DNA of 64,000 bases, from positions 496,001-560,000 of the forward strand of contig RSEE01000018.1 of NCBI GenBank assembly GCA_003971905.1, written 5' to 3'. Below, in pieces: positions 1-64,000 of this stretch. The notes beneath the pieces were generated by a model. It was given only the letters and a program-made list of their open reading frames with translations, did not search any database and had not been told where the DNA came from. Source of the DNA: Moniliella sp. 'wahieum'. Taxonomy: Eukaryota > Basidiomycota > Moniliellomycetes > Moniliellales > Moniliellaceae. The translations under genes were made by a program, and so were the position numbers. Position 1 is the stretch's first letter, and each line of letters opens with the position of its first letter.

Positions 1-111
1 AACGCGTAACACCGGGAACAGGTAGCTTAGGCCAGGGCCTATTACTTTCCCTCCGCCCGGTGCTGTGTGTTCCGGTCTTCCGGTTGTTTGGCTGGGGGCG
101 GCCGAGGCGGG

Positions 112-147
<36 letters not shown>

Positions 148-707
148 CGGGCACCGGGGACGCGGACGAAGGAACCCCAACCATCAGCGCCAGCAGCGCA
201 TCAGCCATCCCCACCGTCTGGGTGCTGAGTGCGGGAGCCGCCCAGACAGTGCTCGCGCCTGTGCAATCACACGTGGGTCATCATGCATCATGCACCAACC
301 TATCAACATTCAATTATTCAACACAGCCGTGCGGGGCACCGCTTCCTCTGCCTCCTTGCTCTCTCGCCCATCTGCATCAATATTCAATCCGTCGGGTAGC
401 CTTCGATGCTGCACCACCACAGACCTGCCAGGGGGCATGCCAGTGGCTGTACCCTGGCACACGCCCAGGCGCACTAACCCCGCACCACTGCCCTCGTGCC
501 GCAGCGGCATGCATCATGCTACTAACCCCGCCCATATATCCATCCAATTACCCCACCAGCGCCTGCGCCCGGCCTCCCGCCATGTCCGCCGCCTCCGCCT
601 CTTCTACTTAAATGGCCTACCTCCTCCGCCTCCTCCGCCGCTATCAGCACCACCCCCACCCACCCCCACTCCTTCCCCTGCCTCGGCCACTGCACTCGCT
701 AGCCAAG
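1..707. other. gene-free upstream region
   Basis: No convincing gene is seen here. The stretch holds a GGCA microsatellite, a copy of the dispersed CATCATGCATC word at about 279-295 and a related one near 507, and a strongly C-rich tract just before the acyl-CoA ligase start, which probably serves as its promoter and 5' leader. Open frames in the region are proline/arginine-rich readings of biased composition. Confidence 0.6.
109..148. repeat. (GGCA)n microsatellite
   Basis: About ten tandem copies of the tetranucleotide GGCA are read directly. They lie outside any supported gene. Confidence 0.95.
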
Positions 708-2865
708 ATGGATTCGACAGGCTTCGTGCCGCTGCGGTCTTCCCAGCCCCCGACAGACCGCCCCTTTGTCCTCCGCATGGCTGTCCGCCCCGGCACACCT
801 ATCAACCACACCCCGCTCACCCCCGTGTCGTTTCTGCTGCGCTCCGCCCTCATTGCGCCTACGGCCCAGGCGGTCGTCCCACCCCGAGCGCAGCTACGGC
901 TTCACCTACGGCCAATGGGCCGCTCGCTGCCTCAGCCTCACCTATGCCATCCGCTCCGCCCCCTCCTTCCAGCCGGGCACTCCGGTCGCCGTGGTTGCTC
1001 CCAACTGTCCTTTGATTCTCGAAGCCCACCAGTCCGTCCTAGCTGCAGATTCCTTTGTACTTCCTGTCAACGTCCGCAACACTCCCGCCGAGATTAGCTA
1101 CATCTTGGAGCACAGTGGCGCCAGCCTCATCCTCGTCGACCATGCCTTTACTCACCTCATCGAGCCTTACCATACCGAGAAGCGAGGGATCACAGTGGTT
1201 GTTAGCCACGACACGGGCGGAGCTGAGGGTTGTCGGTCGACCCATATGAGCAATTCCTCGATCAAGGCTGGCTTCGATGGCAACAAGCCAACGAACAAGC
1301 GGCTCAGCTGGCCCAATCTCAGGGTCGCAGTCTAGCCACTGCCCCTCGTGATTGGGAAACGGTGCCAATGCCCGAGTCGGAGTTTAATCCGAGTTCGCTC
1401 TGCTACACCAGCGGAACAACCGGCAGGCCGAAAGGCGTCATCACCACCCTGCGCGGTTCCTACCTAGCCGCCTTGGCCAATGGTAAGTCCAGAGCCTCTC
1501 TTTTACTGCATGTACAGGTTCAAAAAGCGATGACCCGACGCTTCTCTTTCTGCTTCTAGCTTTCGAGATGCGTATGGACCACAATAGTGTCTATCTCTGG
1601 ATTCTCCCGGCGTTCCATGCGAGCGGCTGGACGTATCCTTGGGCTGTGACGGCAGCATTGTCGTGCAATTACACCCTTCGTCGGGTGGATTACGATGCGA
1701 TCTGGGAGGCCTATCTGCACGGAGGCGTTACCCACGCCTGTGGTGCCCCCACGGTTCAAGTAGGGATCGTGTCCCACCCGAAAGCCAAGAACGTCAAGAC
1801 GCCCACCCGTGCCACGATTCGCATCGGCGTAGCCGGCTCTGCCCCGACAGCTGCCCTGCTGGGACGGATGGAGAGCCTGGGCCTGATGCCCGTACCGCTA
1901 TACGGTATGACGGAGACCTACGGCCCCATCACGCGGCGGTACGATGAGAAGGGCGGATTGGGTGAGGCATGGCAGCATCTCACTCCGGACCAGCGAGCTC
2001 GTTTGATGGCGCAACAGGGACACGGTTTCTTGACTGCCGATGAGGCCCGTGTGATCCGGATTCCCAAGGACTTTGATGGTGATTGGAGCAAGGTCAAAGA
2101 GCCTGCGGAGGACGTGGCGGAGGATGGAACGGAGGTTGGAGAGGTGGTCATGCGTGGCAACATTGTCATGCGGGAGTACTTCAACGACCCTGTCGCCACG
2201 GCCAAGGCGACAAAAGACGGGTACCTGTGCAGTGGTGACTTGGCTGTCCGTATGCCGGGGGTGCGATTGCCATGCGGGATCGGTCCAAAGACATTGTCAT
2301 CTCGGGTGGAGAGAACATTAGCACCACTATGGTCGAGCAAGAACTTACGGCGCATGAACTGGTGCGGGAATGCGCAATGGTCGCTCGCCCCCATCCTCGC
2401 TGGGGCGAGGCGGGACATGCGTGCGTGGTGCTTACCCCGGTGGGGCTGCGGACGCTTTTGGACAAGATGCATGCCCAGGCCAAGGCCGCCGGCCGTCCCT
2501 GCCCAGTGTGAAGGCAGCGCAAGTGCCCGAGGCAGATGCAGACAGCCACGACCGGGGCTTGGCGGCAGCTTGCGAGGCGCTGAACGCTGAGCTGGATTGG
2601 CGCTTGGCTCTGACACAGGAAATGAGGGCTTGGTGCAGGGAGCGGATGAGCCCCTTTGCTGTGCCAGCTTGGGTCGAGCTGGTACCTTACCTGCCCAAGG
2701 TCCCGACCGGCAAGGTACAGAAGAACGTGCTGCGTGAAAAAGTGCGGAAGTTGGACGCCGATTATCCTGTTCCCTTGACCTGGTTACTTCCAGTGCCAGT
2801 ACCCACCAACCTACCGCTGAAGCCTCCAGTGGTTTCGTTCCGGACATGCCTGTCAGCAAGCTCTA
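708..2865 (+). CDS. AMP-forming acyl-CoA ligase (acyl-activating enzyme), peroxisomal
   Basis: The product activates a carboxylic acid with ATP and joins it to coenzyme A. Seen: the AMP-binding P-loop YTSGTTGRPKGV, the YGMTETYGP motif, the CSGDLAV motif, the RSKDIVISGGENI hinge and the C-terminal PTGKVQKN with the catalytic lysine. The ILPAFHASGWTYPW stretch is typical of the plant AAE/fungal medium- and short-chain ligase group (family knowledge). One intron lies at 1483-1559. The ATG at 708 opens the frame that runs into the conserved N-terminal domain. The reading frame changes near 870, 1225, 2262, 2505 and 2770, probably assembly indels. After the last change the frame ends in MPVSKL and a stop at 2863-2865, so the protein carries a PTS1 peroxisome signal. 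The substrate is not predictable; about 690 residues in all, somewhat longer than usual. Confidence 0.88.
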
Positions 2866-4192
2866 GAGAGAAGGCATATAGACATGCTCCACGATGAAGA
2901 GGAACGCAGCGTGTAGAACTCGTTCCTCATCCACTGATGTATACTGTGTTGATATGAGATGTGTGCAGATGTGCTTGCTATATATACGCTCATGTTCTCC
3001 GTTCCTTTTGCAACCCACCGTTCAATTGTGTGTACTTCCTCTTAGGCCTGGGTCGGCTTCACCTCGTCTCTTTTACCTATCCTGTGCTGTTTTCCGTCTC
3101 ACGACTTTTTGAACATAAGGGAAGACAACCTGCACGGCTGCTAGTACCGAGCCGACACGAAGGACTGTGGCGCCACAGTATAACACGGAGCCTTTCGGTG
3201 AAACTGAAGCGTCACTCGGGGCTTTTGTAAATGAGATGCCACAGCCACCATCGTTTGTCGACAGGCGTGTTATAGAGAACTGACAGATAGCATTAATCCA
3301 TTTTGTCAGCGACAAGATCCAAGCATCTTCATCGTCGTTCATCCTCGTCTGGTCTGCTGGTTCAATTGACGCCGCATAATCATTTCACGAATCAAAACAG
3401 GGGAACCCACCAGGAGGGAGGAGGGACTACAACTCTGGTCAGTACTCCTCTCTTCCCTCTCCACCGTCGAGCCGCTGTTGGTCCACTGGTGTCACCAGGT
3501 GGTTCTTTCGACGGCGGTTTGTCAACGTCGACAGGAGTCTCCACCACGGGCTCCGACTCAGGTATCAACGTTGATACGTCCTGTGTCCCTCGGGCGGCGA
3601 GCGGCGTTGTTAGTCCGACTGGACCCTCCTTTTGGTGCAGGAGGAAGGCATTCCGAAGTGGCAGTGCTGGCTCAGCAAACGTTGATATGGCGGCAAAGGT
3701 GGTGGGAAGAAGGGCATGCAGTCCGCGCAAAAATGATGCAGCTCTGTGGTCGCTTCACCACCAGGGGTCGAATTGTGGCCTGTGGCGCCGCTGATTCATG
3801 TGGATCATGTGGATCATCATGCATCGTGCATCATGCATCACACCCAAAAGCGAAGCATAATGCTCGAGGTGGAATGAGCGATTAGAATACAGAGCGAGTG
3901 CGCGGCGCCCGCTGTGAGTAAGTACCTTTTGGCGCGCTCAGCGCGTCACCCGTTGAGCTGCCTTGATCTGATTGCCACAGCCATCAACCGTACGGGGGCA
4001 CTATACAATGAAGACCCTTCTCCCTCTCGAGCAACAAGTTGAATAATCCGCCGTGAGAACACGTCGTAGCGTGTCAGCGGAGAAGTACGAACGCACAGTT
4101 CAAGCAGTACAAAGAGACACCTGCTCACCTAGCTGAGGAACTCTCCTACAAGTACACCATCACCATCTCCCCAAAACACACAATCTGCCAGC
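2866..4192. other. intergenic region
   Basis: No supported gene. It holds the 3' flank of the acyl-CoA ligase, open frames without recognisable domains, and a cluster of CATCATGCATC-type words at about 3814-3841. The last 60 bases before 4193 may be the leader of the next gene. Confidence 0.5.
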
Positions 4193-5891
4193 ATGCCCGT
4201 TCGCCGGAACCCGGAACTTGATCCCGAAAACAGAAAGTATTGGTGCCCCATCAACATCGAAGGCATCGTACACTATCGATGTTTAGTATGCAATTATTCC
4301 TCCCCGATACGCGTGGATTCTTTCCACAAGCACGTCACGAGTCCGCGAGCACGCAAGGGGCAAGAGCTGCTCGCACATCGGATGAGGGAACAGGCTGAAG
4401 CCAGGAAATTATCACGATTGATCTCTGGCAGAGATCCTCCCGTTCAAACGGAAGGCACGACAGGCACATCACCAGACGGATCTCAGCGCAATCCTGGCGA
4501 TTACGCCGCTCCTGAACAAGACAATAAAGAAGGGGTAGTGGTCGAGGAGGAAGAGGAGGAGGTGGTGGAGAAGAGGGGTTTGTCGCAACTTCATCGAGAT
4601 CGCTCTGTCTCTAGGCTCTTGAGTGTGATCTTTTCAGAAGACGAAGCGGAGAATCCCCAAGCGTTGAAAGACGTGCGCCAAGAGAGAGCGCAAACGCAAA
4701 CGTGTCGCCGACTTGCCCAAGCAGGAGGATACTCCCAACCTGATGGAGGCATGTCTCCCGTTCAAGAAGGCCCGGTTGCTGAACCTGGCATCCTCTCCCT
4801 TCGGGGGGGCTTTATCTGCTATCCTTGACAGGCCCAGTAACTTCAGCCAACGAGCATTAACTCAGAAGGGGACGAGCAGGACGAATTGCTCGTATCCCCC
4901 TGATGTGACCCTTTCCCCGGCGCAGGAGATCATTCTTTCATCGATCCGCTCGTTACACCGGCAACTTGCTTCAGTGCGTGAGGAAATCGATCCGATCAAG
5001 AAACTTCGGGAGCTCTTGTGTCAAACAGTGCGAAGCAAGAATCGTTGGCTGGGGGCTTTTTACATGCGCAACCCACACCAGTATTTGCAGCAACGCTTGC
5101 TGGAGCACAACAAGGTCAGGACCATCAGCTCTCGCCGCACATCCCTGGATTCTTTTGAAAGTACTGACACTTCCTCTCTTTCCATGAATGGTTCGTTTCT
5201 CACAGAGATGGTGCACAGAGCTCGCGGTATGGGTTTTTCTGCATCCCCAGAGCAAGGCCTGCAACAACAAAGATTAGGCTTGTTCTTCCGTCGGCAACTG
5301 GCTTGTTCCCCTCGAGGTCTCAAAGAGTTTAACTTGACGCGGGACAACTCCTGGCTCACATCGGTCGAGAAAAACAGTTTGACCAAACCCTGTTGACGGT
5401 GTTCCTGAACCGGCCTGGTCCACCATGCGTCCGCGCATTTACGATTTGGCGGTACGTTGTGTGCACATACCCGATATGGTTGCTTGCAGTCGGAGATATT
5501 GACTTTGGGTCATTTCAGCCCATGTCTGTGGATGCATCGCACCAGGAGGACTGGATGAACGAGACTGCGTCATGGACAGCAAGGGTCTGGGGAGTATAGG
5601 GTCCAACAGTATGGGATCAACGCGCATGCTCTCGTTCCCATGGTGTCTCGTCGCAAAGTCGTGTCCCTCCTTCTGGCTACAGCGATGTATAAGCAACTGT
5701 TTGGGGGCTTTGAGCCAGATTCGACCCCCACCAGGGGCAGGGAATCAGGATCCCGGGGCAAACAGGTCGAGACCGGCGAGGATGCTGATGACCTGCCGGA
5801 GGAAGACCTCACTGGCGCAACTGGCCCGCATCCCGAAAGGGCACCAAGAGGGCGAAGACACTGGACCCGTGGGCGGAGATCCAAAAGTTGA
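4193..5891 (+). CDS. unrecognised protein with zinc-finger-like N-terminus
   Basis: I do not recognise this gene. The first frame starts MPVRRNPELDPENRKYWC and has a C-x2-C...H-x-H arrangement (C30, C33, H45, H47) like a C2H2 or BED finger. An acidic run of glutamates follows, then a basic KRERKRKR stretch resembling a nuclear signal. The coding character continues in a second frame from about 4665 to 5396, with a predicted helical part (SSIRSLHRQLASVREEIDPI). It may go on through 5640-5891 in a third frame beginning MVSRRKVVSLLLATAMYKQL, perhaps across a short intron near 5452-5489. The frame changes could be introns or assembly indels. A DNA-binding host protein or a protein of a DNA transposon are both possible; no terminal inverted repeats were seen. 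Confidence 0.35.
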
Positions 5892-6591
5892 TTGACCAGG
5901 AACCCCGTGTCATCGAGAAGTGCCGTGCAAAACGTGGTATTAGCGAAACGCTGGAATGAGTCAACGGCATTTCTGATCGCGTCCCCTTTCCTCCTCCTTC
6001 ACGCCATTTCAAGGGCTCGCCAACCCCCTCTGCCCTACGAACCTCACTGTAAGAGGATGACGGAATGGACACCCTATAACCCACCCCAAATATACGTAAA
6101 AATGTATTTGATCGAACCGGAAAGAATCCCCCTTGGAACACTTGAATAGGAACCAATTGTCGCGGCCCCTATAACGGGGCAATAGAGGGCGATGTGGAGT
6201 AGATTCAAAAACCAGAAATCGGGGAAATGAACGCTTGCGAATTTGGCAGATATACCCCTGGCGCAAATGCATGAGGTTAAGCTAAACATTCTATTATAGA
6301 GAGAGAAAGGGACAATGGTGTGCATACTACCTTCGTCATATGTGCCGACTTTAAAGCTAAGTGTGCCGGCAACTTGGGTTCATCTCAGACAATTAAACCC
6401 CGCAGTCGTGAAAGAAGTGGAACAAAGGCGAAATGGTGGCCTGCGTCATTTTCTGTAGCGCTGCATATATTGTAGGTCTGCGATATAAAAAGGGAGATTG
6501 CCATCGCGTGTACGAGAGAGAAGAGAACCAAGAAAGCGATGATACGTAAGTGAGGTCTGGCAGACAACGATGAAATAGTGCAACACATGGA
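5892..6591. other. intergenic region, convergent 3' ends
   Basis: No gene is supported. The region lies between the end of the zinc-finger-like gene and the stop codon of the convergent NADH dehydrogenase gene. The long minus-strand frame that enters it is a read-through past the true NADH dehydrogenase stop, reached by a frame change just before the C-terminus. Confidence 0.55.
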
Positions 6592-8742
6592 TTACATCTT
6601 GGACAAGTCGCGGCCAAGATGCCACGTTTAACATAGTCCACCGTCAAAAGCAAGCGGGTACGCCAATCAACTTGCTCCGAAAGGTAAAATGAGCGCCACA
6701 CGTACATGGCCACCAACCCTCCAGCAAATTGGCCCACCCTTTCAGGCAGGAATGGAATGTCAAACGCTGCTGCATTGCCAATGTAGGCCAAGCTGCCCAA
6801 GTTGCGGAACTTGAACGGAGGATAGTTGTTATCCTCCCACTTGGCAGGCTTGGCCACCGGGTTGACGGAATTCAAGTCGTCAGATACACCGGAATTCCTG
6901 GTCGCAAGCTCCTGATCCCGAGCTGTGGCTAGGTCGTTGAGCATACCCCCTAAATACGCCCCTGCTGTGATGCGGTCTGGGCGGTGGCAGGTAGGCGGTA
7001 ATGTTGTTCTGCAGACCGAGAGGAGGGAGGCAAGCTCATTGATAGACAGCTTGTTGTCCTGGTCTTCGTCGTATTTTTGGAACAGACGGTCCAGTTTCTG
7101 GAAATGGCGTGTGGCCAGCGGGTAATGCACACTGATCTCTGTTACAACCCGGACGAATTCTGAGTAGGACAAGAGGCCGTTGCAGTTGCCGTCAAAACGG
7201 TCCACCCACTCGTAGAGATGGTCAATCAACCGATTGTCAATCGTTGCCGCATCCCCAAGTGCGTACATCGTGCCCGGAATGCTCCCTTTCACGCGGAGAT
7301 ACGAATCCACCATAAGTGCCTTGAGATGGAACTGATTAGGCAGGACCTGCGTCAAACGACGGGTGAATGGGTTCATGGCAATCCCTGTCGACCAAAGAGT
7401 AAGCCCGAGGGGATCTCAAACTCCTCCAGGGTATTGTCATCCTTGCGCACCGTGTAGACAACCTTGTCGGGAGCGATCAGCTTGACCCGCGTTAGTGATT
7501 AGTTGTACGCCCGTCGCGAGAGAACTTGCTTCGGCATATTGCGAGATCTTTTCGGCGTACGTGTTGAGAATGTGCTCTCGCGATTGGATGACAGACACCT
7601 TGACTTGGGCCGGGATGATCTTGGGATAGAGATGCTGGACGTCTTCGTTGATCATGTCGAAAATTTCGGCGGCGGTCTCGACTCCAGTCGGCCCGCGCCA
7701 CACACAACAAAGCTCAGCTGATCCGCTCTTCCGGAGTCGTAGTCGGCAGTGAAGCAATTTCCAGATTGTTAACGATCTTGGCCCGAATCGCACGGACTTG
7801 GGGGATGGTTTGAGTTGGTACGAGTGTTCCAACCCAGGAACGCCATGTGTTAGTCACACTGCCACAGGCAATGACCAGCTTGTCGTATGGCACGTACACA
7901 TGCTTGGTTAGATTGTCCCCCCCATTCTCGGCATCCTGATCCCCATCAATGACCGCCACCTCGAGTAGGTGCGACTCTTTTTTCTCTCACTGGGTGCCTC
8001 GAGCTGTGAAGGATCACCACATCGACGGCTTTGCCTTGTAAATAGTGCCCATCAACCCGTTTCAGGATCCGGCGCAACCCCTCCACCAGCGAGCGGGGCT
8101 CCACCGTGCCTACCGCGGCAGAGGGAAGGAGGGGAGTGAAGAGAAAGTAATTGGTCGGGGACACAACAGTTACATGGTACTTGTCCGGATCCAGCGCTTG
8201 AATTAGCGCAACCGCACCCCAGCCTCCGCCAACAATGACCAGATGCTCCTTCCGAGCCAGTTGGGCCGATTGCTCATCATCCGCATCGTCCACTTGGGTG
8301 GACAAGATGGGCAAGCGTTTCGGACCGCCCACCTCTGGCTTCAAAGCCAATTCGGGGAGGGTCACATTGCCGACATGGCGCTCAGTATAGGTAGTGAAAT
8401 CGTAAGCCATCAAGAGCACCACAGTTGCTGTCAGGCCAAAGACGATGCTCCCGTTCCCAGAAGAGTATATTTGAGAACTGGGTGCCGAGCCCAAAAGCCC
8501 AAGCGTCGAGGTAAAGCTGGTGGCGGTGAAGGTCCTTGCTCTTTGACCAGAAGAGGCTGCGAGGTGGAAAAGGCGCGCCAGGACGCAGTCGAAAGAGGCT
8601 GAACCGCCGAAAGTGTAACGATAGGCGTAGCAGCTCTCATGGGACCGCCGTTCCACATGGCTCTTCGAAGGGGCAGCATTACGCTCCGTGAGAATTGGGG
8701 GGGAGGCATAGCGATCTGAAGAGAGATGGTGGAAGTAGTCAT
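6592..8742 (-). CDS. NDE1: external type II NADH dehydrogenase with EF-hands, mitochondrial
   Basis: This is a single-chain, non-proton-pumping flavoprotein that passes electrons from cytosolic NAD(P)H to ubiquinone at the outer face of the mitochondrial inner membrane. Seen: an N-terminal presequence with RAFSTSQPLL; a membrane segment (VFGLTATVVLLMAYDF); the first dinucleotide fold LVIVGGGWGA; the second fold CGAGPTGVETAAEI; the ALGDAA motif; two EF-hand loops (DGNCNGLLSYSE and DEDQDNKLSINE); and the family C-terminus ending FGRDLSKM, with a stop at 6592-6594. The EF-hands mark the calcium-regulated NDE/NDB class. The start at 8742 was chosen because the presequence follows; an ATG 33 bases further in is an alternative. 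About 715 residues. The frame changes several times along the gene (near 8460, 7970, 7820, 7730, 7480, 7000 and 6610), most simply assembly indels. Confidence 0.9.
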
Positions 8743-10195
8743 AGATGTGTAAGCCGCGTGGTATAGGGATGCAAGTGTGTCTCTCCCCAACACGGGGGTC
8801 TTTGTTGGACGCGTTGGCGTGTTCGGTGTGCAACGGCGCGAGTGAGAGATCGGGAGGATGATGTCAATGATCGATGAGGCATCTTCGGCATCTCTCGAGT
8901 GTCGGGAAATGCTATCCCAGACGTCTGTCTCACAAGACCAAACTTTTTCTGGTTGTTGTCCCTCGCACATCACCTGCATCACACCGGCATTGGCCCCCTA
9001 TCTACCTTTCGATGGAGCAGACATGTTGACATTTACTGATTTAAGTCTCGTTTAACGCTTAACAGGCCCGAGGATTAACATATCTCGATCAAGCTGATCA
9101 AGCAATAATCTGATTGGCATCGGTGAGTACACGATTCGCATATTCGGACACGAAGGGAGGTGGCGCGCCGCGTCATACTGGTTTGGGTTATTTTTTAGCA
9201 GCAGGTCTCTCCGATTTAAAAGAGGAAAAGAACCACGCCGTGCTGCCCCATCGACCTCATCCACACACCTGCCCTTTTCACCTTCGTATCCATCTTCTCG
9301 TCCACCGATACACGTTTCCACACGGGTGTCCACAATTGCTATGTTTACTATACAGTCACTAATAGTTAATCGCGGGAGGCCTCTGCATGAGTATTTGTCA
9401 CACGTGCAGACAGCCTACTACGGATGCAGAGGAAGAAGGCAAGATGGCAGATGCCATCTCAAAAGACGGGGAGCGCTGGCAGGAACCAGCAGGATTTTAG
9501 AGACAGTATGACCCATTTCCCTCTGTACTAAGCCTACCTGATCTTCTTTGTCGGAATATAACTATGGTTTGTTTGTCTCAATACGCCAAATCCGCGCCTT
9601 TCGTATATCGCGGGGACCGCGGGTGGTACCGGAGATTCAATTGCTGGCTCAGAACCTGCGCTGCGGGATGATTGTGAACTGCGACTGAAGGGTTGCCAGA
9701 CGCCTTCAGAGAGGATTCAGATTCAGTGCTCAGTTCGTCGTCAGCATCCATGTGGCAGAGGCGACACATCATTGATCAGATGGATAACACGAACAGTACT
9801 GTCACTTATCACAACCTCGTTCTGCGCCCGCCCAGAACATTCATCACGCATTATGTTTGTCTGGTTGAGAGCCATCAGGGCGCAACCTGAGACCGGCATA
9901 GCAACCAGCGCAAGTTGGGGTTACCGGAATATAACACTCACTACCTCAGGCCTGAGCCTCAGTACTCAGACTCACTGCTCATTCAGGCTCAGGGCGCTCT
10001 GGCAGGGCGCTCTGGCCCCATTCCATCCCAACAAGGAGAATGCAAAACGGTTTTGGTCGGATGTCACAGGACGAGCGGCATCACTGGGTAGGGAGACAAT
10101 GACAAGGAATCATGGTAAGGGCAAAGGAGGGGCGGGGAGGTACCAAAGGGCGGCGCCGCAGTCGTGTGATAACAGGAACACGTCATTCGAGCCGA
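8743..10195. other. gene-free region with NDE promoter
   Basis: Upstream of the NADH dehydrogenase and downstream of PMT4. No supported gene. At 9940-10020 there is a run of overlapping CTCAG/CCTGAG words, one of the palindromic word clusters found throughout the window. Short open frames show no domain. Confidence 0.5.
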
Positions 10196-12651
10196 TCAAA
10201 CATTGGGCTTGATGAAGTGCAACGTCCAGGTCGCCAGTAGCTGATGGCTTCTTGCTTCCTCTGGGGTCAGAGGCCAGCCATACGTGAGCGGGGCAATCCA
10301 CCAGAACCCAGCAATGATAAGCCCCACCAGTCCCACAGGATGGAGAGGGTGGTGGATTCTACCCAATTGAACAAGGCGCGGCGGGTGTGGGTAAGCGGAT
10401 CGTCGCGCAAGCCGGGTCCGGGGCGCGAGATGGGGAAGTTATCGTCTCGGTCAGGACAAAGTTGACAACTGTACCGCCATAAACAAGCGAGGATGTTGGC
10501 TGGAAGGTAGTGGTGAAGAAATTGCCGGTTCATCAGGTAAAGGGGAGGTAGTGCCAAAGCCAGGCCACAAAAATAAATCCGCCGAAGAGCAGTCGGCCAC
10601 GGATGGCCGAGGCAATAGGGTAGATTCCTCGTTGACGAGCAAGCGCATCGGCCAACATAATGCCGACAAACATGCTGAGAGAAAGGGTACCAATGTACCA
10701 AGAGACAGGATTGCCAATCATATAGATCTGTTCTTGCTTGTCCCCATTTGTCCAGAACGAGATGCCAGAGATGAGGAACGGCCAGTTGAGTGGGCCAGAG
10801 GCATAAGGGTGGGACGAGGTGAGAAGGTTGTTCTGGTGCAGCATTGTCAACTGTAGCTCAGCCCACTTCTTGAAGAAGTTCATCTTGGTCACCTTCTTGG
10901 GCGGCAGGGGCTTGATCCGTTCCTCATAATCGTCCGCCAACTCATCCGGGTACAATTCATCGACCACCCACAACGCCGATTTGTCGAACACATTCTTGTT
11001 ACCGTTCACTTCTTGATGCTTGAATCCCCACTCGGGCAGAAGCTCATCGTCATGTGTCCAAAGCGAAACGCGGGTCGGGACATGAACCAAGTGCACGCTT
11101 GACGCTTTGGACTTCCACGCGACCTCAGTGTCCTTTCCCGCACCATCAATGTGCAGCTCAAAGAGCGTGTCATTGTAGCGACTGGTGTCGTTCCAAGGCC
11201 AGGTGGTGAATTCCTCGTTGGTTGCGATCAGTGGGCGGCCACATCGTGGCTCATGAGAACCGATCGTGTTGACATGCAAGAGGCGAACAATATCCTTATT
11301 GCGTACTACGGCCTCTTCGCCGCTGTACCGTCAGGAAGTGACTTGACCGGGACGACCTCCCAAAGATTGTTCGTGTCGTTGAATGGATAGGCAGTCACTT
11401 GCTGGCCTTGCGAACTGATCCTTCCGTCATCGTACCGAAGCGGGTAGGTGTCCCAATGCGAGTGAAGGAAGGCCTCAGTAGCTTTGTCCTTCAGCACGAT
11501 CCGGTCGCCATAGTGAATCTCACGTGCCTCCGCCAACAGTGGGTTCCCCTCGAGCGTTTCTTGAAACTCAGACGACATGAACGCGTCACCAGTTCCGCTC
11601 CGGGTCAGGATGGCAAAGTGGACCCAGAACCAAAAGATGTAAACGACAGCCGGCCAGAGAATCAGACCCACGGCACGGGCAGCAAAGTGTTTAGCGAAGT
11701 CATTCTGTGCAAAAAGTGGCCAATGAGCAAGTGGGTCCAAATAAAAGCGTGCGTCGAAAGCAGTTACGCACCAGACTCTTGCCTCGCCGGTAATCGAGCA
11801 AATTCCATAGGTCCCACACGACAGCCGTTCCAACACTGAATATGGTTAATAGTCCCACCATCTTGCACGACATGGTTAGCGCCAGGTTTGCGCCGTCATA
11901 AACATCCAGAACCACCAGCGCGCCGAGAACTCATTGTAGCGCTCCTTGTAGAACTTGATGTACGCGTAGATTGAAGTGGTCATAAAGAGCACAAGGGCAG
12001 CGTCGAGTAGGATGAGACGGTCTTGAACAATGTGTCCGTTCTCAAAGAGCACGAGGCAGGCAGTAAAGGTGGCAATGGCCTGGCCGTAGCCCGATTCGCG
12101 CATGATGGCGTACGCAAGCGGAACGAGCAGCGAACCGAGGAAGGCAGGGCCGGCCCGCATACGCACGTACGGCACATTGTTCTCGACGTACTTGTCACCA
12201 ATGTCGACAAACTCAAACTTGCCGTCAAACCCAGCAAGCCAGGCAACAGCAGCGTTGATGAGCTTGGCCAAGGGGGGTGACGTCAAAAAAGTACTCGCGG
12301 CGGAGATAGTAGGCGGCAAATTTGCCAAAGTGGACCTCGTCAAACACCACCTCGGCGGGGTGTTGGATGTAGTAGAAGCGCAAGGCAAAGGCGCCAGCCA
12401 AAAGGAGAAGCATAACAGGCACATCGGTGCGATTGCGGTAGATGGCGGGGTTGACGGGCGCGTAGTGCTTGAGGCGAGATGCGGGGACCGCCGGGGCAAT
12501 CGCGGCGACGCCGCTATCGGCAGGGGCGGGAAGGGCTGTCGGGGCTGGGGCAAGCGGCGGAAGCCGAAGCTGGTGCAGACGCAGGCGGTGGTGGCGAGGC
12601 AGCGTCGGTGGGCTCAGGCGCGTCCGCGCCCGAAGCCACAGAGGAGCTCAT
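10196..12651 (-). CDS. PMT4: dolichyl-phosphate-mannose protein O-mannosyltransferase, Pmt4 type
   Basis: An ER integral membrane enzyme that transfers mannose from dolichyl-phosphate-mannose to Ser/Thr of secretory and wall proteins. Seen: a short Ser/Ala/Pro-rich N-terminus (MSSSVASGADAPEP); a first membrane segment; the acidic catalytic loop EVVFDEVHFGKFAAYYLRRE followed by FFDVTPPLAKL; several further membrane segments; a central lumenal part with MIR-type repeats (EIHYGDRIVLKDK, LLHVNTIGSHEPRCG); and a C-terminal membrane block (MNRQFLHHYLPA...WWIAPLTYGWPL) ending FIKPNV. DEVHFGKFA is characteristic of the Pmt4 branch rather than Pmt1/2 (family knowledge). One intron is visible at about 11705-11771. 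About 795 residues, close to yeast Pmt4. Several frame changes, for example near 12510, 12280, 11890, 11300, 10540 and 10300, probably reflect indels in the assembly. Divergent from the glutaredoxin-like gene. Confidence 0.9.
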
Positions 12652-13471
12652 GGTGGTTGGCGGCGCCGCCGCAGACCTCCGCCTGCTCGCGTCTGGCCAC
12701 GTCGCCCCAGGTGGCGTGTGGGCGCGCGCCTGGATGCGACGGAATATGAAACGTTTCATTCATCGGGCGCTCGCCGGTCCGGCCCTGGCCTCGCTGATAC
12801 GATGCGCCTGTACGTAACCACTCCAGGCACAGACACTGGCCGCCTGCTATCGGCTGTTTTTGGACGTGTTACGCGTTACGTGTTACGGCGTTGAAGACGG
12901 CGAAGCACCACTCCCTGCCTTCCTTGTGGGCCGAACACAGCAGGGTGGGGCAGACGGCGCTGGCCGGTGGCTGGCCCAACTTCTCGACAGCCTCAGACCT
13001 ACATGTTACACCTCTCATGTATTCCAACCAGAAGCCGGTTTCGGCTAGGTTAGCTGCGTGCCTGGCCGGCTCGGCCAGCCCTTGTGTCCGAAAGAATAAT
13101 GATCGCCGTCCAACCCATATTCCACGTGCAATGTACGTTCAACTGACTTTTGTACTGAGACTGGGTATCAGTACTCAGTGCCAGTACTTGGTACTCAGCT
13201 GTGGCGCGCTACAGGCGCGCGGACCTCCGCAGGCCTGAGGCCCTCAGGCCTCAGGCTCTCACTACTAGTCACTTCAAGCTTCAGGCAGGCCTCTGGCCTG
13301 AGGCCTTTCAGGGCCTCTCAGATCTCAGGGGCCACCGCGGATCCACACCCCACAGTTTCACAGCCAGCCCCCCTTTCCCCTTCTTCCCTCTCTCGTCCTC
13401 ACCACCACCGCCACTATCCCCACCACCACCTTCGTTTGCACCCTCTCACACAGATCCATCACTTCATCACC
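12652..13471. other. divergent promoter region with palindromic word clusters
   Basis: About 820 bases between two divergent genes. It carries a GTTACGCGTTACGTGTTAC cluster at 12867-12890, a CAGTACTCAG/GTACTTGGTACTCAG cluster at 13165-13200, and a dense AGGCCTGAGG-type cluster at about 13225-13330. A CT-rich leader follows just before the downstream ATG. No gene is seen. Confidence 0.55.
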
Positions 13472-14558
13472 ATGCTCACCCAAGGGCCCAAGGATCTCCC
13501 TGCACTTCTCCCCAAGCCGTCGACGGAACCGCAACAACACCCCCCTCCCCCCCGCCGATCGCTCAGGGCCCATTCTTGTCTCCTCCTCCTCCTCGTTGCC
13601 AGCTCGTTGGTCCTGTATACCCATCTGCCCAGCCTCTCTGCGCCCCGCCCATGGAATTCCCCCGGCGCTTGGGCTGCTTCGACTTTGCTGAGGCCCAACA
13701 ACGCACTCCTTGCGGCCCCTTCACCTGCCTCCTCACCCTCCTCTTGATGTCGGCCTTACTCCCACTCTTACTCCTGTTTCCGTTCTCTCTGGATCTGCCT
13801 CTGCCCCTGTGTCTACTTTTGTTTCTACCTCTGTCGCGGCCACTGCCTCCGCTTCTGCCTCCGCCTCTGCCGTTGCAGCTGGAGAATCCGGAATGAGAAT
13901 GGTGCCCGTGTCATTCCAAACCGTTCTCTCCGTGCCGGAGCGAACTACAAAGGTGGAACGTACGGCCCTTTTGTTTCAAGCGCTTTCCGGAAGCAAAAAG
14001 TTCCAGCACATGGGCCGATTGGCTTTTCCCATCCACCCGTCCGGCACAGATCACGGCGCTAGCGCTTGGTGCAACTCGGCCGGGCCACGCCTGAAGATGC
14101 GAAGCTAGTGTGTATTCACGTTTTTCCCCCGGGCGGTCCGTGCGATGTAAATGCCACTTTGTCTGACCTTTGCTTGGCCCAGTATCGTCGTGACCCTCTC
14201 GCTTGGTCCAATCAACACGGACGCCGAGGCTTAACCCTCTTTCACGATTCTAGTTCCGAGTCAGAGCAATTGGTGCGTCTGCTGGACCGAATGGGCGCTA
14301 CCTATACCTCTCTTCGTATGGACCAAGGTATGTTTTTCCTGTTGGCATATATGCCATGTGATTGAACTTTTCTTGTACTTACACCGGTATATTCACACCA
14401 GACCCTGCGCTTGTGGACGTCCTCCACTTCCTTACAGGGGATGAAAGGGGGCCCATGCTATTTACAGGAACCTCCCGTGTGGGTGGGCTGGCACAGTGCA
14501 GGCCCTGAACTACCATCGCCTGCTCCATGGCATTCTCGACGCTGCCGAAGCCCTGTAA
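13472..14558 (+). CDS. membrane-anchored glutaredoxin-like protein without active-site cysteine
   Basis: The N-terminus has a basic stretch (PPPPRRSLRAH) and one hydrophobic anchor (SCLLLLLVASSLVLYTHL, about residues 34-51), then a Ser/Ala/Thr-rich linker, suggesting a type II protein of the secretory pathway. The last 90 residues look like a glutaredoxin fold: a first strand LTLFHDSSSESEQLVRLLDR where the family has a CxxS/CxxC motif, a middle MDQDPALVDVLHFLTG, the PMLFTGTSRVGG segment matching the TVP-x-V-x-GG strand, and a LQALNYHRLLHGILDAAEAL-like C-terminus. Fungal Grx6/Grx7 have the same layout (family knowledge). No cysteine is present at the active position. Intron at 14328-14401. Frame changes near 13745, 14070 and 14495. 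Assignment to the fold is inference. Confidence 0.5.
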
Positions 14559-15187
14559 CTTGTCGCGTTTACCTTTTTCATGTGTGCTGTTCCCGTGCTT
14601 TGCTTGTTACGTGTATTGGGCACTTTTGCGATCGGACTTGTCATTCGTTTCTTGCGTGTTTTGCATTGGGCCTTGGCGTGGAAGCCTCGCTTCCGTACTT
14701 CATCGCACCTCTGTTGCATAATATCTCTTCTCTACGTCCGTTTTTTCCCTCTTCCCCCACCCCCCGTTTTTGCGATTTTGTCACCCCGTTCCTTCCTTTT
14801 GTGTGAGAGCTACCTTGTCACCATTTGTGTCCTGGAGGTCTTGAAGGATTTTTGCTTCAAGCGTCAAGATTTACGAGTTGCTACTACGTTCTCTGTTGCC
14901 CTAGTACTTAACCGAAATGCAACCCTAAAAGATGAGAAGGGGAAAAGGATTGGCGCCAGGTTTAATATATGGTTTGTTGATGTTGGCAGAGAGAGAGGAG
15001 ACAGAGCGGCACCTAATGAAAGTATTAATGACAGTTGTGTTGAGGAATGGATACGGTGGCGTGCATGGGTGCACTCGACAGTGTGGAGATACAGTGTGGA
15101 GATATCCATCGGGTTAGGGGGAGAACCAAGTGTTCGAGGGAGGGGAGAAAGGAATATATAGTACCCGAGCAAGAAACCAACAGTAAA
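14559..15187. other. intergenic region
   Basis: No supported gene. The region is T-rich at first (3' flank of the glutaredoxin-like gene) and then A/G-rich. A TATATAGTA stretch about 30 bases before the tRNA may be part of its upstream region. Confidence 0.5.
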
Positions 15188-15259
15188 GGGCGGATAGCTC
15201 AGGGGTAGAGCGCTTGCTTAGCATGCATGAGGTCCGGGGTTCAATTCCCTGTTCGTCCA
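15188..15259 (+). tRNA. tRNA-Ala (anticodon AGC)
   Basis: A 72-base cloverleaf can be drawn by eye. The acceptor GGGCGGA pairs with TTCGTCC, followed by discriminator A; the D arm is GCTC/GAGC; the anticodon loop is TTAGCAT with AGC; the T arm is CGGGG-TTCAATT-CCCTG. No intron and no encoded CCA. The anticodon stem CTTGC/GCATG has one T-T mismatch at its second pair. A T-run follows about 11 bases downstream, as expected for an RNA polymerase III terminator. Confidence 0.93.
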
Positions 15260-15590
15260 ACTTTTTTGTGGCTCTAGAGACTCTCACGCGCCACGTTGGT
15301 CCTGGCGCGTTTGCATGCCACTGGCTGTGCCAGCCTGTGGGAAGGGGGCGTACACCGCCCCGGCGCTAGCCTTAGGTGACTAATGACTGGGGACCGGTGA
15401 TATGGTGGCACCAGCTGCCCCCCTGGGGACTAGGGTTGCTGAAGTGCAGTCAAGTTGAACGTTCAACCCCGGAGGGGACTGACGGGACGCGCTCGGGCGT
15501 ACTTTTTATTGCCTCAGTCAGGCGCGCCTCGGCTTGGCCTGTACTCGACGCGTCCCTTCCCCCTTGACCACATCTTCATCTGCCCTGTCC
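15260..15590. other. intergenic region
   Basis: No gene seen. It holds the tRNA terminator T-run at about 15262-15267, a GTTGAACGTTCAAC palindrome near 15453-15466, and the leader of the following hypothetical gene. Confidence 0.5.
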
Positions 15591-16599
15591 ATGATGCCCA
15601 CCCCTTTCCGCCCGCCCGCACGCAACCCGCCCAACGCGGCGCCCACCCCCAACCTCACCTTCTCCTCGCCGGCCGAGCCGAGACCGCAGAAGCGTGCGTC
15701 CGGTGTCGGCTCCTCGCCCGCCACACCTTTCTGGTCCGCGCAAGCCCATGAGCCGGCCGGAGTCCCAGGGCGTGATCTTTCCCTGGTCGCACCGACTGTC
15801 GGAAACGAGCCAGGGTAGGCACGCCCCCCGCGGCGCTGACTCCTGCCGGCAGCGCACGGCGGCCCAAGCGGCCCAGTCGGTCTCGGTCCAGCGTACGTTG
15901 GAGGCACCATCCAAATGCGCCAGCGCGCAGCATTTGCAGCGCGTGCTGGATCGAGAAGAACGGGCTTGGGAGGAAGCCTTCATTGTTCCTGCCGCGCTTG
16001 AGGCCGGTCCCGGCACAAGGAAGCGCACCGAACACCTGTCTCCTTTTTCGCCCCCCGGCTCGCCCAGTTGGCGTCGAGGCAAGCACCCGCCTCTCTGTTC
16101 TCCAGTTTGTTCCTCTTCCCCGTCTCGTCTCAAGGCTCAGGATGGGAGGACACAGAGAAACCCGGAAGCGGACGAAAAGTGCGTCAATGGCGAGAACAAA
16201 TGCCCCAGCTACGAACCAGACCATGATGAGGGCGACGACGATGACGACATCTTCTCGCCCAAATCGCCAACTAGGATAGACCTGTGTGCCGCTCGTCGTT
16301 CCAGCCCCGTATCCCACCGAACCCCTACCTCGCCCCGAACCCTATCCTACCTCCGTGCGCTCTCAGCGGCACAGTTGCGCTGGGCCAAGGCGGCACGAGG
16401 GGGACGGACGCCACTGCAGGCTGGACCGGGGGAGGTACGAACTTCCAGTGCGCATTCAGCTTGGTCTGACCTCATCCGATCTGACTTGACGGAGGAGGCG
16501 GATACAAGTGACGAGGAAGCAAGTGCGTCGGAAGCAGCCAGGGCCGGGCGTGATGTGACGCCAACGCCGACGGGGCTGACGGCGCGTCGGCTCAGGTAA
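15591..16599 (+). CDS. hypothetical basic/acidic low-complexity protein
   Basis: Not recognised. The frame opens MMPTPFRPPARNPPN; two ATGs stand in a row at 15591 and 15594. It continues after a frame change near 15735 as a Pro/Ser/Arg-rich chain with an acidic DHDEGDDDDDIFSPK stretch and a C-terminal LTEEADTSDEEASASEAARA part. A helical piece, LQRVLDREERAWEEAF, lies in the middle. A short intron at about 15815-15852 would remove a GRHAPRGADSC insertion. The composition suggests a disordered, perhaps nuclear, protein. No domain supports a function, and antisense open frames of similar size exist, so the call is weak. Confidence 0.35.
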
Positions 16600-17196
16600 C
16601 GCGCATTCTCTGGCATTTGTTCTGGAGATTGGGGAAAATGGACTTGATGAGGCCTGATTCTGGTAACAATTCTAAGGCGATGGCACGAAGCCTGTTGTGG
16701 TGCGAGGATCGGGATGTTGGTGCGTAGAATGACTGCCACTGGTGACAGCCTGTAGACGTTATCGTCAACTGCGCTGTGGTTGGCGTGGGTGCCAGTGGTT
16801 AGTGCAGGCCAAACCCGCTGCCGCGCTACAAAACGCGTGCTAGTAAGGACATGCGAGCACCTAATGCGGCTCATGTTCCCATAGGCTCGGCACATTCGCT
16901 TCATGCGCGCCTCCTCCAATAGCATACTACGGGCATGTTGATACAATATGCAACAGTTACACAGGCAAAAAACTTAGCAAGCGATACAGGTATGTACCGC
17001 ACCATCCAATCAAACAAAGTCCGGGGATGCTCCGAGACATCCCATCCGCGCGGAAAACCGGTGGGGCTGGCGGCACACGGAACAGGGTTAGCCAATGTAA
17101 GAACCTGGGGCTCTGAATGACAGACAAGGCGACTGTGATTCAGTAAGAGACTGCCCAAATCCCAAGGAAGGCAGATGAGGGAAAGCTGACAACCCA
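16600..17196. other. intergenic region, convergent 3' ends
   Basis: No gene seen between the hypothetical gene and the 3' end of the convergent GH30 gene. The A/T content rises near 16930-16990, fitting 3' flanks. Confidence 0.5.
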
Positions 17197-19075
17197 TTAC
17201 ATTGTCCAAACATAGGACGACAAGCCAGGCTCAAAAGTGAGTGTGGTGGTGCGTCGGTTCAGGGCGACCGTCATGGTGGTCTGGTTGGTACAGGAATTCT
17301 CCACCACCAGGCCGTACCGGCTCATGGTACGATTCCATGGCGCAGAGAAAGCGAGGGCCTCGCCACACGATTGGCCCTTGACCATCGTTGCATTCATCGA
17401 TGTGGCCGGTCCACCGCCAAAGCGGGTGATCAGAGGAGGCGACGGCCATGTGTTGCATCATGATGCTCTGCAGGCTAGGTTGGACCGACGCCGGATCAAT
17501 TTCGATCACGCCTTTGCAATTTTGGCACACGGTCGAGCTGAGGTGGGGCCCATTGTCGCTGTTGAGGGCGAGGTTCCAAACGAGGATCGAACTAAAGTTG
17601 TGCGACAACATGGGGAAAAAGATGTTTTGCGACCACCAGCGAAAGTTGGCCTGATCGGTCGACGTGGTGTCTTGGCCTGTGCACTCGGACATAGCCATAC
17701 GCAAGTTGTCCGCTTGGTCGCCAAGTGCATTGCGGAGCGATTGGGCACCGTGCCAACTCCCATTGTAGCAGTGCCAAGAGATGCCATCGACGCTGGATGC
17801 ATTCTGCTTGACCAGCGTCTCGGCTGCATCATTGTGGATAAAGTTGTCCTCTAGGCCCCAGAGAAGCGTGTCGCCGTACCCCAGCTCCCCCAGTCGACCA
17901 CGGAGCGTGTTGAGCAGCTGGATTTGCAGTCCCGTCGTCATGAGCATCGAAGGGTAAGGCATCGAGTTGAACGGCTCGTTTTGCACGGACAGGGCCCATG
18001 GTTTGACCCCAAGTGCCGTATCGAACGCTTTGACGGATTGAGCCAAGTACTCGGCCAAGCCCGATGTCATGCCATTGCTGAGTGAACCGCCATTGAGCGC
18101 ATCGTTGGCCTTCATCCAAGAGGGAGGCGACCAGGGTAGGATGCTAATTTTAAGCGTTGGGTTGACCGCCAACACGTCGCGCAGGACGGGGAAAATGTAG
18201 GTTTCGGCGCCTTTGGCGCTGAACTTGGACAACAAAATTGGACGAAGAGCCTTGGCTATCGGCAAAGGTGTAAAGGCGGTTGGGCAAACTGTAATCCGAC
18301 GAGCCGATTGGCACACGGATAATGTTGAGCCCCGAACGGCGATTGAAGAGTGAGTGCAGCGTGCTGTTGTACACACTCACATTGCTCTTCTTAATCTGCA
18401 TCAGCAGTGATGCACTGGCATCCGTCAGTGCAGCACCAAACCCATCGATCGGTGTGTTGGGCGCAGTGTTGATGACAATGTCGGCGGCATTGGTGTTGGT
18501 ACCGTTCCAGTGGATGGGCAGCGGTGACCATTGGAACGGGTTGGACAGGGCACTATATGATGACTGTGTCGTTTGCCCCACATGATCAGTGCCTACATCA
18601 ACGGGCCATGTGGCGGGAATAGGAAGAGTTTTGATATACGTACAGTTAGTAGCCACTCTCGAGCATCCCAGCCTGGGAATCGTCCTGGCCGGCAGGAACA
18701 GCCACTTGGTTCCCGCCGGAAGATTGAAGGCATAATCGACTGGCTTGGTTTTCTTGTTGTTGTGGAGTCCGACACCGAGGCCAACACCCAGCTGGAGAGA
18801 GGGACAAGACGGACGTTTGGAGGATCAGACACGTCCAGGTGGCCACATGGAGTAGCGGCGGCGGGGTAGGGGGGGGAGGGATGAGAGACGGGACGTACCG
18901 CGACGGCTAGGACGATAACGATGCCCACCAGAGTGAGGAGGAGCCAGAGGAGGCGGCGGCGGCGGCGGAGCGGGGTCTTGGGCTGGGACATGGCAGGTGG
19001 GGGGTAGGCGGGAGTAGAATCTTTGGTTTCGAAGGGCGCACCGGTGGATTGGCCAAGTGTCGAGGCGGATGCCAT
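17197..19075 (-). CDS. glycoside hydrolase family 30, membrane-anchored
   Basis: A retaining beta-glycosidase of clan A; fungal members act as glucosylceramidases or endo-beta-1,6-glucanases. Seen: a cytosolic tail with PLRRRRRLLW followed by a signal anchor (LLLTLVGIVIVLAVAV, about residues 37-52); the family start DGFGAALTDASAS; SGLNIIRVPIGSSDYSL; ILPWSPPSWMK; the acid/base glutamate in SVQNEPFNSMPYPSM; the nucleophile region MAMSECTGQ; and WNLALNSDNGP. The C-terminal beta-domain ends TFEPGLSSYVWTM. N-glycosylation sequons such as NCT, NVS and NAS are frequent. One intron at 18792-18898 directly follows the anchor codons. Frame changes lie near 18690, 18240 and 17370. About 590 residues. 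The anchor and lumenal domain suggest action at the cell surface or in the secretory route. The substrate is not fixed by sequence. Confidence 0.87.
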
Positions 19076-19809
19076 GGCAAGTACGACAGAGTGAGCAGCG
19101 CAGAAGGGGGTGCTCTGGCCCGGACAAGCGTGTGGCGAAAGGAAGCGCAGGCGACCCAGCAAAGAACGGGCGGGATACGGATAGGTGGGAAAGCGTCTGG
19201 GTGGTGGTGGGACGCAAGGTTGGGGTTGGACAGGGCAGGTGGGCGGCGCTGGCTACAGTAGGCAAGTGGGAATGATAGCGAGGGAGGAGCAGCGGTTGAT
19301 ACATAATTTGATAGTCACCCATCAGTACATCACTCCCGACAGAGGCTGCATAAAGCAATGCCCGCCCGGGCTGCCGGCGGGGACTGCGGCACCGTGTGGC
19401 ACAGCCTGGCACAGCCAGTGCGAAGCCACTTAGGACTCAGCAGGCACTCAAACGCGTAGCACGCATGGCCGATGATCGATGACGAATGGTGTGGCCGCAT
19501 GTTAATGATGCTGATGCATGATGCACAGGATGCATGATGGTCTTGGCGACCATAGAGTGGCGGAGACTGGCGCGCTGCCTGCTGCGGGCCTCTCCTGCTG
19601 CCTGCCCCTCCTCAGCCGCTCCCTCGTGGATCGAGAGGCGAAGACCCCCGGCACCGGAACCTCTCCCAGCGTACTGCGCCCCCCTGCGGTTGGACGGAAA
19701 AGGGGCGTGCCCAAAAGCCTACTTCTAAGACCTGCATTGCGAACGACGCCGCTCGGGGCGGCGTAGGACTACCGATAGCGCCTCGTACACCACAGAAGCC
19801 AGAGGGCCG

Positions 19810-19900
19810 ACCAGTGACAGTGACTAGTCACTGGTCAGTAATCAATGTACTCGTACTCAGTAACCAAGTATGCTCGGTACTAGTACTCACTACATCCGCA
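19810..19900. repeat. palindromic word cluster (TGACTAGTCA / GTACTCAGTA)
   Basis: Overlapping short self-complementary words are read directly: CAGTGACAGTGACTAGTCAC, then GTACTCGTACTCAGTA and GGTACTAGTACTCAC. The same kind of tract recurs at 13165-13200, 36006-36300 and 37388-37412. Confidence 0.7.
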
Positions 19901-20819
19901 GTGGTATCCAGCACAAGTGTGCTCTACTACTTCGACATGTCATCATGCCATCGATGTTGCCCCGATGTTATCAATCGAAGATTCACCCGTCCCGTCTTTT
20001 CATGCACCCCCGGCGTCAGCGAGCCAACAGACCACCCCTTCGCCCACAACTTGAAGCCACAGAGAGCCTCAACGCCCAAGATTTGAAGCTCGTGAGGAAC
20101 CACGGAGGGCGCACCAATCGCAAAATCACGCCTATACTGCATCCATATCATTCACAGAGCTTAAATGCTGTGGGACAAAGAAACGCTGCGCCTAAACCGA
20201 CTCGTTCATCCTGCGTGTGCTGCTTGATACGAAGTAACTATGTCTGCTATCAGTGCTCAGTGAAGCAGACTGGCTAAGAAATCTAAAGAGACAGCATGAT
20301 ATGAAAGCCGATAATGAGATTCCTCCCTAACAGCCTTATAAGCCAAAAAAGCGACAAAAGACGACAGAGGAAACGGAAAAAGCATCAGTGGTGCTATGAA
20401 ATTGACATGTGAAAACGGGGGGGCTTCCGGTAAGCGCCCGCTAAGCCGTAAGCCCTACTGATAAGCCACAGGCGGGGTTGTGTCGTCAAGGCCTAACTGT
20501 CGTTGTGACATGTGACAGTCTCACATATGAGGTGTATATGTGGGAGGCCTGAGGGGATCAACAAGGCCACTACAAGTATATTAGGTGCCACAATAAGAAA
20601 ATGTGCATCTTTAAACCTTTTCTCAGTATTATCCCCGGAGGGTGTTTCTCGGCATAACAAGCATCACATGTCCCTTAAAGGGTCCCAACAGCCCCAATCG
20701 CGATATTATAACTGGTCCCGGGATTCGCGACATCCGGCTCTACACACAATAAGTTCTATGAGTTACACCGAGAGCGACACTGCCTTTTTCTATTCTGCAG
20801 TCATAAAGAACTTAAGGTT

Positions 20820-21230
20820 GGAACGAAGAAACACTGCGCCTATAAACCGATCTGCTCGCATCATCCAGAGTGTTTTGTTGTGTTACTTTTTTTGGTGCCA
20901 AACCCTGTTGAAAGAACCAGAGGACCCGCCAGCAGAACATCTTTCCGCATGAGTGCCCAAACATATTTTTGCTCGCCATATTGGTGCCATAGTATTCATG
21001 CGTCGTCATAAGCAAAGGGAGAGGAAAGGTTCTTGGGCCCGTCCGTAGTTCATAGCGTTCTCGATTTGCGGTTCTCTCGTGCACCACCCTGCGGTACGCA
21101 ACCATCGGCACCTCCCGTATCCCCGATTCCCGCAACGTGTGGTCCATCTCCATTCCTGATCCTCCGAACAATGCTCGTCCCATCACTTGGTCAATACTCA
21201 GTATGCATATCGCCTTGAATTCTTCCCACA
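20820..21230 (-). repeat. decayed dispersed coding repeat, copy A
   Basis: A stretch similar to 42310-42800. DNA identity is patchy but clear in the parts around 20980-21060 and 21140-21170, and the minus-strand readings share MDHTL-x2-SG and TT-x2-YY-x-T. A shorter related fragment lies near 20165-20245. It looks like a broken remnant of an unclassified mobile element; family and age cannot be fixed beyond 'old'. Confidence 0.5.
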
Positions 21231-21904
21231 CGCCTCGTCTCTCGTGCGGAGTCTCTTCCTACAACTTTTCTGGTGAAACATGGGGAACGCATATCATGTT
21301 ATCGTAGTTGAGTACGTTGGTTCTTGACCGGTTGACTCCAGGAGCTTGGAGGGGGGGCACTTAAGGACGTTTGGACAAAAGCACAGAGGCAGAAGAAGGG
21401 CAGAGCGCACACACGCCTCGTTGTTTTTGCTACCGCCACGCCATCCGCCATGCCGCCCATCACCACATTGCATCACACCCACACGCCGCGAGCTGCGATG
21501 GGTAACCCAGCACATCAGAACACACCGTCTCCGATCGGTGGAATCTGACCACGTGACCCGGTTTGAACCCGGTGAGTGCAATTTGGTGAATGCAATTTCA
21601 CTTTGCACATGCCGCTGCAGCGAGACCGGCACTGGCCGGGGGGCGCAGGGGACCCTGGGCAGCTCGGAGAAAAAGGTGGCTGGGGAATGAGCACCAGGGC
21701 AGTGTCAGGTTCCACGTTCTCGCCGCATGGTAGCCGATCCCCGCTGGCCCCATGCCCCGCTGCAGCGCATGACGTCGACGAACGCGCCACACGGCACGAG
21801 CGCTTTTCCGGAACAGACTGGCGCCGTGCTGGCCTCGTGACTCGACCCGGCTTACGCGGGCTCGCCATAGCCGCGCGTTCTTATCGCCCGCCTGCCCCTC
21901 CCCC

Positions 21905-21912
21905 TGTATATA
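21905..21912 (+). promoter_or_regulatory. TATA box of bleomycin hydrolase
   Basis: A GTATATAA element lies about 100 bases upstream of the ATG at 22008, after a CCCCT run and before a CT-rich leader. The position fits a fungal TATA box. Confidence 0.5.
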
Positions 21913-22007
21913 ACAGGCCATCTCCCGTTGGCTTATCTGCCGACACGGCCTGACCATCTCCCATCACTTCGTTCCCCCTCCCAACCACACTTCCTCCTCG
22001 ACACACC

Positions 22008-23671
22008 ATGGGTACCACCGCCTCAAGCCTGTGACGGCAGAGACCGAGAAGGCAGCCTTCACTTCCTCGGCCCCTGCTCCCGAAGCCGCTGCTATGCACC
22101 ACGCTGCCGACCGGTTGGCGCGCATCCAGGCCGAGGCGACGGCTCGGCAAACCTCATCTCAGCAGCCCTTCAGCCAACATTACCCCCAAGAATGTCAAGG
22201 ACTGGCAGGAGGATGCCTTTGCTGTACGTCTTGCCTTGCTTTGTTTCTTTTCGTGCGCCCAGGACACACGACGAGCGCTCCTGCTAACCTCCCTCTCGCC
22301 TTGTCTAGGAGCCGGCCGCACGTCTGGCGGCACTGACGCTGCACAATGCCAACATCCCCGACTCGCTCCACTCGCGTAAGACAGAAATTGAGCACAACCA
22401 GATCTACAACCTCCAAGTGCCCATCCTTCCTAAGAGCGTGACCAACCAAAGAGTTCTGGGCGGTGTTGGCTGTTTGCGACCACAAACCTGATCCGCCTCG
22501 AAGTGATTCGGCAGTTGGACATTAAGGACGCCGACTTTGAGCTGAGCCAGTCCTACCTCCACTTCTGGGACAAGCTTGAGAAGGCCAACTACTGGTTGGA
22601 AAATGCGATTGAGTTGGCGGACCGGTCGTGGGATGACCGGGAGCTGAACTACCTCAGCAAGAACTTTAGCTCGGATGGTGGCCATTCAACATGGCAACCA
22701 ACCTGGCGGTCAAGTATGGCATCTGCCCCCAGAGCGTTTACCCCGAATCCTCCTCAACAGCTCCAACACTGCCAAGATCACCTGGCTGACGACAGTCAAG
22801 TTGCGCGAGTTTGCGCAGGAGCTGCGCGATCTCAAGAAGGTGACTGAGGAGCGGCTGAGTAGCAGTGTCGCTCAGGCGTGATGACGCCCACACAGATGAG
22901 CGGTGCTTGCGACAGTGCGAACCCACAAGGAGAAGCAGATGAAGGAGGTGTATCGCATGATGGCCATTGCGTATGGCGCCCCGCCAGGCCCGCACGATGA
23001 GTTTACGTTTGAGTGGTACGACAGCAAGAACCGGTACCAGTCGCTGACTACGACGCCATATGAGTTCCAAGTCAAGTACACTGGTACTTTTAAACCGCCA
23101 AGGGCTGTGTCTCGCTTGTCCACGACCCACGCTACCCCGAGGACACGGTGATTACTGTGGACCGACTTGGAAATGTGTGGGATGGCCAGCCGGTCACCTA
23201 CATCAACACGAGCGTCGAAGAAATGGAGCGGTTGGTGGTCAAGTCCATCAAGGCGGGCCACACTGTCTTTTTCGGGTGCGATGTGGGCCAGTTTAGCCAC
23301 ACGCGAGTGGGATTATGGACACGGAGCTGTTTGACTATGAGGCGGCATTTGGTCAAGCTGGGCTTGTCCAAGAAGGAGCGGCTGGAGATGGGCGAGTCGC
23401 AAATGACGCATGCCATGCTGATTGACAAGGTGCATGTCGACCCGAAAACCGACACCCCGATCCGGTACGCGTGCAGACTCGTGGGGCGCACCGGGTGGGT
23501 AAGGATACAGGCTACATGTCCATGTCGCGCAAGTGGTTTGCCGAATTTACGTACCAGTGTGTCTTCCGCAAAGAGCTCCTCTCGCCCAAGCACCAAAAGC
23601 TGGCCGAGCGTGGCATTGACGAGCATGCCATCCACTTGCCCCCCTACGACCCAATGGGCGCGTTGGCCTAA
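22008..23671 (+). CDS. bleomycin hydrolase-type cysteine aminopeptidase (C1B)
   Basis: A cytosolic papain-fold aminopeptidase that forms a hexameric barrel and clears homocysteine thiolactone and damaged peptides (family knowledge; yeast Lap3/Blh1). Seen: the catalytic cysteine in SSGRCWLFATTNLIR (Cys codon 22464-22466); helices of the family (FELSQSYLHFWDKLEKANY, LNYLSKNFSSDGGH); HTVFFGCDVGQF; the catalytic histidine in ESQMTHAMLI; the region of the RVQNSWG motif near 23472, which reads out of frame and lacks one base in its Asn codon; and the end KWFAEFTYQCVFRKELL...PPYDPMGALA. The long C-terminal arm ending in Ala resembles the self-processed tail of the family. Intron at 22224-22308. Frame changes occur repeatedly (near 22020, 22170, 22450, 22700, 22880, 23100, 23310 and 23480), which I attribute to assembly indels. 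Confidence 0.9.
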
Positions 23672-25696
23672 CTTGCTCAAGGGGCCCTGTCTGGACAGGG
23701 TCTTCCCCCCTTACAATAATGTGTTGCACCCTTCACTCTTTCCCCACAGGGTCAATCAACCGCGCGTCGTGTTTCCTGCCTTGCTGCACACTACCACTTG
23801 TTACTGGAATTAACATTATGATGCCATAACCCCTGCCATCTAGACTCGTATATCTGAGCACCATGGGACCAACCGAGAGGCTGTTGGGTACTCGTGAAGT
23901 TCCAGGAGCAACCAACATGGTTGGTACACGAGATGGATGGGAGATTAGGCGAAGTTGTGGTAATCAGCGCTGCTGTCGATGCTAGATGGCAGGCATGCTA
24001 GTAGCCCCTTTCAGGTAAAAGCTGTCAATCCTCGGTCTTCGAGCCGTCCGTTGCCTGCCTATAGCCATCTCTCCCTTATCAACTACGAATCAACATTTGC
24101 CTGTCTACTAGCTACTACTGAGCTCCATTTTCCCTTGACTGTTACGTTACGCATTACACCAGGTAGGTAGTAGTGACATCCGATCAATCCATAACGTGTA
24201 ACCCATTACACTTTTTCTTTATCTGTATCTTCGCTAGCGCGTTATCGCGTTATAGCGCTTACCGGGCTTACCCATCGCGAACCCCTGTCATCGATTGACT
24301 AAGCTCGCTCCAATTTTCAATTCTGTGCATCCCGAGGATCTCGCTCTTCCTTTTCCTTTTGCTTCGTCATTCCCTGCGGGATGCCTCTTGTTTCCTGGCA
24401 TATTTCACACGTCACGAACAACTGCCCATTCCCCCGTCTCTGACAGGACCTTCAATAGCCTTCTCTTCGCTTAGCCCCGGCGTTACAATCCCCGCTCTAT
24501 TCGGTTAGGTTGCGCGCGCACGGTGCACCTTTTGTTTCTTTTGGGCTGCGCTAGCTGTGTGTAGTAATATCAGTGGCCCGGCCTTGTGCTCACACAGCCC
24601 TTCGACGGGCCGAGAGGAACGGGTGCACTTTGGGTGAGTCCGTTTGACTGAGGAGCGTGCCATGGAAACGCTTGGGATTTGGCCCGGGCGCCGTGGTGCC
24701 GAGTGAGTTTACAGTCTGGTCGCGGCCAGCTAGAGTTGGTAGGGAGGCGGGACGGTTTCCTGCCGTGCTTTTTGTTCGCAGGAAGGGGGTGCTGCGCATT
24801 CGCGGCACGGCGGGCAGCGGGGGGGGGAAGCGCACGAGGGAGTTGCGCCTACAGTATACAGGGAGATGTTGGAGATGTTATAGGGGTTACGTGTTACGTT
24901 GATTCCGGTTCTTTCCCCACGCGCAGGTGATGTGGGATGTGCGAGCTTGACTTGCTTGGCTTAGTTTTTGGCATGCAAGCGAAGCAGCGAGATGTGGGAT
25001 GCGAGGGGTGTCAAGCGAAGCTCGAAGCGAGATGCCGTCCGCCATCCCACACCGCCGCTGCGCAAGCAACAAAGCGCAGAGCGCGACGGCGACGCGCAAC
25101 CCGTCCCGCTCACCATCCCCACTGGCCATGGGGGGCAGGCAGGCGGCCAAAGCAAGCCGTACAACAGCTCGGCGTGGCTCTGACTGGGCGGAGACGGCGG
25201 AGGCTGGAGCCCGAAGGGGTCAGGGACGCCTCATCCGCGGTGGCATGGCGGTGGGCCGGGTGACCGGTGACCGGTGAGCCTGCCAGGCTCGGCAGCCACG
25301 GCAGGCCGGCACAGTGCCGCACCGAGCGCGGCAGAGCGCGGCAGAGAGCGCGCTGCTGCAGCGAGCAGCCGGCTGCGCTGCGGCCCCGCACGCGCCACTC
25401 CGCCTCCTCCGCGGCAGCAGCCGGCATCGGCACGCCGGCCTGCGCCAGCACCCGCCAGCACGGAGCCAGCCAGAGCCAGACAGCCGAGGGGAGCTGTCGA
25501 AGCTCCAAGTGTCTACGCGTGTCCAGACGCGCGCCCAACACAATGGCTCCTCTGCCGCCAGGCTGCGTCGGCCATAGTCAAGGGCGAGGAGGAGGGTGGG
25601 CAGCCCCACTTGCTTATAGCCCTTATCTACACCCCCCCCCCCCTCGCTCTGCGTCCTCCCCACCCTCGTCCACCCCCCCTCCTCCTCCCTGCCAGC
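23672..25696. other. gene-free region
   Basis: About 2 kb with no supported gene. Contents: GTTACGTTACGCATTACAC and GTGTAACCCATTACAC near 24141-24211, a GCGCGTTATCGCGTTATAGCG cluster near 24238-24258, GTTACGTGTTACG near 24888-24900, and GTGACCGGTGACCGGTGA near 25258-25276. The 25000-25700 part is very GC-rich and proline/alanine-coding by composition. It includes a long C-run at about 25630, and probably forms the leader of the next gene. Confidence 0.5.
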
Positions 25697-27962
25697 ATGA
25701 CGCTGTCACAACGCCCTGCGCTGGCCTTCTTCGACGGATGCGCACGCCAGCCCTGCTCCTCTTCCTCCCCACCGCCTCCTTCTTCCGCCCGGGCCCACTG
25801 ACGAGCGTAGATTTGGCGCTTGTCCAGGCCTTTCACGCCTATCCCCTTGCACCTCTGCCTCATCCGCCGCACGAGTTTTTTTGGTCGGCCATCGTGCGGG
25901 CCATGCCGCTGCCCGTGCCGGCCAGTTACGAGGATGAACGAGAGCTGTGCGATCGCTCCGGCACCGACTCAAACGTCTCCGTCAATGCAGCCCAGATTCA
26001 TCTTCTCCTTTCGCATCCGCCCAGGCGTTCGTCTGGATCCCGTCTGGCCCAGGTCATTCCCGCCCCACACTGCCCATCTGCATCCCGAGGTCGTGTGGAC
26101 CTGGATCGGCAACTTGACCTTGCGCCACACCGTCTACAGCACTCGACATTGCCCTGGTTCCCCATCCTGCCCCTCTGCTGGACCAAGAAGACTTGCGCAC
26201 CGCACCATCAGCGTGTCTCTGTCGTCCTCCCTCCCGATCCACTGGGTCAGCAGGGCTCGCCTCGCCGTTGTCGCTGGCCGCTGATGCCTGTCGGAAGGAT
26301 CCGGATCATGTTGCTCGGGTTCGTTTCGAGGGACGGAAGCGCCGTGCAACGACTTTCTCTACTACCTCCGCCTCCATCTCCTCTCTGTCCCCGTTCCAGG
26401 ACGCCTTGCCCACGCCTGATGTGGAGGAGAAGGAACCCACCTTGACTTGGTGCCACCAAACGCGCTCGTGGGACCAATCGAGATCGTGCCACCCCCCTGC
26501 ACCAAACTTTTGGCAACGGGCCTGGACAACGGAACGGGATGTGATGCTAGTGGAATGCTATATGGACAGCGTGGTACCCACTCCATCCGACTCGGCGCCC
26601 TCCAGCACATCGTTTGTGCTCAGTCGCACCACCATCGTGTGTGGCGCCGAATTGTGCGGAGCGTGTTTGGCCCGTCGTTGGATCCCAGTGAGGAACGCGA
26701 GGTAGGCGATTCGGCGCGGCAACCGCTCAAGAAATTGAAAGGGTACGCGGCGCAGATTCACCAGTTGCTCCAGACCACCGAGCAGCTATTGTATGGGACG
26801 CAGCCAACGCTTGTCTCCGAGTCAATTCCCTCCTCGGCCACGACGAGGAGACCACCTGGGCCAAAATCCGGAACCCTCAAGTGCGCAATCGATTGATGCA
26901 CGCCCACTACCCGTGGCTCCCGCGCTTGCGCATTGTCGCCTCCGATCTACCTCGTACTTTTATACCACCACCTTGGGAGCCGAGTACTTTTCATGCGCAT
27001 CCACCGCGGTCCGGTCCCCCTATCTCCCTCCCAGGTCCCGCCACGCTCTTGCCCCGGCCGCCGCTCACCTCGCCACCATCATGCACCACCGCTTCAACAA
27101 CGAGGCAGTCCAATCCGCTTCCACACGTTTTTACCATCCTCACCCTTGTCCGCCTACCCCCTTTCCCCATGCGCCTTGCCCCAGTACCCCTCCCCCCGAC
27201 GCGGTACGAGGTAACACGGCACCCACCTTTCCCCGCCCCCACCACGACCTCGACCTGGGCGGCAAGCGCGTGCTTCCGCCCGTACCACAGTGCCGACACA
27301 GCCAGAGCAGAGCGTCACGGACCCGGCCCAGCACAGCGTCCTACCGTACGCGGCTACTTCTACCCTGCGCGACCCACCTCAACGAATAAGGCAGGCGGAG
27401 GCGAAACGCAGTGCGCCAGTCTTGCGTGGTGGATCGCCATCAGGTCACTCCTTGCCACCGCTTTTGTGCGGGGGGCGCGTACAAGGGCCCTCCGACCCCC
27501 TTCCTTTGTCTCCAAAACACTGGCGTTGCCCGCCTAGCCCTATTAGCTTAGGATGGACAGCGTGACGAGGCGCAACCCCAGGATTCGGGCCAGTGTCGGA
27601 CTGCTGTCCACGGCACGATTTGTACCACACTCACCTCGGTCCACCGACCCCAATTTCAATCGGCCGGTCGGGTGGGGGAGGTGGTGTGGGGGGCGTCCTT
27701 GGCCCCCGCTGCTGACGCGGCAGATGGCAAGCGCAAACGAGCCGCCTGGCGCGTATGCATTGTTGGACCAATTTGGGGCACGCTTCTAGGCGTCACTTGC
27801 TTAGTACGTCACTGGGGTGCCACTTGGGTTCTCTTGCTTGCCCTGCTCGCGGCAGGGGAAGAGGAGACTGCCGGCTGTCAGGGCTACCGATTAAACAATC
27901 GTGTTCCCTATCGTTTCCGTCCCCAGACCGACTGCAACCAGCTGATGCACGTTAAACGTTAA
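25697..27962 (+). CDS. unrecognised protein with C-terminal hydrophobic segments
   Basis: No family is recognised. The coding signal moves among the three plus frames, as in other genes here. Readable blocks are RFIFSFRIRPGVRLDPVWPR, PEVVWTWIGNLTLRHTVYST, LVPPNALVGPIEIVPPP, a helical stretch (LKKLKGYAAQIHQLLQTTEQ) continuing with NACLRVNSLLGHDEETTWAK and VRNRLMHAHYPWLPRLRIVA, and a late basic-then-hydrophobic part KRKRAAWRVCIVGPIWGTLL followed by WVLLLALLAAG. The end suggests a tail-anchored or C-terminally membrane-inserted protein. The start is uncertain: ATG 25697 or an upstream one at 25542. The stop used is that of the last hydrophobic frame. Function should not be assigned from this. 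Confidence 0.4.
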
Positions 27963-28272
27963 TCTAGGGTAGGGCCGACAACCTACCACCCGCTCCCAGC
28001 TGACAGCAATTACGATACGAATTCCTGTCCAGTGGACTATTGTATCCCAAAGGTTCTCCTGGGTTCCATTCATCGCGGGAAGTAGAGGGAGGCTGGGGAT
28101 ACCGTTGGCAGGCAAGCAGGGAGGTGGGAATCCAAGGAAGGAGAATAAAGGCCAAAGGGTGCGAAACAGGGAGGAGAAAGCAAGAACAAAACGATAGGCA
28201 AAGCGCGCGGGGACAAAAAAAATGGACGACAAACGGGATAGGAAAGAGGGCGAAGATTCTCGGGAGTAGACG
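27963..28272. other. short intergenic region, convergent 3' ends
   Basis: About 310 bases between two convergent genes. No gene is seen; it includes an ACGTTAAACGTTAA palindrome at about 27948-27962. Confidence 0.55.
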
Positions 28273-30368
28273 TTAGCCTAGCACTGCTTGTCTCCGCTCA
28301 TAGCAGCCACGCCGCAGAAACAGCCACAGACCCAGGAGGGAGATCATGTGGCGCGGCAATGGGGCAACGACCACAGCTGGGTTGAGTTGTTGCTGCCGCC
28401 AGAATTGAGGCCGAGGTACCGTTGGAGGTGCTGCCCAACCGGTGCCGCGACCGCCGTTCGACGTCCGGAGCGCCGTCACGTTGACGCCACCGGTCGGCAT
28501 GATTGCCGAGGCTTGCTCCGAAACGGCAGCGAACTTGGCCGCTTGGTCCGTCACAAAGATTAGCGCGACACCGGGCGCAGGGACCGAGAGGAGCATTGTC
28601 CATTGTTGCATTTGGCCGTCTTGAGATCCTCGGTACCACCAGGGTACCGAGCGACCAGTAGCCAAACGTCTGGCCGGCCCAAGTGATGTTGTCATTGGAC
28701 TGCACGCTAGGCGCAGTAAGAATTTTGTAAGTCACGTTGGCTTGGGTCGGGGCAACTGGCACATTGGTGGTCCATGTATTAGCACCGGAGGGGTCGTTGA
28801 TCAGGTTGGTGAGAACAATGCGTTGGACGGTGTCGCCCTCGTAGATGGCGTACCCCGAGGCATCTGAGCGGGGAATCTGCAGGTCTTGTACGCGCGACTG
28901 GGCTCCGTTGGCGGAAGGGGCAAACGCTTCGGCGACAACCAACATGGAGTACATAACGGGGGTAGAAAAGTAGTGGTCTGACCCGGACCCATGGTCGAAT
29001 TGACAGTCACTTCGGAAAAGAGGTTGACCGCGGCGTTGGAAGCGCGGCTGTGGTAAAACGCACCGGAAAAGTTGTAGGCCGCCAGCTGCATCGCGGCATC
29101 CACTCCCCAGAGCGAGGCGGTAAACGTGTCGGAAACGCTAGCCACGCCATTGCACGAAGCAGTATTCGTTTCCGTCATGTACACAGGAATCCCGGCATCA
29201 ACGATCACTTGCCGATCCAAATGCATGGCCGACGCAAAGCCCACCGTATTGGGGTGGTAGAGGTAAAATCCGTGACCCTGGGCGGTGTAGTTGGCCGTGT
29301 TGCAGCCAGACTGTGGGTACCGCTGTTGGCCATAGGACCCCACACGATCCGAGTAGGTTTGGAGGAACCCTTGTGGCCCAGTAAAGTTGGAGTAATCCCA
29401 TTCGCTAAATGCATTGGGAGCAACAATCGACTGCTTGTGGGGCCAATTGGGGGTGACGTAGTTGTTGGTGTAGGTGGCAAACTCTTGTGCGTACTGGGCC
29501 ACGTTGTACATGGGGTCACGAACTCCCAGAGTGGGATACCGGTCGGGAGCATTGCCCACCATCAGGTATTTGACCGAATCACCAATAGCTCTGGAGCGCC
29601 TTGAGCTGCGCCCCTACGGTTGGCTCCGTATTGTTGATAAAGTTGAGCCCATACCAATAATCGACGGGCACACCCGTAGAAACATTCTTGAGCGACATGA
29701 AGAGCATATCGTCAAAGGTGAAGGTATTGTTGTTGTGATTGATAAGGGAGGTGGGAACACCGACCTGGCTCGGGCCAGAAAGGGTCCCGTTGACGGCTGC
29801 ACCTGGCGTGTGCTGGTTGGCAGAGCTCGACACAAAGCCAGAAGGAGTGGTGTTGAAGAAACCGCGATCTTGCGACGAGCCACCGAGACGGACGTTGACA
29901 TTTTCCCGGGCACGGGAGGAGATGGCGGCCAAGTAGCCAAGGAAGACAGAGTTAATCTTGTCTGGGCTCCGCCCAAGCACATAGTCGAGTGAGTTGAATT
30001 CGAACGAGAGACCCAAGAAGGAACCAGTGACGGGCACGGAGAGGTAGATGGTCTTGTTTTCGGCGTTGGTGCGGCTGATCGTGACGGCGGTGGCGCCAAT
30101 GGCCTGGTTGGGCGGACCGGGGGGACCCTCGGCGGTGGTGTTAACCTGGGGCACAGGGGCGCGCCTGAAGTGGACTGGCCGCTGGTCATGGCTGCCAGGG
30201 AGTTGGCGGGGATCAGCACCTGGAGCGCCGGCTCGTATGCGGCGGCGGGGTTGTTGGGGGCTGTAGCGCATCGAAGGCGCGCGCATCGAGGCCATGCTCG
30301 GGCCACTGGCCCAGCGCCGAGCCAATGGCGGCAGCGGCGAGCGCGAGGCGGCAGAGTCTGCGGCCCAT
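28273..30368 (-). CDS. glycoside hydrolase family 79 (beta-glucuronidase/heparanase-like), secreted
   Basis: Family members cleave glucuronic acid from proteoglycans or glycans. Seen: a signal peptide (MGRRLCRLALAAAAIGSALG, residues 1-20); SFLGLSFEFNSLDYVLG; NVNVRLGGSSQDRGFF; GVPVDYWYGLNF; the VGNAPDRYPTL segment at the family GNEPD site; APNAFSEWDYSNF; and the nucleophile region GIPVYMTETNTASCNG. The C-terminal beta-domain closes with LSVPAPGVALIFVTD. A hydrophobic tail (PRHMISLLGLWLFL plus RRGCYERR) follows an NGTSAS-type linker and suggests a GPI or single-pass anchor. Many N-glycosylation sequons occur. The acid/base glutamate is replaced by alanine (codon GCT). Frame changes lie near 30170, 29575, 28960, 28640 and 28400. 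The start at 30368 is set by the signal peptide. About 695 residues. Confidence 0.85.
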
Positions 30369-33300
30369 CAGAGGAGAAGAGGGTGGCGGAGGTGGTGGCG
30401 GCGTGGCGAGGGCGGCGTGGTGAGGAGGGGGCAGGCTGCTGCCCAGCCACGCCAGACCAACCGCACACACGCCTGCTGTGCCGCGCGGCAGTGCAGATCG
30501 CCCCCGCGCACGGCGCCAGTGCCTGCTGCGAGTCGATCGCCGCCTCGGCTGTCACTGCCCTGCTGCGGCGCCCGCTGTTCGACGAACACGTGAACGCTTG
30601 CACGCTTGAACGTTTGAACGCAGCCGCTGAATTCGATGCGCCGATCGCCCCTCCTGCCGCCGCCCACCGGGCCGAGGTACTATGTACTCCACCCTCGCTT
30701 TTCCCAGGCCCCCAGAGTGGCTGGACCAAGTGCAAGAAGCTCTCCAAGCTTCAAGCTTCAAGCGTGGCTAGCCCAAGTCACGACAGCCCATAGCAAGTCA
30801 TCGAGCCCTCCCCGGCACCCTCCACCCGCAGCTCTCCGCCCTCTCTCTTGCCTGATATAGCATCTCCGAAATACCAAAACCCTGCAGGCACACACACAAC
30901 TGAATTAATAGAGCAAGGATAGACAAAGAGGAACAAGGTGGACGCCATGGAATACGGATGGTGGCTGTTCGTACCAGCAGCAACAGCCAGTACAGGAGCC
31001 AAGACGGAGGCCAAAGGCAAAGATTATGGCGGTCGAGCTGTCTCTGGTCCGTCGGGCCGGCCAACAAGATATTATGCTACTCTGCCAACATTGAGGGCAA
31101 GAGGGAACTATATTTGAAGAGTTCTGAAAAAAACGGGAAACGTGAGTCAGGAGAGAGGTCACTGCGCTATGCCATACACGGCAGGGACAGAGCTTGGGAA
31201 CCGAACCTGACCTGCCGTAGGTACGGCGAAGTGTGTGGCGCTACAAGGGACCGCAAGAATGGGCGGGCTACGGTGGTCCGAAAGGAGTTCACCAGGCATA
31301 GCGGAAAAGTATGTTGTCTGGCTTCAATGGGTGGTGTGAGGGGAAGGGGATCACTGCCGCGCTAAGGGAAGTGACAGGAGTAGATATCAGAGACGGTGAG
31401 GGTGGAGGCTCTTTGCGGGGAGGAGTGGACAAGGGAAAGATGAGATCGCCGCCTTGGCTGAAGAGAAAGAAAATCGTTTTTGCTCAACCAAGGGGGGTCG
31501 GTTTTCTGGCATTAGATGTGGCAGAAAGCTCGTAAGAGAGACAGAGAGGTGTGGTCATGCAGGTCATGAGGGGATCATTTCAGCTTAATTGTATTATAGG
31601 GCTCAAGGATATCCAGACCACCCGCATCCCCATGCGTAATATCCCATACGTGTGGCCTGCTGGTTGGCAGATTGAAGGGCCTTCAGGTTGCGGCAGGTTG
31701 ACTTACCCCCCCCCCCTCCCAATTGGGGGGCAACAGGGGTCTGAGGGAGGTGTGGATGTGCAAAGGCCACATCACCGCCTTGGATCCAAATGGAGCTGAT
31801 TCTCAGACTTCACAAGTTAGAAAACAAGGAGACGGGAGCATCAGGGGAAACGAGTATAGCCTGCATACGGTCAGATTCGACGTGCCCATAGATCCTGTTT
31901 GGTCACCTCATCGTCCTGGTGAAGGGCCAAAAGATTGACTTAAGTGCGACATCAATTTCGTGATGACATCTCTGTGCTGTAGGATGGGTCGGATATAGCA
32001 GTAGACCGGGGGGGGTGGCATAAGCTGCAAGGTACAGTGGTGGGCGACGGCCAGTCTTGTCTCCTCAAGCAGGCGCAAGTCGAGTTCAGCGCGTCGAGTT
32101 CAGCGCAACCTCGTCGTCCAATTGGCCGCCCAGAGGGTGGTGGTGGGTTGGCGTCGTCAGGAGGCGGGATTGGGCGTCTGTGTACGTTCGTGAGGGACGA
32201 GAGGAGACGGATCGCCCGGAAGAGCGCGGTAAAAAAACATGGTGCAGGGTACTAGTGGGATACCAAATGGGGTGGGGGTGTGGAGGGGAAGAGATGAAGA
32301 TGTGGAAGTGGTATATGGGGCCAAGTGTGGAATGAATGTTGGTAAGGCCAGGCTGGGGTAATCTTATGCGGCAGCCGCTGCCAGAGCGGGATGGAGCGTT
32401 CGGCTGCGGGAGTCGGCTGGCTTCGCTGCGACACTCTTGCCATTCAATATTCAATGCTCACGTGCTCAACACTGCCCCTGCGCCTGCTCGTGACCACCCC
32501 CCCTACAACTGAGCAATGCAACTTTGCCGTTGCTCAACCGTTTTTACATTTCAGCTCTTCCGTAGGTATCGCTAGTTCGCGACTGCTGGAGTGACTGTAT
32601 CTGACTACTGCTAATAGTCAACGCGACTCAGGTAAAAATAATGAGAAGTACACATGTGTGCTCTCTGACAAACTGCTTCTTTGTTGGGTAACACGCTTGT
32701 TCACCACCACGAAACGCCAGTAGTCGCTACCAACGGAAGGATAACTCACTATTTTGTGAGTATATCATGATCGAGATGGAGAGATCGATGACCACACGTC
32801 TTTGTTTTTTGTCTTCACCGTCGCCCGCCCCCCCGAAAGTGGCGAAAATGAGTCTTTCAGTTGCCGTCGATCAAATGCCGTCACAATCGATATATGTTCT
32901 CTTCTCTCTTTCGTATTTGACAGCTTTGATGAGAAACCCAACACATACAACGCAAAGTCTTTGTATACATGACCACACCACAACAGTTGACAACGTTTTG
33001 ACAGCTATACGCCTCTCCGACTATACTCAATGTTGAGCAAAAAATGAGAACGAAGAAAAGAAGATAACTGTGGCGTTTTGGAACACATGTCACAGAAAAG
33101 CGCCAGAAAAGTTCGCGGGACCGCAGGAGAACGGGCGGAGATGAAAAGGAAGGGAAAAGGGAGCTTGTTTTCTGCTCATGTCAATAAGTGCGTTGTCACT
33201 ACATGCCATTGACATAATGGTGAGAGACAAAAAGACAAGAGGGAAAGCGGGTGGAGTATACACAAACAAGCGAGAGAAAAACACAACAGGGGAAGTAAAT

Positions 33301-33588
33301 ACACTTTCGTGTAATCTCGAGGCCACGAACGCGGGCGTGAGAAAGGTTGAGACGAGAGGCAACCCGTATAATACGGGAGCGGGGGAGGGAAGAGGGAAGA
33401 GGGAAGAGGGAAGAGTAAATATACTGATACGAAAAAGTCGTTGGAAGGAAATATAAAAGGGATCGAGAAGTTGTAACAGTTGAGAAGAATGACGGCCTCA
33501 ACGGTGAGGATAAATATCCTTACCGGCACCAACCGTGGTAAGGAAAAGAGGGACTCGATAAGAGCAATTCACCTCTTATCGTGCTTTT
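30369..33588. other. gene-free region
   Basis: About 3.2 kb without a supported gene. It begins with the GH79 promoter, which includes a CTCCAAGCTTCAAGCTTCAA tract near 30741-30760 and a GCTTGAACGTTTGAACGC palindrome near 30604. Both strands show only short frames without domains. Purine-rich stretches run from 33060 to 33480 and include a heptamer repeat. Confidence 0.5.
33384..33415. repeat. (GGGAAGA)n minisatellite
   Basis: Four adjacent copies of the heptamer GGGAAGA are read directly, in a purine-rich tract downstream of the coiled-coil gene. Confidence 0.85.
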
Positions 33589-34910
33589 TTAATACGGCAG
33601 CCCACGCCGAATTTCGGACGAGCGGCTGAGCTCGTCTTGCAACGTCTGGAAGCGAACGCGGGCCATATGGCACTCGTACTCCAGCGTCGACACCTTGTCA
33701 CGCAAGCTCGCATTCTCCTCTCTCAAGCGCTGCACGTCTAGGCCATTGTGCATCGCTTCCAGTTCTTGGTTGCGAAGGCGGAGAGCGTCCAGCTGCCGCT
33801 TGCATGTCCCGCCATTGCTCTGCCTTGTGTAGGCGGGTGGCGCCGAGCAGCCAAGGTGTTGCGGATCGCTGGGCTTCCGACTCGTCGACCGTTTCGTCTG
33901 ACTTGTACTTGCGCTTCGACCCGCGTTTGAGCTGCATACCGCCTTCGCCGTGTCGGACAGGTCCCCATCCTTACCCTTCATCTGGGTTGGAAGGCGCCTT
34001 AAACATCTTGCGCGCGGCGGGATAGGCGCGTCAATCTGGGTCAGCTTGGCTGGGTCTTTGGGGATCGGTCGCTTGCGGCGTTCATGAATCGTTCTCGTTA
34101 CAATGTCACCAACCGTAACTGGTCCGCTCGATTGAGCGTCGACCGCTTACCGCCTCGCTGCGAGTTCGTGCCACCTTCACTCCGTGCCGCGGTGGTCTTC
34201 TTGGGGCTAGTCGTGCGCGCCAGCGCGCCGGTCCCATGAACGGTGGTGTCCGTGGCGAGTGAGGCAGCACCCGAGGTGTCGTTGGAGCGACGGGTTGTGC
34301 TGCTGGCGGTGCCAAAGCTCGCCCTGCTTAGCCCTGATCCTGGGCCCATGCTCCTCTGACGAATAGGGACGGCCATCCAAGGTGGAATGAGAGGAACGGT
34401 GGCCTAGCATCCCGTCCAAAGGGGGACGAGGATACACTGTCGCGGACTCGGCCATTAAGTTGGACGTGTTGGCACCAGAGGGAATCATATCTGACACGGG
34501 GGGGGGGGCAGCGAGACAAAGTGTCAATAAGGGAAAGCCGAACACAAAGAGGAATAAATCCACGTACCCCCTTGATTCATGTCCATATGGTTCCAAGATG
34601 ATCCTTGAGGATGGCCAGCCGCCGTCGCGTCTGGAGGTGGTGGCGGAGCCGTCACGGTAAGGCCGCTTGCTTCGCCCGTTTGAGCAAACGAGGGGAGTTG
34701 GGGTTGAATCAAGAGCCGACCGTCTTGACCAACGGGCATCTGGGTGCCCGCGTAGTGAGTGCCAGGGTCAAAGTACCCGGTACGTCCTGATGATGAGTAG
34801 TGAGGCATGCCATAGGAGGCGAAATGAGCAGGGGCAGGCAACGGAGACTGCGGCAGCGGCGGTGGGCGCGCCACGCTAGGGTATCCAAACCGGCGATGGT
34901 CTTCGGTCAT
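33589..34910 (-). CDS. putative regulatory protein with C-terminal coiled coil
   Basis: Not recognised beyond architecture. The N-terminus MTEDHRRFGYPSVARPPPLP is Pro/Gly/Tyr-rich. An intron lies at 34491-34567. A Ser/Thr-rich part with SFGTASSTTRRSN and ARTTSPKKTTAARSE follows, then TVGDIVTRTIHERRKRPIPK and KLTQIDAPIPPRAR, a basic GSKRKYKSDETVDESEAQRS, and a C-terminal coiled coil (LDALRLRNQELEAMHNGLDV...LREENASLRDKVSTLEYECH) ending RRGLPY. Frame changes near 34350, 34130, 33990 and 33840 blur the joints; a second intron near 33985-34125 is possible. A basic region followed by a leucine-rich coiled coil is the layout of bZIP or bHLH factors, but no clear basic-region signature is visible. 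Nuclear role is inferred only. Confidence 0.5.
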
Positions 34911-37678
34911 GACTGCGCCGGCAGTAGTAGCATCGGGCCCGGCACATCGGCCTGGGCGGTAGGTTCGCTGTCGTAACGCATGCCGGGGGGGTTGCGATGG
35001 AAGGTATTGGTGGGCATCAATGATGGGGGGGAGGTGCAGAGGAGCGAAGCCAAGAAGCGGCGAAGAGGAGACGGGGGGGGGGCAGCGGTAATAAGGCAGC
35101 CCAGCACCTGGTGGTGGAGAGGCGCTACGCGGAGGTGGGCAGATGAGCGGGTGGGCGCAGTGCTCGCTTCACGGGTAGGCAACCGTCGCAAATGCTTCTT
35201 GTGGTGATATGGGGTTGCCAGGGGGGAGAAACTGCGGTGCGATGGCAATGGGACGGCCCGTTTAACCGCGTGCAACTCTTTAAGCGAGCACTGGCGGGTG
35301 GTGGCGATGTTGCTGCAGCCCAGATTCAAGCCGACGCGCTCCCCAACCAAGCAGCTGGACATGTCCCGGCGAGTGTCCGCTAGTCACTAGCCACGGTGTG
35401 TGCTACAAGAGGCACTCTGTGTGTCTTGGAGCCGAGCAAAGGGACGGGTGACACGTGACGGATGAGTGTGATGCTGTTGAAGAAGACGCGTGAGACGGAA
35501 GGCCCTGGGCGATGGGAAGTTGCATGTCTGCAACCGGGGTCTGCCCTCGTGTCCCATGTCCCCACCCCACCCGCGGAAAGCGGAGGGCCACTGGCTCAGA
35601 CTGGCCGCTGGGTTGCCAGCAAGCCCGCCAACCAGCTGCGGGAGGATGCTTTCCGTCCGCAGATGTCACATGTCACAGGCTGACGCTTCCCTCCCCAACA
35701 ATGATCGTTATGACCAACACACGCCCCTCCGTTTCAGTGAAGCACGATAAGCTTAAAGCTTAAAGCTTACGCTTATAAGCTCACCAGCTGATTGGGCACC
35801 ACCCCTGCGTGAGTTATTGGTGTACACCACCATCGTACTACTGAGCAACAACTGGCCGCGTGCAATGGCAGTATCCACCTTCGTAGATCTTACTGGCAAA
35901 GATGGACCCTCGAGGACCGCGCACGGGTGAGAGAGTGAACATCAAACGGTTTCCCCAACCATCCGGTTTCGGCGAAAGGTCTCGGCTACCTGGAACTGGA
36001 TCAGTACCATCAATAATATACTCAGTTCCGCAGGTCTCAGTCCTCTTCAGTCCCTCAGGCCTCGGGTCCTTAGGACTGAGCCCCAGGCCTCCGTGCTCAA
36101 TATTCAGAGCTCAGTACACGCAGTACTCAGTACCCATAATGCAGTGCTCAGTACCTATTGCTCAGTACCAGTACTCAATACGCAATACTGAACACGGATG
36201 AGTACTATGACTGAGAGTTCACACGTTCACAGGGCCTCTCCATCAGGCCGCAGGGCCCTTAGTACCCTCATTATTCAATTCAGTATACCCTTCAGCACCT
36301 CAAAAGCCGGATGAAGCACACGCCCCCCAGTGTTGATTGGTCTTATTACAAGACATGCAGACGGCCGTGTCTCCGTTGCATCCGTGGGGTGTGTCCGAGG
36401 CGATGGAGAATGGCAGCATACTGGCGGCTACAGCGACTGCGACACGCTGCGCTACGCTTCCTTCCCCACGATAGCTCTCCCGCATCAGCGCGCCATCAGC
36501 CATCAGCGCATCAGCTGCAAGACGAACCGTGATCGATGAGTGCTGCAGTGCCTTCAGCCCAACGGTCAGATGATCTGCTTTCACTTTTCCGCTCCGTCTG
36601 AGCCCTGCGGCTCCGCGAGACATCACACATCATGCATCGTTGCATCACATCCCACTGTGCGTGGATCTGTGGGCATGTAAGACGGGCAGGGGGGCAGCAA
36701 CACACGCAGGCCACCACTGAGGTCGAGCGCTGAGCCCCCCGAGGCGTATCGTGCAGTGGAAATTAGTGCCGCATTTTCCCGGTTCACCACTTCAGCCTGG
36801 CGATCGGAGACCCCCTCCTTCTCCCTCCGTCGCTGAAAGCGGTCTTGTTGGTGACCAATTTGCGTTCAGGAGATGCACCAACTCCCGATCCAGATGCAGA
36901 CACCCGCCACAACACGTCCCACGCCCACGCTGTGGTGAATAAGGCCGAGGATCGATGGCGATGAGAGACCACATCTCTCTGTGGAATTAGCGCAACCGAC
37001 GAATCCTCTTCGGTCTCCGGCACCGCGCAGCAGGGCTTACAGCTTGTATACCTGCAAAATGTAATCCTGAATCGATAATCAGGGAGGCGCAATGTGAGTT
37101 CGAAAGGGTGTGAGGCCTGTGAATGTGAGGGCGCGCGCGTTAGCTGTATCCATGTAGTTACTAGTTTTTACTGCGTTATGACTAAGAAAAGTACTCGCCA
37201 AGGGCCTGTGTACTAGTCCAAATTAATATGACCCATCGTATATGCAACGAATCTTAATCGCTCACTTGGATACTGTAAGAGTCGGGCGATACGAGTGAAG
37301 CCAAGTACCAAGGGAGGCAGAGGATGCACCGGTAGGGGAAAGGAGAGCGATTAGCGCTTAGCTAAGAGGACTGTGACAGATACTAACTCGTGACTAGTGA
37401 CTAATGACTAGTGAGCCCATAATCACAGGCGCCAACGCCGGCGCATATCGCAATGCGTGTTTTGTGTATCGCGCGCCAGCGTCCATGATACAGCCAATCG
37501 CGGGAAATGTCAAATTGTATTTGGGTGTCTCAGTTGGTTGAGTGACGATTTGTGCTAGAGGGTAGTGCTAGGGTTCACCTGCACTCTCCAATGGATCGGT
37601 GATGCTGGCTGGTTCGGGTGATTCGCCCCTGGCGCGGTCTGCGCCAGGCCTTTGTCTGTTCCGACTTGCTTGCTTGGC
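34911..37678. other. gene-poor region rich in palindromic words
   Basis: No supported gene in about 2.8 kb. Contents: promoter of the coiled-coil gene, GTCACATGTCAC near 35659, an AAGCTTAAAGCTTAAAGCTTA cluster near 35750-35770, a long GTACTCAGTAC-type tract (36006-36300), a CATCATGCATC cluster near 36621-36650, GTGACTAGTGACTAATGACTA near 37388-37412, and a tRNA-like stretch near 37528 that I rejected. Confidence 0.5.
36006..36300. repeat. degenerate GTACTCAGTAC array
   Basis: About 300 bases packed with variants of CAGTACTCAGTACC, TCAGTCCTCAG, GCTCAGTACC and AGGCCTC, in irregular spacing. The words are largely self-complementary. The tract is the largest of this kind in the window and has no coding character. 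Confidence 0.7.
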
Positions 37679-38568
37679 TTATCTTCTTCCCTTCAGCTTG
37701 CTTGAAGGACTTGTGGCTGACTGCCCTGCCTTCTCGTACGCCTTGAAGGTGCGCCTCTGGTTTCCTTGTTCTTGTGTTCTCCTTCGCAATGGAGCTTGCT
37801 TGAAGGACTTGTGGCTGACTGCCCTGCCTTCTCGTACGCCTTGAAGCTCATCTCTCGTGCTGCCCATAGCGTTTCCTAGCTGCAGTCTAGCAATTTGGGC
37901 CGCTGCAGCGTGCATGGCGGTCATTTCGCTCGCCAAAATGGATTTTTTGTCTTTCGAAACGGCCATATTTTGAAACTTATACCGCCTCGTGCTTCTACTG
38001 CTTGTGTCACCCATTCACAGCAAATACTCTCGTCGCCATCATGCATCATCGCTCATCTCACTAGCATATGCACTCTGCTCCAGCTGATGCCCACTCGAAT
38101 CCCTCCCAGCTCGTCCCATTCTCCTTTTGGCCACCACCATTGACCCTACCACAAGGACTAGTCCTTCCGTCTTTGGGTCACAGCGTGCGGCTAGGTCGTT
38201 TCATTCCTCATCATCTTCGCCCCCTTCCGCATCAACGTCTTCGTCTTCGCTGCTATCCGACAGGGACTGTTCTCCCCCTTGCTCATACTCATGCACAGAG
38301 CTTTCTGCTTCTTCGTCACTGGATGTTTCGTGCAAAATAGGGGTAGTCCGATTGGCGGCCGCGTTCCCTTTCCCGTGCCGGCGCGATTGGTGGTGTTTCC
38401 TGAGGCCTTTTCATGTCCCGCGGCATCCTTCCTTCGTGCGGCATTCTTGCCTGTCGCCCTCGTGCCTCGCGGTTTTTGGGTCGGCGTCCCCCCAAGTCTA
38501 CGGGAGACGCTTCGGATGAGACGTTCCCGATCTTGAATCTGCATTGGCTTGGACAAGTACAGCGACAT
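37679..38568 (-). CDS. possible hypothetical protein, basic then acidic
   Basis: Weak call. The minus strand reads MSLYLSKPMQIQDRERLIRS and then a Lys/Arg-rich part (TQKPRGTRATGKNAARRKD). In the neighbouring frame it reads an acidic Ser/Glu/Asp stretch with ETSSDEEAESSVHEYEQGGE and SLSDSSEDEDVDAEGGEDDE, as in some nuclear proteins. A third segment starts MGDTSSRSTRRYKFQNMAVS and runs into a duplicated 54-base block. No domain is recognised. The acidic reading might be compositional, so the gene may be a remnant. Confidence 0.25.
37695..37748. repeat. 54-base direct repeat, copy 1
   Basis: Identical by eye to 37793-37846: both begin AGCTTGCTTGAAGGACTTG and end CGTACGCCTTGAAG. The two copies are 98 bases apart start to start, which is not a multiple of three. 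Confidence 0.9.
37793..37846. repeat. 54-base direct repeat, copy 2
   Basis: Second identical copy of the block at 37695-37748, separated from it by 44 bases of different sequence. Confidence 0.9.
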
Positions 38569-39959
38569 TCAGGGTCGGGATTTGGGTGGGGTCTTCATTT
38601 GGAACTCAACAAGAATGTGGTTCTTGTTTGTTCTTGGATGATGGGCAGTGGGTACTGTGAAGGGTTACACTCCTTCAGAGTGTCCGATTAGTATTGTTTT
38701 GCCCTGTCCTTCGAGCTTGCAGTGCTGATTGCAGGCATGGGCCAGTCCGAGCACCTTGGACAGCTGGCGGATCCCGTTCAATGACCTTTATGTTCCACCC
38801 GTGCTGCCACAAGTTGAACTCCCGATCGGTGTACCAACCTGAGGGGATGGCATGCCGTTGAGAGTGAAAAGCTGACTCTGTCCTGACTGTATATCAGGTG
38901 TCTGCCACCCTAATAATTGTCCTCGCTCTCAGGCATTGCACGTTGCCCTGACTCGAGTGGGACGAAATGCTTCTTTTTCTTGTTGGCCTACTGCAAAAGG
39001 CTACCATTTCGATGCTGCGCCCACTTGTTTTCAAGGTCACTTCAACCTGCGACATCAACTTTTTGTCCCCCGTTCCCTTCTTCAGTGTCGACCCATTTTT
39101 GAAAGCTCGTTCGACTTCTTAAAGGATACCTTTGACTTACTTTTGAATTAGTGATGATGCGTTAAAAGACATGGGTGCATTGGGTTGGATGGTGTTGTGG
39201 CGGAGAAGACGAGTAGTGATCGCGGTGTGCGTAAAAGGAGGCACGGAGGCGCGGGGCTTCGCATGGCCCTTGGGTGGCAATGGGCAGGGTGAAGGACAAA
39301 TCTGGGTAATGGGCCTGCTAACACAAGAGGTGGAGCACATGGTGTTGAGATGGAGACTGACTTGTGCTTTTCGGTAAGTTCCTGGTGCTTGGGGCGGGCA
39401 TGGAGGAGATCCAAAACGATTGAGCACCACAAGTGCTGAACACATTGAACGCAAGGGTGGGGCCCAACAACCACATTGCACCAATCAACTTCTGAAGGAT
39501 CTGAGATCTGAAGCCCTAGGCCCTATGATTGAAGCAATTGTTCAAATCTCGAACGTGGGCACGAGCTGGCTGCAACCAAGTCGGCCGATCTGATGACTCA
39601 AGATACACTGCCCCCCGGCCGGATGGCCGACGAAGTCGGATTACTCATCATGCCGATCATGTTACTCCACACTGCCCCTGCGCCGGGTGTTGGCTTGGTT
39701 GCTCACAACACTGTAAGCCGGTACGAGGGCAGTGTACACTGCTTTTGCTGCCAGTATCCGGTGGACTACAAATGCCGCGCGCGCGTCGATGCGTCTGTTT
39801 CCCCACCCCCACCAACTCCTTGCACCCTGGTTCCTTCTACCCGCTTCCTGCCTATTATCTCCTCTCAGGTTTGCCCCTCCTCCTCTCCTCCTCTCCTCCT
39901 CTCCTCCCTTGCCCCCCCCCCCCTCCCCCTCCCCCTTCTCCCCTTTCCGCAGTGCCACT
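38569..39959. other. gene-free region
   Basis: No supported gene. Near 39895-39950 there is a CTCCTCCTCTCCTC-type pyrimidine tract and a C-run. The pyrimidine-rich stretch ends in CGCAG and could be an intron end or leader of the plus-strand coding-like region that follows. Confidence 0.45.
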
Positions 39960-40970
39960 GGTCAACTGACACCAGCCTGGGCTTGTCAGTCCCTGGCCAA
40001 CCTTGTCTTGACAGATCGTCGAAGGTCAACTTGTCGCCCTGGGCTACGTGCGCAACATTCTGGCCCCTCGTGGTTGTCAAGGACGCCTCTTCCTCATCTG
40101 TTTGTGTCTCCATCGGTTCGCATCTCACCCTGATAACTGACTATGTGCCCTTTTCCTGCTTAGAATGGCTCTATTTCCATTTGGCGCCCATGCGATATGA
40201 TCGCCTCGCCTCCATCAAGCCTTGAATGACCTACGCCTTTCCTTCTTGGTACGTGATATACTTGATGCAGTGCTCTGACCAGCTATCCTCAGTTTGATTG
40301 CCCATCTCTAGCATCTTATTGCTTGTCGCTTGTGCTGTTCTCGGTATTTATGTTGGGTACGTTACTCTGCCCTATCCTCTTGCCATCTATCATCCCCACT
40401 AACACACTTTCAGCAGGTCTGCTAGCTGCATGGTCAGCGCTTTGACTACCCGGGGTTCAAGATCTATGGCAACCATCAGAGCTTCCGTGCGTCATTAAGC
40501 AAGAGATCGGCGAGAACCCACTTGACTATTGCCTGTACTTGTTCTCCAAGCATGCAACTGTTATGCGCGCCAATCAAGTGTGGTCGGCTGGTTCAAGGCG
40601 TTACAGGCAGCCAGCATCAAGTACCAACCCAAGCGACGACTCGTCTCATGTGGGCCCGAGGACATGCCTACTTTCCTGTCCACCATCTCTCCGTTTTCGA
40701 TTCTCGCTAACCTGGTCCTGCCCATACTAACGTGCATCTCATCAGGCCCAGCGTTACCGATCCTTCATGGTTACTGTTTTCAGGCTCGCCGCAATGCATT
40801 TGTTTTGGTTCTACTAATCTCATTTGTGCCCCCTGCGATAGTGGATTGCAATGTCTGGAACGCATTACAGCTCCCCAGGTGGAAGGCGAATAAAGCATTA
40901 CAGACCTGCGCCGGGAAGGCGATATATGCCTTCTCGTCAGAAAATACTCCCCGTGCCTTCCCGGGCTGAA
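39960..40970 (+). other. spliced-gene-like region, unrecognised
   Basis: Several splice-like signals stand in order: GACAG at 40010-40014, a donor GTACGT near 40357 with the branch-like CACTAACAC and CAG acceptor near 40399-40415, and TACTAACG with ATCAG near 40728-40744. Between them are readable pieces such as IVEGQLVALGYVRNILAPRG, GFKIYGNHQSFRAS and LDYCLYLFSKHATVMRANQV. No family is recognised, and frames do not join cleanly. It may be a real multi-exon gene or a decayed one. Confidence 0.3.
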
Positions 40971-43900
40971 ATAGGATTTGGCACCCGCAAGGGAAAAAAT
41001 TGAAAATGGTTAATCATCATTTCCGACTTTGAAAATACAATTTCACCTGTCCCGCGATTGGCTGTGTAGTCACGAAGAAAGACGGTTGGCATGTGCTCAT
41101 CAGCAGACAACCCACACCGATGTGCATAGCATCTAGAGCTCCTTTTTGCGGTCCCCGGTCCACTGTAGCCATCATGCATCATGCATCTGTACTTGAGTGC
41201 ATATCCGACACACTGGAAAGGATGTAGTCAATAAGGATGATCATCTGAACGATCAGATGATCAATGTTAAACGTTAATGGTTAATGACGCGTGATATGCG
41301 ATGCGTGATGCGTGACGCCTCTACGCCCCGAGCCCTGTGGGTTGGCGGCGGTGCATAACGCGTAACGCGCACAGGGAACAGACAACATGACCCGATAGAC
41401 ACCCCCCTCTGCCTTCTCACCCAGTATATCTCTTTGGGCTGTGCAGGCCTCTACCAATGCCCAAGCTTCAAGTATTAGACCACTTGCAACGGCTTATAGA
41501 ATGCGACAAGAACGAGTATCCGGGGTGCGCTCGCTCAAGAAGCTGCTTTTCTAGTTCTTTCCCTTTTGGTAATGAGGCCTGAGGCTGAGGCTTGAGGATG
41601 CGAGGATGTTATACCACCAAGATGGCCAGCGAGAGCTTTTGTGGGCACTGTGTGAAAGAATCATAACTGAGGGGTCTCAATCTCATTGGAGAGATCGTTC
41701 AACGCTCAAAGCTCACACCCTGCATCTACGTGTGTCTACCACGCTCATTGTATTCAGGCGCACTACATTTGTGGTTTGGAAGCGAATGGCGGACACCAGA
41801 GGGCCCTAAGGCCTAACTTGCAGGCGATGACTTCACTGGTTTCCTAATTGGTTTTTGGTACCTACAAGGGCCACACGCCGAAAGAGCCGAGTCAACAAGG
41901 CTCAGTGTGTCTCTTTGTCCCAGTCTCGCAAAGCTCTCTGTAAATGATATGAACGCACTAGTCTCCTGAACTAATGCCATCACTTAGTATCATCTCTCTG
42001 TGCTCTCTCGGGCAGCAGTGATAGATGAGAGTCTGGGTGTTGGCTAGCCAGATCATTAGTGCCTTCAACGAAGAAAACGGTGGTTATACCATCAGCTATA
42101 CCCTTTCCTTTTTACCATGTCTATCATGCTGGGACTACTAACTTTTGAATCCCAAAACTCTGGACCAACATTCGTGGCCCTCGATAATCCATACAGTCCC
42201 TATTTCAATACCCCACAAAGAGCAATTGATGATAGGGTTGGAAGCGATGGTAGTGAGCAAAATGCAGGAGAGACTCACCCGGGATCAGGGTGAATGTGTT
42301 CTGAGGGCTGAGCCAGCCTATCGCTATAGAGAACCGCCACCGACCCGTTCATCCTGCGCGTGTGGCTGGTAGCGCCACTCCTGTTAAGGAACCAGGGGAG
42401 TCGCCAGGAGATCAGGACCCACTGGTGCCTGCCATCCTTTCTCATACCCGAAGAAGTGCTGGTGGATACTGATGAACAGGGAAGATATCCGAGCGGTGAA
42501 CCACATCTCCATTGAGACTCAGTCGTCAATTCCTTCCAGTTCCCAAGCCTCTTACCCGCTGTCTTAGTGGCATAGTATCCTCGCGTCGTCAAAACAAGGG
42601 GAAAAACGGTTCTTGCGTGCGTCCCTGCTGGTATTTGGCGTTCTGGTCGCATTCTGCTTGCTCCAGTAGCCGAAGCAGCTCCTTCTCCCGGCGTTCCAAA
42701 GCGTCGTGCTCTCATCTTCCGGGACGCGGCCTGCGCCTCCTGAGTTCCCGAGTCGCACAGCGTGTGGTCCACCTCCAGTCCTGATCCTCCAATTGCTCCT
42801 GTGGCCTCATCACGCGGTAGTCAGTGCGCATTGCCTTCCTCCCGGGCCTCGTCCCATCCTCTTCCTCCACCGTTGGCTCGTTGTGGATGTGGGTGTCGGG
42901 GATGGAGCGCACGATCTGGAAAATGGGCTCTCGTACTGCCTCATGCAATGCACCAAACTCGGACTGGGTGCGGGTTAACGGTTCGGTTTAGAGGTAGCGT
43001 TTCCCCTGTCCCAGCCTTAAGCTCTGTTAATGATATGGACGCTACTTAGTATATGTGTACTACCTTACGAAAAAAAATGACTAGAATTGTATAAATGTTG
43101 AGAGTACACACTGAGTATCGTCCTAGTATTGTCGTGACGCAATCTAGTGACAAAAGCTGTACATGACGACCGAGTAAGGACGAGCGATTACGTGGATCAC
43201 GTTCATTTGCTCCCCCCCTACTCCGTTTTGCCGCGTTACTAGTTATTCTTTTACCGGGCCGGGTTCAATACTTTTCAGACTGTCGAGAAGTTATTTGCGC
43301 TATCATCATGATGTATCATCGATTTTTGCTCTCTTGATCGCCCTAGTGCGACACCTCTCAGTATTTTAAGTAGGAACTAACGCACAACTGCTTAGCGCTC
43401 ACATGAGTGCGCGATGACGACGAGCTGTCAACTTGTCACATAGCATCGTTAACGTTTAACATCATTAATCATTGGTCAACACTCCCCCGTGTCCACTGTT
43501 GCGCTACAACTGTCTGGGAAACGAAACAGAGAACAACCTCGACCTATTGAAGAACAACCTCGACTTATTGACCCAGCAAACTCCGGGTGAGAGAGCGGCT
43601 AGCTCCTCACTGTGGTGAGGGATGCGTTTTCTCTCTGGCTGCTTAAGGTCTGCACATGCCATACTAATACGGGTGGAGGTCGAGGATCGGAACGGGATGT
43701 GATAGCTCTCTTGATGAAAGTGCGAGATAGAACATGTGCCCAAGTTTGATACCATTATCGATATCTATGAGAGAGGGGGGGCTTCTGCGGTGTTGGCAGC
43801 TGCACTACATTCAGACGAAATTTCTCCCTCTAAATCATTCGGAACTCAAACACATGCTGCTTTATAAGGAGCAAGTGAAGATTGACGCTTTCTTCTGTTG

Positions 43901-44345
43901 AATAGAATTCCGTCGGATCTGGGAGATGTGCCCCCCAACCTCAGTATACAGGAAGGAGAAAACCATTAAAACCTCTCATTGGGGCTGCCCTCTTTCTATA
44001 CTCTCACCGTACATCGTGCCTCACGCGAGTGCTGCTGTTCATTCAACTACTCTTGGCTCTCTCCTGTTTACACCTGCTGCTCAGTGCCTCGAGCCCGCTG
44101 ACGAGCAAGTCCAGATTGGTCTGGTAAAAAAACCCTTAGATGAACCACTTTCTTGTCCATTAGGATCGCTCATTCGATGAAATTGTCTCCTGCAGCTCGC
44201 GACCACCCAAATACATAGAGATGTTCAGTTGAGTAGAACAAAAGAGACACTCTTATAGCTTCCAAAGTGAATAGATACCCTAGACTTTGTGGATATGGAT
44301 GGAAGTGGGATGAAATTCTTGTTGGACTAGTAGTGTCACGGGGCG
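40971..44345. other. gene-poor region with decayed repeat
   Basis: About 3.4 kb with no supported host gene. It contains a CATCATGCATC cluster (41170-41188), a TTAAACGTTAATGGTTAATGA and GCGATGCGTGATGCGTGACGC cluster near 41262-41318, ATAACGCGTAACGCGC near 41355-41370, a decayed coding repeat at about 41900-43065 and GTTAACGTTTAACATC near 43448. Confidence 0.5.
41900..43065 (-). repeat. decayed dispersed coding repeat, copy B
   Basis: The inner part (about 42310-42800) matches 20820-21230. Shared readings on the minus strand are DHTL-x2-SG and TT-x2-YY-x-T. On either side two direct near-copies of a 25-30 base block occur (around 41925-41957 and 43010-43045, both with AATGATATG-A/G-ACGC), which may be terminal repeats of the element. 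It is broken and old; the family is not identified. Confidence 0.4.
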
Positions 44346-45109
44346 GGCCCCCCAAGTAAACGTTGAACGCCAAGCCCACGATGCCGCCACGATCGCCCGA
44401 TTAGAAGAACGGATCCGCTCACTTGAGGCAATAGTTCAAGAGCAAAATCAACGAAACCATCCCAAATCTTTGATGATGGAAGAAGATATTACTGCCCCCG
44501 CCATCCTCCTGAGACGCGAGGATGAAAGAGGAGCTGTTTGATCGCAATATCGAAGTTGTCCAAAAGATAGAACCGGGGCTCCAGTTCCCTCCCTCTGGCC
44601 AAGTGGAGCCGGCAACTCTAAGGCAAATCCACGGCCCATCCTCCAAGCCCTCATCCCTACTCAAAAGAAAGGTCTCGCAGTAGCAACTCGGACAACTGTC
44701 ACGTTGAGATTGTTCAGGCCACTCCCAAAGCGCTCAATCGCCATTTGGATAGTTGCCGGTGCAAATATGACGACAATTCAAGTCAAAGGGGACCCAGTCC
44801 TTCCTCTCACGCATCGCCTGACCGTTCAAACTCACGAAATGAGGTATGTGCGCCCGTTTCGTCCCGTTTGCGTAAACGAGCAGCAACAGGATGGATTGGG
44901 GGACGTGACGGCTTTCTTTGGCGGCAGCACCCCTGACAATGCGCTTGACCCCAAAGCCAAACGATTTTGGTTCGGCCCCATTACCATGGAGAAAACGGGA
45001 TAAGGACCTACGCAAGTTACTCAAGGATGCAGGTCTTTCAGGGGTGGGATCGCGCCAGCGAATAGTTCTGATCTTTCCCATGGACAAGCACCTTTATAGC
45101 AACCTGTAG
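44346..45109 (+). pseudogene. possible coding remnant with coiled coil and SAP-like piece
   Basis: Readable plus-strand fragments in different frames are IARLEERIRSLEAIVQEQNQ (a short coiled coil), ELFDRNIEVVQKIEPGLQFP and, at the end, DLRKLLKDAGLSGVGSRQRI. The last resembles a SAP helix-turn-helix. The pieces are interrupted and no complete gene can be supported. It could be a decayed host gene or an old mobile-element remnant. Confidence 0.25.
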
Positions 45110-46364
45110 CAACCCAGGGGGGGGTTGAAATTGGACTGAAGATGACATGTGCATGACATCGATGAAGTTGATGAAGACAGATGGCACAACCACAGCGTGT
45201 TGTAACATGTAAACGCAAGCTTCTGTTGACAAAATGGAGGTGGCAGGGAGTACTGAACATACTGCTACTGATAAGATCGATGAGATATCAACAATTAATG
45301 AGAAATGAGATCGGAGATTGCTACTCAGACTGAGTACTGATATGGATCTGATCGGCATATACTTGTCAGCGTTGTTTTTTGATCAAGAAATATCGGCCTC
45401 TTCCTCTCAAAAGCGATCGGTGACCTACAGTATGGCAATTGTTCCTCTGAAGCCTGAAGCTAGCCTGAAGCTCCTGAAGCTTCAATTGAAGGCACGGGTC
45501 GCGGAGCTCCGTGCCTTGTTGAGGGGGGTGGAGGGCAGGCCGGGGTAGACATTGGGCCGCGAGATCGAAATGGCAGCAACGGCGTTCTCCTGGTGTGGTC
45601 AAACGCCGGCTTGGATTTCCCTCTGCTTTGTTGGCGACGGCGTAGGGGCCTGTCGGGGCACGTGACGCCAGTGGCACGTGGCGTGGGACATGTGACGGTG
45701 CAGCTGAAAGCCCGAACTTAAACGCCGAGCTGGCAAAGGCTGCACAGGGCTGCACAGGCACTGAGGCGCTGCGGCTGATCTTCCAACTTTGAACGTTCAA
45801 CCGGCAAGCCAAGGCGAGCGGACGCGAGGCCGGGAAGCGTCGGGCAGGGCAACAGGGGAACCTAGCCGTCCAGTGCCTGGAAAGACCCCGTGCAGAGCAC
45901 GCCGCAAGGCGTGACAATCATTAATCGATCATTAATCCCGGGGCCAGTGGCAGTGGCATGGCGCAGCGTGAGAGCGGCGGCGGCTGGCCACTGGAAGACT
46001 CGTTTGTGTTTCGCCGCCTACCGCTTTTGAAAGTGGCAAGCAGACACACTCCTGCATGGGCAGCCTCCCGTGCTCGATAACATGGACGGGTGACGGTCAC
46101 GCATGCCCCTCCAACCCTACCCCGCCCCTCTCTACTGGTCCCGTGCTGGGCGTTGGCGTGTGGATCACGTCAGGCCCAGGCACTGAGGTTGCTGGCCAGC
46201 GTTCCGCCGGCCTTTGCGTCCGGCACAACGCCGGTGTGGCACCCGGGCCGACGCCCGTGGCTCTCTTAGGGACGGGTGAGCAATGCGTGATAACGCCGCC
46301 AGAGTGCATGCATGGTCCATGCACGCCGTTGCTGCCTGTCTTCTTCGTCCGGCTTCTCCGCTAC
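45110..46364. other. gene-free region, TSA1 upstream
   Basis: No supported gene. Contains CCTGAAGC-type direct words (45450-45482), CACGTGACGCCAGTGGCACGTG near 45659-45680, a TTTGAACGTTCAA palindrome near 45788 and the upstream region of the peroxiredoxin gene. A minus-strand open frame here has biased composition and no domain. Confidence 0.5.
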
Positions 46365-46372
46365 TATAAAAA
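46365..46372 (+). promoter_or_regulatory. TATA box of peroxiredoxin gene
   Basis: TATAAAAA lies 62-69 bases upstream of the ATG at 46434 and is followed by a CT-rich leader, the layout of a strongly expressed fungal gene. Confidence 0.7.
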
Positions 46373-46433
46373 CGTGCTCGCCTCGGCCTGGACTCCGTTT
46401 CTCCCCACCCACAGCCTCTTCTCCTTCTCCACC

Positions 46434-47093
46434 ATGCCTCTTGTTGGTTCCAAGGCCCCTCTCTTCACCAAGGCTGCTGTCATTGACGGCCAGATCTCGG
46501 AGGTCTCTCTCGAGAAGAACCTCAAGGCCGGCAAGTGGACCGTGCTCTCGGTATGTCTACTTCTATCCCGCCTCGGCCCTTGTGGGTATGCTTGCTGACC
46601 CGCCATGGTTCCTCTTTCCCAGTTCTACCCCCTGGCCTACACCTTCGTGTGCCCCACCGAGATTGTGAGCTACGGTGCGGAGGGCAAGGCGTTCAAGGAC
46701 CTGAACGCTGAGCTCCTGTACGCCTCGACCGACTCGGAGTTCACCCAGCTCGCCTGGGACCAGGCCAAGACCTCGGACGGTGGCCTGGGTGGCGTGTCGA
46801 AGAACGTGGCTCTGGTGGCTGACACGAACCACAGCCTGTCGCGGGACTACGACGTGCTTCTCCCTGACCAGGGCGTTGCGCTGCGTGGCACCTTTATCAT
46901 TGACCCGCAAGGCATCATCCAGCATGCCACCATCAACAACGCCCCTGTTGGCCGCAACGTGCAGGAGACCCTCCGTCTGCTCGAGGCGTTCCAGTTCACT
47001 GCCGAGCACGGTGAGGTCTGCCCTGCCGGTTGGCAGAAGGGCGCGGACACCATCGACACCAAGAACGCCACGGCCTACTTCTCCAAGCACTAA
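46434..47093 (+). CDS. TSA1: typical 2-Cys peroxiredoxin (AhpC/TSA)
   Basis: A thioredoxin-dependent peroxidase that reduces hydrogen peroxide and organic peroxides, mainly in the cytosol. Seen: FYPLAYTFVCPTEI with the peroxidatic Cys; the RGTFIIDPQGIIQHATINN strand; and the resolving Cys in GEVCPAGW, followed by the C-terminal YFSKH tail that marks peroxide-sensitive eukaryotic enzymes. YPLAYTF has Ala where many members have Asp (YPLDFTF). Two exons, 46434-46550 and 46623-47093; the intron (72 bases) falls directly before FYPLAYTF. The product is 195 residues, the usual family length. Unlike almost every other gene here, the frame is unbroken from start to stop. Confidence 0.97.
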
Positions 47094-49493
47094 GCTGGTC
47101 TTGTAACTTGGCTCTGCTGCTTTATATTTCCTGACCTGAATTGACCACTCTGTAGTTTGCTGCGCAATCGTATAGCTGCACAAGGTGAAACCTTCCCGGG
47201 ATGTGGCCTATTGAAGCGTCAGGCCTCAGGACATGGATCCTGAGGATACATACGCAGAGCAAGTTGAACCTTTCTATTAGACATCGGCAGTGCTCATTTC
47301 TAAGGAGTACTTCATGTTGTGGCGTGGAGGAATGATATTATGCCTCGTTGGCGTCGTAGGCACACCAGCACGGAACTCAACCCCATACTGTGCACAGGGA
47401 GCGTAGTCCCGTTTCCTTCCTCCTTTCTCTGAGCTCGAGTCGCTTTTGTCACCTTGCCACTGCCACGCTCTCGCTCTACTCTTTAACCTCGTTCCCACTC
47501 TCATTGCTACCGTCGGATTAGTTCTCTCTAGCTTGAAGACTGCGGTGGAAGAGGGCGCTCGGCATCCACAGCGCAACATACCCTCATCACGAGGGCGAAG
47601 TCGCCAAATTCTTTGTAGAGATTGGTGCCCACCCTGTGCTTTTCTGACAATCCGAGAGAGAGAAACAGGTGGTGTGCTTGGCCCTTTCTTTAATGGCAGC
47701 TTAAGACCTGTTATGCCGTAAAAACCTGAAGAGCACTTGACCCTTCTAATTATCGATGCCAGTGTGCACAATGCAGAAGTCCACGATGGTTTTGAGATAC
47801 CTAGTATATCTCCTCCAGAAAACCCAAACAGCAGGGTGCATTATATGGATTCAAGTATCGAGTTGGAGCGAAAGAGAGGAAGAGAAAAACTGGGGGGGGG
47901 GTCGAGAGACGCAGAGGACATGCGGGGAGAGGAGGAAGGGGTACGTATGCGCGCTGTGATAAGTACCGAGGGTTGCTGTCGCCATGAGACGAGTACAAAA
48001 TGCCGCATGAATAAGAGAAAGCCGGGGAGAAGAGAACAGAAAAGGAAGAAAGGGAAGAGAGATTAATACCTCAATTTACTCACTGGCGTGGTGACACCAG
48101 ATTCCTGCTGTGGCGGGTAAGGCAAGTCAAACCCGAAAATAACGGACGGCTACCGTTCTCTTCTGTTGTGACGGGGGGGGGAGGTAATGAAGATAGCTTA
48201 CCACGCTAGCGTCGTAGTCGCAAGCAGCCCCCCGCCCACCCCTAGTGACATGCTTTACCCTACGGCCCGATGTTGTCATGCGGTAGCCTCGGGGTGTATT
48301 AACCCGTCCCCTCTTGTAATGTTAACCGGGGACACAACAAAACCATTTGGACGGCCAATGGGACCTACGCACATTACTGGATTCCGTCTGATCCCGCCTG
48401 ATGCCATACGAGAGGTCGGATGTGCTATAACGGCCACGGAACCGCGTTACCCCATAGTACATGGACCCCTCTTCGACGAGTCTTGACGACTTATGCACGC
48501 TGCTCTCTCTGTCCTCGGAGATTCTCTCCTTTCTTTTGCCTCAATATCCGTGCTCGGTTCGATCTGGATAAAGTCCGTCATACCACCCTTCCCCTTCTTC
48601 TCGAATATCCCAACGACGGCAATGCTGTTCACCAATGGAGGGAAGAGCAGAGCACATCTTCAATAAGTCTTTCCGAAAGTGTTGAGAGGCTATCAAATCG
48701 AGTACTTCATCAACACTCTTTGCTTCTCTTCCTCTTCTATATAGGTTCGAGCGAGAGAATGGGTATATCTGCCGGCACTCGTCTCCTGGCGCCAAAAGCA
48801 TCTGGTCCGCCGAGTTATTATCTTCGTAAACACGGTCTCAAAGGGGGCAATGCCGTAGTCTAATGCATCTTGCACCATTTTTAACGGCGCTTTACTGTTT
48901 CGCGTGCTCGCCCTTTTCCTCTCGGCCCTTTTTGCTTTCTGCTCCGTGTTCTCTTTCTTGCTACATTCTTCAGCCTTGCCTGGGGAATCTCTCTAGTCTC
49001 CCTCGTTTTAGTCTTCGATGCGTTCCTTTATGGACGGTATTGATTGGACTGATGCATGGTTTTGGTCCAGGACCACAGATAAGGGGGGGCACACAGGTTT
49101 TTTGGACGTATTAGTAGAGAGAGAGAACCAACACTACACACAGTTCGGCTGTGAACCCTATCCTTGGTGTCCCTCTCTCCCTCAAACATTTGTTTCCCGT
49201 TCCAGCACCATAGGGAAATGTGCCCTTCTGCATTTCTTTGGCCTCCAGTTCCAGGCAGGCTTTGGCACTTGGCCCCAGGCGAAGATCGGGTGCTAACATA
49301 TACAGTGCGAAACGCCGCGTGTGACGGGTGATGGGTGAGGCTGGGCCTGAGGCCGGGTGCGGAGAAGGTGGAACAGGGGCCCCCTAGGAAAGTAGACAGT
49401 GCACCAACGTTTCAAAATCGGAGGCTGCCTGCTGCTACTGCTGCTGCTGCGGGCCGCTCGGCTGCTACCATCCCCTCCCCCACGGCCCGCAGC
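47094..49493. other. gene-free region
   Basis: About 2.4 kb without a supported gene: 3' flank of TSA1, scattered short frames, and G-runs near 47893 and 48174. A CTG-type triplet run (49434-49452) precedes the disordered-protein gene. Confidence 0.5.
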
Positions 49494-52400
49494 ATGCGCC
49501 CCGCCCCTGGCGCTGCTGCGCCGCCCACTGCCCCGCCGTCGCCGCCGCCGCCGCTGGCCACGTCTCTGCACCCCCCCCGGCCACGCCGCCCCCGTCGCCC
49601 GCGCCCGCCTCTCGCTCCCAGGCTCCCCAGACCCCGTGGCGCCACCCAGCCGCCTCACCCACTCCCGCTCCATGGGCGACCTCTCCTCCGACGCCCTCCG
49701 TTCCTTCGGCAGCGGCATCGGTTTGGGCATCGATCTTGGCGATGAGGCAGACCAAGACGCCGACGAGCCCTTGCCGCTGGACATCGGCCTGCCCAAATCC
49801 CAAGCCTTTGTGCCAACTGCTGCTGTCCCCCTGGCGCACAACAAGGTGTGTGGCTGAATGAGAATGCCTTGTGTAGAAGCAACCAAAGACGACTGACTGT
49901 TTCTTTCCCCTCTAGTACCACCTGATTCCATCTCCGTTGCCGCACCCATTCATCCGCCAAACCCACCCACGCGTGCCCCCAGCCTCGAGGATGCAATGCG
50001 CTCTTACGACAGATCCCTGTGTCGCGAGAAGCCACCCCCCCACCTACTGACCCCCAGGAAACCATTGGGTGGGACGACCATCTGCGATGGCCTTGGATGC
50101 CCAACCCGCTTCCCTCGACGCCTCTGAAACCAAGTCCACCGCCGTCATCGGAGACACCACTAACGACGGCGAAGTCTCCCCGTCCGAAGTGTCGGCGAGA
50201 CCTGCCTGGTCTGAGGGACGGGGAGGCTGCGGAGCGGCGTGCCTCTCTCCGCTCTTTATCGGTCCGTTCGGGACGTTGTCTGAGCTTTGGGTTTCCAACG
50301 GGGCACACATGGGTCCGGCCCAAACCGCCTGTGCGCGCCAGGGGGAACAGGAGGAGGCGAGCATACGTGGCGGGGGAGAGCATCGCCTCGGGCTCAGAAC
50401 CTGCTCAGTCCCGTCAGTTGTCCCAAGCTCTCAACCGAAGAAGATTGGTCCTCGTCGGCCACTGCCTAACCCGACGGCGCCAGCCGCTCAACCACCCACT
50501 CAGGCAGCTGTTCAGCCCCCAGCTCACCTACCCTCTCAACCAGCACCTTTTCGAACGCTTCCTTCAACCACTCAACCAACTGCTCATTCAGCTTCTCACT
50601 TAACCGGCCAACAAACCAAGAGCCGTCTGTCCCGTCTCGCTCGTTCCCTCCATCTGGAAGGGATGTCTTGAATCGTTTGGGCAAGACAGGTGGCACAGCA
50701 CCCCCCAAATCGGATGCACACTGAAACATCACTCTCCTCCACCTCGACTACGCCCTCCCCACTCGGCCCGACCGATTTAGGGCAAACGGTCCAGCGGGTC
50801 TTTCACTCCGTCCGAATCAGCTTCGACTCTGGCCGGAGGTTCGCCCGTACGGCTGCCGTTCTCTTCGCTTCCTCGGTCGCAAACGGTGCCAGAACGGTTA
50901 CACATGTTGACCCGCACCGAATCACCTGTTCCCGGTGCTGGCCCTGGATCTGCCAAAGCAGCTGCCCTCCTTCTCTCTCCCACACGGCGGCGTGGACTTC
51001 CCCTGAGAGAGCGTTTGCGCTCGCTCCAAAACGAGCGACCCAGCATACCGACTACCTTACAACCCCCTCCAACTGCGTCTATGGACCGCCCCACCATCTT
51101 TGGAGCAAATCATCTCGCGCCGATGTGCCGGCGGACGGGCCCAGCACAACGCAAGGCCCCCCCAGCACAGCGCAACCACCCACTCGTCCCGATTTGCCCA
51201 TGGCTACTAGCTCTGAGGCCCGAACTTCGTTTGCCTCGCCATCGAGCACGGTGCGGCCATACGAGACCAGTTCCAAGTCGACCCAATGCCCTAGTCCTGT
51301 GGTGCAGGAGTTCGAGGTGCCCACTGCATGTTGTGCTCCCGCCCCACAGGAACCAGCTGCCGGAATGACTTTTGACCGTTCCACCTCGTTGTCGCCCCAG
51401 CCCCGTCCCGTCTCTTCTGCTCATCAACCATCGCCTAGTCCTGTTTCCCCTCCTGCTCGTCGACGGGCCTATTCGCCCGATTCGTCGTTCATGACTGTTG
51501 CAAGTTCTCCCCCCCCTCGACAATCTAGCCGGCCTATATCCAACATGGCGTCTTCCTCCTTCTCAGCCGCCCACCATGCTGCCACAACGCCGGAGCCAAT
51601 GCCGAGGCGAAGGCCACCAAGCCCCGGAAGAGTCTACAAAAACTAGCTCCCGGCTCGGTCTCTGCACGGATCAGACACTGCAAACTAACGGTGACAATAG
51701 CCATTCGGACGCAACAGACAAAAGCGCTCTCCACCCATCCCCTGTTCGGGCGGCGAACAAGGCTTCATTGTGGCCGCCAGCCAGCAAGCCAAACGTGGCC
51801 ACTATCGAGGTTCAACCCAAGAAGAGGTCACCCACCGCCAAAGGAACCGTTGACGCTACCGGGCCCAACGGGAATAACGGGAAGGTTGAGCTAGGCGAGT
51901 TGGGCTTGCCCCAAAGTGCCCGCCTCCTGAGCATGCGCGCTTCCCCGTTGGTACAGTCCTTTCCCCAGTGCCCAGACGTCAAAGAAAGGAGCGTTGGAGA
52001 CTACCGGGCCTACAGGGAAGATCGAGCCCGGCGATGCTCGGCTTACTAGCATACCCCCTTCCCCGGCGGGCACCACCTCTTTCCTCAGTGCCAAGTCGCC
52101 AGCTTCGTCCACCGCAAGTCGGGATGCGTACATTGTCTTTGATCAACCCGCCAAGGGGATCGCCACGTCCCCTACCTCCCGTCCACGGACCAAATCGGCG
52201 GCACCTGCGCTGACATCAACGGGGTCACTGGCCAAAGCCTCTGCCAAGGCGGATCCGGCAGCGCCGTTTGGGGTCCGATTACGCACCGTCCCTCGCCCCT
52301 CTGCTCCGTCGGCCCCTCCTGCACCCAAGTCAGCTTTGTCGAGTGCCCCCCCCACCTCGCCAGAAGCCGAGGTCGCCCAAGGAGGAGGTGGTGGAGCAGC

Positions 52401-53357
52401 AGACGAGCACGGCGACACCACCGTGGTACGCATCACTCGTGCCTCGGCCTTTGACGCTTGAGCAAAAACAAGATCTACGGAGGATCGCAGCCTTCTGTGT
52501 CGTCTTCCTCTCCCGGGTCGTTGTTTGGGGTAGCGTTGCGTTCGGCCCAACCGAGTCCTGCCCCGCCAGCACGGTGACGCGACCCAGTGCGCTGGCGGCC
52601 CCCATCTCTGGCACCGGATGGCTCCGTACCACTTCCTCCACCTTATCTTCCGTGTCGGGCGAGTCGGCAGCGAGTCCGAGCCCATCGAATGCCCATTCGG
52701 ACCAAGGCTCGCTCGTCTTTCAAACCCCGCGTGAGGAGCCCTACCAGCACCCTCGAAAAGGTGCTGGGTCCCTGTTTCGTCCTCCCTGCCTCAGTTGCCC
52801 GAAGAGGCTACCCCGGCGTCTACCCCCGCCAAGTCGCCTGTTGGTTTACTGCGTCGCTCCCCGTGCGCGGACGAGGAGAGTAGGGAGAAGGCAGCGGTCA
52901 CGCCCACGGCGCTCGACTCGCCCATTGCATTGACAGCACCATCTTCTCCTGCCGCTCTCGACCGCCGTCGTTCGCCCCGTGGCTCGCCTAGTGCTTGTTC
53001 CACCAGCGACCGCTCCTCCGCGGGGAGACACTCAGACGGGCCCGCGTCCTCCAGTACGCATGGCAGCAGCGCCTCCTCCGCCTTTACCTTTTCTCCCCCC
53101 ACTCCGCTGGCCGAGCTGAGCCCGGCTGGCTCCTCGGCGTGTGCGCCGCCGACGCGCTTGTCGGCCAGCCCAAGCAAGCTCTCCGCCCCGTCGACCACCA
53201 GCACCGCGGCCTCGCTGACGCAGCCGCCGAGGCGATGGCGGATGTGGAGGCAGCAATGGGCGCGCTAAGGGTCGCGCTGACGGCGGCGGGGCGAGTTTCC
53301 GGTAACCGGGAACCGGTAACCCCACTTGTCTGTCTGTCTGACTGTCCGTCGGTCTGA
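49494..53357 (+). CDS. large Ser/Pro/Thr-rich disordered protein
   Basis: No enzyme domain is recognised. The chain starts MRPAPGAAAPPTAPPSPPPP. It moves to SRLTHSRSMGDLSSDALRSF and LGDEADQDADEPLPLDIGLP, and after an intron (49846-49915) to APSLEDAMRSYDRSL. Some 1,100 residues follow that are almost all Ser, Pro, Thr, Ala and Arg, with short conserved-looking islands: TESPVPGAGPGSAKAA, RRRGLPLRERLRSLQNERPS, SRPISNMASSSFS, RDAYIVFDQPAKGIATSP and SPVGLLRRSPCADEE. The end carries a helical ADAAAEAMADVEAAMGALRV. Many SP and TP sites suggest a phosphorylated scaffold or regulator, which is inference. Frame changes are frequent (at least eight), so the exact protein cannot be given. The start and stop are best guesses. 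Confidence 0.5.
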
Positions 53358-53376
53358 CGGTCTGATGTCTGTCTGT
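53325..53376. repeat. GTCT-rich microsatellite
   Basis: Imperfect tandem GTCTGTCT/GTCTGACT units, reading as TGTCTGTCTGACTGTCCG and onward, at the end of the disordered-protein gene. Confidence 0.8.
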
Positions 53377-53972
53377 TTTTCCCCCTTGGCGCCCAGAGAG
53401 GCTCAGCGCTACAAGCTAAAACCCATGGTAGCTGCATGTTATACCTTGCCGTTCAGATTCCCTGCACCTATTTTTGCTCTTTTGTTTTGCTTTGGTTGGC
53501 TTGGGCTTGGGAGGTAGTAGGTTTGGTGCGTGCCAGTGTGACAGACGGTCGACCAGTGGAAGTGTGGTGCCAACCCTAGCTGCCTGGGGACCGGCTGCTG
53601 ACCAGTGAGTGACCCCATGGATGATGTCGATGGCGACGAACCGGCCCATTGCCCGGCCCGAGCCGTCCCGAAGACTTGCGCCGTGCGTGTCTGTCGACTG
53701 GGCGGGGGCAGCGGCGGTGGGGCGCCGGGCGCAGGGCCAGTGTGCGATTAATAATTGCTTAGCGGGGGCGGGGGCACCTAACGATTCGCTGACGCAGACC
53801 AGAGCAGAAGCAGAAGCAGCGGCACGCCCCGCCCCCGCCCCTGGTCGGCTGGGTTGCCTCGAGGTGGGTTGGGTAAGCCAACGGATGGGATTCAGCTTCT
53901 TGGGTGGGCTCGGCGGCGCAGCTGGCACGTTGGTCGCCTCTCGACCCACCCACCTCCTGCTCTGTGTGCGCC
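53377..53972. other. intergenic region, SDH4 upstream
   Basis: No gene is supported between the disordered-protein gene and SDH4. The last 200 bases are GC-rich and run into the SDH4 start. Confidence 0.5.
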
Positions 53973-54671
53973 ATGCTCGTCAAGGCTCTCTCCGCTTGAC
54001 CTCGCTTGCCACCCAGCCCCACCTCCGCCTTCTGGCCGGCGGGTCGTCCCGCTCGTTTGCTACGTGTGCGTACTCCTCTTCCTCGCGCCCTGTGCTGCAT
54101 CGCGTGTGCGTGGAGGACCGATGCTCCCTGGCCGTGGCAGTGGTACTGACTTGTGTGTGTTTTGCGGTGCTGCAGCGGCGTACCGCCAAGTCCAGGCCAG
54201 CCAAGTCCAGCCGGCGTCCTACATCAAGGGCACGGTGAACGAGCCGACTGAGTACCCGCCTTCGAACGCCGCGCACGGCTCGTACGAGTGGACGTTTGAG
54301 CGGGTGGTGGCCCTGTCGCTCGTGCCGCTGATTTCGGCATCGACAGTGAAGCATGGCGCGTCGGGTGCGCTGGATGGTGCACTAGCTTTGGGGCTGATCA
54401 TCACTCGCACTACGGTGTGAGCCAGGTGCTGTTTGACTACTTCCCCAAGCGCAAGACGCCCAAGCTGGCCGCCTTGTTGACCTGGACCTGGCGTGCCACC
54501 TCGGCCGCCGCGCTGTACGGCCTGTATGGTACGTTGTCCCTCTCTTGGTGTGCGGTCGCCGACCCAATCTGACATGTGTTTGTGTTTGCGTTTGCGTTTG
54601 CGTTGCTGCTCAGAACTCAACACCAACGACATTGGCCTGACGAGACGATTGCGCGTGCGTGGACGGCGTAA
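53973..54671 (+). CDS. SDH4: succinate dehydrogenase membrane anchor subunit (CybS)
   Basis: Inner-membrane anchor of complex II that, with Sdh3, binds haem b and ubiquinone. Seen: a mitochondrial presequence (GGSSRSFATCAYSSSSRPVL); SYIKGTVNEPTEYPPSNAAH; SYEWTFERVVALSLVPLIS, the first membrane helix; then LGLIIHSHYGVSQVLFDYFP, with the haem-ligand His and the Asp-Tyr of the quinone site (family knowledge); and a third helix, LLTWTWRATSAAALYGLYE. The end LNTNDIGLTE...ARAWTA is typical. Introns at 54104-54175 and 54539-54613; the second has a GCGTTT hexamer run. Frame changes near 53995, 54400 and 54650. About 183 residues, the yeast Sdh4 size. Confidence 0.9.
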
Positions 54672-55601
54672 GGGGGACGGGGATGCCTCGCAATATACTG
54701 GTCTCTATGGTATGAGTGGCGGATAGGGAAGCAGAGTGCTGGGAGCTGGGATGCCAGGTTGGTCGGACGAGGGCCATCATCTCTTTTAGGTACAGTCTAA
54801 GGCTGTGGACGAGCTGGCTGAGTAGAAGAGGCAAGGCGAGGGAAGCACGGAGCGTGAAGCGCCTGACCAATGTATGCTTGGGGGGCGGGCGCTTCGGCTG
54901 AGCTGGCGCTGAGCGCTGGTTGGATGCTTGGGTTAAACATGAATTTCAAGCTTGCAGCTGCCATGTTGAACATTGAATCGTCGTTTGGAGGGAACACCTG
55001 GGACGCTGCATGGAATGGAGAACTCTTGAACGTTCAGTTCAGTTGAACGTTGACGTTGTTTGTAAGTACCAAGTACGAGGATGGGTTTGAAATGTGTGTC
55101 GTCTCACTTGGCCAGGGGGGCAGGAGGCGGCAGACGCGCACTAGGGCTGGCCAGACCAGGCCAGACGCAAGGGCAGAGGTCAGCAGGTCAGATGGTCAGG
55201 CTGATGAGAATCGATGATCGGTGCGATGTATGAGAACGAGGGATGCAACTTCCAAACCCGACGGAAAAGTCCGTGGCGGCACAGCGCCAGTGTGCACGCC
55301 TGGCCTGCTTCCCTCTGCTTCTCACGATCTTACGCCGAGGCTCGGGCGCAGGTCTCGTGTGGTGTCTGGCTGCTTGCTGGTCAGGCGTCGTGACGCTGAA
55401 CTTTCCGGCCACGCTAGCCAGCTGCCGTGGCAGTCGCAGTCGCTGGACGCCCAGACTCGGCGCTGACAAACTGACGCCCCCCCCCCCCTCAATAAAAGGC
55501 CCGCAGCCCTCGGCGCTTTCTTTAGCTTCCGGCTACCTTCGTGGTCAATCGCTCTTGCTCCCCAACTGGAGCACCTTCCCTCCTTCCGTAGCCCCGGTGC
55601 T
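54672..55601. other. intergenic region, ADE12 upstream
   Basis: No gene seen. A GAACGTTCAGTTCAGTTGAA palindromic cluster with GAACGTTGACGTTG follows at about 55026-55058. TCAATAAAAGG at about 55487-55497, after a C-run, is the likely TATA element of the adenylosuccinate synthase gene, about 105 bases before its ATG. Confidence 0.55.
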
Positions 55602-56990
55602 ATGTCCCATCTCCCTGCTACCGCCGCCTCTGGCGTCCAGGAGGGCCGCGCCAGCGTGGTCCTCGGTGCGCAATGGGGTGACGAGGGCAAAGGTGAGTTC
55701 CTTCCCCTCCTTTTTCCTCGTCGCCTCTGCTGACTGTCGCTTGGTTCTGCAGGCAAGCTTTGTGACATCCTTGCGGGTGCCATGGACGTGTGCGCTCGCT
55801 GTGCTGGCGGCAACAATGCCGGTCACACCATTGTGGCTCATGTGGGCCCCGACAAGGTCAAGACCAAGTTTGACTTTCACCTGCTGCCCTCGGGCCTGGT
55901 CAACCCTCGGTGCGCCGGCTTTATTGGTTCGGGGGTCGTAGTGCATGTGCCTTCGTTTTTCGCTGAGCTCGACACGCTGGAAAAGAAGGGCTTGGAGGTG
56001 AGTGGCCGTCTGTTTGTTTCGGACCGCGCCCATCTGGTGTTTGACTTTCATCAAGTCGTCGATGGCATGAAGGAAGTCGAGCTGGGAGGCAGCAGCATTG
56101 GCACCACCAAGAAGGGCATTGGGCCAGCGTACGGTTCCAAGGCTTCCCTCTCGGGCCTGCGTGTGCATCACCTGTACGACCAAGAGTTGTTTGCAACCAA
56201 GTTCCGTAACCTGGTTGAAGGCCGGTTAAACGCTACGGTCACTTTGAGTACGACACGGAGGGAGAGATTGCGCGCTACCGTGCCTTTGCTGAGCGTCTGC
56301 GCCCGTTTGTTGTCGACGGCGTCACTTTCATCCACTGCGTTGGCACAGAACCGCCGTGTGTTGGTCGAGGGTGCCAACGCGTTGATGCTTGACATTGACT
56401 ACGGCACGTACCCCTACGTTACTTCGTCTTCCACAGCGATCGGTGGCGTGTGCACTGGCTTGGGCATCCCCCCCAAACTGGTGGGCAAGACGATTGGTGT
56501 GATGAAGGCCTACACTACGCGCGTCGGTTCCGGTCCCTTCCCCACCGAGCAGCTCAACGAGGTTGGAGTTCACTTGCAAGAGGTGGGTGCCGAGTGGGGC
56601 GTGACGACCGGCCGTCGTCGCCGGTGCGGATGGCTGGATTTGGTGGTGATGAAGTACTCGCACATGATCAATGGCTACGACAGCCTCAACCTCACCAAGC
56701 TCGACATTCTCGACGACTTGGAGGAAATCAAGGTGGGCGTGGCGTATTACCACGATGGCGTCGAACTCGCCTCGTTCCCTGCCGACTTGGAGTTGCTGGC
56801 GCAGGTGCAAGTCAAGTACGAGACGCTGCCCGGGTGGAAATCGAACATTTCCAAGATCACCCAGTACGACGAGCTGCCGACCAACTGCAAGAAGTACATT
56901 GAGTTCTGCGAGAAGTTCCTCGGCGTGCCCATCGAGTACATTGGCGTTGGCCCTGGCCGCGAGAGCATGATCCACCGGCAGCAGGCGTAA
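55602..56990 (+). CDS. ADE12: adenylosuccinate synthase
   Basis: Joins IMP and aspartate with GTP to make adenylosuccinate, the first committed step to AMP. Seen: the GTP/IMP loop [105 protein letters not shown]; the ending [12 protein letters not shown]. The 60-base intron at 55693-55752 splits a Gly codon of the loop. The second exon looks like one open frame, but 56227-56346 is read out of frame there. The adjacent frame gives the expected [20 protein letters not shown] and [16 protein letters not shown], so two compensating indels flank this piece. About 442 residues, normal for the family. Short leader with an upstream TATA-like element. Confidence 0.95.
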
Positions 56991-58959
56991 GAGGCGCGAT
57001 GAACTCCCTTGGGCCAGTTTGTGGTTGGCAACCCCAAGGACCTGTGGGATCCTCTAATGCAGCGATTGCCGTGACTTTCACAATCTGGAGTAGACTGCAG
57101 GACTGGTAGCGAGATTCCCTGAAGTGGTGTGCTGTAGCAGGTAATGTCGCAGGTGGACGGTGGACCGGGCGCTCGTGCGGGACACCATAGTTGGTAAGTA
57201 ACTGGAAGAAGTGAGCATGTGAGAGTTGAATACCACGTAGACTATCATCATAGCTTGACTCTCACAGCAAAAGTGACTGCGTGCGTACTACGTGCCATGG
57301 CTGCCACGGCCTATGGTGGCGGGGGGGGGGGCAGACAGACCAGTGACAGTGACATGTGAGTCAACGTCTTGCGCACTGCATGTGAATGGTAGAGAACTGG
57401 CATACACACCAATACCCCTTTTCCTAGGACTTGGATGCTGTTGGGGCTTCGCAACAAGTCCGGGGAGGTACTGGAGACAAAAAAAGTCCGTGAGTGGGGT
57501 TGGTTTGGAGAAGGTAGAGACCCGAAAAGAGAGGCGCACGCTTCAGACACTATGTATGGCAGTCCTCAATGGCCAGGCTGAGCTCAGCGCTGACCCGCGG
57601 ATCGCGCTGTTAAAGAAAGCCCAGTGCTGCCCCACATGGGCGGGGTCACCTGACCAATCACCGGTCACCGGTCACCGGTCATGCTGGCCAAGGTACGTAC
57701 ATTAAGGTGCAGACGGACATGGATGCAGGCTACCGGTCGAACTAGCCGTTGGGTCTAAAAATGCCTACAATGCGTTCGTTCATCTTCAACTGCACGCTCA
57801 CCTCAGGCCCTCAGTATTCAATCAAGGCACAGCGGTGTTCCAACACGTTCCACCCAACCAACCGCCGTGTAGCCTGTCGGCTCTGCCATCCGAGCGCCCG
57901 CCATGCGACGATGGTCTAGACCTTCACTTAATTCCACCTCGAGTTGAAGGAGCTGGCGCAACTGAACGTTGAACGTTCAAGTTGAATTTTCAACCGGCCC
58001 GTTCGACGACGTCACACGTAGCTGGAAGAATCCCCCCGTGTCACGGTCCTCTTAGGTAACTGGCCGTGCTTCTTGCGCGCTGGCTGGCTGGTGTTGGCTG
58101 GTGGTGTTCCTCGTTCTGGCGAGGCAGTCGGAGACATGCTGGGCGCATCGTGCCTGCGGGTGAGGCCCTCAGGCGCTGAGGCCGGAGGCAGGTCTTCTGT
58201 GCTGGCCAGGTGTGCCTATGTGACATGTGACATGCGACCTGTGCCATGTGAGCTGGCTGGTTCGGTTCGAGCGGCCCATACTGGGCCAGTGGCCGAGCAG
58301 CCGTCGAGATAGGCAGAGAAGAGCAGCCTGGGCCGGCGCAGGCAGACGCCCGGTCTCCGTACGACAATCGCCGCCTGTTCGGCTGGTCAGACTATCAGTA
58401 TCGCTGGGCCCCCGTGCTGGTGACGAAATGCCGTTCGAAGCGGCGGCATGGCAGCACTGCCCCTGCGCTGCGTGCGGGTATGGCGGCTCGGCCCAAGCGG
58501 CCCTTGCTGCTGCACACCGACGCGTGTGCGTCACCCGTCACCCGTCGCACGCCACAGAGCCCACGCGCCCGCAGTGCGCCAGAGTGCGGGAACCTTCGGA
58601 TGCAGTTCCGGACAAGGCGAGACTGGCGCCGTGCGGTGCCATTAATAATGATTGGGTGCGTCTGGGCAGGGATGTCCGTCAATATTGCCGCACTTGGTCG
58701 TGGGCGCTGGGAGGCCAATGTACCTCCTTGTGGGGAACCGACGGCCGTGGCCAGAAAGCGTTTTCTCCGTCTATAAAGTCGCCTGGCTCCCCCCCCCAGC
58801 CGTCTTTTCCTCTTTCCCGTTGGCTGCTGGCTCGCTTGCCCTCTCTTCTTGCTTCTTCCACCCTCCTCCCTTCCTCCGCCGGTGCGCATCTGCTCTCGCT
58901 CTGCTCTGCTGCTCAGCCCCGCACCGCCCCATCCTTCCCTCCCGCCGCCTGCGAGTACC
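56991..58959. other. intergenic region, GLT1 upstream
   Basis: About 2 kb without a supported gene. Contents: GGTCACCGGTCACCGGTCA at about 57661-57679, an AACGTTGAACGTTCAAGTTG cluster near 57965-57984, GTGACATGTGACATGCGAC near 58219-58237, TATAAAG at 58772-58778 (likely TATA box of GLT1, 185 bases before the ATG), and a CT-rich leader from 58790 onward. Confidence 0.55.
58772..58778 (+). promoter_or_regulatory. TATA-like element of GLT1
   Basis: TATAAAG is followed by a long CT-rich leader that ends at the GLT1 start codon. The distance of about 185 bases is long but acceptable for fungi. Confidence 0.45.
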
Positions 58960-61900
58960 ATGGTCGCCGTCCGCGTCGACGCCCTGCCCGTGCAGCCCCA
59001 GCAACCCGACCTCAACGACCCCCTTGTCGCCCCCCCGCGGGGCGACCACCCCGAGGTGACCACCTCGGCCAACCTGGATGCCAATGGCTTCCACCATGTC
59101 GTCCGCTCGCAAGCTTCCTACGGTGGCGATGCGCTCCCTGCCGCCCAAGGCCTTTACGACCCTGAGAACGAAAAGGACAGCTGCGGGGTGGGCTTTATCT
59201 GCCACATCAAGGGCAAGCCCAGCCACAAGATTGTGTCCGACGCCAAGTTTGTCCTGTGCAACATGACCCACCGCGGCGCCACTGGTGCCGACGCGCGCGA
59301 TGGTGACGGCGCTGGGTGCATGACTGGTATCCCCGACTCGTTTTTCCGCCGCGAGCTCGAGATGGACTTTGGCATCACCCTTCCCGCCGAAGGCCAATAC
59401 GCGGTGGGCAACGTCTTTTTCACCCCCAAGGATGACCGCTGCGTGCGGACCACCAAAAGATCTTTGAGTCGGTCGCTGACTCGGTAGGGCTGCGTGTCCT
59501 GTGCTGGCGGAACGTCAGTGTCGACAACTCCATCCTTGGTCCCGCCGCGCTCAGCAAGGAGCCCAAGATCCTCCAGCCCTTTGTTGTGGCCAAGGAGCAC
59601 TATGGCGCCGGATCGGCGCCTGCGCAGACAGAGGCTCCGTTTGACGAGAAGAACTTTAATCGCCAATTGTACGTGCTGCGCAAGTCGGCCACTCACAAGA
59701 TTGGTTTGGCCAACTGGTTCTACATCTGCTCTCTCTCCCCGAGCAACATTGTCTATAAGGGTCAGCTTGCACCCCGGCAGGTGTACGACTACTATTATGA
59801 TCTGCTCAACGCCCGTTACGAGTCGCACTTTGCCTTGGTCCATTCCCGTTTCTCTACCAACACTTTCCCTTCTTGGGACCGTGCCCAGCCGATGCGGTGG
59901 GCAGCCCACAATGGTACGCATGCCTCCCCTCTTCGCCTTGGTCTACTTCCTTGTTACTGACTCCCTGATGCATAGGCGAAATCAACACGATCCGCGGTAA
60001 CAAAAACTGGATGCGTGCCCGCGAGGGCATGTTGCGTTCGGAAGTGTTTGGCAACGACCTTGACCGCCTCTACCCGATTATCGAACCTGGTGGATCCGAC
60101 TCGGCTGGGTTTGACAATGTACTGGAGCTTCTGGTCGTCAATGGTGTCTTGACGCTGCCCCAAGCGATCATGCTTCTTATTCCTGAGGCTTGGCAAGGCA
60201 AACAAGACCATATGGAGCCCGAAAAGGTTGCCTTTTACCGCTGGGCGGCTTGCATGACGGAGCCTTGGGACGGGCCCGCCCTGTTTGCCTTCTCGGATGG
60301 TCGCTTCTGTGGTGCCAACTTGGACCGCAATGGCTTGCGGCCGTGCCGGTATGTCATCACTGACGACGACATTATGATTTGTGCGTCGGAGGTGGGCACC
60401 ATCCACATTGATCCGGCGACGGTGTTGGCCAAAGGCCGGCTGCAACCCGGGCGTATGCTCTTGGTGGATACCAAGGAGGGCCGCCTGGTCGACGACAAGG
60501 AGCTCAAGATGACTACTGCCCAGTCGGCCGACTTTGCTGCCTGGCTCGAAGCGCAGCTACTGCATCTCCCTGACATTTGTCGCCGCACCCGGGCCAACGC
60601 GCCGATCACGGCCGAGCTCGACAGCACCACCCTTAGTACCGATCCGCGGATGAAGGCGTTTGGGTACACCAACGAGCAGATTAATCTGTTAATGCTCCCC
60701 TGGGCACGTCTGGTAAAGAGGCGCTGGCTCGATGGGTAACGATGCGCCCCTGGCGTGCATTGCCGATGCGCCTCGGCAGGTCTACGAGTACTTCCGCCAG
60801 CTGTTTGCTCAGGTTACCAACCCGCCCATTGACCCATCGCGAAGCGGTCGTCATGTCGCTGGAAACGTATGTCGGTCCCGAGGGCAATCTGCTGGAGATG
60901 AACCCCAAGCAGGCTCACCGCCTCTTGCTCCCATCGCCCATGCTAAAGATTGAGCAGATGAATGCCATCAAGCGCATCCACGAGGCTCGACGACTGGAAG
61001 ACAAAGGTAATTGACATTACATTCCCCAAGGCGATGGCATTGCGGGCTACGAACGCACGATCGACCGCATTTGCGCAGAGGCTAGCGCGGCGATTTCGGA
61101 AGGCTACACCATTGTCGTTTGTCTGACCGTGCGGTGAGCGAGGACCGCGTCGCCTTGAGCTCACTGGTTGCCGTCGGTGGTGTGCATCATCACCTGATCC
61201 GCAACAAGGCTCGTACCAAGGTGGCTTTGATGATTGAGACGGCCGAGGCTCGGGAGGTGCATCACTTCTGTGCCTTGACGGGCTATGGTGCCGACGCCAT
61301 TTGCCCCTGGCTGGCGATTGAAGTGATGGCCAAGGTGCACCGCGAGGGCTTGATCAAAGAGGACATTACGCTCGAGACGGCTGTCGAGAACTGGCTGCAC
61401 GGCGTGGATGGCGGGATTCTCAAAGTGATGTCCAAGATGGGCATTTCGACGCTTGCATCCTACAAGGGTGCCCAAATCTTTGAGGCACTGGGCGTGGACA
61501 ACTCGGTGATCGATCGCTGCTTTGCCGGTACGGCCAGCCGCATCAAGGGTGTCACGTTTGAGCTGTTGGCCATGGATGCATTTGAATTCCACAACCGCGG
61601 TTGGCCTTCTCAGGAAACGGTCCTGCCCCCCGTTTTGGCCGAGAGTGGCGAGTACCACTGGCGAGATGGTGGTGAGGCTCACGTCAACGATCCCGTGTCG
61701 ATTGCCAATCTGCAGGATGCGGCGCGGGAAAAGAATCAGTTTGCCTGGGACCAGTACAGCAAGCAGGCCACCCAGTCCGTCAAGGCCACCGCCTGCGTGG
61801 CTTGCTCGACTTTGACTTTACCAAGGCGCGCCCCATCCCCGTGGACCAGGTCGAGCCGTGGACGAGATTGTGCAGCGATTCTGCACTGGCGCCATGTCGT

Positions 61901-64000
61901 ACGGTTCCATCTCGATGGAGCCCACTCGGCTTTGGCGATTGCCATGAACCGCTGGGTGGCAAGTCCAACACGGGTGAAGGCGGCGAAGACGCCGAGCGTT
62001 CCATTCCACTTCCCAATGGGGACTCGCTCCGTTCGAAGATCAAGCAGGTTGCTTCGGCCGGTTTGGTGTCACGTCCAACTACCTTGCCGACAGCGACGAG
62101 CTGCAGATCAAGATGGCGCAGGGGGCCAAGCCTGGTGAGGGCGGTGAGTTGCCAGGCCACAAGGTGTCGCCATCGATTGCGCGTACGCGTCACTCGACCG
62201 CGGGTGTCGGTCTCATTTCCCCCCCTCCTCATCATGACATTTACTCGATTGAGGACTTGAAGCAGCTGATCTACGACCTCAAGTGCGCCAACCCTCGCGC
62301 GCGTGAGCGTCAAGCTTGTGTCCGAAGTGGGTGTTGGCATTGTGGCGGCGGGTGTGGCCAAGGCCAAGGCGGACCATGTGCTGGTCTCGGGTCACGACGG
62401 TGGTACGGGTGCGTCGCGCTGGACTGGCATCAAGTACGCCGGACTTCCCTGGGAGTTGGGTCTGGCCGAGACGCACCAGACATTGGTGCTCAACGACCTG
62501 CGTGGCCGCGTGACGGTGCAGACTGACGGTCAACTTCGCACTGGTCGCGACTTGGCCATCGCTACGCTCCTAGGTGCCGAAGAGTATGGCTTTGCCACCA
62601 CGCCCCTCATTGTGATGGGCTGCATCATGATGCGCAAGTGCTTGGGTGTGGACACGCTGGTGCGCACGCTGGGCGGTGCGCGACGAAACGCATTGGCGAT
62701 ATTGCCCTTGGCGACACGCTGTTGGACGACAGCAACAACCCTGTGCTTGTCATGTCGGTGGGCGATGTGGAAACGGGGGAGATGTACCAGGTTGCATACA
62801 CTCTTGATGGCGAGGAAAGCGCTTTGAGTGCACGCCGGACCACATTCTTTCTTTGGCAGCCGTGGGCGTGGAGCCCACGATGGAGAACAAGACGGTCGAG
62901 TTTTACAAGCGCTGCGTGTCGGGCAAAAAGCTGGACCAGGCGGCCGAGCACGCGCCTCGTGTATGATGCACGACCTTGTAACTCTGGCGATGTCCAAGAC
63001 TTGGACCGCGAAGATGAGGTGGACGAGGAGATTGGGTATGTTATTTGGATCTTGTCCCGTGCAGCGAAGGCGTACTGACTCGCATATACCTTTAGCTCTG
63101 AGATGTTACCAAGGAGTTGCTCAGCGGGCACCGTCACCGTGCCCACGCGACGGGCGCATCGCCATTCGACCCTCGCAGTTGCGTCCATGGCAAGGAAACC
63201 GTCCACGTTTCCTTTGACCTTGGCGTCGCCATGCCCGAGCTCGAGAGCGACCACGGTCGGACGCTTCGTCGACGGCCCCTGGCACCCCAGCCATCGAGCC
63301 TGCCGCCGACACGGTGGCCCTTGGCCCGGTGGATGAACTGGTGTTGAGTGAAACTGCCAAGGCACCTGCGCCCGTTCGTGCCACCGAGGAGCCCTTCCTC
63401 CGTGTTGGGGCTCAACTGCAAGGCCGCCTTGCCCTTCTCAAGGAGAAGATCCAGGAGGCAAGTGAGTGCTCCTGCGGTGGCCTGCACAAGGTCTCGCTTG
63501 AGCTGGCGTCCGAAGAGCAGGCACAACTGGTTAACAGCCTCCTCTTCTCTGAGCACCACCACCTTGTTGAGCCCAGCCTCGTTTTGGATGGCGACCGGTT
63601 CGAGGCGACAGCTGAGGACCTTCTCAACCACTCCCACCCTAAGCTCCGTCTTTTCCGCCCTGCCAACCAGGCCGAGTTGGGGCTGGCGCAGGACGATGCG
63701 TACTTTGTTGGTGCCTGGTTGGGCGATGGAGATGCCCACCGGGCCACGCTGGCCGCTTCGGATGCGGAAATGCTGGTGTGGTTGCACAAGTATGTGGAAC
63801 AGCTGAACGCGACGCGTCCCCAGGGCGCGACCGAGCTCAAGGTAGTCAGCCGGAAGGTGACTGCGGTTGGGGACCTGGTCGGATCCAATGCGTTTGCTCG
63901 GGCCGACATGTTTAAGCACACGGTTCTTGCCCAAGACTGGAACCCGCTGGAGGCGAAGCTTACCGACCTAGGCCTTCTCGGCACCAAGGAGCGCCGCATC
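58960..64000 (+). CDS. GLT1: glutamate synthase (NADH), N-terminal part, interrupted by an intein
   Basis: Makes two glutamates from glutamine and 2-oxoglutarate. Seen: a 74-residue leader; the catalytic N-terminal Cys of the class II amidotransferase domain ([10 protein letters not shown], Cys codon 59182-59184); [65 protein letters not shown]; the central domain ([34 protein letters not shown]); and the FMN domain ([60 protein letters not shown]), down to VMGCIMMRK at 62638. There the next residues should be CHLNTCPVG, but an intein starts instead. One intron, 59914-59975. Many frame changes (near 59460, 60705, 60735, 60835, 61000, 61125, 61795, 61855, 61930, 62055 and 62300) are most simply assembly indels. 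The gene runs off the window. Confidence 0.95.
62639..64000 (+). other. GLT1 intein with LAGLIDADG homing endonuclease (3' end outside window)
   Basis: Protein-splicing element in frame with GLT1. Block A starts at Cys codon 62639-62641: [13 protein letters not shown], then [16 protein letters not shown] and [19 protein letters not shown]. Block B is [14 protein letters not shown], with the TxxH signature (His codon 62841-62843). A linker region follows; [15 protein letters not shown] and [20 protein letters not shown] resemble the DNA-recognition/insert parts of fungal VMA/GLT1-type inteins. From about 63281 to the window end one frame is open. It holds the endonuclease dodecapeptide [11 protein letters not shown] (63701-63733) with its catalytic Asp, and later [20 protein letters not shown], matching the block D/E region of the yeast VMA1 intein. 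Blocks F and G and the C-terminal Asn are beyond the window. Frame changes lie near 62672, 62820 and between 62960 and 63280. A possible 60-base intron lies at 63036-63095. Confidence 0.9.

Follow-up and report, generated by a model that had tools for sequence, protein, structure and literature searches.

The window analyzed here is a 64,000-nucleotide stretch of the Moniliella sp. 'wahieum' genome assembly (69.5 Mb in 223 contigs), corresponding to C18:496001-560000, and its end falls within a gene for NADH glutamate synthase (GLT) that is interrupted by an intein; coordinates given below without a contig name are window positions, with this gene and its intein on the plus strand. The N-extein occupies 58960..62638, likely from the ATG to Lys-1, as judged from a tblastn search with a Tilletia GLT protein, a PF01645 match, and the sequence, and it holds one intron together with frame changes in the assembly. 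Its last segment, CIMMRK (62621..62638), begins with the first Cys of a C-x5-C-x4-C motif and leads up to the splice junction, as seen in the sequence and in alignment with glutamate synthase (GltS) chains from the PDB. The initial annotation placed an intein directly after the host sequence VMGCIMMRK and predicted an HN/CHLNTCPVG junction downstream of the window (slashes within sequences mark splice junctions), and both proposals were borne out. The last base of the host segment is at 62638, intein residue 1 is a Cys (TGC) starting at 62639, with the same arrangement in all four copies of the gene, and extension along the contig reveals the sequence ...VAHN/CHLNTCPVG, with the insert, which the window end interrupts, extending a further 405 bases to C18:560405. 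Alignment with allelic inteins places the first intein exon at 62639..63035, from block A to the EEIGG phase 2 boundary, and the second exon occupies 63096..64000 and runs past the window end. With the exons joined, the intein has ∼571 residues; the reading from C5 has 572, two of them X. Elsewhere in the window, a tRNA gene at 15188-15259 is the sole Rfam match over the gathering score.

A genome search gave strong matches to the Glu_synthase family on contigs C18, C9, C5, and C27, and further weak matches on C6, C37, C36, and C11. For each strong GLT locus we fetched ∼9.9 kb of surrounding sequence, and in all four the insert is at the identical bond, preceded by GCIMMRK and ending VAHN/CHLNTCPVG, with the last intein codon of the C27 copy disturbed by a frame change. 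GLT intein sequence is confined to these four loci (18 matches in the genome search). A protein fragment from a relative, P0001, has an identical C-terminal junction, the N side being absent from the fragment. Because the same bond is occupied in four of four GLT loci and in 23 other proteins (see below), and the C-terminal junction recurs in P0001, the insert is not a product of chance. The four loci fall into two pairs, with near identity inside each pair (98-99% in coding DNA) and a difference of ∼11% in the extein between pairs, and PRP8 PROCN is found on three contigs; these observations suggest a phased hybrid or a duplicated genome.

Intein structure and insertion site

The GLT insert has the features of a class 1 intein, with Cys1, a block B T-x-x-H, a terminal HN, and Cys+1. 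Blocks A, B, and F/G and both LAGLIDADG Asp residues are present in the GLT intein copies, and every position checked is kept in all four, with the exception of the Asn572 codon of C27, which is unreadable from a frame change. Block B (CTPDH, 62829..62843, including T65 and H68) is found in all four copies and in 23/23 allelic inteins. There are two LAGLIDADG-type motifs, the first of which (63704..63736) includes the catalytic-type Asp345; this residue and D458 are acidic in all four copies, as are their counterparts in 18 and 23, respectively, of the 23 allelic inteins. A profile built on this intein together with two allelic inteins gives a match to PI-SceI, the yeast VMA1 intein, from the first motif to the intein end, spanning the endonuclease and the C-terminal splicing part (E 1.4e-17), but there is almost no similarity over the N-terminal part (3.1 bits, not a significant match); PI-SceI also resides in another host protein, and the linker with the HxH/CxC residues described below is outside the matched part. 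Pfam LAGLIDADG_3 scores 19.6 bits in the C18 frame against a cut-off of 22.5, and 22.5 bits in the genome search, just at the cut-off and flagged as over it, on C18 only. The GLT intein was not picked up by the Pfam intein splicing domain PF14890, for which the genome search gave places on C8 and C23 only, all below the cut-off; a PF14890 match is not a requirement for class 1 membership.

A different intein is present on the minus strand at C8:815828-817038, extending from HWGMV/CVTADTEVV... to ...VSHN/CPAETPEG in a gene that we take to be RNA polymerase II subunit 2-like. A second copy of its N-terminal part is found at C23:497343-497525, also on the minus strand, with no C-terminal junction found among the frames listed. 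The C8 intein is of the kind that passages of PMC10849329 report in Salmacisia.

Between residues 133 and 134 of the GLT intein, all four copies contain 58-60 nt that look like a spliceosomal intron, and which are presumably removed from the RNA. In the window, this nested intron is 60 nt long and in phase 2 (63036..63095), and has the signals GTATGT...CTGAC...TTTAG; the alternative form is GTACGT...CTGAC...CTTAG, such that the consensus GTAYGT/CTGAC/YTTAG is kept in four of four copies around a diverged middle. It contains an in-frame TGA, and its excision restores the frame into sequence that aligns with the allelic inteins. Between C18 and C5, 34/58 aligned intron bases are alike, compared with 82% of the coding intein bases. 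A second gap in GLT, of ∼56-59 nt, is in the extein, level with residue 312 of the Tilletia protein; read by eye, this extein intron has a GTACG or GTGCG start, CTGAC, and an AG end, like the nested intron, with no match given by an automatic pattern. P0001, available as protein only, has MLPLAFFY ahead of the part that aligns with exon 2, which is what a frame opening within the same nested intron would give. We note that narrow phrase searches found no on-point report of introns inside inteins, which does not imply that they are unreported.

At the insertion site, the junction Cys+1 aligns with Cys1108 of Azospirillum brasilense GltS (1EA0, numbering by table ranges), and the C-x5-C-x4-C spacing is present both here and in the PDB GltS chains. 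We take Cys1102, Cys1108, and Cys1113 of the A. brasilense enzyme to be the ligands of its 3Fe-4S cluster, with Cys1108 as the second ligand; the literature searched gave no residue numbers for the ligands. The alignment agrees with the initial annotation, which had put the insertion at the second Cys of the motif and had this same residue acting as the +1 nucleophile. We can reasonably infer that unspliced GLT is unable to build the cluster, an argument that applies to every intein at this site, and not just to that of Moniliella.

Across the stretch that links block B to the endonuclease, mean identity to the 23 allelic inteins is 0.16, and the residues kept within this linker are H145, H147, and H164 (22/23) and C259 and C261 (23/23); C64 and C92, ahead of the linker, are present in 23/23. 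In the allelic intein alignment, H145-x-H147 (63129..63137) and C259-x-C261 (63467..63475) belong to this conserved HxH/CxC set, the former as candidate metal ligands, and P0001 has all five positions of the set that its fragment covers. Cys or His accounts for five of the six linker positions common to at least 21 of the 23 allelic inteins (P 3.5e-6), although this test was picked after seeing the pattern, and aligners favor Cys and His. The conservation makes the HxH/CxC set a candidate metal site common to the GLT-a inteins.

Frame changes, selection, and age

No GLT copy reads as a single uninterrupted frame in the assembly. Summed over the four copies, there are 13 frame changes in the N-extein (377 codons; 4 × 1.13 kb), 20 in the intein (4 × 1.71 kb), and four in the C-extein (466 codons), mostly at differing places among the copies. 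Two positions are shared, one at intein residue 105 (window about 62950) in C18, C9, and C27, and the other at about residue 464, beyond the window, in C5 and C27. We tentatively read the frame changes as errors of the assembly, given that they strike the N-extein as densely as the intein and that selection is strong (see below). The shared frame changes are not explained by simple random sequencing error, and there may be true decay of some GLT copies.

Synonymous and nonsynonymous changes were compared by the NG86 method, with C5 and C18 as the main pair. For the N-extein, intein, and C-extein, dS is 0.54, 0.73, and 0.61, and dN/dS is 0.03, 0.13, and 0.02, respectively. Within the intein, dN/dS is 0.09 for the N-terminal splicing part, 0.16 for the linker, 0.11 for the endonuclease, and 0.23 for the C-terminal splicing part (52 codons). 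The endonuclease values for C5/C9 (0.12) and C27/C18 (0.11) are in agreement with this pair, and the close pairs, with few changes, give 0.09 (C18/C9) and 0.34 (C5/C27, from very few changes). As dS in the intein is not lower than in the extein, the intein is older than the divergence between the GLT types, and the splicing and endonuclease domains have both been constrained since that divergence. These comparisons gave no sign of recent homing between the two types.

Host lineage and distribution of GLT inteins

The nearest named exteins, among the best 120 of 7,928 matches, are from Ustilaginomycotina (Violaceomyces, 81%; Tilletia indica, 82%; Ceraceosorus, 80%), and two rows labeled as fern probably reflect contamination. 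The extein tree places both this genome and P0001 inside Ustilaginomycotina, adjoining Sympodiomycopsis and Jaminaea (SH-aLRT 93). An intein at exactly the Moniliella bond was found in 23 of the best 120 of 187 proteins with an E value of 1e-30 or better, the length filter having favored long proteins. These 23 agree with the statement in the initial annotation that GLT1 inteins are known from other fungi, and they rule out a novel insertion site. Six of them have organism names, all ascomycetes, and include Scheffersomyces xylosifermentans, Elaphomyces granulatus, Diaporthe citri, and Fusarium lateritium; the extein tree puts the remaining 17 alongside these six, in a clade of 24 rows that also holds Brettanomyces (SH-aLRT 95). 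The comparison with known insertion sites that the initial annotation had proposed shows that inteins of other fungi already use exactly this site, and it is evidently the site named GLTi-a in PMC5784728, which is placed there on structure 1EA0 with the residue number given in a figure alone. The table in that source lists five GLT inteins, from Pezizomycotina and Saccharomycotina only, and the Moniliella lineage is absent from it. GLT1 inteins of Debaryomyces hansenii, Pichia/Candida guilliermondii, Podospora anserina, and Phaeosphaeria nodorum are named in passages of PMC1635734, but the sameness of the site rests on the 23 proteins rather than on these four species.

Inserts of at least 60 residues are present within the compared region in 32 of 239 GLT proteins (P0001 was left out, its N side being absent): 23 at this bond, two in Glomeromycota at another site, and seven in Plasmodium that are of another kind. 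None of these 32 is among the 118 GLT proteins that the best 120 of 7,928 matches added to the comparison, some of which are fragments. The two Glomeromycota inteins, in the GLT proteins of Acaulospora morrowiae (P0024) and Diversispora epigaea (P0026), precede TRKTVPGVG (+1 Thr) and are 435 and 439 residues long; that of P0024 matches PF05203 (E 1e-22), and this second site is not among the GLT hosts in the table of PMC5784728. Two proteins, P0018 and P0020, have HN/CHCTYYFY... or HN/CHCAYYFY... after the intein and before NTCPVG, and these extra residues are probably an unspliced intron directly downstream of the intein site. No relative was found in cellular prokaryotes, and in viral contigs three loci are similar over residues 1-72 only. 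Chitin synthase (CHS) inteins are given as the nearest relatives of GLT inteins in PMC5784728; they differ in host gene, and the kinship is as described in that publication.

The Moniliella intein and the ascomycete GLT-a inteins share the peptide bond (in 23 proteins), the block order, a LAGLIDADG endonuclease, and the HxH/CxC set, and they are of like length (∼571 residues, and 515-669 residues in the ascomycetes). They differ in that the Moniliella host is a basidiomycete, its intein has a nested intron (the ascomycete copies were compared as proteins), and it keeps the penultimate His that 14 of the 23 allelic inteins are without. Identity of the Moniliella intein to the allelic inteins is 29-33% over 463-558 residues in all 23 comparisons, whereas six pairs of ascomycete inteins have 41-49% among themselves. 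In the intein tree, a long branch separates the Moniliella intein, together with P0001, from the 23, the rooting being by choice. The ratio of intein to extein distance is 5.1 (4.6-6.5), compared with 3.5 (2.6-5.0) between Saccharomycotina and Pezizomycotina, with overlapping ranges. On the long branch and the distance ratio, we reject a recent acquisition from any of the 23 ascomycete-type inteins sampled; the element may have come through old vertical descent with many losses, or may have been transferred from an unsampled lineage.

We found no basidiomycete GLT intein in the literature searched (subscription papers and supplements were outside its scope). Passages of PMC10849329 describe, for the smut Salmacisia, inteins in PRP8 and RPB2, and the word 'glutamate' is absent from its text. 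Relative to this literature, a GLT-a intein in Basidiomycota, in a host that groups with Ustilaginomycotina, looks new, as do the nested intron and the dN/dS of ∼0.1 in the splicing and endonuclease domains.

A probable homing intein and its alternatives

We conclude with high confidence that the insert is a GLT-a intein of class 1, full-length and equipped with a LAGLIDADG homing endonuclease, whose nested intron would be removed from the RNA, whose protein would splice, and whose endonuclease would home. In this scheme, the pre-mRNA would first shed the 58-60 nt intron lying within the intein sequence, and in the precursor protein Cys1 would attack the carbonyl of Lys-1. Cys+1, which is the cluster motif's second Cys, would then receive the thioester, and Asn572 would cyclize with His571, joining Lys to Cys and restoring the motif, such that the 3Fe-4S cluster could form. 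The endonuclease would copy the intein into empty GLT alleles, with the codons of the cluster cysteines providing a target that the host presumably cannot easily alter.

The same intein could instead be retained as a post-translational switch, with redox-, iron-, or zinc-responsive splicing gating nitrogen assimilation, and with the thiols of Cys-6, Cys1, Cys+1, and Cys+6 and the HxH/CxC set proposed as sensors. The identity of the +1 Cys with a Cys of the cluster motif is consistent with such a role, as are the near-invariant C64, C92, C259, C261, H145, H147, and H164 and the long-term purifying selection on the intein. However, homing alone accounts for both the choice of site and the constraint on the endonuclease, the inteins occur patchily (an insert of at least 60 residues is absent from the 118 GLT proteins added from the best 120 of 7,928, some of them fragments), and the loss of the penultimate His in 14 of the 23 allelic inteins is unlike a finely kept switch; we consider a switch, suggested in its redox- or iron-sensitive form by the initial annotation, to be improbable and unsupported. 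The SufB intein of Mycobacterium tuberculosis, which we take to have been discussed as a stress sensor, also has an iron-sulfur context, but its host protein is unrelated and is concerned with cluster assembly rather than being a cluster-binding enzyme, the likeness being by context alone. Both PMC5784728 and PMC8861304 mention it in reference passages. The idea that a GLT1 intein tunes nitrogen metabolism post-translationally is already present in passages of PMC5056185, without the Fe-S argument. An elaboration with a two-tier gate, in which the nested RNA intron and then a metal- or redox-sensing intein control whether GLT becomes an Fe-S enzyme, also seems to us a poor prospect.

The frame changes in every GLT copy of the assembly, two positions of which are common to several copies, could point to a degenerating or dead intein, with real frame changes, some GLT pseudogenes, and one working copy. 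However, the N-extein is hit at an equal density, most of the positions differ between near-identical copies, and dN/dS is ∼0.1 between the two GLT types, and we accordingly give little credence to this explanation. As for the whole insert being a spliceosomal intron and not an intein, its presence in a eukaryotic gene is in keeping with this and nothing further is; it ends TGC...AAC rather than GT...AG, and has intein blocks at both ends as well as coding constraint. We reject this alternative on the basis of those ends and the purifying selection on the protein, and its probability is vanishingly small. Excision as a spliceosomal intron, which the initial annotation had named as a refutation, is thereby rejected for the insert as a whole, although the 60 nt inside it do resemble such an intron.

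With the homing intein as the favored interpretation, GLT-a inteins are extended to Basidiomycota, at a site that is itself already known. The retention of this intein in four gene copies with a constrained endonuclease allows the persistence of some inteins to be studied in a natural setting, and whether GLT inteins bind metal can be approached concretely through the conserved HxH/CxC residues. As a consequence of the nested intron, the element would work only in hosts able to splice that RNA, which is a possible limit on its horizontal spread.
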